A stretch of 64,000 bases of DNA, taken from NCBI GenBank assembly GCA_031835245.1, contig JAVKOQ010000029.1:248001-312000 (forward strand), given 5' to 3'. This document shows, in pieces, positions 1 to 64,000 of this stretch. Source of the DNA: Balamuthia mandrillaris. Taxonomy: Eukaryota; Discosea; Longamoebia; Balamuthiidae. Positions within the stretch are counted from its first letter, which is position 1. Each line of letters opens with the position of its first letter. Below the pieces are notes generated by a model. It searched no databases. It worked only from the letters and a program-made list of their open reading frames with translations, and was not told the origin of the DNA. The translations under genes and the position numbers were made by a program.

Positions 1-2
1 GA

Positions 3-130
3 GAGAACGAGGACTTGCGGCCACTGTTCCGAAGACACCCCGATCCCTACCGTGATACAAAAGCTCATTTTTGTTTAGGGAACCAACATATGCTGCCATA
101 CCTCCAGTCGGCTCGTTTCACGCTTCATGA
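3..130 (+). CDS. Possible 3' exon of a gene entering from the left (partial)
   Basis: From base 3 an open frame reads ENEDLRPLFRRHPDPYRD and continues with a coding-like composition to about base 130, where TTCATGACC|GTCTCATTTCC could be a splice donor. There is no start codon in the window, so it would be the continuation of a gene that begins upstream. I do not recognise the family. The frame stays open to base 353, but the residues after about 135 look like pyrimidine-rich intron sequence. Bases 131-403 otherwise hold no feature I can support. Confidence 0.3.
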
Positions 131-393
131 CCGTCTCATTTCCTCTTTCTATTGCTTTGCTGTTTGTACTGATTGTCCTGTTTCTTTGTGCGATTCTTCG
201 TCATCATCTTCCTTCTCTTCCTCCTCGGACACTTCCACTTTATCCCTCCTGCTCTACTCCAATCAGCCAACCGATTCATCCGGAAGGAATGCTATTTCCT
301 ACGAAACCTTTTGGTGTTGGTGCCTTCTTCTTTCCCAATATTTATTCCTTTAAAAAGAAACAAAAAAAATAAAAAAGTTGTTCTTTTCAAAAT

Positions 394-400
394 AAAAAAA
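394..400 (-). terminator. Pol III T-run terminator of tRNA-Glu
   Basis: Seven consecutive T on the minus strand lie three bases past the tRNA 3' end, as expected for RNA polymerase III termination. Confidence 0.8.
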
Positions 401-403
401 GAA

Positions 404-475
404 TTCCGCTGCCGGGAATCGAACCCGGGGCGGGTGGGTGAGAGCCACCAATGTTGCCAACTACACCACAGCGGA
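404..475 (-). tRNA. tRNA-Glu (CTC anticodon)
   Basis: Read on the minus strand, a 7-bp acceptor stem starting TCCGCTG closes on CAGCGGA. The anticodon loop CTCTCAC sits on a perfect 5-bp stem (GGTGG/CCACC) and gives anticodon CTC. The T arm carries GGTTCGATTCC, and the discriminator is A at 404. A run of seven T on the minus strand (394-400) just downstream is a good Pol III terminator. No intron is present. The sequence resembles other eukaryotic tRNA-Glu genes closely. Confidence 0.95.
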
Positions 476-596
476 AGTTATTGTTTAGGACACCTAAACT
501 GCCTCTCACAACAGTTAAATTATCGAGAATAATCCAGAAAAATCCCCAACTTTTTTTCTTTTTTCCGTAAAGCGTAGCGAACACATCAGACGGGAG

Positions 597-1498
597 ATGA
601 GCGCGGCCGCAGCGGGAGGAGAAAGCAAGAGGGACAAACTGGTGGTGAAGAACGTGTCAGGTAAACATTCATTCATGTGAACCCTCCTTTTTTTTATTTC
701 CACACTGGTGGGAGCGGGGGTGTGCACTGTGATGATGATTTTTGAAGCCACAGCGTTGAAACCTGCAGTCGATTGATGGCACTTTTTTTTCTGTAGACAG
801 GCTCCACAGCAGGTGCTGGCAGCGGAGACTTTCACACCTATCGTAACTTGCGAAGAAAAGAGCTTTTCCGCCAACAACGCATCGAGGAAGAGTACAAGCG
901 GGTAACTTGGTCCTTCCTCTTTGTTTCTCTGCTTTTCTGCTTCTCCTCCTCTTTCTCTTTCCTCTCTTTCGCTCTTTGCTTATCTCGTTGTGGCGAAAAG
1001 AGGGTAGAGCAGGAAGAGTTTGAGAGACGAAAGAAAGAAAATGAGGCGCTCGCCGAGGCCAGAACTGCCAAGAAGAGGGAGAAGCGACTTCGCCTGAAGC
1101 AGCGACAACAGGAACGAGAGGAACAACGCAAAAAAGAGCAGCAGCTCAAAAGAAAAGGTTTTTGTTCTCTCTCTCTCTCTCTCATCATTTGATGTCTTAA
1201 TGTTTCTTTTGTATGTTTTATTCTTTCAGCTGAAGAGTCAGATAACAACGGAGACACAACCAACGACACAGCAGAAGGAGGAGCACCTACAAAGCGCGCC
1301 AAGACCACCGATAGTGAAGTTGAAGCTACAACAGAAGAGAATGAAAGTAAAAAACAAGAAGAGTCAAAGAAAGACGAGACCCACAACAAAAAGAAAAAGC
1401 ATAAGCGCGGCAAGAAGCGCTCCAAGAAGAACTACAAAGCGAGCAGCGACAACAACCACGCAATCCAAGCAGTCCCGCAACAACAAGCAGGACAATGA
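597..1498 (+). CDS. PRKRIP1: PRKRIP1-like spliceosomal protein
   Basis: Four exons are proposed: 597-660, 801-901, 1001 (or 1013)-1157 and 1230-1498, about 196 residues, all joined in phase. Residues around 22-45 contain AGAGSGDFHTYRNLRRKE, which matches the PRKRIP1 signature (AGSGEFHVYRHLRRRE in animals). A long charged helix follows, with EARTAKKREKRLRLKQRQ, then a Lys/Glu/Asn-rich tail. Known family role: a nuclear double-stranded-RNA-binding protein, part of the catalytic-stage spliceosome. The start at 597 gives the short basic N-terminus before the signature. The intron ending near 1000 has a weak acceptor, so exon 3 may start at 1013, losing four residues. Family assignment is strong; the acidic C-terminal tail is not conserved. 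Confidence 0.82.
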
Positions 1499-2097
1499 CA
1501 AGCTGATGACTTTGCCTTGATGCGCAGTAAACTTTTCTTTTTTTTTAAAGAAGGGATTCCATCCTCATTCCTCCTTCTCCTAGGCTTTGTTTCCTTTCGA
1601 AAAGAAGAGAAACCTGGTGCCAAGAGAAAGCGAAGGAACGAGAGAGGAAAGAAAATAAATCTATGTGCATCCCCGACATGAGGCGAACTCATTCGGGAAT
1701 GTAGCAAGTCCAAGCCCAAGCCAAGGCCCAGCCCCAGAAGTTGTTGTTGGACTTGGTTGGTCCGGCCCACCTATTTGAGGAGAGAGGACACCAGGCTTTG
1801 GCTTGTGGGATGGGGTCAGCTGGGGGGGGGAGAAAAAAAAAGAGAAGAAAAGTTGGTTGGTTGTTGCTTCGCTTAAAAGTGGACCCTGTGGAGAAGAGAG
1901 AGAGAGAGAACGCGAAGAAACCTACCGAATGGTTGGCCCTCGTTCAAGGACCAAACGGCAGCATTTCTGGCTACGTTTTGATCCTGGCTGAAACAACGTG
2001 TACCTTGATACCAGGCAATGGAGTGTCCAAACGGAGGGAGGAAGTCGACAGGAATGAATTTTTGTCGACATTCCTTGCATGCCAAGCATATTTGTAA
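1499..2097. other. Intergenic stretch with two GTCGAC sites
   Basis: No gene seen. The stretch holds purine-rich low-complexity sequence and, near its right end, two GTCGAC palindromes at 2044-2049 and 2064-2069, upstream of the peptidyl-tRNA hydrolase start. The second lies in the context TTTTTGTCGACA, which recurs in other promoters of this window. Confidence 0.6.
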
Positions 2098-3205
2098 ATG
2101 AAAGAAGCAGCAAACAAAAAAATGGCAGAGGAAGAGCTGGAGGAAGATTTTATGTTGGCGCAAGCGCTGGCGCTTTCCATGGAGGAGGCCAATGCAGCTG
2201 GTTCAGCTTCAGCTGCAGCACTCACGTCTTCAACCACCACGAATGCCGCGTCCGAAACAAACAGCAACAACACTTCTACACCCGCTTGGTCTTCGTCAGC
2301 TTCTGCTTTGCCTCCTCTTTCCTCGTCGCAAGCAACGAACAACCAACAAGAGATTGCTGACTTTTTCTTGAAGCTGCTGCCATCGGCTCTAAGCGCAGTC
2401 ACACAACAACAACAACAAGCACAACCACCGCAAGAAGGAGCAAAGTTGGTACGAGGCTCTATATTGCTTCTCTTCTCTTTCTCTCAACACTCGGCCTTTC
2501 CTAACTCTCTTCCACACACACACTCTCTCTCTCTCTCTCTCTCTCTCCCTCTCTCTCTCTTTTGGTCTCTTCGTTTTTCTCCTCTGTAATAAAAAGGTAC
2601 TCTGCGTTCGGACTGACTTGAAGATGACGACCGGCAAGATAGCCGCGCAATGCAGCCACGCGACACTAGGCTTGTTCGTCCTTTTCTTTTTTGAAACTTC
2701 TCTCTCCGCTTTGTCCATATTTTTGTTCTCTCTTTCCACTGATCTTTATTTTTTTTCTTCATGTTTTAAAGGTACAAATACGGGAAGAAGCACCATAAAG
2801 AGTTGATACGGTTGTGGGAGGCTGGAGCTACCCCAAAGATTGCTCTTCGCATTCGCAACGAAGAAGAGATGTTAGCTTCTTATCCTCTCTCTTTCTGTTG
2901 TGTTTCTCTTTTCTCTTGTTGCTCGCTTCTCTTGACCTTTCTTGCTCATTCTGAATGCCTATGCCACAAACAGGATGGCATTGCAAGCTCAAGCTTCGTC
3001 ATTGGGACTGCCAACACACATTGTGTCGGATGCTGGCAGAACTCAGGTGGAACGAGGCACCAGAACGGTTCTTGCCATTCTGGGTGAGTTGCAACTTTTT
3101 TTTTGGTTTGTTAGCGAGCTGAACTTTTTTTTTCTGTTTGTCACAACAAACTTAGGCCCAAAGTCACAAGTGGATCAAGTAACTGGACAGCTGCGGCTAT
3201 TGTGA
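2098..3205 (+). CDS. PTH2: Peptidyl-tRNA hydrolase 2 with N-terminal ubiquitin-interacting motif
   Basis: Five exons: 2098-2448, 2597-2673, 2772-2870, 2974-3083 and 3156-3205, all in phase, 228 residues. The C-terminal half is a bacterial/archaeal-type Pth2 domain: VRTDLKMTTGKIAAQCSHA, then KELIRLWEAGATPKIALR and SDAGRTQVERGTRTV, with the family's Lys and Asp-Ala-Gly-x-Thr positions kept. It should release peptides from stalled peptidyl-tRNA. Residues 13-31 (ELEEDFMLAQALALSMEEA) fit a ubiquitin-interacting motif (acidic run, L-x-x-A-L-x-x-S-x-x-E). A Ser/Thr/Ala/Gln-rich linker follows. There is no mitochondrial transmembrane anchor like that of animal PTRH2. The start could also be the second ATG (2122), which keeps the UIM. 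The fifth exon encodes the end of the domain (GPKSQVDQVTGQLRLL). Confidence 0.92.
2519..2570 (+). repeat. (CT)n microsatellite in PTH2 intron 1
   Basis: CA and CT dinucleotide run in the first intron of the peptidyl-tRNA hydrolase gene. It is pyrimidine-rich on the transcript strand. Confidence 0.9.
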
Positions 3206-3241
3206 GAGAGAGAGAACAAAGATTGTTTAAAAGGCGTTTTG

Positions 3242-3965
3242 TTATGTCTTTTGTTCAACAGTTTCTTCTTTCTCACTGGAAGTGGTTGTGATGGAAGAAG
3301 CAGGCAACGACGGCATCAGCAGCATCGAGAATGAACGACGTCCGGCTCTACCACCACCAGCCTTATTGTAGACAGTACCGAACAGCGAGGAAGGAAGACA
3401 CATATCCCACCGCGCTGGTGACACTATCCAGAATGGAGCTGCTGCTGCTTGTGCTGCTCCGTATAACGCCCAACTTATTTCCTCCACCAAATCTGAATGC
3501 AAACAAGTCAGAAGAAGAACAAGCAAGAGAGGAGAGGAGAGAAGAGAATGCGGAAGATACCAGCACTGGTGGGTGTGTCTTCGCAAGGTTTCAGGTTAAT
3601 GACCCAGTAAGTAGGCTGTCTCAAAGGCAAAACCTTTCGAGCTAACGACAACAATCCCCCTCCAGCTGGTTTGCTGTTGGCGGTTGTTGTTATAGTGGTA
3701 GAAGAAGAGAAAACAGGAGCGGAAGAAGAAGCATCAGGAAGAATGCGTTGGCGCACGTTATTGGTTTGGTTGTTAAGAGGAGAAGCGTTGGGATAAAACA
3801 TGGAGTGAAGGGACGGGTGGTTGGTTATGTCGAATAGTGGAAGAGAGAGCTGGACGAGCGGCTCTATTGTGGATAAGAGCACATCAACTGTGCGTAATGG
3901 TGGGTAAGGAGGAAAGGCCACCGCTATAATGCCACAGAGTTAGTAAATACAAGATAAGAACACAT

Positions 3966-3996
<31 letters not shown>

Positions 3997-6900
3997 AAAC
4001 AAAACATGGAACAAGAAAAGAAGACAAACCTGGCAAAGGAAGATCGCCAAGACTCTGAAACAAAACATCCACTAGATCCAACAGAGTTAGAGAAGGGTTC
4101 AAAAATGCAGACGGCGAGTGTAACGCGTTTGGCAGAGAGAAGGAAGCTAGTGCAGCATTGGATGCGATAAAGAACCGCATGGCGCACAGTAGAGCTTTCA
4201 CAGAAAGCGGTTCTGGTTGTTGGAAATGGGTGTAAACGGTTGCTATGGAGTTTCCTTCCAATGTTGAGATGGAGAGTTGAGTTGGAGGAGATAGAGAGCG
4301 GAAAAAAGCGGAAGAAGAGAGAAGAGGGGAGGAGGAAGACGTGATGGAAGAAGAGGATGAAGAGAGATTGCGGCGGTGGTGATACCGCTTGCTCATGGGA
4401 GAAGCAGATGGAGACGGAGCATTCTTTTTCTGTTGTTGTGAAGATAGAGGAGGAGACGAGGAAATAGAAGAAAACGATGATGCCAAAGAAGAAGGCGCTG
4501 AAGAAGGAGTAGATGCAGAAATAGAACTGTTCTCTTTCTCCAAAATAGGTGCTGATGATGAAATATCATAAAACGAATCGCCGAAGTCGTCCTCTTCCTC
4601 CTCTTCTTCTTCCTCCTCCATCAAAGCTTGAAACTCTTCTTGTTCATCCTCCCATCTTTCAATCCTTTCGCAAGCATGTTTGATGAACAGAAGAAGATGA
4701 AAACGAAGCTTGGAGAGGCCATTTGGAGTTTGGTTGAAGTGATCTTGTGGTGTATTTTCGCTTCCATCAAACGAATTCATGTTTTCGGTAGAAAGCCGAA
4801 GAGAGAAAGGAAGATGTTGAAGCAAAGCAGGACTATGATGGTGAAACATTTGTTGTTGATACAGTTTGGCATCTTCATTGTTGTTTTTATCTTTCGAGGT
4901 AACAGAGTCCAAACGTTCCAACTCACGAAAAGTAGTGGAGAGAATGTGATGCAAGTTTCTGGTAGGAATGTTGGGAAGAGGAACTGCGTTTTTGGCAGCA
5001 TCCAACAACACGCCCGAAGATTTCACGTTTTCTCGTTCTTCCTTCTCTTCTTGTTCTGCTTCGCTTGGTTCTCTGTATGGGTGATCGTCATGATGTTCCA
5101 ACATGTCCTTTAACGCCATCATATCAATAACTCCTGGACTGTCTATTTGTTGATGTTTCCCTTCTACATCTTCTTCTGCTTCTTTCTTCTCCGCTCCAGT
5201 TTCTTTGTTCCGTGCCAGGAACATGTTGTTGGGGCTATTTGGAACCACAATCTTGTCGTATGCTGTTGAAGGTATGGTTGTGTTTGTTGTTCTTGACTTG
5301 TTGTCACGAGTGCTGCTGAGCGAATAAGAAGACAAGATCGTGCTGTGCAATAGCTTCAACAACTTGGAGCAAGAATACTTTCGTTCTCCTATAATATCAA
5401 CCGATTGTTGCAACAGCATTTTTCTTGCTGGATCCATTTCTTCTTTTTCTGGGTCGAGTTGTTCTTCGATGATGGCATGAGCCACCGCAAAGTACTTTTT
5501 GTTCTCGTCTTTCTCTTTTTCGCAGATGCTGATGTCTTGATTTTGTTGTTGCTGCTGAGTTTGTCTATTTGGGAGAGCAGAGGATGGCAGAACGAGAGAA
5601 GACGAAGAAGAGGGGACAGCCCCTAAACTGTATTGCCGAGATATCAAGGAGCCACGTCTGGAGATATCTGGCTGAGGTAGAGAAGAAGTTGATGCAAACT
5701 TGATGCGGGAGAGGAAGTTATCCGAGGAAGAATCTTTGTTCTTTTGCTCTTGATTTAGAATAGCATCTTCCGCCTCGTTCTATTTGCATTAAAGATTCGT
5801 TTAGAACAGGAAAACAAAACAAAATAAAATGAAAAGAAACGAAAGAAGAAAACAACTAGCAAAAAAACCTTTTCGAGGGATTTCTTTTTGTCAACAAGAT
5901 CACGCGTGACATACCGCAACAGGCTCACTCGCTTGTTCTCATCAATACTTCCAACAGATGAGGTTGATGAGCCATAATGAACATAGTTATAGTAACGATG
6001 GTCGTGCCTATGCACCCTCTTCTCGTTGATGCGTTTACGAGCAAAGTCCCAAGCAAAAGTGTAGAGAGCCTGGCTGGTTAGCACTACGACGCGCTCCTGT
6101 GCTTGTCCCCTAAAGTTGATTTTGTTGCATATCCAACCTTGCAAGAACTCCTCTCCCTTGTGGACATGTCCTTTGAGACACTCGTTGATAGCATCTTTAA
6201 GCAGTTCGTCCTATTTGGTTTTAAAGACGGTCAAAACAAACGAAAAAAGCAAACGAGAACAAAGAGATAGAGAAACAAACGGGTTGATGGAAGCAAGGTT
6301 GTCGAAGGATCCATTTCAAATGGTCAACGTGACCATTTCGAGTGTTCACAGAGCAAGCCGCCTCCTTCAAACACTGCAACCGTTGTTCCCTTCGTTCATG
6401 CTCCTCTTCTCCTTCCTTCCTCCCAATTGCTTCTTCTCTCTCTTTTTGTTTTTGTTGAGGTTGCGGAGGACAGAAAGAAAGCAAAGAAGCATGCCGTAAA
6501 ACTTGAGCTATCTCTTCTGCTGTGAAACATCCTCCCCTCTTTGCCTCTGCCCAAACGCAATGCACGTGCAAAGTATTTCTCGTCATCGTCTTCTTCTTGC
6601 TACTATTCATTGTAGCCTCCTTATTCTCATTCTCTTCTTCGCCGTTGTTTCCATCATCACCGATAGTGAACGTTTCTTCTCGTATGAAACAAGTCTTTCG
6701 AGAAGCATCGCTTCCTGGAACGTTCACCAATAACACTGCTTGCACTACCGCTTCCATTCGTTCTTCCTTTCGCTTCTCTTCTTCATTCTCGTGAAACACG
6801 AGACGAAATGCTTCCACCAAAGGACGAAAGGAAAACCTTCCTCCGTCAAAGCAAAAGTGAAAGAGAGCTTCCTCATGTTCGTTCCAATCCAACGCTCCTT

Positions 6901-7852
6901 CTTCAAACGACTCCCAATCGACTGCCAACGAAAGCATCGACAAAGAAGAAGAAGAGGCAGAGGCAGAAGAAGAACATGAAAAAGGACATGAAGAAGAAGA
7001 AGAAGAAGAAGAAGAAGAAGAAGAAGAAGGCGAAGAGAGCGAAGAAAGACGCGAGGCGGCCCAAGGCAACAAACGATGTTGTGCGATTCGAACGTACCGC
7101 TCGGCGCGAAGGGCGGAAGCCCGCGCCGCCAGAACCGGAAGATGAGAGAGGAGAAAGGCCCGCAGCTTCCTCCGTGAGAAGCTCCCAAAACTGCCATCCA
7201 GACTGAAGTTACCACTCAATTTCAACGTCGTCAAACTTGTCTCTTCTTCTTCTTCTTTTTCTTTCCTCTCCTCTCCTTCTTCTTCTCCTTTTGAAGAAGA
7301 ACTGAAAGAGGAGGAGGAGGAGTGAAGCCACTCGAACTTGTCTCTCGAGCGAAGGTGACGTTTGTCCTCGTTGACGATGAGAATGCGAGTCGGTCCCGAG
7401 GAGGTTAGCTGTCGACTAGCCTCCGCCGCCGACGAGCCTCCACAAATCTCCTCGATGACGCCCACCGCTCGCTCCAACACGAAATAGCTGCCCCAAAGGC
7501 GCAGGACGTGAAGCCCTTGAAGGGGCCGTCGAACCTGTCTCTCCAGAAAAGAGGGCCAGTCGATCTCGATGCGAATGGAGGCGGCGGGAGTGGCCGAGGA
7601 AGAAGAAGAGGAGGAGGAAGAGGTGGAGTCCACATGGGAAGCAGGGCGAAGCGCTCGCTGAAGACGTTGCTCAAAGTAGGGCAGGTAGAGCGTCTCTATC
7701 TCCGCTCTTTGGCGCTGTTGCTCGCGCTCCTCTTCGGTGGCGCTCTCCTCTTCGCCATCAGCTTGCCCTCGCGGCGTCCGTGGTTGCCCCCATGGAGAGC
7801 CACACGAAGGAGCAGCGCTGCGCTGCTCCTCCTCCTCTTCGTTTTTGTTCAT
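3242..7852 (-). CDS. Large serine-rich protein of unknown function
   Basis: Five exons on the minus strand (7852-6281, 6210-5869, 5779-4030, 3923-3561, 3492-3242) join in phase to about 1,425 residues. I do not recognise the family. Residues 1-520 contain two regions of similar shape, one around IRIEIDWPSFLERQV and one around LAVDWESFEEGALDWNEHEE, each followed by poly-Ser or poly-Glu tracts encoded by triplet repeats. Exon 2 has GWICNKINFRGQAQERVVVLT, which faintly recalls the hSac2/TPRG1-type PH-like domain (weak inference). The rest is low-complexity Ser/Gln with short conserved-looking helices (for example DIIGERKYSCSKLLKLLHS). No signal peptide or membrane span is evident. A (GA)n repeat lies in intron 3 (3965-3990). 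Confidence 0.7.
3965..3991 (-). repeat. (GA)n microsatellite in intron 3 of the serine-rich gene
   Basis: A GA run on the plus strand, thus CT on the transcript strand of the minus gene. Confidence 0.9.
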
Positions 7853-8214
7853 CTTTGTTCTCTCTCTTCTCTCTCAACTGTATTTTTTTTGAGTTTGGGT
7901 TTATCCAACTATTCAACAAAACCCCAAAAGGCAATTAAAAGGGGTTCTTCTTTATAGCAGCACTATTTTTCCTACTAATACGACCGACCACCCGTGAGCG
8001 AGTGGCGGCACCCGCGCGAAAAGAGGGTGAAAAAAGTCAGTCGGGTGTCACGCATGCACACGGAGAAAAACACTTTCGGTCTCCTCCTCCGCCTCTTTGG
8101 ACAACAACCAACAAAACAAAAGAATAAAAGGGTGAGCACCTTTTGTCGCGTTGGCTTATTGGATGAAGTGAGTGAGTTTGCCCCGTGTAGTTTTGCTCTT
8201 CCCCGTGAGAGTAG

Positions 8215-8397
8215 TTTGTTTACTCGTTGGTGAGGGACGTCGTCGAACAGAGCGAAGAAGCTGTGCGCGTTATGCCTTACGTGTTTGGTTATGTATGGCA
8301 AGGGTTCATAGCGCGCCAGCCTGAAGTGATACTCGACTTGGTTGTGGCTGTCTGTGAGCACACCAAGGGCCTCGTGGAGGCGCGAGAGAGTAACTGA
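8215..8397 (+). CDS. Short coding-like ORF, possible exon
   Basis: After the in-frame TAG at 8212 the frame stays open to the stop at 8395 and reads ...VRVMPYVFGYVWQGFIARQP..., ending in LVEARESN. Composition looks coding (mixed hydrophobic and charged, no low complexity), unlike the surrounding sequence. The only internal ATG is at 8272. GAGAGTAG just before 8215 could be a splice acceptor, but no upstream exon was found in 7853-8214, where I see nothing else. The family is not recognised; it could be a chance ORF. Confidence 0.25.
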   Translation, partial: FVYSLVRDVVEQSEEAVRVMPYVFGYVWQGFIARQPEVILDLVVAVCEHTKGLVEARESN

Positions 8398-8448
8398 GAG
8401 TCTGTGAGACGGTCCAGAGAGGGGAGAGAAGGGGTTTTAAGGTTGTCA

Positions 8449-8533
8449 GAGTCCACCCGCCAAGACTCGAACCTGTGACGTGTTGGTCCCCTCTACAAAA
8501 ACCAACCGTGTGCAAAGCCAACTGACCAAAAGG
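8449..8533 (-). tRNA. tRNA-like relic or intron-containing tRNA
   Basis: On the minus strand, A-box-like TGGTCAGTTGG and B-box-like GGTTCGAGTC are correctly ordered. An anticodon-type stem (GTTGG/CCAAC) encloses a 15-nt loop, which would need an intron of about 8 nt. The acceptor stem pairs at about six of seven positions (CCACCTT with CGGGTGG). The D arm is oversized, the T stem pairs poorly and no T-run terminator follows. It is either a decayed tRNA pseudogene or a tRNA with an intron. The anticodon is uncertain (TTT would be one reading). Confidence 0.35.
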
Positions 8534-8700
8534 TGGGCACCCAGCTTTAGCGCACGTTCAGGGGGTAGTCGTCAGATTTCCGTCAGAAACAGCACGATCC
8601 AAAGTGATCCATCGATCGGGACATTGATTTCCAATTGGGTAAGCCAACGTAACGCTTGCCGTACGCCGAGAGAGGAACGAGAACGGGAAGCGTGTTGGCC

Positions 8701-9495
8701 ATGGAGGACCTTCCCAACGAACTGTTGTCGCTCATTCTGAGCCTGCTGCCGGAGGACGCCGTGGCCGTGGCCGCGCGCACTTGCAAGCGGTGGTTCTCCT
8801 GCTGTCCACCCCACCTCCGCCACAGGCTCTGGGCGAAAACGGCCTGCCGCTCCCTCTCCCTCTTGCAATGGTCCCTGGCCAACGGCTACTCCATGGACGG
8901 CGGGACCTGCGAGGCGGCTGCCCTCCACGACAACTGGGAGGTCCTCCAATGGGCTCGTCAGCAGGGATGCCCCTGGGACAACTGGACCACCAACCAGGCC
9001 GCCAGGCACGGCAACCTTCCCCTGCTGCAATGGCTCAGGGAGCAAGGCTGTCCTTGGGACCAAGGCACCTGCATTAATGCCGCCCTCAACGGCCACCTGG
9101 AGGTTCTGCAATGGGCTCATGAGCAAGGTTGTGCTTGGGACTTTTGGACTTGTTGTGAAGCGGCTTGGAATGGACACCTGCACGTCCTGAAATGGGTCCG
9201 TAAGAAGGGATGCCCTTGGGACGTGAGGACCTGCCACATGGCTGCCAGAAGAGGACATCTGGAAGTGCTGAAATGGGCGAGGAAGAAAGGATGTCCTTGG
9301 AACGAGGAGACCTGCAAGAAAGCGGCGGAGGGAGGACACCTGGAGGTGTTGAAGTGGTTGAGAGAGAATGGGTGCCCTTGGGATGGCTCGGTGCGGAAGG
9401 GAGCGCTTGCTTATGGTCACAGGGCAGTGGCCCAATGGGCTGAAGACAATGGATGCCCCGTTGAAGCAGAGGATGAAGATGAAGATGAGGTTTGA
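8701..9495 (+). CDS. F-box plus ankyrin-like repeat protein (giant-virus style)
   Basis: Single exon, 264 residues. Residues 1-45 are an F-box (MEDLPNELLSLILSLLPEDA). From about 55 to 260 there are eight repeats of about 27 residues with the pattern L-x-W-x-x-x-x-G-C-P-W-D-x-x-T-C-x-x-A-A-x-x-G-H-L-x-V. This is the ankyrin-variant repeat known from large multigene families in marseilleviruses, pandoraviruses and some amoebae. The F-box would bind SKP1 in an SCF ubiquitin ligase, with the repeats selecting substrates. The tail is acidic. The ATG at 8701 begins exactly at the F-box. Unlike most neighbours it has no intron and is GC-richer, so transfer to or from a virus is possible. Confidence 0.85.
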   Translation: MEDLPNELLSLILSLLPEDAVAVAARTCKRWFSCCPPHLRHRLWAKTACRSLSLLQWSLANGYSMDGGTCEAAALHDNWEVLQWARQQGCPWDNWTTNQAARHGNLPLLQWLREQGCPWDQGTCINAALNGHLEVLQWAHEQGCAWDFWTCCEAAWNGHLHVLKWVRKKGCPWDVRTCHMAARRGHLEVLKWARKKGCPWNEETCKKAAEGGHLEVLKWLRENGCPWDGSVRKGALAYGHRAVAQWAEDNGCPVEAEDEDEDEV

Positions 9496-9574
9496 CAAAC
9501 ACATGCACCGACCGCCAAAGGAGACGCAGTAATGTTTTGAAAAAGAAGGGAAACAAACGTTTGAGTTTTCTCTC

Positions 9575-10452
9575 CTAATAGTAAAGTTTGATGAGCTCAT
9601 CAGAAATGGCAGAGGGAGTGAGCACGCCCAAGTCCGTGAAAAGGAGGGTGATGTATTGCGGTGGCGTGTAGTCCACCATAGGATTTTCCACCTGTTCAAA
9701 ACAAAGCAAAACAAAAAGTATGAGAACAGGAATGGCAAGGTCAAGTTGAAAACAACGCACGTTCACTTCCGCAGGCAATGTCTCAGCACCAGGACAAGGA
9801 ACAAGAGGTTTTTGAACTCTCTTCGAGTCAGGAAGATCACTTTGGCTGGTAGGATACAACCGCGTGAATTTGAAGCTTTCTGCAGCTACGTAGAAGGGTT
9901 TCTTTAGCTCCTTTGCCAAAATGGACAATCCATATGTTCCGATCTGTAAAGGTTATATCATGCGTTTTTGTGAGAACAAGAACGTAAGAAAGACAAGAAG
10001 AAATCGAGAAAAGAGACACGATAGGAGATTTCAAGACGCAGATAAGAAGGCGGATAGGAGAGGGGAAATACTAACCCTGCTTACAATGCCGCCGTTCTCG
10101 ACAACGGCCTCGGCGCCCACAAGTACAAAGTTAATCCGATGCATAATATGAGCAACGGCATTGTCTGTGGTGAGCGTTACGGGAATGCCTGCCTCCTGTA
10201 AGCGCCTTGCTGTCAACGTTCTAGTTTTTTTTTGAGCATAAGTTTAATATGCTTATTGGTGTCGGAGAAGGAGGACGGGCTTACCCAACGGCATCAGGCC
10301 GCGACTCGGAAACAACAACGGTAAAATGCTTGTGGAAAGACTGAGCTCGAAGAAGTACAGCCAACACTACCCGAGAGAATCCGTGAGTAAGAACGACCTG
10401 TACAGGAGAAAGAATTAAGCAACAAAGAAATGCAAGCCTAAGGGGATGAGAT

Positions 10453-10492
<40 letters not shown>

Positions 10493-11395
10493 AGATGTGA
10501 CAACAAATACAAACCAAGCCGTCATGCATAAACCTATCTGCAAGTGCTCCTATCTTGGAGCGGCTCAAAAGTGCCTTCTCTCTAAACGATTCACCTCGTT
10601 CAATCAAACGGCTTTTGCACTTCTCAAAGTCCTTTAAGAGGCAAAATAGGTCAGAGTATGAAGACGGAAGAAAGAAAGCAAACAAGGAATGTGAAATTGG
10701 TGTTTGTTCTCAGAGACAATCAAAGCATTCACGGTGCAAAAGTTATAACACTGAGGAAACAAATGAGCAAAAGAAAGAAAAAATAGAGTAGGAATTCGTT
10801 TGTGCGAATAAGCTCTCTATCTTCTCCTCCTCCTTCCCTTTTGCTCCCTCCTTTTACACTCAGGCATAGTTTTAATCACTGAACAAACAAATGCAGGAAA
10901 AATATCTAGAGAAACAGCAAAAGAAAAAACACAAGACAAAGCAAGAAATAAGAATAAGAAAGCATACGGTTATGTTCTCAACGGTACGTGTAACAAAGAG
11001 TGTGAAGAGAGCGCAACCAGATGACAAAGAGATAGAAGTACTGCACTTTTGGAGTTGAATAGCAGCCTCCCTTAATTCCAGTTGAACCTCGTACATTGTA
11101 TGGGCTACGCGAAAGAATAGCAAACCACATGAGGAAAGAGAGAACCAGAGAAACAGAGACGAGGGAGAGATGAGAGAGGAAGGAGAGAGAAAAGGAGAGA
11201 CGAGATAGGCTGTAAAAGAAGGGAGAGAACAAACTGCTTGCACAAACCTTTGCTAACTTTGATGACCTCGGTAAGGATTGTGATTGCGGCCACCGCCACG
11301 GGATAGTCAGGGTTTTGACGGAGCTCCTCTTCAAATCGTCTTATGACTTTTAGCCAGGCAAAATAATAAGGTGAGCATAGCGATTAATAAATGGT

Positions 11396-11449
<54 letters not shown>

Positions 11450-11868
11450 AGGAGAGGCTCGAAAAAACAACAACAACGACAACAAACCCCACGACAGATC
11501 CTTCAACGCAGTCATGGTGCCGATCGATTGTTCCAGTACGCTTCCTTTCTTCAAGCCAGGAGGGAAAAACACTTCTTGTGAACGAAAGAGATCCGCTATT
11601 ATATTTTTTGTGGTTTTTTTTAAACAGATTGATGATGGTGTTAAAAAAAGCACTTTACAATCAAATCAAATCAAAATGGTGGACACGCACCTCTCCCAAA
11701 AGAGTCGGACGTTCGTCGGGCAGCAATGGCCATCAGCGAAGGGTGATGCGAGCCATCCGAGCTGCTCATGGCACCCCCACCACCTCTCGACAACCCGACA
11801 ATGGATCCCTCCCTCGAGAGCCGCATTGCCCCTTTCTCCTTGCCTTTGTCTTTGCTGCTTCCTTCCAT
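9575..11868 (-). CDS. EIF2B1: Translation initiation factor eIF2B subunit alpha
   Basis: Nine exons on the minus strand (11868-11691, 11574-11488, 11346-11248, 11104-10968, 10631-10515, 10397-10285, 10220-10076, 9943-9761, 9691-9575) join in phase to about 391 residues. Signatures: [64 protein letters not shown], and the C-terminal [20 protein letters not shown] with [12 protein letters not shown]. The protein is part of the guanine-nucleotide-exchange complex that recharges eIF2, and the alpha subunit senses phosphorylated eIF2. It is about 85 residues longer than animal eIF2B-alpha because of a Ser/Gly-rich N-terminus from exons 1-2; the true start could lie downstream. Two introns carry (GA)n repeats. 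Confidence 0.95.
10454..10489 (-). repeat. (GA)n microsatellite in eIF2B-alpha intron
   Basis: Dinucleotide run of about 36 nt in an intron. It reads CT on the transcript strand. Confidence 0.9.
11402..11448 (-). repeat. (GA)n microsatellite in eIF2B-alpha intron
   Basis: Dinucleotide run of about 46 nt in the intron between exons 2 and 3. It reads CT on the transcript strand. Confidence 0.9.
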
Positions 11869-11922
11869 ACCGCCTGTTTGCTTTTGCTTTTTTTTCTTCG
11901 TCGCAGATAATTATTGTTGTTG

Positions 11923-11953
11923 TGACGTCATTTTATCACGATTATCCGTCGAC
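11923..11953. promoter_or_regulatory. Divergent promoter with TGACGTCA and GTCGAC
   Basis: Between eIF2B-alpha (minus) and the first importin-like gene (plus), a perfect TGACGTCA (11923-11930, the CRE/bZIP consensus) is followed 18 bases later by GTCGAC (11948-11953). The start codons are about 235 bp apart. Confidence 0.5.
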
Positions 11954-12102
11954 ATAAAATAACGACATAAAGTTAAAATTTGTGCAGGAGGATTGCAGTT
12001 ATTGGGCAGTTCATTTTTTTGTGTGATTCTGAATTTTTTCCAGGAATATTTTTTGTGTTGTTTTTAAGGTGGACGGTAACACACAAAAAATTATTTCATC
12101 CT

Positions 12103-13539
12103 ATGGAGCGGAACAATGTGTTACAACGTGCAGGGGTTTTGCCAGGCATCACCTCCGACGACCCAGCTGCACGCTACGATGCCACCAAACGCTGCCGCCT
12201 GCTGTTGTGTCAGGACGAAAACCAGGAAACGGTTCAGCAGGTCTTGGACGCGGACGTGCTGCCTCGGTTGCTCCAGTCCATGAGCCTTCAAGAGGACAAG
12301 CCGGAGCTCACTTTCGAGAGCTGTTGGGCACTCAGCAGCATGGCCTCTTGCGGCTCTTCCTCCCAGCTGCAGGCCTTGGTGGAACGTGGAGCACTGCCAA
12401 CACTGATCAACCTCTTATCCTCCAGCAATCCACAACTTCAGGAGCAAGCGTACGCTCTCGCGTTTTCCTTTCTGTTTCGTTTGTCCTTATGCTTTTTTTT
12501 TGGATGAAGCTGCACGGCCATAGGCTTCATCGCCAAAGCAGGAGAGCAGCTGCGAGACCACTGCCTGGCTAGTGGTGCCCTCGATGCAGTGGTGGCGTCC
12601 CTTACCCACTGTGGGCAGCTGTCTGTTCTGCGGCAGGCGGCCTGGACCTTGTCCATCCTCTGTAGCCACAACTTGCGAGACAGCGCTTCCTCTCCAGCCA
12701 ATTGGGGCTTCGTTAAAAAAGCGTTGCCCACGTTGTGCAGATTGTTGTACAGCCAGGACGAAGAGGTGCTCACTGACACAACCTGGGCATTGGCCTACCT
12801 GACCGATGAACGAAGGGCCAACCAACTGGACGAAGTGACACAAGCGGGCGTAGTGCGTCCTTTGATGCAGCTGGCCAAGACCAGTCGCTCTACCGCGGTG
12901 CTTTGTCCTGTGGTGAAGATCTTGGCCAACTTCGCTGATGGCCACGACCTACATCGCCAATTGCTGCTCAATCAAGGCTTGCTTCCTTTGCTCTCCTCCT
13001 CTTTGCTTGCTCATCCGAAGATCAGCATCCAAGTGGATGCCTTTCGAGCACTAGCCAACATGGCCACGGGCAATGGTGATCAACTGCAGGCTATTCTCGA
13101 TTCCAACTTGTGGAGCTGTCTTGTGACAAGCTTGGAAGCGGGTGGCCCGCTAGTGGGCGGCACGCCAGTTGACCCTAGGGTCAGAAAGGAGATCGTTCGT
13201 GCCATCCATAACTTTGCTTCTGCATGTCATTCGAGCCAGTTGCTGCGCATCCTCTCAAGTAGTCTTATCCAAGCGCTTTGCGACCTTTTGGATTTCAGGA
13301 ACCGTGCCGTGGAAGACACAGTGTTGCAAACCGTATTGGAAACCCTAGAGCATTTGCTGCCTGCGCACGAAGCGGTGGCCGAGCTCATCGAGTCGGCGGG
13401 AGGCTTGGATTGGATAGAGGAGTTGCAGGCTCACCAAAACAACGAAATATATGAGACCGCGCTCCGTATTCTCGAGACCTACTATGTGGGAGAAGAAGAA
13501 GAAGAAGATGAAGCAATGGAAGGGTTTGTTGTGCTGTAA
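12103..13539 (+). CDS. Importin-alpha-like armadillo protein, copy 1 (no IBB domain)
   Basis: Two exons, 12103-12449 and 12510-13539, in phase, 458 residues. Armadillo repeats typical of karyopherin alpha run through the protein: ESCWALSSMASCGSSSQLQ, RQAAWTLSILCSHNLRD, TWALAYLTDERRANQLDEV, VDAFRALANMATGN and RKEIVRAIHNFASA. The inner-groove Trp/Asn positions that bind nuclear localisation signals are largely kept. The protein starts directly at the first ARM repeat (LPGITSDDPAARYDATKRCR). The basic importin-beta-binding N-terminus (about 60-90 residues, rich in Arg/Lys) is absent and no upstream exon encoding it was found, so it may not use importin-beta in the usual way. The tail is acidic. 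The next gene is a close paralog in tandem with the same intron position. Confidence 0.88.
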
Positions 13540-13647
13540 TGCTCCAGGCAGGCAAGGAGGAAAATATTTCTTGGAATATTTTTGAACATGCGTGCATATA
13601 AATACTTCAATAAAATTTTATCTTGTTGCAAGAGACCTGAACTACAA

Positions 13648-14912
13648 ATGGAACAAACCGCTGGCTCGTTGGATGCCGACCGGCTGCCCCAGCTGCTCCA
13701 GGCCATGAGCCTGGAGGACCAGCCGGAGCTCCGCCTCGAGAGCTGTTCGACCCTCGCCCGCATAGCCTCTTCCGGCTCGTCCTCCCAACTTCAGGCCTTA
13801 GTCCAAGCCGGAGCACTGCCCAAGTTGATCGAGCTGTTATCTTCTTCTGACCCACAACTTCAAGAGTCTGCGTACGTTGTGTCTTCTTTCTTGTCGTTTC
13901 TTTCTTTCTTTCTTATGACGTTTTCACTCCCAAAAGTTGTGCGGTGATAGGAAGCACAGCCAAGGCCGGAGAAGGCCTACGAGACCAGTGCCTCAAGAGC
14001 GGCGCTCTCTCGGCTTTGCTTCCTCTCCTCACTCAACGTGCCTCCTCCCTTTCTCTGCAACGACAGGCGGTCTGGACCCTCTCCAACCTCTGTCGACACG
14101 ACCTGGAGGACAGCTCCTCCTCCCCTGCCGACTGGGACACCATCCAACACGCCTTGCCCTCCTTGGCCGTCCTGCTCTACCACCAAGATATGCAGGTGAT
14201 TGGTGATGCGGCCTGGGCTTTAGCCTACATGACGGACGATCGCTTCTACGACCGGGTGGACGCCGTGCTGCAAGCCAACGTGGCGCGTCGTCTGGTGGAG
14301 CTGGGACTTGCCAGGAGCAGCTCCGTGGTGCTTCCGGTGGTGAAGACCCTTGCCAACATTGCCGGCAGCCCTCAGGACATTCACCGCCAGCTTCTCCTCA
14401 ACTGTGGCTTGCTTCCTGTGCTCTCCATGCTGCTCTGCCATCCAACCACAGCCATCCGGGCGGAGGCCTTTCGAGCGCTGGCCAACCTGGCCCTGGGGAA
14501 CGCCCAACAGCTACAGGCCATTCTCGAAGCTAACCTGTGGTCTCCCCTTGTGGCCGCCTTGCAACAATCACAGGTGGGTTCAACCGTTGAAAAGGAGAGC
14601 ATCCGTGCTATCCATCTCTTTGTTTCCGCGTGCAATGCGCGCCAGCTGCAGTACGTTCTCTCGAGAGAGCTGGTCCACGCGCTGTGCGAGCATTTGGATG
14701 GCAAGGATGCGGCGCTATTGGAGAGAGTGTTGGATGCCTTGGACTGCTTGTTGAAGGCCGCCAAGGAAGTGGTGGCCGGATGGGTGGAGGAAGTGAAGGG
14801 CTTGCAGCGCATCGACCAACTTCAGTGCCACGAAAGCAATCAAGTCTACGAGAAAGCGCGTCACCTCATTGAGGCCCACTTTGAAGAACCTGAAGAGAAA
14901 GTGGAGCACTGA
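13648..14912 (+). CDS. Importin-alpha-like armadillo protein, copy 2 (shorter N-terminus)
   Basis: Two exons, 13648-13871 and 13937-14912, 399 residues. The intron sits in the same codon and phase as in copy 1, with the same donor context (GC|GTACG), showing tandem duplication. ARM motifs match copy 1 block by block (RQAAWTL there, RQAVWTLSNLCRHDLED here; EAFRALANLALGN). Relative to copy 1 the first ARM repeat is missing as well as the IBB. An in-frame ATG at 13588 would add 20 residues unrelated to ARM. The gap from copy 1's stop to this gene is only about 50-110 bp and holds AATAAA near 13607, a likely poly(A) signal of copy 1. Confidence 0.85.
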
Positions 14913-14987
14913 AGAGGAAGTTTAAAAAAAAAGGTGCTTTTGATTGTGAAGACCAAACAAAAAATGCAAAAAAAAAAGTATCTCTTG

Positions 14988-16248
14988 TTAGTGAGCATCA
15001 GCAGCATAAGCAGGGTGATCAGGGTACTTGGCCAAGTGTTCCTCGAGCTCCGCCCTCTGTTCCTGCAGGTGCAGAGGGATGTCGTGAAAGACGTCCGTCC
15101 AGAGTTCATCTCTGTGAGGCTTCGGTGTCTTCTCCACCATCCTCAACGTCTCCAGGACCTGCTGCCTGCACTCCTTTCTCAACTCCTTATCCTCCTCCTC
15201 GCTCCACCAATCCTCCGCCTCTCCGGTCTTATCCTTGGTCTTGTTGCGCAGGAAGTAGTTCTTCATCCTAGTGATGGGGTTCCTATCGCCCATCCAACTG
15301 CGGATCTCCTCCGGAGAGCGATAGCGGGTGGAGTCATCACTGGTGGAGTGGTGGCTCACGCGGTAGGTCATGGCCTCGATGAGCACCGGCTTGGGGTCCT
15401 CTGGGTCCATTACCATCTCGCGGGCCTTTTTTGTGGCCACGTAGACGGCCCATACGTCGTTGCCGTCCACTCGCACTGTGTGGATGCCGTAGGCTGGGCC
15501 GCGTCCCGCAATACCATCACCTGCATATTGTTCTTTGACTGGCGTACTGTTGGTAGGGTATTAGCATATGAGTAGGGAAAAATGAAAAGATAAAAAAATA
15601 AAGATAAAATGGAGAACCTAATGGCGTAGCCGTTGTTTCTGCAAAAGAAAATGGTGGGGCACTTCAAAGTTGCAGCAAAGTTAAGGGCAGCATGAAAGTC
15701 GCCCTCGCTGGCTGCGCCCTCTCCAAAGTAGGCAATGACACAGTTGGGCTTTTTGGCTCTCTTCATAGCGTAGGCGGCACCAGCCGCATGAGGGATTTGA
15801 GTTCCCAGCGGAGAGGATATCGTTTGGAAGCTCAAGGCCTTGGAACCATAGTGCACCGGCATTTGTCGACCCTTGCCCAAATCCTTCTCGTTGCTGAAGC
15901 ATTGGTTCATAAAGTCCTCCAGTGTAAATCTTTGTTTTTTAAAATGGAGAAAGTAAGCAAAGAGAAAGCACAGGGCTAGAACGAGCACAAGAAAATGTGA
16001 GAACAAAGCGCTACATACCCTCGCCACATTAATACACCTTGCTCTCGGTATTGACCATACACAACATCAGATTTGTCCAATACAGAAGCAGTACCGATGT
16101 GGGTGGCTTCCTCTCCAAAACTGGTCATATAGAAGGAAATCCGTCCTTGCCTTTGAGCTGTTCACAGAGTTTTAGTTAAGAGAAGTTGAGGATAGGGAGA
16201 AGAGCATTAACCACTCGTTTGTTAGGAATTTATTTCTTCTCCCGTTCT

Positions 16249-16286
<38 letters not shown>

Positions 16287-16415
16287 CTTCGTAAAGAACA
16301 GAGTCCATTGTATTAAGCAATACCATGTGTTTATACATTTTGAGCGCAACGTCCTTTGGTACCTGTATTGGATCAGAGGCAAATAACAGTGCGTATGAAA
16401 AAAATTTTGCGACAC

Positions 16416-16455
<40 letters not shown>

Positions 16456-17118
16456 AGGAAAGCCGTTGAAAAAAGCATAGAACAAAAAAAAAAGAAAACG
16501 AAAAACTAATACAGAAAAAAAAATGACAACAACGAAAGCAAAGAATAAAACAATAAGAAAGAAAGAGAAGAAGAAGAAGAACAAGAAGAAGAAGAAAAAG
16601 GAAGCACGTACGTTGGGGTCAAGAGAAGGGTCAATAACGACACCGGACTCATCCATTACCCGGAAACAAGGAAACAAAGAAAAGCTCTTGACGAACTTGA
16701 GGTCCGTGGTGAAGGGGGAGTGCGAAATGGGGTGGCACTGACTTTCATCTGTGGTCGTTGTTGTCGCGGGACCCGAGCTCTTTGTGCCCTTTGGTGCGCT
16801 GGCAAAAGTCTTTTTCAAATATTAAAAACACATATGAGATTATTAAAAGTTACAAAAAAAAAAGTGGAGAAAGAAAGAAGGAAGGAACAAAAGAGAGCAG
16901 ACAAAGAGGCAAAGATTAACCCGTATGCGAGAAGAAATCGAAAGGGCTGAAGTAGCGCCACTACACGAAAGCAGGGAGGAGGACGCGGAAACGGCCCCGC
17001 CGATTCGAAAAGAAGCCGGAGAAGAAAGCAGCAGGGAACTGTTCGCAACGCGTTGCGGCCGCGCAAAGTTCCTCACCGCAAGGGGTGACCGCAGATGAGT
17101 CGCCACGCTCTTCATCAT
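14988..17118 (-). CDS. BCKDHA: Branched-chain 2-oxoacid dehydrogenase E1 alpha subunit
   Basis: A multi-exon minus-strand gene. Exon 1 encodes an Arg/Ser/Ala-rich mitochondrial presequence ([20 protein letters not shown]). Later exons carry the E1-alpha core: [48 protein letters not shown], the thiamine-diphosphate motif beginning [15 protein letters not shown] and ending CRNNGYAI, the phosphorylation-loop region [16 protein letters not shown], and a C-terminus ending in AAYPDH-type residues. It decarboxylates branched-chain 2-oxoacids in the mitochondrial matrix. The HSTSDDS serines are the family's kinase sites. Two introns hold (GA)n repeats (16252-16282, 16420-16453). Start chosen at 17118 because it begins the presequence; the frame is open further upstream. 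Confidence 0.95.
16252..16453 (-). repeat. Two (GA)n microsatellites in BCKDHA introns
   Basis: Runs at 16252-16282 and 16420-16453, flanking the small exon that encodes [18 protein letters not shown]. Both are CT on the transcript strand. Confidence 0.9.
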
Positions 17119-17164
17119 GTCGCGGGGGTTTCGTCCGTTTCTTTTTAGCTTCCCGCTAAAATTT

Positions 17165-17170
17165 GTCGAC
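17165..17170. promoter_or_regulatory. GTCGAC site between BCKDHA and F-box/WD40 gene
   Basis: Context AAATTTGTCGACAG, 47 bp upstream of the BCKDHA start and in the divergent intergenic region. Confidence 0.4.
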
Positions 17171-17455
17171 AGCGCCCAATAAAAAATTCGTCGTTGTAAT
17201 TCTCCTGGCTTGCTGCAAAGATTGACCACCATTTGTGCTGGATCTGTTTCGCTTATGGATATTGATCTTATATGATCTTGCTGGTTATCCAATGGGAAAT
17301 CAAATTTAAATTAAATGCTGACGTGTCCGTTTTTTTTCAGAGTAACGCACTCTTTCGCGGAAGTACGGAAGGCGACCAAGGAAAAAGAAAAGAGAAGAGC
17401 GAAGAGAAACAGGGCGCACGTACGAGTTCCAGCTGGAGGATAACTAAGGAAGACA

Positions 17456-17790
17456 ATGCAACCGCAGGAGGGAGAGCAGGCCTTCTCATGGAACAGGCTT
17501 CCGGGCGAGCTGAAAGTTCAGATATTGGGACAAGTGGAGAACGCTGGCGTGCTCTCGCGCGTTGCTCCATTGGTATGCAGGGAGTGGGCTCAGTTGGGCA
17601 GAGACTCGCTGGTGTGGAGACCGGTGTTCCTCCGCGACTTTCCGGGCCGTACCATTGAGAGACGTTGTGTCGACTGGAAGTTTGAATACAGAAGAGCACA
17701 TCAGCTGCAAACGAATTGGCAGACTTGTACGTCTCCTCCTGTTCTTTTTGGCTTTATGTTATCTTCTCTCACTCTCTCTCTCCCTCTCTT

Positions 17791-17835
<45 letters not shown>

Positions 17836-18657
17836 AACTTGCCTCTGCTCTTATCGATGAAGGGATGTTTTATGGTCGCACCATTCAATTCGAGCCAGAG
17901 GGGGACAATTACATTTCGGACCTTCACTTTGATGCCAGCCATGAGACGTACCTGTGGCTGGGCTTTCGACAGGGTGTTGCTCTCTGTGATCCCGCTCAGT
18001 CCTTTGCGGTCAAAGCCTACTTCCGTACTGCTACAAGGTACCTCTCGTTTGTTGGGCTTACCTTCTTGTATCTTCCTTCTTCTTATTTTGCATTAACACC
18101 AACACATAAAACTACAAAGGTTGACTAGAGTTCGATTCGTGAAGGAAGGCGTGGGAGCAACGGGCCACACGGATGGAGTTATTCAGCTTTGGGACATCCC
18201 CAAAGAAGGCCGGAGCTCTTTGTTGTTCTCGTTTGACGAAGGCAGCGACTGGGTCAACTCCATGGAAATAGACACTCAATCCGGTGGTTTGGGCCATCAC
18301 ATAGTAGCCGGCTATGGCAACAACGACATTAAGATATGGGATGTTGAGGCTCAGCAACGAAGCTCCATTCTTCAGGGGCATAGCGCACCTGTCTCCTGTG
18401 TTAAGGTTCATGACTTTAACAAGATTTTTTTCTTTCTTTTCGGAACTAATAAGGACTTTCACTAATGTGAAATACAGTGCGATGACCAACATGTGGCTTC
18501 AAGTTCTTTGGATAAGAGCATTCGTTTGTGGGATAGACGTAACGACGAGTGCGCCTGCACTTATACTTCTGAGAATACCGGCTCTGTCCGTTGTTTCCAG
18601 TATGACTTACAGCGAAACCTGCTTGTCGCAGGAGAAGGTTATTGCTTTATCCCATTC

Positions 18658-18698
<41 letters not shown>

Positions 18699-19117
18699 CT
18701 TCTTTCTCGCTCTTATGTGCTGAATGCTTGTTTGTGTGGTATATAATACAGCATCTGGCACAGTCTCCATATGGGATATGAGGGTAAACCATGAACCATT
18801 GGAGACTTTCAAAGCGCATTCCAACAGCGTGCAGTGCCTACAGTTTTTGGGAGACCGCCTTGTGACAGGAGGCAGAGATAGATGCGCCAGAGGTACTTAT
18901 TATTTTCATATCAGTCTTTTTGCTTTTGCTCACATTTTCTCTGCATGAAGTGTGGAAGTTATCAGACGTGAGAGACACTTCCCCATTCCTGCTTTCGGGT
19001 ACCCCAGCTTTTACGGACTGGGTGAAAGCCGTACAAATGAACGATAGCAAGCTCTTTGTTGCTTCCAGCGCCACCTCGGTGCTTGACTTCACGCCGACCG
19101 CTGAACAGCTCAACTGA
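17456..19117 (+). CDS. F-box / WD40 repeat protein
   Basis: About seven exons. Exon 1 holds an F-box (WNRLPGELKVQILGQVENAG, then VCREWAQLGRDSLVW). Later exons encode WD40 blades: DGVIQLWDIPKEG, NDIKIWDVEAQQRSSILQGH, LDKSIRLWDRRNDECACTY, SGTVSIWDMRVNHEPLETF, and a last blade with VWKLSDVRDTSP. It should act as a substrate receptor of an SCF ubiquitin ligase, F-box to SKP1 and the propeller to the target. Introns at 17760-17833 and 18660-18692 carry CT microsatellites. The stop is at 19115-19117. No clear ortholog group is recognisable. Confidence 0.85.
17790..17833 (+). repeat. (CT)n microsatellite in F-box/WD40 intron 1
   Basis: CT run of about 44 nt, CT on the transcript strand. Confidence 0.9.
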
Positions 19118-19266
19118 ACAGAAGGCATTTTATTCTATCCAACAAAAGGTTAAACTGTACAGCTGCCAACGTTGTGTGTGTTTACCGAATGCAAATGAGC
19201 TTTGTTGCGGTCTCTCTCAGCTGGTAAAAAGGCTCACGCAAGAATCTCCATGCCAGCAACGAGGGA

Positions 19267-19267
<1 letters not shown>

Positions 19268-19306
<39 letters not shown>
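19268..19306. repeat. (GA)n microsatellite, intergenic
   Basis: GA run between the F-box/WD40 stop and the 5S-like gene. The stretch 19118-19400 holds no gene I can support. Confidence 0.85.
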
Positions 19307-19308
<2 letters not shown>

Positions 19309-19400
19309 CAAAATAATATGGTGCAGCACAAACATGAAGAAGGCACGAGAGCAACGTGCCAACAACAACAAAAGAAGAGGCAGAGAAGCAAAAAAAAAAA

Positions 19401-19501
19401 GGATACAGCACGATGGATTCCCAGTACTAACATCGCCTGGCGGAGCTTAACTTTGCTGATCGGACGGGAAGCGGTGCTTTCTCCGCAGTATGGCCGTATC
19501 C
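19401..19501 (-). rRNA. 5S rRNA-like gene lacking one arm (truncated or pseudogene)
   Basis: On the minus strand the 101-nt unit begins GGATACGGCCATACTGCGG and ends GTGCTGTATCC, so helix I pairs. It contains the internal-control-region sequence AAGTTAAGCTCCGCCAGGCG. Compared with eukaryotic 5S RNAs of about 118-120 nt, the sequence jumps from TTAGTACTGGG straight to AATCC. The roughly 17-nt hairpin arm (helix IV and its loop) is missing, as if deleted between two GGG copies. Ten T follow the 3' end (19391-19400), a strong Pol III terminator. It is either a pseudogene or an unusual 5S variant. A single copy is seen here. Confidence 0.75.
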
Positions 19502-19542
19502 AACCCTCTTGGCCACTCCCTCGCAGCACGGCCACACCCATT

Positions 19543-19637
19543 AAAGCCAAAGCTATGGGGATTGCAGAAGAAAGGACCTTTCATCCAGAACTCGGTGTTG
19601 GTGACCTTTCTTCTGCAATCCCCATGGCTTTGGCTTT
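19543..19637. repeat. Long foldback (33-bp inverted repeat)
   Basis: The arms 19543-19575 and 19605-19637 are reverse complements over about 33 bp with one mismatch (core TGGGGATTGCAGAAGAAAGG). They are separated by a 29-nt spacer. The foldback lies about 40 bp from the 5' end of the 5S-like gene. A minus-strand ORF of about 60 residues (starting MPKTKEDVEKK near 19732) runs through it but has no other support. Confidence 0.85.
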
Positions 19638-19969
19638 TTTTGTTTTACAAACTGCATAATAGACAGCAGAGTTTTCTTTTTTTTAATCGCTTTAGCTACC
19701 TTCTTCTCCACATCCTCCTTCGTTTTTGGCATGGTAACGTTGTTTTGCTCTTCTTCGCTTGCTTCTCTCTCTTGTTCACTTTTCGACAATAATTGCTGTG
19801 GAAAGAAATTGCTAAGAAACGCTTCTCTGAAGAAACAAAAAACGCCTGTTCGTTCTTGTTGGTCGGCAGACGGTCCCCACACTGTTTGTCTCTCGCTTCC
19901 GCTTCTTTTTTTTTTTTTTTTTTTTGGAAGTGTGTTGTAAACTGATCATAAGAATCACAAAAAAAAAAA

Positions 19970-20944
19970 TGAGCCGACATTTTGGTTCGGGATCGGCCTT
20001 CCTCCAGTCGTTGGATCCAACAACGGGAACAACGACAAACAAACAACAGGTTGACGACTACGACGATGAAGACTACGACGAGGAGGAAGAGTACCATGAG
20101 GGAGAAGAGGGAGAAGAGGGAGAAGAGGAGTATTGGGAGGAAGAAGGAGGAGAAGGAGAGGAGGACCGTTGGGATGACGAAAACCTGGATGAAGAGGCAG
20201 CCGAATACGTTTACGACCGCGAGAAGAAGACGACCGCCTCCGCTTTCGACTTTTCCAGTCTTTTGCAGCAACCCCCTCTGCTTGAGCAGAACAAACAGCA
20301 ACCGAAGGGAGGCAAACGGAGAAACAGCAACAACAACAAAACAGGCCAAAAGGAAAAGGAGGAGTGCCTCGCTTTGCAGGACCAACAGCTGGCTCAGTTG
20401 AGGCAGCATTATTCTGGAGAGGAGGAGAAAGGAGTTGTTCGCGTGTCGGCGTTTGCCAAGGGCTCTCGTTTGCTGCAGCTCTCTTTTACCAATGATAGTG
20501 CTCCTCGCGGTAAAGAGACTTCCATGTCTTCTTTCTTTCTTGCTTGTCGTTTCTTTCTTGTCGTTTCTTGTCGTTTCTTTCTTTCTCTCTTTCTTTCTCT
20601 CTTTCTTTCTTGTCGTTTCTTTCTTTCTTGTCGTTTCTTTCTTGTCGTTTCTTTCTTTCTTGTCGTTTCTTTCTTTCTTGTCGTTTCTTTCTTTCTTGTC
20701 GTTTCTTTCTTTCTTTCTTTCTTTCTTGTCGTTTCTTTCTTTCTTTTTCTTCTTCTTGTCGTTTTTCTTGTCGTTTCTTCTTTCTTTCTTGTCGTTTCTT
20801 TCTTTCTTTCTTTCTTTCTTTCTTGTCGTTTCTTTCTTTCTTTCTTGTCGTTTCTTTCTTTCTTTCTTCTTTCTTTCTTCTTTCTTTCTTTCTTTCTTTC
20901 TTTTCTTTCTTTTTCTTTCTTTTTCTTTCTTTCTTTCTTTTTCT

Positions 20945-20984
<40 letters not shown>

Positions 20985-21056
20985 TTCTTTCTTTCTTTCT
21001 TTTTCTTTCTTGTCGTTTTTTCTTTCTTTCTTTCTCTTTCTTTCTTTCTTTCTTTT

Positions 21057-21116
<60 letters not shown>

Positions 21117-22668
21117 GTCGTTTCGACCCGCTTTTTGCTGATATTTATTTATTGTTTCATGTTTGTTGCATATAGACAAAGCTGTAACTCTGAAGGTAGA
21201 CATCGAGCTCGGCGAAGGGTATCCGCTTCTTGAAACAGTTCCTCGCTCCATCAACGCCTCTTTGAAAACCCACAACAACACAAACACGAAAGAAAAGCAA
21301 AGAGAGGAGAAAGAAGAAGAAGATACGAATGAGTCAGCCAACGACGACAGCATCTCCTCGGCTGAGTCTGCTCTTGTACAAACATTGGTGAACTTATGGA
21401 GCTCTTCTTCGGCTGTCTCCGCTTCTTCTTCTTCCTCGATGCTGTTGAGCGCAGCACGTGTTTGCGAGAACTGGTTGGCCGTGTTCATTGAAAGAAGGCA
21501 AGGTTCGTCTATTATACCTTTTCATGTTAGTCTTGTTGTCGCATGTAGGTGTGAACCATTATCTCACCCAAACGATATGTTGCCTCTTCTCTCCGTGTTT
21601 TCTCTGCGCATAGCTGCTTGTATTGCAAAGAGGAAGGAACAGAGAAGAAAGCAAATCGCAGCAGAGCTAGTACGCCAACAACAAGAACAATCCAGTCCAA
21701 GCGATGATACCCCAAAGACACGGCCAACATCGGTCCTCGATAAAATCGTGGACGCCCGCAAGGGAAACCTCACGTTTGAACAGAGATTGCAAAAGGAGTA
21801 CGAAACCCGCTATGCAAGCATCTCTCGAGAGGAGCTGGCAGAGTTGCTGAAGAAGATGGCCCATAAGCTGAAGCAACAACAGGAGAAAGAGATTCGTTTG
21901 CAGCGGCTTAACCCAGGTTTCGTTCTTCTTCCTTTTTTATTTCTCTGTTCTTTGGGCGTTATGCTATCTGTTTCTTCTAGCTCACTTTTCCTCAACAGTA
22001 GCAACAACGACAAGGGGAATGTTACCTCTTCGCACCTTATGTCTTAAGAACATGGCCAAGCATCTGCTCTATTATGAATCACTGGAGGGCGTTCCTCTCT
22101 TCATCCGAACGCGAATCTTTGGCATTATCGTACAAAACTACGTGCTTCATCCGCTTCACTTGGCGCTGCTGTTGGAGGATGACGTGAAGAAGCTGGATCT
22201 CTCTCCACAAGCCACTTTCGTCACCGACGAGCATCTTTACGTTATCTCTTTGCGTTGTCGCAATCTTCGCAACTTGAACTTGCAGGGCTGTGCTGCCATC
22301 ACGGACGAAGGTTTGGCCAGCATTTGTTCGACCAACCATCAGCTGGCAAAGATCAACTTGCAAGGTTGCAAAAAACTCACTGTATGTCTTTGCACCTTCC
22401 TGATATTACCACCAGTTCGTGTTTTATAGCATGCTTAACATTCCTCTTCTACTTCTTTTATAGTCGCGCAGTCTCGCTGCTCTGGCTGCAGACTGTCCCA
22501 GCGTGCGTTTAATCTTTTTTTTAATCTTCCTGCTGCTCTGTTCTCTCCTTTCTTTCTTTCATGTCTTTTCTTGTCGTTTCTTTCTTTCTTTCTTTCTTTC
22601 TCGTCGTTTCTTTCTTTCTTTCTTTCTTTCTTGTCGTTTCTTTCTTTCTTTCTTTCTTTCTTGTCGTT

Positions 22669-22756
<88 letters not shown>

Positions 22757-24850
22757 ATTTATTCCTGATATGCTTAGCTGGTGCACATAAACCTGAATCA
22801 TGTTGGTTTTGAAGGTCAACACGGTCTTGAGCAACTCATTCGTCGATGTGATCGGCTCGAAGTTTTCCTGGTAATATCTCTTCTCGTTCTTCTGCTTCTT
22901 CTTCTTCTTGCCTCTTCATCTTGCTTCTTCCGTTGTCAATGTTTCCTTGCACCCACTTAACCCCAACAACATAACAAAACAGTTGGCAGGAACAAAAACG
23001 AGTGCGGCAACGTTGATCCGATTGCTCCAATCCTCACGCACCATTCGTGTCATAGACGTATCTTATTGTAGCAACGCACACGTAACGAGCGTAGAGGTGC
23101 CTAAGATGAAGATTTGTAAGGCTGTTCAACTAGAAACTCTTTATATGAACGAAACGAAGTGGTTGTCTCCTTCTGTGTTGAGAACTATCTTCGCGTTCCA
23201 GTATCCTAGACTTCAGGTGAGATCCCCCCCCCCCTTTATATCGTATTTTATTTCTCTATTCTCTTTCAGCTTAACTGATGCAATTTCTTTAGCACGTATC
23301 ATTTACAAACCTGCCTAGGGCAACCTCCCTTCCCTTGTCGATATTTACCAATCCTAGCCTCAACACCGTCAACTTGGCAAATATAGCCTACTTGAGCCCG
23401 GACACCGTGCGTGCGATCGCCGACAATTTGTCGGGCACGCTTCGCTCCTTGGATATTTCTGGCCCTTCCTCAATGGTTCAGAGTTCCACCGTTGCCTATA
23501 TTTTGAAATGTTGCACTAGGCTTACAGGTTGATTCGTCTAGTTCTCTTCCTCCTTCTTTTTCTTCTTCTTCTTAAACTTTTGAACGCATTTTGTCATTTG
23601 CACAGATCTTTCGGTTAAGAATTGTCCTCTTGTTTCTGGTACTCTCTTCTCTATCCTCTCTCTCTCTCTTTCTCTCTCTCACACACACTTACTCTTTATC
23701 AGTTGTTTAAATTTTGTGATTCTTGACTTCTGCTGCTTATGCTCATTCTTCTCTAATTTTTTTTCTTCTGTTTCTTCCCCGTAACAAACATGTTAAACCT
23801 TTGAAAACAAAGGTTTGCTGGTACTTAAATCGGCAGTACACCACCCAAGCCTAATCTCTCTCGACATTTCCAACACGAATGACACCGTTGGTGGTATCAT
23901 CGAAAGCGAACTGAACTACCGGGTGGTGCTCCGCAACAAGCTCCAAAGGCTGAGAGCCAAGAGTTGCTCTTGGCTTATCGACTTTTACCTGATAGACCTC
24001 GTCAGTAAATGCTTTCCCTCGTTGCACTCTTTGAACGTGAAGAAATGTGCCATCACGGAGGAAGGCCTCTTGTCGGTCATTTTGGAGTGCACTCAGTTGA
24101 CTTCACTCAAGATTTCCTTATCAACCGTCTCCAAGCGTATCTTCTACTCGGAAGAAAGACTGAAGGTGAGGCAAAAGGAGAAGGAGAAAGAGAAGCAACA
24201 GGCAAAGGCAAAGGAAAAGGAGCAATCAACGGAGATTGATCCAGATGGTTTGTTGCTGAAGAACTTGAGGGAGTTCTCGTGCAAAGAAGGGAACACCCGT
24301 GGCTCTTTCGTGCCCTTTGTACCAATGTACTTGCCACGACTGGAACGGTTGAGCGTCTGTTTTTCCTCGATCCAGCCCACTAATATCAACACGTTACTGG
24401 AAAACCTGTGTCGATACACACCGAACTTGCGCTACCTCAACATCGATACTGCTGCCTGGCTACGGGTGAGTCTCTCCTGCTTTCTTCCTTTTTGTATCTC
24501 AGTTCCTTGTGGAAAGTTTTTTTCCTCCTCTTCTTATCTTTAATCTTTCGCCATTCTTCTTACTTCTTTCCATATGCTTCTGCCTTCTTTCTGTTTTCTC
24601 TTGTTTTTTTATTAACCGGGACGACTCTATCTAGCCCGAGTTTTTACCTGACTTGCAAAACATGCCAACCTCCAATCTTCGGCACTTGAGGGAGTTACAG
24701 GTTCCCCACAAGTGGCTATATTGGTTTGCGCGGTACTTCCCCAACGCGGTGACCTCGCAAATCGCGCCCAACGAGGCCAAACCCCTTTGGGATGATGATG
24801 GCGATGATGGTGACCACGATGCAGACATCGGCTCTCTCTTTGACTTTTAG
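19970..24850 (+). CDS. RWD-like plus leucine-rich repeat protein
   Basis: A multi-exon gene ending at 24848-24850. Exon 1 (19970-20509) encodes an acidic Glu/Asp/Tyr-rich N-terminus. After the repeat-filled intron (20510-21175), exon 2 gives VTLKVDIELGEGYPLLETVP, which has the Y-P-x-x-x-x-x-P look of an RWD domain. A Lys/Gln-rich coiled stretch follows. From about 22050 on come LRRs of the F-box/LRR (AMN1-like) type: VKKLDLSPQATFVTDEHLYV, LRNLNLQGCAAITDEGLASI, TIRVIDVSYCSNA, LHSLNVKKCAITEEGLLSV and LRYLNIDTAAW. Tail acidic. No canonical F-box was seen before the LRRs; the stretch ESLEGVPLFIRTRIFGIIVQ could be a divergent one. A scaffold or ubiquitin-related role is inference. Confidence 0.75.
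20525..21120 (+). repeat. Composite (TTTC)n array with TTGTCG spacers, intron 1 of RWD/LRR gene
   Basis: About 600 bp of tetranucleotide TTTC units interrupted many times by TTGTCG, giving repeated TTTCTTGTCGTTTC. It fills nearly the whole first intron. Confidence 0.95.
22550..22755 (+). repeat. Composite (TTTC)n array with TTGTCG spacers, later RWD/LRR intron
   Basis: About 200 bp of the same composite repeat as at 20525-21120, in another intron of the same gene, again pyrimidine on the transcript strand. Confidence 0.95.
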
Positions 24851-25235
24851 CAATAGAATATATAAATATATAAAAAAATAGGAATAAGAAGAATAATAAT
24901 TCCACTGCCAATAATTGTTCATAATTTTTCATCGAAAACCAAAACAATCCAAAAATACCCTCCAATTTCGATAATTTTAGGATAATTCTGAAATAGGTCA
25001 ATAAAACGGTTCATAAAAATAAATTAATATGAGGGTTCACGGAAAACCTTTTTCGGTTAACGCAATATTTTATAACCAAAAAAAAATGTAATAAAAAAGA
25101 TAATAAATAAATAAATAAATAGAAAAGAGAAGTGAGCAAAAAACAAAAAGAGTAACGGCGGTTACCTCATCTTCTCTCTCTCTCCTCTCTCGCCCTTTTT
25201 GAGTTCTTCTTCCAAAAAATAACAAAATCAAAAAG
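24851..25235. other. AT-rich intergenic stretch
   Basis: Between the LRR gene stop and the formin start, both on the plus strand. AT-rich with TAAA/AATA runs. No gene or clear motif seen. Confidence 0.6.
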
Positions 25236-28206
25236 ATGAAACGAACCAAGAAGGAAGATAAGAAGCGTGACAAGAAGGACAAGAAGGAGGAGAAGAAGAA
25301 GACGCCGCGCGGGGACGCGAAGAAGTCTTCTTCCACTCCTCCCGTCACCCCAAAGGAAAAGATGCCTTCGGCCAGCGAACTCAAGACCATGTTCGAAGAC
25401 CTTTTGGTACCACTTGCTACTCTGTTTTTTTTTTTAAAGAGAAGATGAAACAATTCCCTAAAAAATATTTTTTTACACTCAAAAATCACCAAAAAAAAAA
25501 TAATAATCACAAAAATAATAAATCAATCAATCAATCCGGATGAACAGAACGCGCTGGGCATCGGCGAGGCCCAAAAGGAGGCCATGCGCAACATGAACAA
25601 CCAGGATAAATGGCTCCTGATCGTGCAGAACAAGGAGAAGATCAAGCAGGAGAGCAAGTCGGACGGCTCCCCAAAGGCCTGCATCGAGCTCCTCAAAAGG
25701 GGCAACCTCTCGGTGAAGGAGCTGGAGGAGCTGAGGGTGTTGCTCGCCGGCCAGCCCGTCAAATGGATAGAGGAGTTCCTCAAGTTGGACGGCTTGCAGC
25801 TGCTCTTTGACCTTCTTGCCCACAAGCAAAAGACTCAGTGCGTTTCTTCTCTTTCCTTTTATTTCTTTGCTTCTGCTTGCTTGCTTTTTGTGTGTTTTTT
25901 GCTTTCTCTTCTTTCACTTCGTCGCTGCTGTTTCTTTATCATTTCTTTCAATGTCTAATATGTTATTCTTTGTTTTGTCATGCGTTCGTTGTCACGAAAT
26001 AATAGTTCTGGAAAAGAGGAAGACACCGAAAAGATCAACGAATGCGCCAGAGCCCTGAAGGCATTGATGAACAGTCAGCCTGGTTTGGAGGCCGTTATCG
26101 TGTCCGACATCTCCATTACGGTGTTGGGCCAGACCTTGGACTTTGTCACCGGCAGAATGAAGACCGTCATCGTTGAAGTCCTATCTGCGTTGTGCTTGCT
26201 CTCTCCTGAGGCTTCTGTGTACGTTCTCTCTCTCTCTCTCTCTCTCCAGCCAATTATTGACCGATCTCTCATTCATCCTGCATATAGGCAAACTATTGAG
26301 GTGATGCAAGCGAAGCCCTTCAACAAGAAATCAGGCACTCGCTTCGAGGAGCTGGTGAAAAGCATGGACAAGGACAACGTGGACTTGAAGGTCACCGTAA
26401 TGCAGTTGATCAACGCCATGCTCAGCACTCAAGAAAGCGAGGAGGGTGTAAAGAAGATCAAAGACAGCCTGAATGTAGAGGAGGTTGTTGGCCTGCTTCG
26501 CAAAGGCCAGATGAAGGAAGCCCTCGAGGTGCAGTTGGACATTTACGACCAGTTGAACGAACCTGGAGCTGAAAGTCCTGATCACAGCATGTTTGCTGTC
26601 AAAGGGTGCGTTTTCTCTTCCTCATTTTTCCACAAGAGCTGGCAATAACACCACACATTTATAACAATAGAGAGGAAGGAGAGTTGTTCCAACAGCTTTT
26701 GGCGCAAGTCAAAGGCACTCCTGCTGCTCAAATCCTTCCTGCTGTATTGCAACACGCGCTGCTTCTGCGCGTTTCTGGCAAGGCTGGGTTCGTACATTCT
26801 TTGTTGATTGTTCGTTTTGGGCTTTTACTAACAATTGCTTTCGAATAATAGACAAGCTACATGGGAAATTATGGACAGGTTTATCCAATTGGCTGCCGCT
26901 GGTCCCGAAACCAGTTCTCAAGTCGAATGTACGCTCAAATGACTCTTTTCCTTTCTCGTTGGTGCCTTTCTGATCAGTTTTCTTTGGATAATGCTGCGAA
27001 TAGTCGGTGAAGCTGTGTGCAAAGAAATGCTCAAGTTCTTAGACTCCTCTCTGGGCTTGCACAGCGTGGGCAAGGACAAAGGCAAAGAATTGGAGGCTGC
27101 CCTCGGCGGCGAGATCAGCAGCGATGAGGCTCCCGAGAAGACCATCGCCAAACTGACCGACAAGGTCACCTCCATGAAGGCCGAGATTGACGAACTCAAA
27201 GTCAAGTTGGCCGAAGCTGAGTCACGCCCTGCAATTGCTGCACCTCCTCCTCCAGGTGGCGACGCGGGTTCATCCTCTGACGCACCTCCACCAGCTCCCG
27301 AGGGTGGACCTCCTCCTCCCCCTGGTGGCGGGCCACCCCCTCCTCCCGGCGGTGGGCCTCCTCCACCACCAGGAATGGGACCTCCTCCTCCCCCTGGCGG
27401 CGGACCCCCTCCTCCTCCCGGCGGTGGGCCTCCTCCACCACCAGGAATGGGACCCCCTCCTCCTCCTGGTGCTGGCGGACCGCCTCCTCCTCCTGGAGGT
27501 GGCATGTTTGCTGCCCCTGGTAGGATTCTCTCTCTCTCTCGTTGTGTTTATTAATTTTAACAACTTGACAATTACAAAATTAGCTCGTCCGAAGAAGGCC
27601 AATCCCAGGACGGACCCAAAGAAGAAATTGAAGCAGTTCAACTGGGTCAAGTTGCCCGATAATAAGACCCTGGAAACCATTTGGGGCGAGAATGGCGCTT
27701 CCGATGATCACGTCAAGCTGGATGTCAGAGAGGTAGAACAACTCTTCTCTGCAGCAGCCCCCGTTAAGGAAGACGGTGAGGGCTCTGGTGGCTCTACTCC
27801 CAGAGGTCCCGCTAAACCTAAGGCCGTCACTGTATTGGATCCTCGTCGCGGCCAAAACGTTTGTACGTATTTCTCGCTCAAGAGCTTTGTGTTTCTATTT
27901 CGTTTGTTATTTTTCTTTGATTAGCTTCTCAGTTGGCAACTATTTCTCTTTTGGTTGTTATTTTGTTTTCTAATCTTTTTTCTGCAAAAAAACCATTACA
28001 ACAACGCAGCGATTATGCTTGCCAGATTCAAGATGTCGCACAAGGAGCTGAAGAAGGCCATGGTCAACTGCGATTCCACCGTGTTGACCGCTGACAATCT
28101 TTCGGCCTTGAAGCAGTTCACGCCCACTCCCGAGGAAATCCAGGCCCTTAAGGAGGTGAAGGACGAGCCCAATCTCAGCAACCCTGACCTGTACTTCATG
28201 GAGGTA

Positions 28207-28253
<47 letters not shown>

Positions 28254-29553
28254 TTCTGTTTGCGATACTTATTGTCTGTAAATTGTAAAAGATCATGGAC
28301 ATTCCTCGTTTAGCATCACGCCTCGAGTGTTTGCACATCCGTTCTACCTTCCAAGATAAAGCCAAAGCTGTTGAAATTGTACGTTGTTTTTTTTTTGTCC
28401 CTACACTATAGTTTTACCCTCGAGGCTGACACTCACTATTTACTGCTCTATTAAAAGACTTTGAATCTTGTACAACAAGCCTGCAAGGAAATCAAAGAGA
28501 GCAAGAAGTTGATCACTTTGATGGAGGTTAGCAACTTTCTCGTTTCTCCTTCCCCTTTCTCCTTGTCTAACCCGGTTCTATTTTCAAACTTGATAGCTGG
28601 TGTTGAAGGTCGGTAACATCTTGAACGGTGGCGGTGCCAAAGGAGGCGCCTACGGTTTCAAGCTCGATTCTATGTTGAAGATGGGAGACGTGCGGTCAAC
28701 CAACCCTGAGCTGCCCACGCTGCTTCACTACCTCGCCTCCAAGGCTGAGCAGGACTATCCTCAGCTCTTGACCATTATGGAGGACTTCAAGGCCCTCGGC
28801 GATGCTTGCAGAGGTATTTTCACTCTTTACTTTCGTTTCACCGCTCTCTTCTCTTCTGCTTACTTACTTGTTCTTGTTCTTTCTTTTCCAACAAAAAAAA
28901 AAAAAAAAACAAACAGAGAGCACAAGCCAAACAGCAACCGATCTGACCGCACTCAAAGCTGGCGTAACGCTTGTAGAAGGCCAGCTTAAGCAAGAAGAAG
29001 GCAGCGGCGGCAAATTCGCCTCTCTCATGAACGACTTCTTCAACCAAGCCAACGCCAAAGTGCAACAATTGGAGAGCAAGCAGGAGAAAGTCCTGAAGGC
29101 AGCCAAGGAGCTTATCGTCTACTTTGGCGAGAGGGACAACACAGCGCCCGAGGAGTTCTTTGGAACAGTCTACAGGGCGGTGCAGGCATTCGACAAGGCA
29201 GGCGAGGAGAACAAGAAGAGGCGGGACGCCGCAGAGAAGGCCAAGATCGCGGAGGAACGTCGGGCTAACCTCAAGGCTAAAGCTGCTGGTTTGTATTCTT
29301 TTGTTTTGTGTAATGTGGGCGTGAGATACTCATAACAACAAAAGGAGGAAAAGGAGCAGCGGCAGGCGGAGCGGGCGGACCAGCGGGAGAGAAGCGCGGC
29401 TTGATGGACAACCTCATCGGCCAGATGCACACGGGAGATGCCTTCCAAAAGGGTGGCGGAGGCCAGCAGGTCATGGCCAACGAGGCCATGGCCATCTTTG
29501 CCAGGATGAAGCAAAAGAAAGCCGGCGAGGGAGGTGCTCCTCCTGGCAAGTAA
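25236..29553 (+). CDS. Diaphanous-type formin (FH2 protein)
   Basis: About 14 exons. The N-terminus is Lys-rich. Next comes a Rho-GTPase-binding/FH3-like ARM region (LLKRGNLSVKELEELRVLLA, KINECARALKALMNSQPGLE, FEELVKSMDKDNVDLKVTVM). A coiled coil (KLTDKVTSMKAEIDELKVKL) follows, then an FH1 of repeated PPPPPGGG/PPPPPGMG units, then FH2 (KQFNWVKLPDNKTLETIW, LLARF-type core, KVGNILNGGGAKGGAYGFKL, TLLHYLASKAEQDYP). The C-terminus has GLMDNLIGQM, matching the DAD core M-D-x-L. The architecture predicts an autoinhibited, Rho-activated actin nucleator and elongator. Introns contain CT (26228) and TTTC (28205-28255) repeats. The ATG at 25236 opens the basic N-terminus. Confidence 0.95.
27300..27510 (+). 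repeat. Tandem repeats encoding the formin FH1 proline tracts
   Basis: Near-identical units of about 20-60 bp encode PPPPPGGG and PPPPPGMG blocks. They bind profilin and SH3 domains in the formin family. Confidence 0.85.
28205..28255 (+). repeat. (TTTC)n array in formin intron
   Basis: About 50 bp of TTTC units in the intron after exon ...NPDLYFME. Pyrimidine on the transcript strand. Confidence 0.9.
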
Positions 29554-29744
29554 GAAGAGAGAAGAAGGAACGAAAAGGTCTATCTTTTCCCTTTCTTTCT
29601 CTCTCTTTTGTTTTTTTGTGATTTAAAACTTTCCTTTTGATTATTTTTTTATTATTATTTTTATTATTCGATTTGTCGATTCTTTTTGTTACTTTTTTAA
29701 AAGGAAGAATTATGTTTACTGTATTATTCTTGTCTTTGCCTCTC

Positions 29745-29801
29745 CCTTTCTCTCTCTCTCTCTCTCTCATTCTTTTCCTCCTCTTTCTTTCTTTCTCTCC
29801 A

Positions 29802-29845
<44 letters not shown>

Positions 29846-29871
29846 CCATTCATTCTTGCCTCTCCCTTTAG

Positions 29872-29908
<37 letters not shown>

Positions 29909-29944
29909 CATGCTTCTCCTCTCTCTCTCTCTCTCTCTCTCTCT
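29745..29944. repeat. CT-rich microsatellite block, intergenic
   Basis: Several CT runs between the convergent formin and FAM241-like genes (29554-29981). No gene seen in this interval. Confidence 0.85.
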
Positions 29945-29981
29945 TCGTTTGTTTATACACGAAGTTAGCATGCATGTTGGT

Positions 29982-30864
29982 TTATGACCGGGAGTTGGAG
30001 TTGTTGCTGTTGCTGCCAAGAGTGTAGCCTCTGCCGCTGAAATACTGTCGTTGGGAAGAGGAGGAGGAAGAAGAAGAGGACTGCCGTAGAGGAAAGCAAG
30101 AAAAGAAGCTTTAGTTGTTGCTCTTCCCAACGAACAAGCGAGAAGAAAGCAGGCGCAACGTACGGAAGAGGAGGAAGGACCGCCATAGACAGAAAAGCCG
30201 GACCCATTGCCGCTACCACTGCTGCCGCTGGAACCACCTGAAGCAGCTGCACCAGGGAAGAACCCTCCTCCTTCCGCGGTGCCACCGTTCCGTTTGCCCA
30301 GGAAATAGATCAAACCGACCAACAAGAGCCCTTTAATCTGATGAGCCAAAAAGACAAAGAAAAAAAAAAGTGTGGAGAAAGAAAGGAGAAGAAGAAAACA
30401 AACCAGATGGGCCGATGAGGTAAAAGGCCAACAGGGCGGCCAGTAAAACTTGATAGTTCTTCAGCGTGGTGCCAAACAGCGTCACGTCCTCCTGAAGGAA
30501 GCTCCAGCCGACCAGCCCTTGTGAGTCTCCCCCTCCTCCTCCTCCTGACGCATCCGTCGCCGCTGATCGTTGGTGGCGGTGAACGGAGGAAGGCGGCGCT
30601 GCGGCTTCCTGCTGCGTGGCGGAGGAGTGTCCCGTCGATGTGTAGTACTGCGGTTCTCCGTCGTTATTATTATTATTGTCACCATTGGTGTTGATGTTGG
30701 CGGTGTTTCTGGGAGCGGACGAGTTACGCCCACCACTGCCACCACCACCCACCACCACCACCACCACCACCACCACCACCACCACCACCACCACCACCAC
30801 CACCACCACCACCACCACCACGAGCGTCTTCACGAACAATCTCTCCGTTGACGATGCGAACCAT
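29982..30864 (-). CDS. FAM241-like small membrane protein, with apparent frameshift in Gly repeat
   Basis: Four exons. The N-terminus MVRIVNGEIVREDARG matches the start of FAM241B (MVRILANGEIVQDD in animals). After a poly-Gly tract and an Asn/Ser-rich region come DVTLFGTTLKNYQVLLAALL and, across the next splice, GLLLVGLIYFLGKRNGG, like the family's C-terminal membrane segment. A Gly/Ser-rich tail ends in QRQYFSGRGYTL... and Ser/Asn repeats. Known members are poorly characterised, ER/endolysosome-linked proteins with a DUF4605 domain. The frame that starts at the ATG runs into a stop just after the (GGT)n tract; one extra base at about 30748-30750 (ACCACCACCCACC) shifts it. The downstream exons are intact in the other frame, so an assembly error is more likely than a dead gene. 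Confidence 0.7.
30750..30821 (-). repeat. (CCA)n / (GGT)n trinucleotide repeat coding for poly-Gly
   Basis: About 24 CCA units on the plus strand inside the FAM241-like gene. One irregular CCC at its left edge breaks the reading frame. Confidence 0.95.
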
Positions 30865-30926
30865 TCTTTTTCTTTTTCTTTTTCTTTTTTTTTATTGTGT
30901 TGCTATGGCAACCTTCTAATTCTGAA

Positions 30927-30994
30927 TGACGTCACCTACATATCTATTTATGGAAATTTATTACGTCAGTAAGAAATTGGATGAGTTTGTCGAC
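30927..30994. promoter_or_regulatory. Divergent promoter with TGACGTCA and GTCGAC
   Basis: Between the FAM241-like gene (minus) and the CRIB-LRR gene (plus), whose starts are 230 bp apart. TGACGTCA at 30927-30934 and GTCGAC at 30989-30994 (context GTTTGTCGACAG). Confidence 0.5.
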
Positions 30995-31094
30995 AGTAAT
31001 GCATGCCTCAAAAATGGAAAATTTTACTATGAGAAATATATTTTTTGTTTTACAACTGTGACCCATAGAATAAGAGAACAACAAAAAAAAGAGA

Positions 31095-33089
31095 ATGAAG
31101 GAAAGAGGGACAGCCTTTTTGAAAAAAATAAAGGACCGGGAAGTAGGGGTAGGTGGCGGCGGCGGCTATGCCAGAATCAAAAGAGAACAGGAATTGCCGG
31201 TATCGCACCCGCACTATGACACTTTTCGACACGGGCTTCATATTGGTTGCGATGAGGAAGGCAACTTTAATGTTTGTTATACCACTTTCTTCTGCCTTTC
31301 TTTCTCCTTTGAAACGAAGCAAAATTAATGGGTGTCGTTTGTGAAACGAAAAGGGAGTGCCTGACGAGTGGGTTGACGAGTTACTTCCCGGCGGGCAGGC
31401 AAGAAAAGAGAAGACAAGCACTGAGCCAAGCTACTCCTTAGCGCTTCCCAACAACTCCCAAGCCTCACCCAAACAACAGCTGCCTCCTGTCATAAGCCCT
31501 CGCTCCGAGGACCTCGCCATGCTTCATCGTACTCCTCCTGCTTCTTCCACTGCCGGTTCCATTCGACCTCATATCAATATAGCCACCCGAGGAGGAGACG
31601 GAGGAGGAGGTAGCAGAAGAGCACCACCGTCATCCGCGGGTGGTGGTGAGGCGTCCTCTCGTCCTGCTCTTCCACCCACTCCTCTGCCAAGAACTCCTGC
31701 TTCTTCCTCTGTAGCGCCCGGTGCTCCGGTTGGAGACTACTCTCGCTTCTCCTTCTCGCAACTTCCTACAGCTCACTCTAATCCTCATTTTCAAGGACAA
31801 CCTTCCCCTTCTCCTTTTCCTCCTCCTTCTTCTTCGTCTTCTTCCTCTCGCCCTGTTCCTTTCTCCTCCAACAACGCAAACAAGCCATCCACGCTCCCTC
31901 CTCTTCCTTCGTCTTCATCTTCAGCAGAAAAAGCATTTGCTGCCTCTTCCAATGTACGAAGACCAACATCACCACCAACCGAACTGGCCTCTCCAAACGC
32001 ATCCACAGAGAGACGAGGGCACTTGCTGGACAAGGCTCGTCATCGCTCCCGTTCGTTCAACGACTTGGAATCCGCTTTCAACGGCTTTGCGACGGAAGAG
32101 CAACAGCAACAACAAAGAAGAAACACCCAAACACAGCTACCACCAAAAAACGCAGCGCCGCCATCCTTTCGCTTTGTGGAGTCGACCACGAAACAGCAGC
32201 AACAACAAAAGTCTGCTCCGAATCTTCTCTCCCGAACGAACAAAACAACCGGAGACCCGTTTGGAGAAAGCAGCCAACTTCAACCAACACAACCACCGAA
32301 ACAGAAAAAGAAGTTGAAAGCGTTTTTGGGGGATGGGTTGGAGAAAGCGCGAGCAAAAGGTACACAGATAAGACATAAAGCGGGTTACAAGAAAGGAGAT
32401 GAAGGAGATGAAGAAGAAAGCGATGAAGAAGAAGAGGATGATGACGACGATGATGAAGCGTTTGGAGGGGGATGCACCGTCGCAAGTCGGTTGCAAAGGA
32501 GCTTCTCTGCTTCCAACGGTGGGCAAATGTTGAACTTGTCGGGTTTAGGATTGGAGAGAGACGTTCCGACAGAAGCCCAGAGCAAACAGTTGACTGCCGC
32601 CTTGATGGACTTGAATCTGTCTCACAACTGCTTTGCGGATATACCGACTTCGCTTCCTTTGTATAGCAACTTGCAGGAGCTTAACTTGAGCGGCAATCGC
32701 TTGACTCAGCTGTCGTTGTTGGACAAGCTCCCAAAGCTCAAAGCGCTTTCGTTGAACGGAAACCAACTGTACTCTCTCTCTCTCTCTCTCTTGCTTTCTG
32801 CCTTCCCTTTAATCCGTTTTTTTCTCTCGTTCTCATCTTTCTCCTCTCTAATAATAGGACAAGGCTCCCAGCCACCATAGCTCAATGCAGTGACTTGGAG
32901 AAGCTAGAGTTGCGTAACAATCAGCTGCAGCAACTGCCGCTCGAAATAGGCTTTCTCACCAAACTGGAAGACCTTCATCTGACAGGCAATCCTCTCTCCT
33001 CTCTTCCTCCATCCATCGGTTATTTAGCGAACTTGGAGGTATACGCTTTTGCTCTCGTTGGCGTTCTTTCATCGTTTCTTTCTCTCTCG

Positions 33090-33120
<31 letters not shown>

Positions 33121-34306
33121 GGTCTAAGCTCTTTGTGCATAAGGTATTGGATGTTAGTAGTTGTGGCTTGAGACAACTTCCTGAAGAATTGTCTTACTGC
33201 TTTCGCCTCATTGAGCTCGACCTCGGTAACAACAACCTGGGAGCTCTCCCACAAACGTTGGGTCTCTGCTCCCGTTTGGGCGCTCTCAACCTGTGCGACA
33301 ATCAGCTAACCGATCTGCCTCTTTCTTTGGGCTTTGCAACTGCTCTTTCGGTTTGTTCCCTTCTCTGCTGATCTTCTTCCCTCTTCTCTCCTCCTCCTCC
33401 TTTCATTAGTATTGCTCTAAACTCTCCTCTCCCCATGTAGAGCTGTATAGCCGATCGCAACAACTTTGTAGACCAGACTCTAGTAGCGAAGCATAACATC
33501 GGGACAGACCATCTATTGGACTACCTCGCCAAACGGTTGGCATCCTCCTGCGATTCGGACAAGTACATGGCCCATTTGATGGCCACTCGACCGAAACTAC
33601 CGGCCCTCCAACAACGAACCAATGATGGCACCCATCTTCACCTCTCGCTTCAACCTCAAAAACAAAAAGGAGGCTCTGGCTTTCAACCAAGGATTCAGGT
33701 CTCACAAGCTGCAGAGTCTTCTTCCGCTTCTGCTGCTTCCTCTTCTGCCAACCCAACTCTCTCCGAGGAGCTTCGCAAAAAGATAACTCGGTTGAGACAG
33801 CTTTCAAAGGACATGGCCACCTCCATTCGTGATAAGCTGAGAGAGCTGAAACTGAAGCTCTCCAATGTTACTCAGGTCGAGCAAGGCATACCCCTCGCTA
33901 AAATAGCACGTTCCTTCAAAGAGGTGATGCCCTTAACATCTTCCCTCGTTTCTCCTCTTTGCCTCTGCTTTCTTCTGTTTCTAGATTCTTCCTGTTTCAT
34001 TAACCAACTTATGCTCTCTCTCTCTCTCTCTCTCTCTCTTGTACAAAAACAAGGACATGGTTGCTATTCAAACGTTAACCAAATCACAAAACCCTGTATG
34101 GGTGGAGCTCCCACCATCGCACCCGAGCGAAGATAAGCTGATTGTTCTGAAGAGGACCATCGCTAACAGCTTTGATAATGTTGGAGTCGCCATCCAAGGT
34201 GATTTTCATGACTGCTCTATTCTCGCTTCTCTCTCTCGTTTCTTTCTCCTTCCCTCTACGCTTCTTGTTCTTCTTCTTCTTGTTCTTCTTCTTGTTCTTG
34301 TTCTTC

Positions 34307-34338
<32 letters not shown>

Positions 34339-34509
34339 CTTCTTCTTCTTCTTCTTCTTCTTCTTTCTCTGATCTCACTAACACCACAACCAGCAATAAT
34401 GAGCATTGTGAATAAGTCTGAGGATGTGAGCGTGATATTTAAGCTCATCAACCATTTGAAATCTTTGTACAACGTATTTTTGAAGGCGGACTCCACTCCT
34501 TCCTCCTAA
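31095..34509 (+). CDS. CRIB-domain leucine-rich repeat protein
   Basis: About seven exons (31095-31271, 31354 onward). Residues about 35-65, spanning the first splice, read LPVSHPHYDTFRHGLHIGCD then EEGNFNGVPDEWVDEL, matching the CRIB/PBD consensus S-x-P...F-x-H-x-x-H-[VI]-G...G-x-P-x-x-W. It should bind active Cdc42/Rac. Next is a long Ser/Pro/Gln-rich disordered region of about 300 residues. LRRs of the Ras-suppressor type follow (LMDLNLSHNCFADIPTSLPL, LQELNLSGNRLTQLSLLDKL, LEKLELRNNQLQQLPLEIG, LEDLHLTGNPLSSLPPSIG, LIELDLGNNNLGALPQTLG). A helical C-terminal domain (SKDMATSIRDKLRELKLKLS) ends in KADSTPSS. Likely a Rho-GTPase effector in the cytoskeleton (inference). Introns carry CT and CTT runs. 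Confidence 0.85.
34300..34363 (+). repeat. (CTT)n microsatellite in last CRIB-LRR intron
   Basis: About 60 bp of CTT units, pyrimidine on the transcript strand. Confidence 0.9.
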
Positions 34510-34652
34510 ACCTTTTGCATGACCACCGCCACTATCTGCTTCGCTTTTGTAACATAACGACTTTCAACATTTTAAAAACAATATATGTGGGTTTTTTTTT
34601 GTTACTTGTACAGTTTGTCGCGCCTTCTCTTCTTCTTCCCTTCTTCTTCTTC

Positions 34653-36033
34653 TCAATGCTTCTTGTGTTTAGTCTCCAAGTGAAGGTAATGCTTCGCGCA
34701 TTCATAAAAGACATACGTGATGCAGTGCGATGGAATTCCTTTCACAAGACTCGGCAGAAAGCCTCTGTAGAAGCCTTTTATACCCTCTCCATTGTAAGTC
34801 TGTCTCAAGCAATCCACCAGACCTGTGTAGTGCCTCTCCATGGCTGTGTGTCCTCCTGGAAGGTGGTGGTGCTGGTGAGCGGCCACTCCCTGCATGATCA
34901 AACGCGACTTGACCACGTGAAGAGGATGAGAGATAAGAGTGCCGGCTAAGGTGGAGGAAGTGGCACAAAAGAGCAAAGGCAGAACGGAAGGAGAGGATGA
35001 AGTTGCCGACGAAGGGGCCAAACGAGAGACCAGGGTTTTGGAGAGATCGTAAGTCATAAGGGCGACACCAGAGTGAGGAAAGGTGCTGATGAGGACCGTG
35101 CTTAGACCACGATAAAAGGGACGGATCTAATTGGTGGTTCCAAAAATAAAGATGGAAGAAGAGAGAATGAGTGATAGAAAAAAGGGAGAGGGAGAGGGAG
35201 AGAGAGGAGAGGAGAGGGAGAGGGAGAGGGAGAGGGAGAGGGAGAGGGAGAGGGAGAGGGAGAGGGAGAGGGAGAGGGAGAGGGAGAGGGAGAGAGGGAG
35301 AGGGAGAGGGAGAGGGAGAGGGAGAGGGAGAGGGAGGAGGGAGAGGGAGAGGGAGAGAGAGGGAGAGGGAGAGGGAGAGGGAGAGGGAGAGGGAGAGGGA
35401 GAGGGAGAGGGAGAGGGAGAGGGAGAGGGAGAGGGAGAGGGAGAGGGAGAGGGAGAGGGAGAGAGAAGTAAATAGAAAAGCACGAAATAGCAGGTCTGGA
35501 AGCGAAATTAAACGAATAACTTACGTATCCTTCGTGTGCCATTATCTTTCTGATAACATCCCCAGCACCACGGTAAGTGCCATCGGGCGCTCCACAAAGC
35601 CTTGTCTTGATAACTTCCAGCGGATAACAACTGGCATGTGCCGCTATGCCTCCCACTCCTCCTGCCACAAACAATTGCCAGCCAGCCAAAGTGGACTCTT
35701 TTTTGCTTGATGACGAAGTTCCATTTTGAGAGGAGTAAAGCGAGAACCATTGTTTGCTTCGTTCAAAGACGGCAAACTTCACAGCGGACTCGGGAGAGGA
35801 TTTGAGAATGTTCACCAAGTTGCCTCGGAAGAAACCGCGAAGCCCGCCGTTCTTCCAAATATCGCGAAAGACTTGGGTGACGGATGGCGGTCGTTCCGTT
35901 TGGAGCTGGTAGATGATTTTGAGGCGTTCAAGTGGCGCTGTGCTCGTCTTTTGTTGGTTTGTTTTATTTTATGTTTTGTTAGTTAAAAATATGTTTACGG
36001 AAGTCAGAGGAGAAAGAAAGAAAGAAGAAATGA

Positions 36034-36089
<56 letters not shown>

Positions 36090-36149
36090 AACGACAAGAA
36101 AGAAAGAAACGACAAGAAAGAAAGAAACGACAAGAAAGAAAGAAACGAC

Positions 36150-36189
<40 letters not shown>

Positions 36190-36195
36190 AACGAC

Positions 36196-36267
<72 letters not shown>

Positions 36268-37045
36268 AGAAAGAAAGAAAGAAACGAAAAGAAAGAAACG
36301 ACACGAAAGAAACGACAAGAAAGAAAGAAAGAACAACAACAACAAGAGAGACAGAGAGCGAGAGGAGAGGAGAGAGGAGAGAAGCAGAGACAGAACACAA
36401 GAAGAAAAGGGAACGGACAAAAAAAAGAGAGAAGGAATAAAAAACCTTCGCAAGAGCCGTGGCAGTAGCCCCACAGAGCATATGAATGGCCGAAGAGGTC
36501 TTCCTCTCGGCCAAGGCGGGGCTAACAATGCCCTCCACGTCCCCGCCGACGATCAACGCCTGCTTCCAGTACTTGAACACCGCCTCCCTGTTGGTCTCCG
36601 GCACCATCAGGAGGAACTGCCGCCACTCCCCAAAGTCGATCTCGCCGTTGCCGTTGGCGTCGATGCGGCGAAAGAGGGCTCGGACCTCCTCCTCGTCGTG
36701 CTTCATGCCCATCAGGTGCAGCGCCCTCTCCACCTCCTCCAGCTCCAGCGCCCCGTTGTGGTTGGTGTCCAGCTCGTCAAAGAGCAGGCGCAGCTCCCTG
36801 GTGCGCTCCTCCACGAACTGCTGGAACTCTTCCAGCGTGATGCCGCCGTCCCTGTCCCTGTCCATGCGGGCCAGGAGGGCTTGGACGTGGGCGTCGGTGT
36901 AGGGGAGGCGCAGGGACTTCATGCCCTCGACAAGCTCGGTGCTGGTGAGTTTTCCGTCCCCATCTTTGTCGAGGCGGGCAAACTCGTTGCGGACGAGCGC
37001 CTCATCAGGAGCCGCCACCACCGCTTCTTGCTGTTTGCTTTCCAT
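34653..37045 (-). CDS. EF-hand calcium-regulated mitochondrial carrier (SCaMC/ATP-Mg-Pi type)
   Basis: Three exons: 37045-36446, 35947-35525 and 35126-34653, in phase, 498 residues. Exon 1 encodes four EF-hand loops (DKDGDGKLTSTE, DRDRDGGITLEE, DTNHNGALELEE, DANGNGEIDFGE) facing the intermembrane space in this family. The carrier domain has the three signature repeats (TSTAPLERLK, YPLEVIKTRLCGAPDGTYRG, HPLHVVKSRLIMQG). The protein should exchange adenine nucleotides for phosphate (or, for the aspartate/glutamate-carrier relatives, amino acids) across the inner membrane under calcium control. The length is typical for SCaMC. Intron 1 contains the composite GAAA array and intron 2 a GGGAGA minisatellite. 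Confidence 0.92.
35189..35463 (-). repeat. (GGGAGA)n minisatellite in carrier intron 2
   Basis: About 275 bp of nearly pure AGGGAG hexamers on the plus strand, so CCCTCT on the transcript strand. The G-rich strand could form quadruplexes. Confidence 0.95.
36007..36340 (-). repeat. Composite (GAAA)n array with CGACAA spacers in carrier intron 1
   Basis: The same composite repeat as in the RWD/LRR gene, here inverted (AAACGACAAGAAAG), so again TTTC plus TTGTCG on the transcript strand. Confidence 0.95.
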
Positions 37046-37084
37046 CCCTCTTTCTTTCTTCGTCGTCAATTTAAGGTATTTTAT

Positions 37085-37165
37085 GTCGACGATCTTTTAT
37101 TGATTTAAGATTGAAGCTTTGAAAAAATCGTTTTCACCAGGACGTCATGAAATACAGTGATGTCA
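37085..37165. promoter_or_regulatory. Divergent promoter with GTCGAC and near-TGACGTCA sites
   Basis: Between the carrier (minus) and CLN5-like gene (plus). GTCGAC at 37085-37090; GGACGTCA at 37140-37147 and TGATGTCA at 37158-37165 each differ by one base from TGACGTCA. Confidence 0.4.
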
Positions 37166-37301
37166 CCTTTAACTCAAAGAGGAAATGATGACATACGTTT
37201 ATAGGGAAATTCGGAATTTGAAGGCGAAAATTCAATTCACCAAAGCAGAAAAGAAAAAAAGGAGTGACACGCGCACGGAGGGACCCAAAAAAACAAAAAG
37301 G

Positions 37302-38344
37302 ATGCGGGTCGTGGGGAGAGCGTGGGTCGTTCTGTGGTGCTTCTTCTTCATCGGATGGGTGGCGGCTGGTCCGTGGGACCCTATCCCTTGGGACTCTGTC
37401 CCCATGGCCAAGCCATGTTCGTATTATATCCATTTTTTTGTCCTGTTACTTGATTTATTTATTTATGTTCAGCGCCTCACCTTTTTCTCTCTCTCTCTCT
37501 CTCTCTCTCAAACGTAACACACAAAAAGCGGATAAGGTGGACTTTTATTATGTGGAAGCGCCGCTGCTGTCTGCTGAGGTATTATTTGTTTATTGTTTAG
37601 TTTTATCGAATTGTTTGTTCACGTCTCCTTCTACAGATTGGGACCACCATCCTGGGGTACTTTGACTTGTTCCATGGAGCTGTTGCCATTCATAATAGGT
37701 TATTATTCTTCTTTCACTTTCTCCTGCATTGTTCCTTTCTCCTTTCTCCTTTCTCCTTTCTCCATTCTCTTGTGTGCTTCTCACAACAAAAAAAAAAAGG
37801 GATTCTGGAGTAAACATAACCATCAACTATGACGCGGACGACTTTTACCACTCCTTCTACCCAAAGCTGGTCACCAACAGCACTGGCCATAAAGCGTTAG
37901 AATGGATCAATGGAGGTTTGTCTCTTATTATTTTTTTTTCTTTGTTTTATCTTCTTTTTCTCCTCCATCATTGCTGCTTCTTCTTATCCTCAGTATTACT
38001 TTTTCTTTCCGCTTTCTTCTTATTCTCCTTTCCTCTTTTTTCTTTGGTCTCTTTCCTTTCTGTGTTTTGTTGTTATAAGGGGCGGTTTTGATCTACAAGG
38101 GCATAAATGCTTCATATTGGGTGGAGGAAGGTCTCCGTCGGCCAGTGACCTCTGTGAGCGGGGACCTGTTTAACAAGTACATGATGTGGTTGAGGACTGT
38201 GAACGACACCTATCTCTACTATAACTTTTGGGATGTGTGGTCTTCTTTCCCTGATGGAACTCATTACTTGAAAGGTTGGACGTGTTTCGACTTTGTATGG
38301 AAGAGTATGCAAGTGTTGCATGGTAGTTTCTTCCTCTATTTTCG

Positions 38345-38380
<36 letters not shown>

Positions 38381-38911
38381 ACAACGAGACACACATCGCT
38401 TAAAAAGACATGGGTGCAAAGTTGGATACGAACAAACGAAGTAAGGATTGGGCCAACTTGTATTCTTCCAGCGCCCCCATCCTGCTTGATAGCAACAATC
38501 CTGCACACATGCAGCAAGTTCTTCAATATTGGGAGGTACTTAAAAGCTTTCTTCCTGTTTACTCTTACTCTTTCTTCACTTGCACCCACTTACTAGTTTG
38601 TTTAAACCACCAAAAAGACATTGTTGGATCTGCGGCACGCCTCTTGGGAGGAAGTGATAACAACGTTGGTGGACATCTTGGAGGGAAAGTTCTACATTCG
38701 TGTCGATGAGTCCTACTATGAAGTCAAACTGCACTTCCCATATCCTTTTTACTTTATGTTTCATACCCGTTTACTCTTTCTTGGCTCTCCAAAGTTTCTG
38801 TTCTCCCTTAACTCTCGTACATTCTTGTGGGTGTCCTATGCGTCACAGCCATGGACAGCAGCAGCCAAAGCGATGGCCGCTTTCCTCGCCAAGAGGGCTC
38901 TCGCTTCCTAA
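37302..38911 (+). CDS. CLN5: CLN5-like lysosomal glycoprotein
   Basis: About eight exons. Residues 1-25 form a signal peptide (MRVVGRAWVVLWCFFFIGWV then AAG). CLN5 family blocks follow in order: GTTILGYFDLFHGAVAIHN, NITINYDADDFYHSFYP, GINASYWVEEGLRRPVTSVS, GDLFNKYMMWLRTVND, YNFWDVWSSFPDGTHYLKGW, TCFDFVWKSMQVLHG, MGAKLDTNK, and YYEVKLHFPFLWV across the last splice. CLN5 is a soluble lysosomal enzyme reported as a bis(monoacylglycero)phosphate synthase; its loss causes Batten disease in humans. Several N-x-S/T glycosylation sites are present. The last intron (38740-38820) is of the AT-AC class. AATAAA overlaps the stop at 38911. Confidence 0.85.
38740..38820 (+). other. AT-AC (U12-type) intron in the CLN5 gene
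   Basis: The intron starts ATATCCTTTT (consensus U12 donor /ATATCCTT), carries CCCTTAAC close to the U12 branch consensus TTCCTTAAC, and ends ...CTCGTAC. Length is 81 nt, a multiple of three and without stops. Removing it restores the CLN5 block VKLHFP-FLWVSY; retaining it inserts 27 residues. Confidence 0.75.
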
Positions 38912-39101
38912 ATAAAGTTTCTTTCTTCTCCTTCACTGATGTGTGTTTTTGTGTACTCCTGCGAACTTAAAGGGGACAAAGAAGAAAGAAGAAGAAGAAG
39001 AGGGAGAATAGACCAAGTGTTTGTTTGGTTGATTGTTTTTATAAAATAACAGGGAAAAACGAGAGACACAAAAAGGTTCAAAGGCGGGGCAAAGAGTTTG
39101 T

Positions 39102-42100
39102 TTACTCATCCAAAGGAGGAGCAGCGCTGCCGGTTTCCTTCTTGTTGGCGTTCAGCTGATCAAAAAGATCCTCAAACTCATCCTGCAGCTTCAAAATCTT
39201 ATCGGAGAGGCTCTCGTTCTTGCTCTTCAGCTCGGCAATCTCCTCCTCCAAGATGGTCCTCTCGCTGTCTCCCTGAGAGCTGAGGTCGCCAATGACTTTA
39301 GCATTCTGCTGCTCTCTCTCGAGAAGCAACTTCTTGAGCTCCCTGGTGCTGTCGGCAAACTTGCGCTTGGCCTCCCTCTCGGTGTCGAGTTGGGCGCGGA
39401 GGTCATCAAGCTTGCCCTTGAGATCCCTGACGTCCCTCTCGGCGAGGCGGTTCCTTCTGGTGAGCTCGTCGATCTCGCCCTTGAGGAGCTGCTTGTCGCG
39501 GGCGTGGTTCTGGCGCATTTCGTTGATCTGCTCAGAGGCGGAGCCCTCGCGGCTGCTCTTCTTCCTCAGCTCATCGAGCTCCTGCTGGAGGCGGCGGTTG
39601 GCGGTGGTGAGCACAGCGCGGGCGTCCTCCTCCGCCTCGAGACTGTCCTTGGTGGCCTCCAAGTCGGTCTTCAGCTTCTGAATCTCTCTCTCCAGCTTGG
39701 CAACATTCCTTTCGCTGTCCTCGGCAGCATTCTTAGCCTCTTCAGCCTCGGTGGCAGCGGTCTTGGCCTTCCTCTCAGCATCAGCCTTGGCCTCCTCGGC
39801 GGCGAGCAGCTCCTCGCGGAGAAGGTTGATCTGGTCCTCCAGCTTCTTGATGTCCTCCTCGTTGGCGGTACCCTTGGGGGCTTCCTCGAGGGCTTGGGTC
39901 AGTTCGGTAATTTGTTGTTGCATCTTCTTCTTGGCTTGGCGGGCGTTCTCCCTTTCGGTCTCCAGGTCCGCCTCCACCTCGGCGAGGTCGTCCTCGATGT
40001 TCTTCTTCTCTTTTTGCAGCCTGGAGATGTTGTTCTCAGCTTCCTCAAGGGAGGCTTTGAGGTCATCAGCCTCGGCCTTTTGGTGCTTGAGCTTGTTGGT
40101 GAGGTCATTCTTAGCGGCCTCCAACTTGTCGAGCTTCTCCTCGAGGTCCTCGACCTTGGCCTCAAGAGCCTTCTTGGCCTTGTCCATGTTGGTCTTGGCG
40201 GCCTGTTCGTCCTCGAGCTCCTCCTGGCGGTCCTTGACCTCGTTCTTCAGGTTCTTGACGGCCTTCTCCAATGAGGCGTTCTTGGACCTCTCAGAGTCGA
40301 GGTCGGCCATGGCGTCGTTCAGTTGTCTGTTAAGGCGAGAGAGGGTGTCGTTGGCAGAGTCTTTGCCCGTCTTCTCATCCTCGTACTTCTGCAAAAAGTC
40401 GTCACGCTCGCTCTCCAACCTCTTCTTGGCGGTATCGAGCTCGTTCAGGCGGGCCTCCTTCTGCTCCAGAGTGCTCTCCAGGTTCCTCTTGTCCTCCTCC
40501 AGCTTCTTCTTTTGCTTCATGAGGTCATCAAAGGCGGCGGTCTCGTCCTTGATCTCCTCCTCAAGGGTGTGAACACGGCCTTCCAACAGCTTCTTGTCCT
40601 CCTCGAGATCAGCCTTGAGGCCCTCAACCTCAGCCAAGTGCAACTTCAACTTGTCGAGCTCGGCCTGAAGGGCATCGGCGTCCTCCTCAGCCTCATTGAG
40701 GTCCTTGAGGAGCTTCTCCTTTTCGGCGCGGAGCTCCTCGACTTGCTTCTCCAGCTCCTTGCACTTCTTCTTGAGTTCCTCCAGTTCCTTCTGGAAGTTC
40801 CTCTTGCCGATAAGAGGGGCAGCCTTGGTGAACAGCTGGAACCAGGGCCAATCCCTGAGCTCCAACCAGGTGCGGATGTTCCTCTGCAAAAGGATGGCGC
40901 TGGTGGTCTGCTCAGCGATCTTCTGGTAAGCTCTCCTGGCAAGGAAGGCGCGAGCACCAGCCTGCACGGAGACGATCATGCTGGAAATAAGCTTCTCGCG
41001 GAGCTCTTCGATCTGGGCCAGCTGACCGGTCCTGAAGAAGATCTTGGTGACACCAAAGCGGAATTCCTCCTGCTTGATCTTTTGGGCGTGGGTCTTGACA
41101 AGGTAATCCATGAGCTCCTTGACAGCTTCCTTCGCGTCGGAGGCGCGGGAGTTCATGCCAGGCTTGAGGAGGTAGTACCTCTTCAAGAAGTCGGCATATT
41201 TGGTTCGGTTAGGCCAACCCTTGCGGGAAATACGAATACCTTCCAACACACCGTTGCAGCGCAGCTGCTCAAGCACAACCTTGTCGGAGATGTATCCCGT
41301 TCGCTGCTCCAAGTTGGGGAGGATGCAACGGATAAAGTGAGGGCTGGTGGAACGGAGGGTGGTCATCAAATGGGTCAACTGCTCTTGGTACTGGTTGGCT
41401 ACAGTGATGAACTGGGCACCTCCCTTGCCCCTACGGCCGGAGGAGGCAGAGCGGCCGGTGCTGGCCTCTTCCTGGGCGGGCTTGAAGGAGGGGACCAAGC
41501 TCTCATCAAAGAGGTCCCTCACGAAGAGGGAGGTGCTCTCCTTGAGACAGAGGCTGAGATCGTCCTCGAGGGGGTCTCTGTTCTTCTCCAACCACTCCTC
41601 AGTAGAGTACTCCACAACGCCAGCATAGTGAATGACCTTGAAGGTGTTGGCCTGGAATCGGGGGGTACGGAAGTTCCTGTGGCTGTCGTGGAACTCGTGA
41701 AGCTTCTTGGTGAAGCTGGTGTCGTCAGCATCAGGGAACACGGTTTGTTCGTCCAACAAGGGAAGGATACCGATGGGCTTCTTCTCGATGAGATCGATAC
41801 AGTCCTGAGAGTCCATGCCGAAGTCGACGAAGTTCCAGTCAATCTTTTCCTTCTCATACTCCTGCTGCTCCAAGGTGAACATGTGGTGGTTGAAGAACTG
41901 CTGCAACTTCTCGTTGGTGTAGTTAATGCAGAGCTGCTCGAAGGAGTTCTTCTCGAAGATTTCGAAGCCGGAAATATCCAACACACCGATGAAGTAGGCC
42001 TTCTTGGTGGGGTGAGACAGAGCTTGATTGATCTTCTTCACCACCCACAAGAAGAGACGGCCGTAGAGAGCCTTGCAAAGGGCATCTCGGGAGGCAGAGG

Positions 42101-43588
42101 CCTTGGCCTGGTTCAAAGCCTTGGTCACCCACTCGTTACCAGCCTTGATTCTGGGGGAGAGAAGAGCAGCCTGCAGCTTGGCGGGTTGCACGCCCAACAA
42201 GGAGGCGGCAGTCTCGAGTTCCTTGGGGCCAGCGAGGGCAGCCACTTCCCTGGCACCTTGAGTGAAAGGCAAGTTACCCAACCACAAGATGGCGGATAAC
42301 ACTTGCCAGATGCTGTAGCGCTCCTCCGCACTGACGCTGAGGATGTCGAGGGCCTTGTTGGAGTGGTCAAACTCTTGGGCGTCGTCGATGCTCTTCACAG
42401 TGGTGCAGCCGCTCTGGTTCAAGAAATTGTAGTCCTTGGGAGCGGTGAGGTGGAGCTTAGCCTTCATGTCGGCGGGCATGGCACTGGAGAGAATCTGGTA
42501 GAAGACGTGGAAGTTTCTCTCCTCCTTAGCTTGGAAGACCACACGAGACTTCTCAAGCAAGTAGATGAAAGTGTGGGCACCAGCGATTTGTCCTCCGTGG
42601 TTAAACTGCAGCTCGATGAACTTACCGAAACGAGACGAGTTGTTGTTCTTGGTGGTCTTGGCGTTACCGAAGGCTTCAAGGATAGGATTGAACTCCAACA
42701 GCTGTTGTTCCAAGATAGAGCCACCAGTGCCAGCGCTACCAGCGATGGCGGTCAAGTACTGAATGACCTTCTTCGTGTTTTCAGTCTTACCAGCGCCGGA
42801 CTCACCCCTATTTTATTAAACCGTCGTTAGTTAAGAATTAAAAAATGGTCGAGCAGGCACGAAACATACGTGATGAGCATGGACTGATTTGTGCTGGTTT
42901 GAAGCATGGCGCGGTAGGCACCATCGGACAGGGCGAAGATGTGAGGAGCGACCTTATCCCTAGGGCGGCCGCTGTAGAGGTCTACGATTTCTTTTGTATA
43001 CACAGGCAACCTCTTGTAAGGATTGATAACGACCAAGAACAAGCCGCTGTAGGTCTGTGGTTGTGGAGTACGTTTTAAAGGGGAAAAGATTAATTAATTG
43101 GACGACTAATAATTAAAAATAATATCGGGGAGGAGGAAACACAAAGAGGCGGGGGAGTGCGTACGTGGAAAAGATCGGCGTCGTAGCGCTTTTTAAGATT
43201 GTACAAAACAGCGGGCTCGTTCAGGTAACCCAATTCGGCCATATCCTCCACTCCGTCGAACTTGGGCGGATTGACGCCCATGAAGGTCTTTTCATTTTTG
43301 TCTTGTGTTTTTTCCTGTTTATTTTTGTGTGTGATTAGCCAACGATCAAAGAAGAGAAGTATTGAAGGAAAAAAAAAGTACCTCGCCACCTTCCGTGCGG
43401 ACGGTGAACTTCTTGCCGTCATCCTTGAGGACCTCGGCGTAGTTGTAGGCTACGTCGCTCTCCTTAGGGGCGGGCCACCACACCATGGTTTTGTCGGAGG
43501 CAGCAACATTGAAGCCGCTCTGTTTGTACTTGAGGTACTTCACGTAGTTGCTCTCCTCTGCTCCCTTTCTTCTCCTTGCGGAAGACAT
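39102..43588 (-). CDS. Myosin II heavy chain (conventional, short rod)
   Basis: Four exons: 43588-43382, 43287-43165, 43054-42870 and 42807-39102, in phase, 1,406 residues. The motor domain shows [19 protein letters not shown], the P-loop GESGAGKT (about residue 173), switch [13 protein letters not shown], switch [30 protein letters not shown] and a short loop 2 rich in Ser/Gly/Arg. The neck has degenerate IQ sequences ([20 protein letters not shown]) before the invariant-type Pro near APLIGK. From about residue 845 a heptad coiled coil runs to [15 protein letters not shown]. The rod is about 560 residues, shorter than in animals or Dictyostelium and nearer the Acanthamoeba myosin II size. 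It forms bipolar filaments for contractility and cytokinesis. Confidence 0.97.
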
Positions 43589-44321
43589 CTATTTATGCCG
43601 TTGGAATAAATAAAGAATGGAATAAGTATACAAATTGTTTTTGTTGGTGTTCGTGTGTGTGCGATCAAAAATCAAATCGGTCGAGTAACAGGTACAAATA
43701 AATAAAAGGAGAGAGAGAGGGAAAAAAAAAGGTAGTGTGCTACACAATCAACTCCGTTTGTGGTGTGTGTATGCGTATACAAGAGTGACAAGCAGAGTGG
43801 AACGAAACCCAAAAATAAAAAAAAAAATGATTGGGTATAATATTTTGAAGTAGCAAAAAAAAAAAAGCGCAAGCAGGACACAAGACAGACAGATTTGACA
43901 CAGACACACCACACAAAAAAAGTTGGCGTAAGTGCTGCGGTACCTTTTTTCGGTGTGTGTAAGTATGTATAGGGTGTGTGACCGGTACTGTCAAAAGAAA
44001 GGAAAAGAGAAATGAAAAAAAAAAGGGGGTTTTAGGCACAGAAAATAACGAAACTCAAAAGCGAGAACCCACAATAAAAAAAAGAAAAATCGATTGCGAG
44101 TTAACCCCCCAAGTAAGTTATTTTTTTTTGGCTATTTGGTGTTTCACGAGCACAAAAGAAAAATTTATTGGGCTTGTTCTTCTTTTTATGCCGCCCCGTT
44201 ATTTTTTTATTGCCTTGATTGTATCGGGGAACTGGCAGGTGAACCCTTTGCTAGGTCTCGCAAGCTGAGGAAAGGAAGGGTCGTCCAGAAACGGCAGATT
44301 CCGGGATATTAGATTGGGACT
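43589..44321. other. Intergenic stretch upstream of myosin II
   Basis: No gene seen. TG-rich and A-rich low complexity (for example repeated GTGTGTG near 43740-43980). It presumably holds the myosin promoter. Confidence 0.5.
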
Positions 44322-44864
44322 TTATAAGGTAAATGTCGGAGTTTCCAGCTGATGTGGCATGATCTGATAGGTGGTGATGTCGACATATAATATTTCGGAG
44401 CCAATCGGGGTGATGCAATTTTTGTTATCGGGGTCCATCATTAATTCTACGCAATATAGAAGGCACGACGGTTGGCAGTGCAACGGCTGGTTGGTGAAAG
44501 TTGGTAGTGTACAAGCGGTAACCGGTGAGAGGAAAGCTGGAGTGGAGTGATTGCCAGCATTGCGATACAATGAGAACAAGGCAGCGGCTTTCGCACCAAG
44601 GATAACGTCGGAAACATACGGGCTTGTTGTTATTATTGAGGTTGAGGTGTTTTTCTCCTTTCCAACACAATATCCCACCCACGCATGCAGGTTACCAACC
44701 GCTACTGAAGAAATGAATAAGTTAGTTGTGCTTGGTAGGTGTTGCGTTTGATGCAAAGCACATTTTAAATAAATTACATTAAAGACAACGATGTATTGAT
44801 GCCTGTTCATGTTATGGCGTACTTCACCAGCCAGGCGACTATCCATGAGCCACCCACCACACAA
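44322..44864 (-). CDS. Uncharacterised 180-residue ORF
   Basis: A single open frame without low complexity, containing FISSVAVGNLHAWVGYCVG and, near the end, MMDPDNKNCITPIGSEILY. No family is recognised, no signal peptide at the first Met, and no splice signals are needed. Length and mixed composition in a region of about 43% GC make it somewhat better than chance, but there is no homology support. A GTCGAC lies inside it (44379). It may instead be non-coding intergenic sequence. Confidence 0.3.
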   Translation of the reverse strand: MCGGWLMDSRLAGEVRHNMNRHQYIVVFNVIYLKCALHQTQHLPSTTNLFISSVAVGNLHAWVGYCVGKEKNTSTSIITTSPYVSDVILGAKAAALFSLYRNAGNHSTPAFLSPVTACTLPTFTNQPLHCQPSCLLYCVELMMDPDNKNCITPIGSEILYVDITTYQIMPHQLETPTFTL

Positions 44865-44935
44865 ACAGACAGTAAGACCATCGACAAAAAATCATTTAAA
44901 AAATGAAAAAAAATAAAAACCAACAACAATTAAAC

Positions 44936-44941
44936 AAAAAA
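44936..44941 (-). terminator. Pol III T-run terminator of tRNA-Arg
   Basis: Six T on the minus strand, six bases past the tRNA 3' end. Confidence 0.75.
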
Positions 44942-44947
44942 GTATAA

Positions 44948-45018
44948 GCTGTTGATGGGACTCGAACCCACAACCTTTGGCTTCGAAGGCCAACGCTCTT
45001 CCATTGAGCTACAACAGC
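44948..45018 (-). tRNA. tRNA-Arg (TCG anticodon)
   Basis: On the minus strand, the acceptor stem GCTGTTG/CAACAGC pairs perfectly. The D arm is GCTC/GAGC, the anticodon stem TTGGC/GCCAA has loop CTTCGAA (anticodon TCG), and the T arm is GTGGG/CCCAT with TTCGAGT. No intron. The base after the acceptor stem would make the discriminator U, which is unusual. Six T downstream (44936-44941) terminate Pol III. Confidence 0.95.
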
Positions 45019-45813
45019 TGAGATTGTTTTTTAAGGAGGGATACTAATCTAGTGGATCATACTTCTCTGCTTTTATCCACGAAACGAAAATAGGTCCCTT
45101 ACTTGTCGTGTAGCTCTTCTTTCGTTCGTTTATTTATTATGCGTGCCAATGTCCTCGATCTTTCTTGTATAAGCTTGTGCGCAGCTGAACGCCTCCTTCG
45201 GAGAGCTGTTTTTTTGCACAACGGGTCTAACCAGCAAACGTTCAGGCATGCACGAAAACTGCTGGACGAGGGAACGGACATTTATGGGCCTTCCCTTTTG
45301 TTGTGCTCTCGGGAGGTTCGGGAACAAGCCTTGCTCTTGTCGGACCTTTTCTGGTTTGGTAATTCGCCATCCTTGCGGTTCAGCATTGGCTGACCTGTTT
45401 CACGACCTTAATTTTCCAACAAAACAGTTTTTTTTGAACCAACGCAACAAAAACCACAGCAATCAATTTGCAAATTTTTTGTTTTGCGTGTTGCTCAGGG
45501 CTCCTAAAGTACCACGTTTTTGCAGGGAACGCCAAGGTTTGGCTCCTTAAACTACAAAAGTTTAAACTTTTGTGTCAAACAACAAATCTGTCGAAAAAAA
45601 TTCCACGGCGAGCAGGAATTCGTTTCCAACAAAAGTTTGTGTCCTGAAATAGGTCAGGCGGAGAAGGCGCGGGCGCGACCGATCCATTAATTAAAATTCG
45701 CCATAGATGTGGACTGCGCTCTTCCGTTCGAACAGACAAAAAGGAAAAACTCACGAGAGGAACAGACAACGCAGATGAGGAAGCAACACGGCAACAATTT
45801 CTACCATACCAAC
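45019..45813. other. Intergenic stretch, one weak ORF
   Basis: Upstream of the small secreted protein. A plus-strand ORF 45139-45393 (starting MRANVLDLSCISLCAAERLL) is open but unrecognised and unsupported. Nothing else seen. Confidence 0.4.
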
Positions 45814-46302
45814 ATGGTGCCCAAGTTCGGTGTTCTAGTGCTTTTCTTCTTCCACCTTGGTTCCGCTGTCCCCCGTTTGCATAGTGGTATGAAGAGTTCC
45901 TCTCGCTTCCAGTCACCTCACTGGTTCTGCTTACCATGCTTCTGTTCTTCACTGTACTCCTTTTTCCCAAAAGAGAACCTTTGCGTTTTGACGTTGAGAA
46001 CGTTCAGCGATGTCCGTTGCACAGCTCTGTCCACTGACACCTATTTTCCCTGCCGTGAAGTGACTGTGCTCCACGGCTTTTGCAACATAATGGAGGGCAT
46101 CACCGGCACTGTGGATTGCATTGCTGGCACATACACCATTCATAATAATTTGGAGTGCAAGGATCAAGGCACGACACATCGACCCTGTGGGTGTTTCCCC
46201 AACGGAGATGGGACCTACTCGCGGTTTGACATGGGACGGACGTGCCCCGAAGAGTGGAGCGAGAGCAGTGCTGTTTCCCATCGGAGTGCCTTTTGGATTT
46301 GA
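45814..46302 (+). CDS. Small secreted cysteine-rich protein
   Basis: Two exons, 45814-45886 and 45974-46302, in phase, about 134 residues. MVPKFGVLVLFFFHLGSAV is a signal peptide. The mature part has about ten Cys (RCTALSTDTYFPCREV, GFCNIMEGITGTVDC, NLECKDQGTTHRPCGCFPNG). No family recognised. Probably a secreted or surface protein. An upstream in-frame ATG at 45775 would add 13 residues before the signal sequence, which is less likely. The 87-nt intron has donor GTATGA and acceptor CCCAAAAG. Confidence 0.6.
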   Translation: MVPKFGVLVLFFFHLGSAVPRLHSGMKSSSRFQSPHWFCLPCFCSSLYSFFPKENLCVLTLRTFSDVRCTALSTDTYFPCREVTVLHGFCNIMEGITGTVDCIAGTYTIHNNLECKDQGTTHRPCGCFPNGDGTYSRFDMGRTCPEEWSESSAVSHRSAFWI

Positions 46303-46391
46303 GCAAAGTTATGCAGGAGAAAAAGCGAATACAAAGTTTGTATTGTAAGGCATTGGTGTCAGGTGAAGTTGCTGGAGAGGAGGTAATCTCT

Positions 46392-46625
46392 TCACTTGTT
46401 TTTGCCCGCAGTGGGGTTGAACGAGCTTGACTGGGGATTCATGGCATTGCTCCTATCGTCGAAGCTTTGCTTGGCTCCCATGTCCCCTTTGGCCGCCTGG
46501 GATTGGTTCGAAGCGGCGGACCTTGAGCTGGCGCGGGCAGTAGAACCTCCCGCCTGTTGCGTGGTCGGGTTGTAGGCGGACGACTGGGGGTTGAAAGCGT
46601 GAGAACGCGGGTCGTTGCTGGACAT
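46392..46625 (-). CDS. Small low-complexity protein with duplicated NPQSS motif
   Basis: Single exon, 77 residues. The first and last parts carry a duplicated block, RSHAFNPQSSAYNPT and RSNAMNPQSSSFNPT, joined by a Ser/Ala/Gln/Gly-rich linker. No membrane span or signal peptide. A TATA box (46699-46706) stands about 75 bp upstream of the ATG at 46625, which supports a real, probably strongly expressed gene. Family not recognised. Confidence 0.6.
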   Translation of the reverse strand: MSSNDPRSHAFNPQSSAYNPTTQQAGGSTARASSRSAASNQSQAAKGDMGAKQSFDDRSNAMNPQSSSFNPTAGKNK

Positions 46626-46698
46626 GATTCTTGGCTTGTTCAAACCAGTTGTTATTTTGTTGCTGGAAAAGAAAGGAGAAGGACGAGAACCGGCACCT

Positions 46699-46706
46699 AT
46701 TTATAG
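46699..46706 (-). promoter_or_regulatory. TATA box of the NPQSS small protein gene
   Basis: TATAAATA on the minus strand, about 75 bp upstream of the start codon. Confidence 0.55.
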
Positions 46707-46929
46707 CTTGAAGGCCGAATGTCCAGGACGTGCACACCGTTCTTGCTGTGTTTTTTCTGTCGTCTTGGTGCAGTTTTCCATGTCGGTAACCATTCAACTT
46801 GCTCGCACGAACAGAGGCTGAAGGAAGGACTAAGAATCATGAAGGGAGAAGGAGATGACGAAATGTTGTTGTTGAAAGGAACTTTCAAACTTACAAAAGA
46901 AAAAGAAGACAAGACAAACATAAAAATGA

Positions 46930-49474
46930 TTACAAAGACAACCGCCTGTTCTCCACGAGGGCTTGATAACCAGCCTTCTTTCTTTTGTGCCGCCGGATGA
47001 CAAAGAAGCTGCCAGTGGCCAGACCAACGACCACCACCACCGAGACAACCACCGCGACAGCAATGGTGATGGCCTTCTTCTTGGAGGAGCCATCGTCCTT
47101 CACCATGCAGTAGGTGTTGGCCGAGTTGGAGAACTTGCCGGCAGGGCAGTGCTGGCACTCGGTGCTACCCTCCTCAGGAGCCACCGTGTCATTGGCGCAA
47201 CGCATGCAGGAGGTCTTGGCCTTGGCAGGATTGTAATGCCCCTTCGCACAGAGACGGCAGTCGATGGTTCCTTGTTGATCTGCAAAGCTGCCGGGCGCGC
47301 AAGGTGCGCACTTGACGTTGCCGGTGGAGTTGGCGTGGAAGCCAGGGTTGCAGAGCACACACGCCGTGCTGCCGGTTTCAGCCTGGGCATATCCCTCGGG
47401 ACAGGGAGAACACTCCACCGTGCCGTTGCCTTTGGCAAAAGATCCGGCCTCGCAGGCATAGCATTTGGTCTGGCCCTTTTGGTCGGCATAATGGCCAGGG
47501 GAGCAAGCAGGGCAGACGATGTTACCGGTACCCTTTACGGCGGTACCCTTAGGGCAGTCCTTACAGAGCTGCAAGCCCTCCTGGTCGGCGTAGGTGCCAG
47601 CCAGGCATGGAGAGCATTGTTCGTTGCCGGTGGAGTTGGCGAAAAATCCCTTGGCACAGGGGGCGCAGGTCTTGGTGCCGGTGGTGTTGGTGAAGGTTCC
47701 CACGGGACAGTCCTTGCAGGTTACAGCGCCTGGCGCGTTGGAGAAGGAACCCTTGCCGCAAGGAGAGCAGGTCTTGGTACCAGTCGCGTCCGCAAAGGTG
47801 CCTTGAGGACAGGGCTGGCAGGTCTGGCTGCCCTTTCCATCGGCAAAGCTGCCCTTGTCGCAGGGTTGACAACCGGTATTGCCGGTGGTGTTTGTAAAAG
47901 TGCCCTCATCGCAGGGTTGGCAGGTAGACTGGCCGGTCTTGTCGGTGGCCGTGCCTTTGCCACAAGGCGAGCAGGTCGTGCTGCCGGTCTTGTCGGCGAA
48001 TTGGCCGACGGCGCAAGGGCTGCAGAGCTTGCTGCCCGTAACGTTTGCGTATGATCCCTCCGGACAAGGGCTGCAATCGAATGCGTTGCTAATGTCGGAG
48101 AAATGGCCGGCGGAGCAAGGCAAACACTCTGCTTTGTCTGGTTGAGTGTAGTCGATGTGAGTGCCAGGCTCACAGGTGGTGCATTGGTCCGGCTTGCAAG
48201 GAGAACAGCTGCCCCAGCCAGCGGCGGAGGCCTGTTCGGGCTGCTGTCCAGGGTAGGGACAGGTGAAGGAGCAGGATGAAGAGATTTGGGCGTTCTTGGC
48301 GTCCTGAGAGGGATCGAAGGCGATGTCTCCTCCACCCAAAAGCACCGGGGGCAAGCAACGGCCATTAGTGAATGCAAGGTTGCCATCGAAGATGCTTTGC
48401 TCAAGGGAGAGAGGGTGAGATGTTGCTCTCTCTTGTTGTTGAGCGGTGCTGGTGAAGTAGATGAGTGGGGGAGTGGTAATGGAGGGGTTGAGAGTTTGAG
48501 TGCTTTGAGGGTCGTTCTTACTGAAAGTGCAGGCTACGAAGCTGGCAGAGTGTGCAGCCACGTTGAAAGTGCCGCGCACGGAGGAAGAGGAGCTGGAGGA
48601 GCCGCTGCAGCCCTGGAAGGTGGTAGAGGTGAAGCTCACGCTATCGCTGGACTGGATGGAGAACGACTTTATGTTCTGGAAGGAGCTGGCGCTGACGTCC
48701 ACAGAACCGACTGATCCTTTTGAGGCAGAGCCCTAGATATGATATCATAAGTATTGGTCCCACAGAAAAAAAGAAAAAGAAAAAGAAAGAGAGAATAAAA
48801 AGAAAAAGAGAAAGAAAACGAAAAAGAAAAGGAAAAAAAAAAAAGAAACCTACAAGAGAGATGTCAATAGCATTAAAAGTAACGCTCTCAGCGGTGATCT
48901 TCGAATCCGCAAAAGCCACAAAGGTGGAGGGGTTGGAGGCGTCGCTCGAGCCAACCTCACAAGTGTCCAGCGAGAGCGTCACGTTCTTCACCTTGAGCCC
49001 CCCCACGTTGGCGTTCTGGATCTGCACCCCTTGGCCCGAGGCGCTGGCGTCCACGTACTCCAGGTCAAAGTCCTGGAACTGGACGCTCTTGAAGAGGGTG
49101 CTCCCAGGGGAGGACTTGGTGATGACGACCGGCTCGGTGGCCTGGGCTCTCCCCTTTTCCCCTCCCTGCCTGTAGGTCTGGAAGATGAGGATGGGCACCG
49201 AGGCAAAGTGGTCCAGGGCGATGAAGGCCCCGTTGTAGGTGCCAGGGGAGGCGCAGAGGGTGAGGCTGCCCGTGCTTTGGCCTTGCATCAGCTGGAGGGC
49301 CTTGTAGAGCGTCTTGACGGGGGACTTTGCGCTGCCGTCGTTCTTGTCATTGCCCTTGTCGCTGGAGGCGTAGTAGGAGCAGGTGGCGGCCGAGGCGAGC
49401 TCCACGAGGCAAAGGGAAACAACAACGGCCACGACCGAAGCCAACAGCCACGCTGGTAGTTTGTTCATCGTCAT
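46930..49474 (-). CDS. Type I membrane protein with ephrin-receptor-like cysteine repeats
   Basis: Two exons, 49474-48854 and 48732-46930, in phase, 807 residues. Signal peptide WLLASVVAVVVSLCLVELAS. The first about 430 residues resemble a beta-helix/parallel-beta repeat region (short Asn/Ser/Thr-rich repeats such as VSFTSTTFQGCSG). Then come about a dozen repeats of about 32 residues with the pattern C-x-x-C-x-x-G-x-[FYT]-x-x-x-x-G-x-x-x-C, the GCC2/GCC3 or ephrin-receptor-like motif. A single transmembrane helix near residue 760-785 (AITIAVAVVVSVVVVVGLAT) precedes a short basic tail. Likely a cell-surface receptor or adhesin; ligand unknown. Confidence 0.85.
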
Positions 49475-49568
49475 GCCTTTCTGTTTATTTTTGCTTGTCT
49501 CTTTTGTCTGCTCTCGCTAAATTCCTCCGCTTACTTTTCGTAATGTCTTTTTCTTTTGGGCCAAACAT

Positions 49569-49795
49569 GTCGACAAAAATTTCTGCGGTGGCTTATCAGA
49601 CACCTCGTTGCGCAACATTCCACGATGTTACGATGCTATCCCTCTGCGGGTTGGGTAAGAAAGTGACGTCACCATTTCGAGCTGGGAATTGGGTGCTGGC
49701 TTTTTTATGTCTGCCACGAGGAATGCGCAGCGGGCTCTCCAATTATTTCGACGAAAAATTATGGATTGGATTTGTTGCGGACATCAGTTGTCGAC
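49569..49795. promoter_or_regulatory. Divergent promoter with two GTCGAC and one TGACGTCA
   Basis: Between the cysteine-repeat receptor (minus) and two-pore channel (plus). GTCGAC at 49569-49574 and 49790-49795, with TGACGTCA at 49664-49671 between them. Confidence 0.5.
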
Positions 49796-49951
49796 AAACA
49801 CAGTTGGAAACTTCAGTGCAGAAAAAACGCGGAAATTTAGAAAGAAAACCAATTACACCACGTTACAATTAATGCAACGAGGAGGAGCCATTCATTCTAC
49901 TTCTTGCCGTGGAAGAAGAAGAAGAAGAGAGAATACCCCCCCCAAAGAAGG

Positions 49952-52900
49952 ATGGAAGAAAGCCAAGATGAAAAGAAACCGCTGCTGCAGAGCGAACAAA
50001 TCCCTCCCCTCTTCCCTTCCGCTGCTGCGGAAGAGGCTTCCGCCTCCGCCTCTTCCTCTTCGCTCTCCGCCCAAAGCTCTGCCACCTCAGAGGCCGCTCC
50101 CCTTCTCGGCGACATCGTCCCATCTTCTCATGAAACTGAAACGCACGTATAAATCAAATATCAAGCTAAAAATTATTAACGTTTAAAAACAAAAAAAAAA
50201 AAAAAAAACAAACAGCGAAGCGTTCCAGATCAAGAAAGCGGCCGTGTTGGTCGACTGCGCGGTGGCAGGGAAACCGACCCTCTCGCTCAACAGCCCCATC
50301 GGGCTGAGGGCCTATCTCATCCATAGGAACCTGATGTGGCTGACCTACGTGGTGTGGGCCGTGCTCTGTTTGCTTCCCTTCTTCGAGGAGCCCTCCTGGT
50401 GTGCCTTTTATCCAAACGGAGGGTGCTCTTCTTCTCTCGGTTTGTTTTTTTTCTCATGAGTACTCCTTTTTTTTTTTCATTTTTCATTTTTCATTTCTTT
50501 TTATTTTTATTTTTCTTTTTTTCTTTTTTCCTTTTTTTTCGGTTCTTTATCAATTATTTTTCATATTTATCCTTCTTTTCTCTTATTCTTCTTTTTTATT
50601 ATCTTTCTGTATGTTTTTCTTTATGTTTTGTGCATGCATTATAGCAACTGAAGGAAAGTCATGGGAAGACTCTGGCCTGCCCAAGCTCAAAATTTCTGTG
50701 GCCCTATCCATACGGTTGGCTTGCATGCTCCTTCTGGCCGTTCAGGCCACGCTTTGGGCATTTGTTCTTGGGCGCAAACACTTTTTCAGCATTCGAGGAA
50801 ACCTCTGGCACTTGCTTCAATGCTTGCTCATCTGCTGGGTGACAATCGAGACCATTGTCCTGTTGATCGTGTTGCCGTCTACTCGACACAAGAGCAACAA
50901 AAGCAAGGATGGGTACTTGGTGCTGATCCATTTTTCACCGTTTCTCCTGCCGTTGTTGTTTTCCATTTACTTTGCGCCAGTTCGACGTTCTGTGAAGAAT
51001 ATCGTGGCACTGTTGGTACAGATGAGGGATATGGCTGTGTTGATGTCGTTCTCCATTTTGCTGGCCTCTTGGTTGGGATGGACCTTGTTCAAAGTGATAG
51101 ATGGTAATTTTTCATCATTGTGCTTCGTGAATTTCGTAGTTTTGTTCTTTTGTTGCTCATCCGTTGAGTCATTATTTTGCAGAGGAGCACTTTGGAAGTT
51201 TAGGCGACTCCATGGCACAAATGGTGTACTTATTGTACGCTGGAAACCTGCCAGGAATGCTGGCAACAAGCTTCGAGGCTTATCGAATTTCTGCTTTGTT
51301 CTTTGCAAGTTTCATTGCCTTTGTTAAGCTATTGTTCTTGAGTCTTGCTCTCGCCGTTGTTTATAGTTGCTACTCCTCTCTGATGCGAGCCGATGTCAAC
51401 GTATTTCTGGTATGTTTGTTTACATATTACTCCTTCTCTAATATCTTTCAACAACATTACCAACAAAAGGAACGACGACGAGTTGCCTTGTTAGCGGCGT
51501 ATGATGTGCTGAAAGAACTTACAAAAAGAGAAGACGTCACTCACGAGGAATCTGGAGTGAGTTTCCCCGTTCTTCGTAGATTATTTGTGGAGTTAAACGC
51601 GTATCATCATCTAAGCCACGTTCCGATGGACCAATTGGATTTAGTTTGTAAGTTTTTGGATGCCAACCGCAACAGTCACGTAGGTAAAGACGGCTTCTTA
51701 GAATTATGTTATGTGTTTAACCTTCGTTTCCGTCAAAGAAAAGGTATCTCCTGTTCCTCTTTTCACTCCTTCCTGCTTTCCTTCTAATGAAGCAACAGAT
51801 AAAAAAGAGGCCAGAGGATTGCTAGCAGGTGTTTGGCCTGGCCTTTACCGTGCTAGAGGCATTCGTGTGCTAACTCGAGTGGAACGCAGTCCTTTGTTGG
51901 AATATGTTGTGGATGGTATGGTGTTAATCTCCACTTTATGTTCCGTTATTGAGTCAATTCAATTTCCTCGCCATCGAGGTACTATCCTGCCTTCTTTTTC
52001 TTCTGTCATTGTTTCCTTTCAACCAAGCTCATTCATTTCGCCAAAGTTGAATGGGAGATTGTTCAAATGGTTTTTGTAGGGTTTTATACTTTCGAACTCT
52101 TCCTCAAAATATTCATCCGCGGCTTCGATTGTTTCCACGGTCAGCTCCATCGTTTAGACTTTATCTCCATTCTCTCCATCCTCGTTCTTTACACCATTGT
52201 TGCATCTACATCAGCTTCCCTATATTCCTTTGCTCACTCTTCCCCTGCTCTCTTTGGCCTCCTAATTGTCTTTCGTTCGCTTCGTCTGCTTCGATTATTA
52301 CGACATTTACCCATTCTTCGCGGAGCGACAGAAGCACTGACACGATATCTTCCCATGTTGTTTGTTCTGATGAGCATCTTTCTATTGTTGGGATACTTCT
52401 TCTTTGCAGCTTTGGGCATTCTTCTCTTTGGAGGCAAGGTCTATCCGGAGAATCCTCGTTTGAAAGATACCAACTTTGCCAAAGCGCACCTTTTTTCTCT
52501 CAACTTTAACGACTTTGGGGATGCTCTCTTCGCGTTGATGACTGTTCAGCTGGCAGCAGATGGCACGAGTATTGAAGGATGGGTAGCATCGAGCGGAAGC
52601 GAATGGACTCACATTTACTTCGTTTGCTTTCTCATCGTTTCGGACATGTTGTTGATGAACATTGTTTTAGCGTCGGTGTTGGAAGCATACGAGCATTACA
52701 GTTCTGCCAAAGCGAACGTTCAAAGAAGAATGACGCAATACAAACAGAGAATTGAAGAAAAGAAAGGGGATGGAGGACGTGGAAGGAAGACGAAGATACA
52801 AGAAACTACAGTGGTGGAAGAGAAACCGATGCAAAGAGAATACTATGGAGTGTTTGACTTGGATGCGCTATACAGTCGGAAGATGAAAACGATGAAGAGA

Positions 52901-53212
52901 AGCAAAAAGTTCAAACGTGGAATAGCCAAACCATCTTTGATCCAAAGGAAGAAAAATAAGAAGACCGAAGAAGAAGAGGAAGAACTGAAGACTGAAATTG
53001 TAGAAGAAGAAGAAGAAGAAGAAGAAGAATCGATTGATATTTCCTCTGAGGATGAAATGGAGGCAGCAAATTTGGAAGCACAGAAAAAAGCACTGGAAGA
53101 GATCATAGAAGAAGCTGGGTTGGAGGAAGAGATGAAAGAAAGGTTGATGGAAAGTGTGCAAAGACTTCAACAACTATCGCATAATCCTCAGTCAGAAAAC
53201 GAACATATTTAA
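49952..53212 (+). CDS. Two-pore channel (TPC-like, two 6-TM domains)
   Basis: A multi-exon gene. N-terminus cytosolic, with Glu/Ser-rich PLLQSEQIPPLF and PLLGDI (dileucine-type sorting signals). Two six-helix ion-channel domains follow. Domain I pore: GDSMAQMVYLLYAGNLPGML. Domain II: S4 VFRSLRLLRLLRHLPILRGA with regularly spaced Arg, pore FGDALFALMTVQLAADGT and S6 MLLMNIVLASVLEAYEHY. The linker has an EF-hand-like helix-loop (CKFLDANRNSHVGKDGFLEL). The C-terminus is highly charged. TPCs release Ca2+ or Na+ from endolysosomes or the vacuole. The domain I filter (YAGNLPG) differs from animal TANNPD, and the domain II filter lacks the NNW motif, so ion selectivity cannot be assumed. Confidence 0.85.
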
Positions 53213-53243
53213 GTACCTTTTTCCTCTCTTCTCATTTGTGTTA

Positions 53244-55677
53244 TTACTTTTCTCTAACAATTCCATCAGCAGCATTAGACTTTAACAAGGTGACTCCAAA
53301 GGAAAGACGTTTTTGGTTGGTGGTCTTAGCTTGAGAAGTAATGAGGGCACGTTCCTTTTCATGGAACAATCGCAAGTACTCCTCTCGCGCACTTCCCTTC
53401 ATCGCCCCTTGAGATTGTTCCGTTGCAGTGAAATGCCGGTGAAGTGCTCTCTTCCAAAAGTTGTCATAATCACGAAGAACGGTTGCGAATAAAATACACA
53501 CCTTTTTTCCCAGTATGTAAGAAACCCAAAGATAGAAGGAAGCGAAAAGCAACAAAAGCAGAAAGGAAGGTCGGAACCTTGGTACAAGAGACCAAAGAAG
53601 AAGCATCCAAAAACTCAAATATGTGACATAGAAGTTCGTCCGGAAGACAAGCAAACAGGTTGGACCAAGCACGCAACCGCCTTGAATGCAGTCGTTTGTG
53701 ATGAATGTAACGCCTCATGTTGTAGTTTGGTATAATTTTTCTTGAAGGCAACTTATTTCCTATTGTTTACAGGAAAACGTTAAAGAAGAAGAAAGAAGAA
53801 AGAAGAAAGTGGAACAAGAAGAAAAGAGAAAACATAGGACAGAGAGGGACTAGACATTCAGGAGGAGAAAACGGACCAGTGAGAGGAGATCTGGAGTGAC
53901 GAGCAAGCCATTGTTCGATAGCTTTTCGTTCGTAAGTATGGCCGTCCATCGCAACTACAGGATCCTCGAAAGGAACTTGCGTCAATGGACAGATAAAGTG
54001 GAAGAGATAACGCTGACGAACGCCCTTTGCTCGTTTTCGGTGCTCCAGTTCTTGTTCCACTTTTCTTTGCACTACCAGCCCTTCTTCCTCCTCATCATCG
54101 ATGTTGTATAAACTGATTCTGTTTTCTTTCGACTGATCCGTCGTCCCTGCATCTGTTTCTTTATCCTTTTCCTTTTCCTTTTCTTTGTCCGAAGAAGAGG
54201 AAGAAGAGGAAGATGAAGAAGCCAATGCTTCCTGCAGTTGAAGAATTTGACTTTGAAGTTGGTTGATGGTGTAGTGTTGTTTTCGAGCCAATGCGGCAGC
54301 TTCGAAAAGCATCGCTTCAAGTATTTGTGGAGTTCTGATTTGTTGCTGTTTTGGTTTGTTGCGAATAAGACTCGCTCTATATTTTAAGAATACAAAAGAG
54401 AAAAAGACGAAGGTTATGAGATTGCAGATATAGAGCAAGAAATTAACGAGAGAGAGAGGAGAGAACCTGCTGCCAAAACGAAGCGTGGAGAGAGTTTCGG
54501 TGACATTGAATGAACTTGGTGAACAATTGATGACAAGTGTCGTTCGTGCGTTTCCTCCTAAGCTGTTAATCGATTGTTTTAATGCGATGAGATGCTGTTA
54601 GAAAGAAGGAGAAGAAGAAGAAGAAGAAGAAGAAGAAGAACAAGAAGAACAAGAAGAATAGGGAGAAGAGAACTAGAAGAAGAAAGGAGAAGGATAATAA
54701 AAACATTTCAGCAACACGCATACCTGTTTTGTAAGAGGCGAGTTAGTTTGCTGTCGCGATAAGGCACATGTTTCTTTCTGGCAACCAAAGCAGAGATAAC
54801 ATTTCCCAAAGCCAACAACGAGGCGTTAATCCGTTTCGCTTCGTCCAAGCGCATTCCTTCAGCCTCTGTTTTGCTAACCTTTTCAGAGCCGGCCAAATCG
54901 ACCAAGTAAAGCTGAGAGGCTTTTGTGGTTTGCTTCTGGATGTTCTGTTTGTTGATGGTCACAAGAAAGATGGCATGCCCTCTTGAGCTTTCTTCGTTAG
55001 AATGTTTTTTCTTAAGTTAAGGAGAAGAAAATGGCGATAACAGAAAAAGAAGGAAAAAGAGAGGGGAAGAGAGGGAGGGGAAAGAAAGAGAAGATGAGGA
55101 TATTCGTTGCAGCAACGACTCTGTTTCTGGCGCCATCCCTCATGACGGAGATGACTTGTTCAGCAGAAAAAACAGGAGTTTCCATTGCCTCGGGTACAAT
55201 CAGCCCTGTTTTATCTCCTCTGATAGTCAAAGAGCGATTTGGGTCTCTGTTTAGGTCTTTTAAAAACAGATGAGTTCAGGACAAAAGAATAAGGAAACAG
55301 AAGAGCGAAGGAAGACGTACTCAAAAGATCTCGGACTTTTTCCATGTATATTTCAAGATAAGAAACAGTGATATCGAAGAGAATGTGTTCGGATGAGATA
55401 GTAGAGATATGGTGGAAGATATCTCCCATTACTCTCGGTATTATGCCCTTCAGACCTTCATCGAAGCCCTGTCGGTGCAGTTCTGCATCCTCGAACCCAG
55501 GTCCTTGCATTGTGTACGTTTTACCTGCTCCTGTTTGGCCGTACGCTATAATGGCAGCACTATAGCCGTTCAACACATCTACGAAAAATAGAGAGAGAGA
55601 GAGAGAGAGTAAGTACAAAAAAAACAAGAGAATGGAGAACGAGAGAAAGAGAGAAGAAACTACGTCGACGAGAGAGC

Positions 55678-55715
<38 letters not shown>

Positions 55716-56631
55716 AAAAAAAAGAGAGGGAACAGAGACTAGAGAAGAAAGAAGACCATCAATCATGGGTTTAGCGGCATAAGTGTAGACTTCCTCTTGT
55801 CCCGAATATTCAGAAAACACTCTATGAAAGTTGAAGCTGTGACTGCTGCTCGTGGCATGTCCCGTCTGTATCACCAAAGAAAGATTGAGTTGAATGAAGA
55901 GACAGGAGGAGGAGGAGGAGGAGGATGAAGAAGAAGAAGAAGAAGAAGAAGAAGAAGAAGAAGAAGAAGAAGAAGAAGAAGGAGAAGGAGAAGAACAAGA
56001 AGCTGAAACAAACTTGAACGGTAACAGTGCGTTGGTTCGGAATCGCAATGCATGGCTCCCCTCCAGCCTCATACTCGTCCTGAGAGTGAGGCCGAAACCT
56101 ACAAACCACCCTTATATTCTCCTCTCCTTCTCCTCCTCCTTCTTCTTCCAAAGAAGAGGAGGAAGAGGCGCCCCCTGCGGCCTCAGCAGGGTTCCATTCC
56201 TCCGAAAAGGGATCAAACAAGTCAAATTCGTCTTCATTCCTCGTTGTCTTCTTCTTCTTCTTCTGCGTAATGCTCTTCTTCTTCGCTCCTCCGGAGGGAG
56301 CGGAGAGCTTTTTTTTGCCTTTGTCACGCAAGTCAGAGAAGCTCTCTCTTCTTTCCCTTCTTTGTTTCTCCTTGTGAGAAGAAGAAGAAGAAGGCGAAGG
56401 AACATCCAGCGCACTGATCGTTCTTCGACGCAGGGTATTCTTGCTTCGTTTCTTTCTGGTGGTGGAGGAAGAAGCAGAACCAGAATTATTGCCGTGATGG
56501 CTCGAAGGACTTTGCCAAGACCGCACGCCAGCAGAAGCGGCGGAGGAAGAGGAGCTCTCGCCGTCGTCTTCGCTCTTCATCTTCTTTCCATCAATTTTTT
56601 TCTGCGAAAACATTCCTATCATTCTTAACAT
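53244..56631 (-). CDS. Kinesin motor fused to U-box and F-box domains
   Basis: Nine exons join in phase (56631-56014, 55865-55757, 55578-55321, 55244-55104, 55003-54724, 54562-54467, 54376-53877, 53759-53578, 53501-53244), about 813 residues. Residues 1-170 are basic and Ser-rich. The kinesin motor (about 175-565) has [15 protein letters not shown], the P-loop [53 protein letters not shown] and [21 protein letters not shown] coiled segment ([14 protein letters not shown]) follows. The U-box spans the splice: [41 protein letters not shown], then [18 protein letters not shown]. Exons 8-9 continue into an F-box ([20 protein letters not shown] then LVSCTK). The end is a short charged tail. U-box would bind an E2; F-box would bind SKP1. 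One intron is AT-AC. Confidence 0.82.
55004..55103 (-). other. AT-AC (U12-type) intron in the kinesin gene
   Basis: On the minus strand the intron starts ATATCCTC, has TCCTTAAC (canonical U12 branch site) 12 nt before its end, and ends AAAAAAC. Joining the flanks gives the conserved switch I block [18 protein letters not shown]; no GT-AG pair restores it. Confidence 0.85.
55590..55711 (-). repeat. (GA)n microsatellites in kinesin intron 2
   Basis: Two GA runs (55590-55608 and 55681-55711), CT on the transcript strand. Confidence 0.9.
55908..55995 (-). repeat. (GAA/GGA)n repeat in kinesin intron 1
   Basis: About 85 bp of trinucleotide purine repeat on the plus strand, pyrimidine on the transcript strand. 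Confidence 0.9.
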
Positions 56632-56684
56632 GTCGACGTAAAAATATTTAAGATGTTTTTCATTCCTTTAATTCTTGTGTCGAC
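56632..56684. promoter_or_regulatory. Compact 68-bp divergent promoter with two GTCGAC
   Basis: Only 68 bp separate the kinesin and Nup43-like start codons. GTCGAC at 56632-56637 abuts the kinesin ATG (GTCGACATG on the minus strand), and a second copy lies at 56679-56684. Confidence 0.5.
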
Positions 56685-56699
56685 CAAAACATATTTGAC

Positions 56700-58018
56700 A
56701 TGTTTCGCATTCCACACCAAAACAAGGGAAAAGAAGAGATGGAAGGCAGAGGAAGAGGAGGAGGAGAGGCGTGGTCCCTGGCCGCCTACTTGGGCACGAA
56801 CGTTACCTCGGTGTGCTGGCTCCCACGCTGCGACCATCGCACCAGAACCGCATACCTACTCACTGGCACTTCAGACGAATCGGTACCTCTCTTTTTGTTG
56901 AAGTGTTTTCCTTTCATTTCGTTGTTTTCTGATTTTGTGATCGATAAAAACGAACAGATAAATAAGGTTGGGTTATGGAGTTTTTCGTTGCCGGATTGGG
57001 AAGACGAGGAAGAAGAAACGGGGCCACAACCTCCCTCGCCTCTTGCCGATAACGTCGTCTTTGGTTCTGTTGCTGGCTTGAAGGTTCGACTCTCTCTTCT
57101 CTTCATCGTTCTCTTGTTTTTTCCTCTCTTATTCCTCTTCGTACTCCTTCTCTGTGGCTTCAAGGTGGTGGAACGAGACTCCTCTCTCTTTGCGCTCAGT
57201 GTTACCACTCATGGCAACCTCAATGTCCACAAAGTCTTCTTCGATACGTCTTCCTCACTTTCCAAGGTAACACCACACTTTCAAAAAAAATAAAATACAC
57301 GAAGTTGCTAAAACCCCTTTTTCAAGGAGGACCGGTTAAAACGGACAAGCACGTGGGAACGCCTGCATCGCTCCGCATGCACAGCGTTTGATGTACGAGC
57401 AGAGAGCAACGAGATCGTTACGGCAGGAGAGGATGGAGCATTACACTTTGTGCAACTGGAACAAGCCATCACTAAACCTCATTTGAGCATTGGTTCGCAC
57501 TCTTTTTTTCCCTTTCTTAGTTGTGCTTCTTTCTTGCATATTTTTTCCAATGGCGTTCTCCTATCTTCTTCATTCTCTTTCTTTCTTCTTTCTTCTTTCT
57601 TCCTTCTTCGTTCTTTTTTCATTGTATGATGTACCAGAGAATGCCGATAGCAGCGGTGTATCAAGCGTGCATTTCATATCTTCTCACTCGGTGTTGAGTG
57701 TTGGCAGCACTGGACATCTCAAGCTTTTTGACCTCCGCACCAACAGTAATGCACAGCAAGACTTTACCATGGTGAAAACGATGAAAGAGTGAGTTTATTT
57801 ATCTCCGTATTGTCTTTTGTTGACTTTTTTTGAGCTCACATGTTTGCTGGTGATTACTTTAGTGCGGGAAGCTCAATATTGCAATGCGCTGCAGTGCACC
57901 CGCATCAACCTTCTTTTGTTGTGACAGGCGCTCATGATGGGTCTATCGCCTTCTGGGTACACTCTTTTTCTTTCTTTGCTTGTTCTTTGTTCTCTTTTTC
58001 TCCTTTCCCGTTCTTCTG

Positions 58019-58051
<33 letters not shown>

Positions 58052-58671
58052 TACGCACTTTTCAAATAACCCATTTGTTTTTGTAATAGGACTTGCGTCA
58101 CCCCAAATGGCCTTTTCAGTCGTATGCACAGCACACTGCTGATGGTATTTATCTCGTATTGTCTCTTTCTTTCTTGCTGTCTTTTTAACTAGAGCCTGTA
58201 GTATGGGATATACAGTTTCATGCGGCACACCCAGATAATGTTATTTCCGCTTCTGAAGATGGAACACTGTTACTCTGGTACCTATTTTTTTCGCCTCATT
58301 CTTCTTTGTTTCAACTCACAATTGTTTATTTATTTATTTATTTTGCTCTGTTGTTTTTTCCTTTTCCTCTATTGTCCCTCTTGCCTCCCTTCTCTCCCCT
58401 ATCTCGCGTTCTCTTCTCTTGACTCTTCTGTCTCTTTCTCTCCGATTCTCTCTCGCTCGTATCTCACGCCACATCAACAAAAAGGAACTTCAACCCGAAA
58501 AACGAGATGAGAGGCACATTCACCGCCGACAAAGAGCAACTCCTTCTCCGCAAACTGCTTCGCCAACGGGTTGGCCTGAACAGCCTGGCCGTGCTCCCCG
58601 AAATGAACATGCTGTGTTGTGCCGCCGACAACGAGGCTCTCCTCTTCCTGGGCGAGCTGCTGCCCGAATAA
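56700..58671 (+). CDS. NUP43: Nup43-like WD40 nucleoporin
   Basis: About nine exons. WD40-type blades: NVTSVCWLPRCDHRTRTAYL, SVTTHGNLNVHKVFF, ACTAFDVRAESNEIVTAGED, GHLKLFDLRTNSN, SFVVTGAHDGSIAFWDLRHP and WDIQFHAAHPDNVISASEDG. The last exon encodes LLRQRVGLNSLAVLPEMNML and ADNEALLFLGELLPE, resembling the Nup43 C-terminus. Nup43 is a propeller subunit of the Y (Nup107-160) complex of the nuclear pore. Assignment to Nup43 rather than another WD40 family rests on block order and C-terminus and is moderate. A CT run lies in one intron (58021-58048). Confidence 0.7.
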
Positions 58672-59020
58672 CTCGAAAGGAGGAGCAAAGCGGAGGAAAG
58701 CTCGCGGAAAACAAGGCAACGAGCGGCAAAGAAGGGAGAGACAGTCTCGAGAGTTTCATTTGAATCCGCTTTTCTGCGTTGTTCCTGTGTTTTGCACGTT
58801 AGTTCTCCATGCAGGGAGCCTAGTAACATTATTAAAAGAAACAAAAAAGCACAAAGAGAGAGAGACCCGTTTCTAGCTCTTCTTATCGGGTACTCTCCGG
58901 CTATAAAACCAAAACGTTCGTTTCATTCCTTCATTCATTTATCTCTTTACAACACAACAAACAACTCTTACACAAAACTAACAAGCTGCTTTGCTTAACC
59001 ACTGCATCCAACCGATAAAG
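58672..59020. other. Intergenic stretch with TATA box
   Basis: No gene seen. TATAAAA at 58902-58908 stands about 115 bp upstream of the next gene's ATG; the 5' UTR between them is rich in CA and CT. Confidence 0.5.
58902..58908 (+). promoter_or_regulatory. TATA box of the small secreted protein gene
   Basis: GGCTATAAAACC, about 115 bp before the ATG at 59021. Confidence 0.55.
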
Positions 59021-59432
59021 ATGAAGACTGCCGTCGTGATTGCCCTCGTGGCTGTGATGCTCTTCCTCGTTGGGGCTGCCCTGGCGGGGAGTGGAGGCGG
59101 GGGGGACGTCTGCGCGCTGAGCTGCAGGCGCGACTCGGACTGCGTGCCTGCTCCAGTGTGCCACCCGAGGGAGTGCCTCAACAGACGCCTTGTTAGGGTA
59201 CGTTTATTCTGTTGTTTATTTTTCTTTTACTTTTTTTTCTGTTTTTTATTTAAAATTTGTTAATTTTTTTCGCTTTTGATTAACATTTTCTTAAATAAAA
59301 ATAAAAAAATAGGGATGCGACCGTCCCGAAGCCTGCACCCTCATCTTCGATCCTCAGGCCGCCTACGAAAATGACGACTGTGCCTGCCAGATGGGCACCT
59401 GCGTGAACCTCAACCTCGGCAACGTTGAATAA
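59021..59432 (+). CDS. Small secreted cysteine-rich protein
   Basis: Two exons, 59021-59197 and 59313-59432, in phase, 98 residues. Signal peptide MKTAVVIALVAVMLFLVGAA then LAG. The mature part has about ten Cys (DVCALSCRRDSDCVPAPVCH, GCDRPEACTLIF, DDCACQMGTCVNLN), a spacing that recalls trypsin-inhibitor or other small disulfide-rich proteins, but no family is certain. TATA box and strong signal peptide suggest an abundant secreted product. Confidence 0.75.
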
Positions 59433-59917
59433 AAAATTCTCAATATAGGTAGGGCTGGCCAGGGAGACGAGAGAGAGTGCAGAGCGTTCTCTCCATGTCT
59501 CCCTTGCCTTCGCTTCTTCTCTCTCTTGGGTTTCCACTATCGGGTTGTGTCTTTTTCGTTTGTTATTACTTTCCACACACAAGCAATAGAATAAAGGGAA
59601 AACCGAGAGAAACTTTGCACAAAACAAATGGATACTTTGAGGAAACTCTTTATTTATTTTTTTCAGTTCGTTTCATTCCAGACTCTTATGTTTCTTCTCT
59701 CGTTGTCTTGCTTTCTTCTTTTCTTTCTTCTTTTCCTCCCTTCGTTTAAACGCAACAACATAGCATCCGCCAGTTTGTGGCTACCAGCCAGCGCAAGAAG
59801 AGCCACAAGACTACTCGCTGCCGCTTCCGCTCTCTTCTTCGAACTTCTTCGACTCCCGCAGCAGCGCGCTTCGCTCCATCTGAACCACCAAAGGAAGAAC
59901 CCACAACAAGGCCTCCC
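59433..59917. other. Intergenic / 5' leader of the sirtuin gene
   Basis: No confident gene. A frame open from GTG at 59777 runs into the sirtuin, so an upstream start or exon is possible. Confidence 0.4.
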
Positions 59918-61366
59918 ATGGCGTGGACCGCTCACAAGACCGAAGAAGAAATGGTGGAACACTTTGACCCCCCCGAAGTGGTCCAGCAAACGGCCAACGG
60001 CTTGGCCACCTGGATGAGTCGCGCTCGCCACATGATCGTCTTCACGGGGGCCGGCATCAGCACCTCGGCGGGGATCCCCGACTTTAGGGGCCCGGAGGGC
60101 GTTTGGACTCTGAGAGCCAAGGGGGTCACCAGGACGAGACGGACCACCAGCTCCCTGAAAGCCATCCCTACCCCGACGCACATGGCCCTGGTGGAGCTGG
60201 AGAGGAGGGGAATACTAAAGTATGTGATCAGCCAGAACACGGACGGGTTGCACAGGAAGAGCGGCTTGCCTCCGGAGAAGGTTTCTTTTTTTTTTCTCAG
60301 TTTTTTCTCACTTTTTTCTTATATTTTTCTGCTTTTCTTTTGGGGTAGTTATCCGAACTTCATGGCAACACCAACCTGGAACGATGCAGCAGGTGTGGGG
60401 CCGAATACATGAGGGACTACCACGTTCGCAACGCCTACGACGTGCACGACCACCGGACCGGAAGAACGTGCGTCGCCTGCGGCGGGGAGCTAAGGGACAC
60501 CATCATCAACTTCCACGAGTCCCTCCCCTACGAGCCGTTGCGCAAGGCCCAGCAACACGCCGAAATGGCCGACCTGGTTCGCTCGCTCCCTCTCTCTCCC
60601 TCTGTTCCGTTCTGTTTCTCTTTGCTGAAAGAAAGCACCCCCAACAGTGTTTGGTGTTGGGAAGCAGCTGCACCGTGACACCGGCAGCCAACTTTCCCAG
60701 GAAAGTGGGGCGCAACCCCGACGCCCACCTCGTCATCTGCAACCTCCAACACACTCCCTTGGATCCGCTGGCCAGCCTCAGGGTGAACGCCCGCTGCGAC
60801 GACCTGATGAGAGCCGTCATGGCGGCGTTGGGTTACGAGATTCCGCCATTCATCCTCCGCAGGCGCTTGAGGGTGCGGGTACTGCGCGAGTCTGGTGAGG
60901 TGGAGGTGCAAGGGGTGGATGTGGATGGCAAGCCCGCTTCCTTTCTTAGCTCCGTGCAAGTCCTGCCTTATGGGTACCAGCTTCCTTCTTCATTCCTGCT
61001 TCTTTCTTCTATTTGTTCATTCCCAGTTCTCTTCATCTCACTTACGTGTCATCCTAACTTTCTCTTGCTCTTTGAAGAGCAAAGATACAGGAGCCGTTTA
61101 GAATCAGTCGCGAGTGGCAAAGGCAAATGAGGTCTCCACAGGACAAAGCCGCGAGAGGGGAGTTGCCGCTTCGTCTGCACTTCATGGGGCATTACAACGA
61201 ACCCCATCTCGACATCACCGTCCACCCCGAGAAGCCTGTCACCACTTACGATCTTGCTTATGATCCGATGACTGGTCAATGGGACGTTCGTTCTGGAGAA
61301 GAGGAAGAAGGCGCTGCTTCGTCGTCGTCTTCTTCTTCTTCCTTACGTTCTGGTGAAAATATGTAG
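59918..61366 (+). CDS. SIRT6/7-type NAD-dependent deacylase (class IV sirtuin)
   Basis: About four exons. The N-terminus has EEEMVEHFDPPEVVQ, like SIRT6. NAD-binding motifs: FTGAGISTSAGIPDFRGPEG and VWTL. YVISQNTDGLHRKSGLP carries the Gln-Asn-x-Asp, ELHGN the catalytic His. The zinc module has CSRCGAEY and CVACGGELRDTIINFHE. LCLVLGSSCTVTPAANFPRK closes the Rossmann fold, with LVICNLQHTPLD. The C-terminal extension includes LHFMGHYNEPHLDITVH, as in SIRT6/7 relatives, and a Ser/Glu-rich end. Removes acyl groups from histone lysines. The ATG at 59918 is the first ATG in frame that keeps the family's N-terminus; an upstream extension cannot be excluded. Confidence 0.9.
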
Positions 61367-61491
61367 ATAAACAAAAGAAAAAACACACAAAGAAAATGTC
61401 TTCTTTACAGCATTTAAAAAACAAACCAAAAAGTGGAGGAAAATGCAGTTACCTCTGTTTGTGCTTCTTTGAAGCAAAAACTACAACGGTT

Positions 61492-62870
61492 TTAGCTTTG
61501 CTTCTTTGCTCTCGAAGAGACGGTCAAAAAGGAGATGCCCAAATGAGCAGTCATCTCGCTGACCACATTTGCGGCCAGATAGAGATAACAGAGAAGGGAG
61601 AACCCAAAGCAAGAGGCCACTGCTGCCAATTCCAGTTGTGCCGTCCTCTCAGAGGAAAGCAAGAGGGGAGCGAGGAAAGAGAACGTAAGGGAGCAGAGAA
61701 TAGGGAGGATGAGAACGGGTTGGAAGGGAGAGTAGGGAAGAGCACACACTCGGGCCAATACCATGCGACTCTGTTATAATTAACATTTTAGTATGGAAGA
61801 AAGAAACGATAAGAAAAAACAAGAAGCACCGAATAAATACGAACCACAATGTTTGCAGCGAAGCTACCGAGCATACCGATGAAGAGGTGAGGATAGGTCA
61901 TCAGCACGTTTGTTGGAGAGAATTTGGCCCACAACACGGCGCTTCCAATCAACGAAAACAGGGGCAACATTCTGTGAAATGCTTTCTCAATGCTTTCTTT
62001 GCTATTGCCCGCTCTAAAGTACTTCATTGTGTTACGAAGACTGGCAAAAAAGAGGACTTAGTTACCAGAGTACTTGAATGAAAAGAGAGGAGATGGAAAG
62101 TGAAGTGAAAATATGAGAGAAAAACATAGAGAGAGGCATACTTATCGCTCATTGCAAAAAGAAAGGCACAAGCGTTTAGCACTGCCAACCAATAGTTATG
62201 AGGAAGTGTTAACCCAAATAATGTCGTCTGTTGGAACCAAAACTCTGGTCCTGTAAGTCAGAGCGCAAAGAAGCGAATAAGCAACGGAAATGCAAACAGC
62301 AAGAAACATGTTGTGCGGGAACATACCAAGAATAGCAGTTGCAACAAAAATGCCCATAGTGAGGAGTTGAGCCTCAGTAACTCCGATGTAACCCAAGTTC
62401 AAGGTACCGGTATGGTACTGCTCCCACTGAGCCATGAAAAAGGCGGACGTGGCCAAACTCATCAAAGCAAAAGGCAGCCAACCCCCGCCTATTCCGCATA
62501 CGCTCATCGTGGTCAAAGCAAGCATCTCGTGTTCATGTGGTGATGTATCGAGATGAACAAAAAGAAACGCAACGGACGTTTAAACGAACAAAACAAACAT
62601 ACAACGAACAAACAAATGAAAGCATACCCAAGTGGTAACGGCATCACAGCCGTGGTCCGTCAGTTCTCCCAACGGAGAGGAGGTGTTGGTCCTCCTGGCC
62701 TGCTTGCCGTCCACCGCGTCCATCGTTTGATAGACGAACAGACAAACGGCGTTGAACAGGAGGAGCCACGCCGGGAAGGACTTGATTTGAGTAGCAAAAA
62801 ACGCCGTCAACAGATAGGCAGCGATGATGAAAGCAAATCCGATCAGCGTCACCAGATTGGGTCTGTCGTA

Positions 62871-62923
<53 letters not shown>

Positions 62924-62936
62924 GGAGGGAGGGAGG

Positions 62937-62970
<34 letters not shown>

Positions 62971-63172
62971 AGATGAGAAAAGTGAAAGTTAAACAAAAAA
63001 AAAGCGTAGGGAGAGAGAGAAAAAATAAGTACGCGAGAGACAGAGGCAAGTATTCCACTACGCGACGCCAGAACGGCTGCATGACATAGTTGGCGATGAG
63101 GGAGCGGTCGGTGCCGCTGTAGCGATAGTCACGGAGGGCCTCCAGGCCTTCCTGCTTGATGTAGCGGCCCAT
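61492..63172 (-). CDS. EPT1: Ethanolamine-/cholinephosphotransferase
   Basis: Six exons (63172-63033, 62862-62628, 62525 onward, ending 61492) join in phase. [20 protein letters not shown] and [28 protein letters not shown] match the family start. The CDP-alcohol phosphatidyltransferase motif D-G-x2-A-R-x8-G-x3-D-x3-D is present in [20 protein letters not shown] and TDHGCDA. Several transmembrane helices follow, with [19 protein letters not shown] and [20 protein letters not shown]. It transfers phosphoethanolamine (or phosphocholine) from CDP to diacylglycerol in the ER/Golgi, the last step of the Kennedy pathway. The head-group preference cannot be read from sequence. Intron 1 carries a GA repeat (62876-62955). 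Confidence 0.93.
62876..62955 (-). repeat. (GA)n/(GGGA)n microsatellite in EPT intron 1
   Basis: About 80 bp, CT on the transcript strand. Confidence 0.9.
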
Positions 63173-63280
63173 TTGCTTCAGCTCCTGTTTGTCTTTTTGT
63201 TTTTTTTTTTGTTTGAAACAAACAATAATTTTTCTGTTTTTGGTTTTTTATGCTTGTTTTTGGAATCTTTTTAAGGTGTT

Positions 63281-63419
63281 CTTCAGGAAATGCACCCTAA
63301 ATTTCCTGAAGAGATTGCTGATCTGATCAGATAGGAATTTAAAATCAAAGTACCAATCGGAAATCGAAAATAAACGAAAATTCGTTATGTTTTTGATCAG
63401 ATCCATCACCCTTAGGGTG
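63281..63419. repeat. Cluster of short inverted repeats
   Basis: TCTTCAGGAAAT ... ATTTCCTGAAGA form a 12-bp inverted repeat around the 9-nt spacer GCACCCTAA (about 63281-63313). ATCTGATCAGAT is a palindrome nearby, TTGATCAGATC recurs near 63395, and CACCCTTAGGGTG (about 63407-63419) is an inverted copy of the spacer. It lies between the EPT and strictosidine-synthase-like genes and overlaps the latter's last codons. Confidence 0.7.
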
Positions 63420-64000
63420 CAGAAGATCGAACAACGGCAAAGCAAGGGCTGTCCAGGTTGCCGAGGTACAATGCTGGTCCTAGCTCGCTCACGGAGCTGA
63501 CGCCTGGAAAGTGCTGAGCCTGGAGGCTTTGCAGGACCTTGCCCTCTCGGCTCAGCTTGACCACATGACCTGTTGGCCGTGGCTTTGGTTTTATTGCTTC
63601 TGGCAACATACTCACCAGCCTATAATAAAAGGAAGAGCTATAAGGAACGGGGAGAACGAGAAGAGCAGAACAATGACAAGCAGGAAGGTACTTTTTGAGG
63701 CTAGGATAAGGGTGCACCAGGTCCAACAAGGACATTCGAGGAGCAAGAATGGCCAACCAGAAGGACGAACCATCGTTGCTTGCAGAGATGCCATCCGGGA
63801 ATCCAGGAAGATTGTCCACAAACACGTCTGAAGTTCCCGCTGTTAAAGACGAACAAAATGTTTAAAAAAAGCCCTCATTCTCAAGACAATACGGGTGACC
63901 GCTTTAAGAGAGTCAGAAGAGAAGAGGAGAAGACAAAAAAACATAACAACAGAGAAGCAAGTGCACACCTCTTTCTCCTTTTAGCCAGAGACGAAGCACT
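63412..64000 (-). CDS. Strictosidine synthase-like / APMAP-family protein (partial, 5' end outside)
   Basis: The last exons of a minus-strand gene. VFVDNLPGFPDGISASNDGS and FWLAILAPRMSLLDLVHPYP match the family's propeller blade (D-N-[LM]-P-G-F-P-D-x-I). After a spliced KK-LVSMLPEAIKPKPRPTG comes GHVVKLSREGKVLQSLQAQH and ELGPALYLGNLDSPCFAV, the terminal blade with G-x-L-Y-L-G-x-x-x-x-P-F/C. Family members are six-bladed propeller hydrolases or lactonases at the ER or plasma membrane. Stop at 63412-63414. The upstream exon limit near 63890-63910 is uncertain and the N-terminus is beyond the window. Confidence 0.8.

Follow-up and report, generated by a model that had tools for sequence, protein, structure and literature searches.

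A nine-exon gene on the minus strand of the window (the whole 64,000-nucleotide stretch of Balamuthia mandrillaris DNA that was analyzed), running from 56631 to 53244, was predicted to encode a single protein of 817 residues, counted from the first ATG of its frame, in which a kinesin motor is followed by a U-box and then by an F-box. Since the same domain order was present in three further deposited proteins and the four proteins formed one clade, this combination is, judged by sequence, a conserved kinesin subfamily and not an accident of gene prediction, and it looks like a real motor family that has been overlooked. The best explanation of these data, to which we assign a probability of roughly 60%, is a motor which would carry an E3 module along microtubules. 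The parts of the gene are listed below.

56014-56631, minus strand: exon 1, basic and Ser-rich low-complexity N-terminus and start of the motor, from the frame's first ATG at 56631
55757-55865, minus strand: exon 2, motor (frame and Pfam)
55321-55578, minus strand: exon 3, motor with the P-loop GQTGAGKT (frame and Pfam)
55104-55256, minus strand: exon 4, motor (frame and Pfam)
55004-55103, minus strand: intron 4, U12-type AT-AC pattern, ATATCC...TCCTTAAC...AAAAAAC (join scoring and pattern scan)
54724-55003, minus strand: exon 5, motor with switch I (NEESSRGH) and switch II (DLAGSE) (frame and Pfam)
54467-54562, minus strand: exon 6, end of the motor (frame and Pfam)
53877-54376, minus strand: exon 7, neck, Ser-rich charged linker and first half of the U-box in a single open frame (frame and Pfam)
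53760-53876, minus strand: intron 7, within the U-box, GT...AG, 117 bases (join scoring)
53578-53759, minus strand: exon 8, second half of the U-box and first part of the F-box in a single open frame (frame and Pfam)
53577-53502, minus strand: intron 8, splitting the F-box, 76 bases
53244-53501, minus strand: exon 9, remainder of the F-box, then about 65 residues of C-terminal tail and the stop codon (frame and Pfam)

The eight introns measured 64-178 bases; seven were of the GT-AG class and one was AT-AC. A 798 aa protein of this gene, "Kinesin-related protein 3 [Balamuthia mandrillaris]", was present at NCBI (here P0001), with a tail identical to that of the 817-residue model; the searched database assigns it precomputed Kinesin, U-box and F-box families. 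It differed from our model at intron 4 and in its later start; as in this public model, which begins MKSEDD, translation may in fact start at an inner ATG. When the tail region of the whole protein was used as query, P0001 and two U-box proteins having neither kinesin nor F-box were found, while the 191-residue tail by itself gave no protein match at E 0.001 (41 candidates; proteins of 0.55-1.75 times the query length were considered). No second copy of the gene was found in the organism's own genome, where the other matches were short pieces which we take for low-complexity sequence.

Analysis of the joined protein with Pfam placed all three domains above their cut-offs. Kinesin (PF00225) matched residues 178-508 with 360.9 bits (cut-off 29.3, E 7.1e-108) over profile positions 1-326 of 327, and the motor was complete, with P-loop, switch I and switch II motifs intact in frame. 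The U-box matched residues 632-691 (46.2 bits, cut-off 21.4, E 5.2e-12) and F-box-like (PF12937) residues 708-751 (37.2 bits, cut-off 24.3, E 2.5e-9). The motor is connected to the U-box by a neck and a Ser-rich, charged linker, all in one open frame. The linker contains a KEN tripeptide in the Balamuthia protein and in one relative, P0004; it was weighed as a possible degron but discounted, since 5 of 10 compared kinesins have it too. With respect to known structures, the motor was closest to kinesin-1 heavy chains in the PDB (2.6e-100), the best other family being KIF3B (2e-76). A profile built from the tails of all four proteins retrieved U-box structures first, including CHIP (2c2v, 8.5e-9), and F-box structures next, among them FBXW8 (2.8e-7), FBXO31 (2.6e-6) and SKP2 (1fs2, 4.1e-5). 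An AlphaFold model made from the four sequences had a mean pLDDT of 47.1 and was fair over U-box and neck alone, with ten-residue means of 66-89 in the U-box and 36-54 in the F-box; the model was poor, and the F-box fold gains no independent support from it.

The first-pass annotation had proposed that an apparently separate F-box gene is joined in phase to the kinesin gene, and that the exon after ACAATAG supplies the second half of the U-box. Both proposals were borne out. Exon 7 ends ...SPLTG at a GT donor and exon 8 begins at 53759 directly after ACAATAG; the U-box spans this junction, and exon 8 continues in the same frame into the F-box. It had also been proposed that this exon runs on into an F-box; it holds the first part of that domain, the remainder being in exon 9 beyond a 76-base intron that had not been separated. 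All GT-AG joins with donors at 54050-53700 and acceptors at 53850-53600 were enumerated, and the 51 which kept the frame were scored against the three relatives. The intron 7 join came first of the 51 with a score of 626, followed by 564 for the next, compared with 411 (152+129+130) when the intron was retained; as the relatives were used for scoring, this is a test of homology and not of splicing directly. The identical join is used in P0001. Were intron 7 (53876-53760) retained, the frame would stop inside the intron, giving a kinesin with half a U-box and without an F-box.

It is very unlikely that two adjacent genes, a kinesin whose U-box is truncated and an independent F-box gene, have here been wrongly joined. 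The model of exons 7-9 is itself predicted from genome sequence, and F-box matches are abundant in the Balamuthia genome (1114 candidates, with 150 of the 150 scored over the cut-off), so that a nearby F-box would not be rare. Exon 8, however, carries parts of both the U-box and the F-box in one frame, so the F-box does not form a gene of its own, and a chance join is very unlikely because the three relatives keep the same domain order, two of them being named as Trinity transcript ORFs. A separate F-box gene was thus ruled out, the domains being joined both in exon 8 and in the relatives, and the proposal of one polypeptide with motor, U-box and F-box was upheld.

Relatives of the protein were collected by a motor search in which the 8000 best candidates were scored, 7987 of these were significant at 1e-30, and the best 120 of the 7987 were examined. 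Four of the best 120 carried both U-box and F-box families, P0001, P0004, P0006 and P0007 (ranks 1, 2, 4 and 5), while none of the remaining 116 had a U-box or F-box among its precomputed families; given the numbers scored and examined, further members of the family are possible. The three relatives, which were reached through the motor query alone and not through the tail queries, were 48-58% identical over the motor. As confirmed by hmmscan, P0004, P0006 and P0007 each had the three domains in the same order and all over cut-offs, with 39.4-61.1 bits for the U-box and 30.8-41.0 bits for F-box-like. P0006 and P0007 have Trinity names and the label "ORF type:complet", and the frame was uninterrupted in both; they are relatives of the gene, not Balamuthia transcripts. 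P0004 has the source code lgn, which we take to denote an SRA-assembly collection, where the longest contig, at 2289 bases, can accommodate its 651 codons. In P0004 and P0007 the motor match began late, at profile positions 34 and 28 respectively, so the N-termini of both may be incomplete.

The distance from the motor match to the U-box match was 83-165 residues in the Balamuthia protein and the three relatives. Pairwise identity among the four proteins was 51-64% in the motor, 31-52% in the neck, 4-31% in the linker, 35-52% in the U-box, 0-20% in the spacer between U-box and F-box, 22-56% in the F-box core and 12-30% in the C-terminal tail, where a single Leu (L804) was invariant. U-box and F-box core were therefore kept better than the linker. 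In an alternative reading, which we consider improbable, the two folds would be kept only as binding surfaces (cargo adaptors) and would dock and not ligate. It would accommodate P0004, which has Tyr in a U-box helix where the other three have Trp, and P0007, where the F-box core was the weakest (22-27% identity to the others), so that perhaps not all four bind SKP1. It would also fit with the U-box-like domain of IFT172, for which a mainly stabilizing role could not be excluded by the authors (PMC13290226). Against it, the U-box positions C-P, D-P-V, D-G, T-Y, R, I, S-P, T and P-N were identical in all four proteins.

Phylogenetic analysis was based on 135 aligned rows, consisting of matches to the Balamuthia protein together with rows for 15 kinesin loci on 14 Balamuthia contigs; the corrected sequence stood in for P0001, and the Balamuthia locus rows, which merge exon matches, were incomplete (243-420 of 431 columns). 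In the IQ-TREE analysis of 40 of the 135 rows, picked for spread, the four proteins formed one clade (UFBoot 97) with P0032, which has neither U-box nor F-box, as its sister (UFBoot 99). FastTree on all 135 rows recovered the identical clade with 0.897, and with P0032 at 0.993. Support for the order within the clade was 55. The clade with P0032 sat among kinesin-1-like sequences, in a tree that lacked named motors from other families and in which the nodes joining the clade to the rest were weak (53 and 24). Another Balamuthia locus, L056, grouped with P0025 (100), and the pair joined a set that includes the kinesin 3 of the dictyostelid Heterostelium (81 by IQ-TREE, 0.917 by FastTree), which indicates that Balamuthia has a kinesin-1-like motor beside the U-box/F-box kinesin. 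Two adjacent kinesin genes on a further Balamuthia contig (loci L053 and L054 on C24) were mutual sisters (100) near the kinesin-1-like set. Among the other records, P0058, a fungal kinesin from Cladorrhinum, had PF00179, presumably an E2 family, in its precomputed families and could be a gene-model fusion.

Taken by sequence likeness, the protein is probably a kinesin-1-related motor with the motor on its N-terminal side, in which the U-box-F-box module would replace the usual long stalk and tail. Conventional kinesin-1 is defined by a long stalk and an IAK-type inhibitory tail. The Balamuthia protein resembles kinesin-1 heavy chains (the Neurospora-type 1goj, kinesin-1/KIF5 and the dictyostelid kinesin 3) in motor sequence (2.6e-100 to 1goj), in the N-terminal placement of the motor and in a short neck coil pattern. 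The family differs in lacking the long stalk, only the 83-165 residues noted above separating motor and U-box, in its tail of U-box plus F-box, and in forming its own clade. A strict IAK-type motif was present in none of the four members, compared with 5 of 10 kinesins, using a strict pattern that misses variants.

Within the motor, intron 4 (55103-55004, minus strand) looks like a U12-type AT-AC intron that was misread in the NCBI model. The intron (AT-AC; VAATNSNEESSR) begins ATATCC and carries TCCTTAAC twelve bases upstream of its terminal AAC, an arrangement which we take to be the U12 pattern; this pattern occurred once in the window and was seen in 1 of 100 shuffles. Of 17 in-frame GT-AG, GC-AG and AT-AC joins, the AT-AC join scored highest (729), ahead of GC-AG (696) and the best GT-AG (639), and it matched the NR(M/R/T)VA(S/A)T-SN--SSR of the relatives. 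P0001 uses a GT-AG intron in its place and is without the VAATN of the motor, before switch I; its motor scored 346.1 bits with Pfam, versus 360.9 with the AT-AC join. Matches to U12 and U6atac snRNA above the gathering score were found in the Balamuthia genome, at two loci each.

The gene is closely flanked on both sides. Downstream, a convergent neighbor at 51953-53212 (plus strand) belonged to an ion channel gene (PF00520, 1.7e-27) as a portion of it, the two stop codons being 31 bases apart. Upstream, roughly joined ORF pieces of a divergent neighbor at about 56700-58300 (plus strand) matched nucleoporin Nup43 chains (6.9e-16 and 9.1e-16), with the best match to a chain named MGC154553 protein/Nup42 (4e-18); some 70 bases separate its first ATG (56700) from the start of the kinesin, pointing to a promoter common to both. 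Kinesin and U-box families do occur in giant viruses (PMC11915834), yet an origin of this gene by contamination or from a virus is scarcely credible, being already contradicted by the genomic context: eight spliceosomal-type introns interrupt the gene, which is flanked by the ion-channel and Nup43-like genes. In addition, two motor patterns run against IMG/VR matched 46 stretches, with no relative among them.

Candidate partners of the F-box are encoded in the same genome, with 6 Skp1 matches (as three equal-scoring pairs), 35 exon-level cullin matches and the very large F-box set described above. Equal-scoring pairs of loci on separate contigs were also observed for a kinesin (C160/C102) and a U-box (C115/C284), as if two haplotypes had been assembled apart, while the U-box/F-box kinesin was found in one copy.

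Ligase activity, SKP1 binding and motility are all predicted here from the domains. The motor would dimerize via its short neck coil and walk to microtubule plus ends. The U-box would bind a charged E2 and perform ubiquitin transfer, and the F-box would bind SKP1, docking the motor to a SKP1-CUL1 complex as an adaptor or a second ligase. Such docking could provide another site for E2, bring in a substrate adaptor or serve to regulate the motor itself. An E3 ligase would in this way be placed along microtubules and moved on them, acting on cargo or microtubule-bound proteins. As no Pfam domain passed the cut-off after the F-box in the Balamuthia protein or in the three relatives, the protein's own cargo or microtubule-bound proteins would be the likely targets, and motor or cargo could serve as the substrate-binding part beside the F-box.

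The same lack of a domain beyond the F-box would suit a self-limiting motor, in which ubiquitylation by U-box and F-box would be directed mainly at the kinesin itself or at the other chain of the dimer, with turnover setting the amount of motor or the release of cargo. The missing strict IAK motif makes some other control of the motor plausible and also leans this way. U-box ligases usually act on partners too, which speaks against this explanation, and we regard it as rather unlikely.

The module shares with known U-box E3 ligases (CHIP, plant U-box proteins, Prp19) a U-box over the Pfam cut-off and the common core positions, but the predicted U-box is here on a kinesin with an F-box directly after it. 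As with the SKP1-CUL1 F-box subunits FBXO31, FBXW8 and SKP2, there is an F-box-like core over cut-off with profile matches to PDB F-boxes; unlike these it is attached to a motor and a second E3-type domain and has no recognized substrate-binding domain following. To our knowledge, ubiquitin ligases and motors are linked via adaptors. IFT172, on kinesin-2-driven trains, likewise has a U-box-type domain moved by a kinesin, but on a train protein and not on the motor chain, and no F-box is mentioned in the excerpt of PMC13290226.

Plant U-box proteins with a kinesin-associated-protein domain, which is not a motor, are described in PMC5542650. A kinesin survey (PMC2867816) covered 1624 proteins in 105 architectures, and in its main text neither U-box nor F-box occurred. 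Among the matches listed from titles and opening abstracts of the open PubMed Central literature, a scope which leaves most subscription papers and bioRxiv preprints outside, a kinesin with a U-box or F-box was undescribed. The suggestion that the combination is novel has to be qualified, as the joined gene itself was already a single NCBI record under a generic name.

More tentatively, this unnamed conserved subfamily could be a self-propelled ubiquitin ligase with two independent routes, the U-box with direct E2 recruitment and the F-box through SKP1-CUL1, by which ubiquitylation might be delivered or graded along the microtubule network. Motor, U-box and F-box can be knocked out separately within one gene. 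If the reading of a motor bearing its own ligase is correct, an E3-type module in the motor's own chain would allow ubiquitylation to be positioned in space directly, and the family would be a natural system for testing whether a ligase can reach its substrates by microtubule transport.
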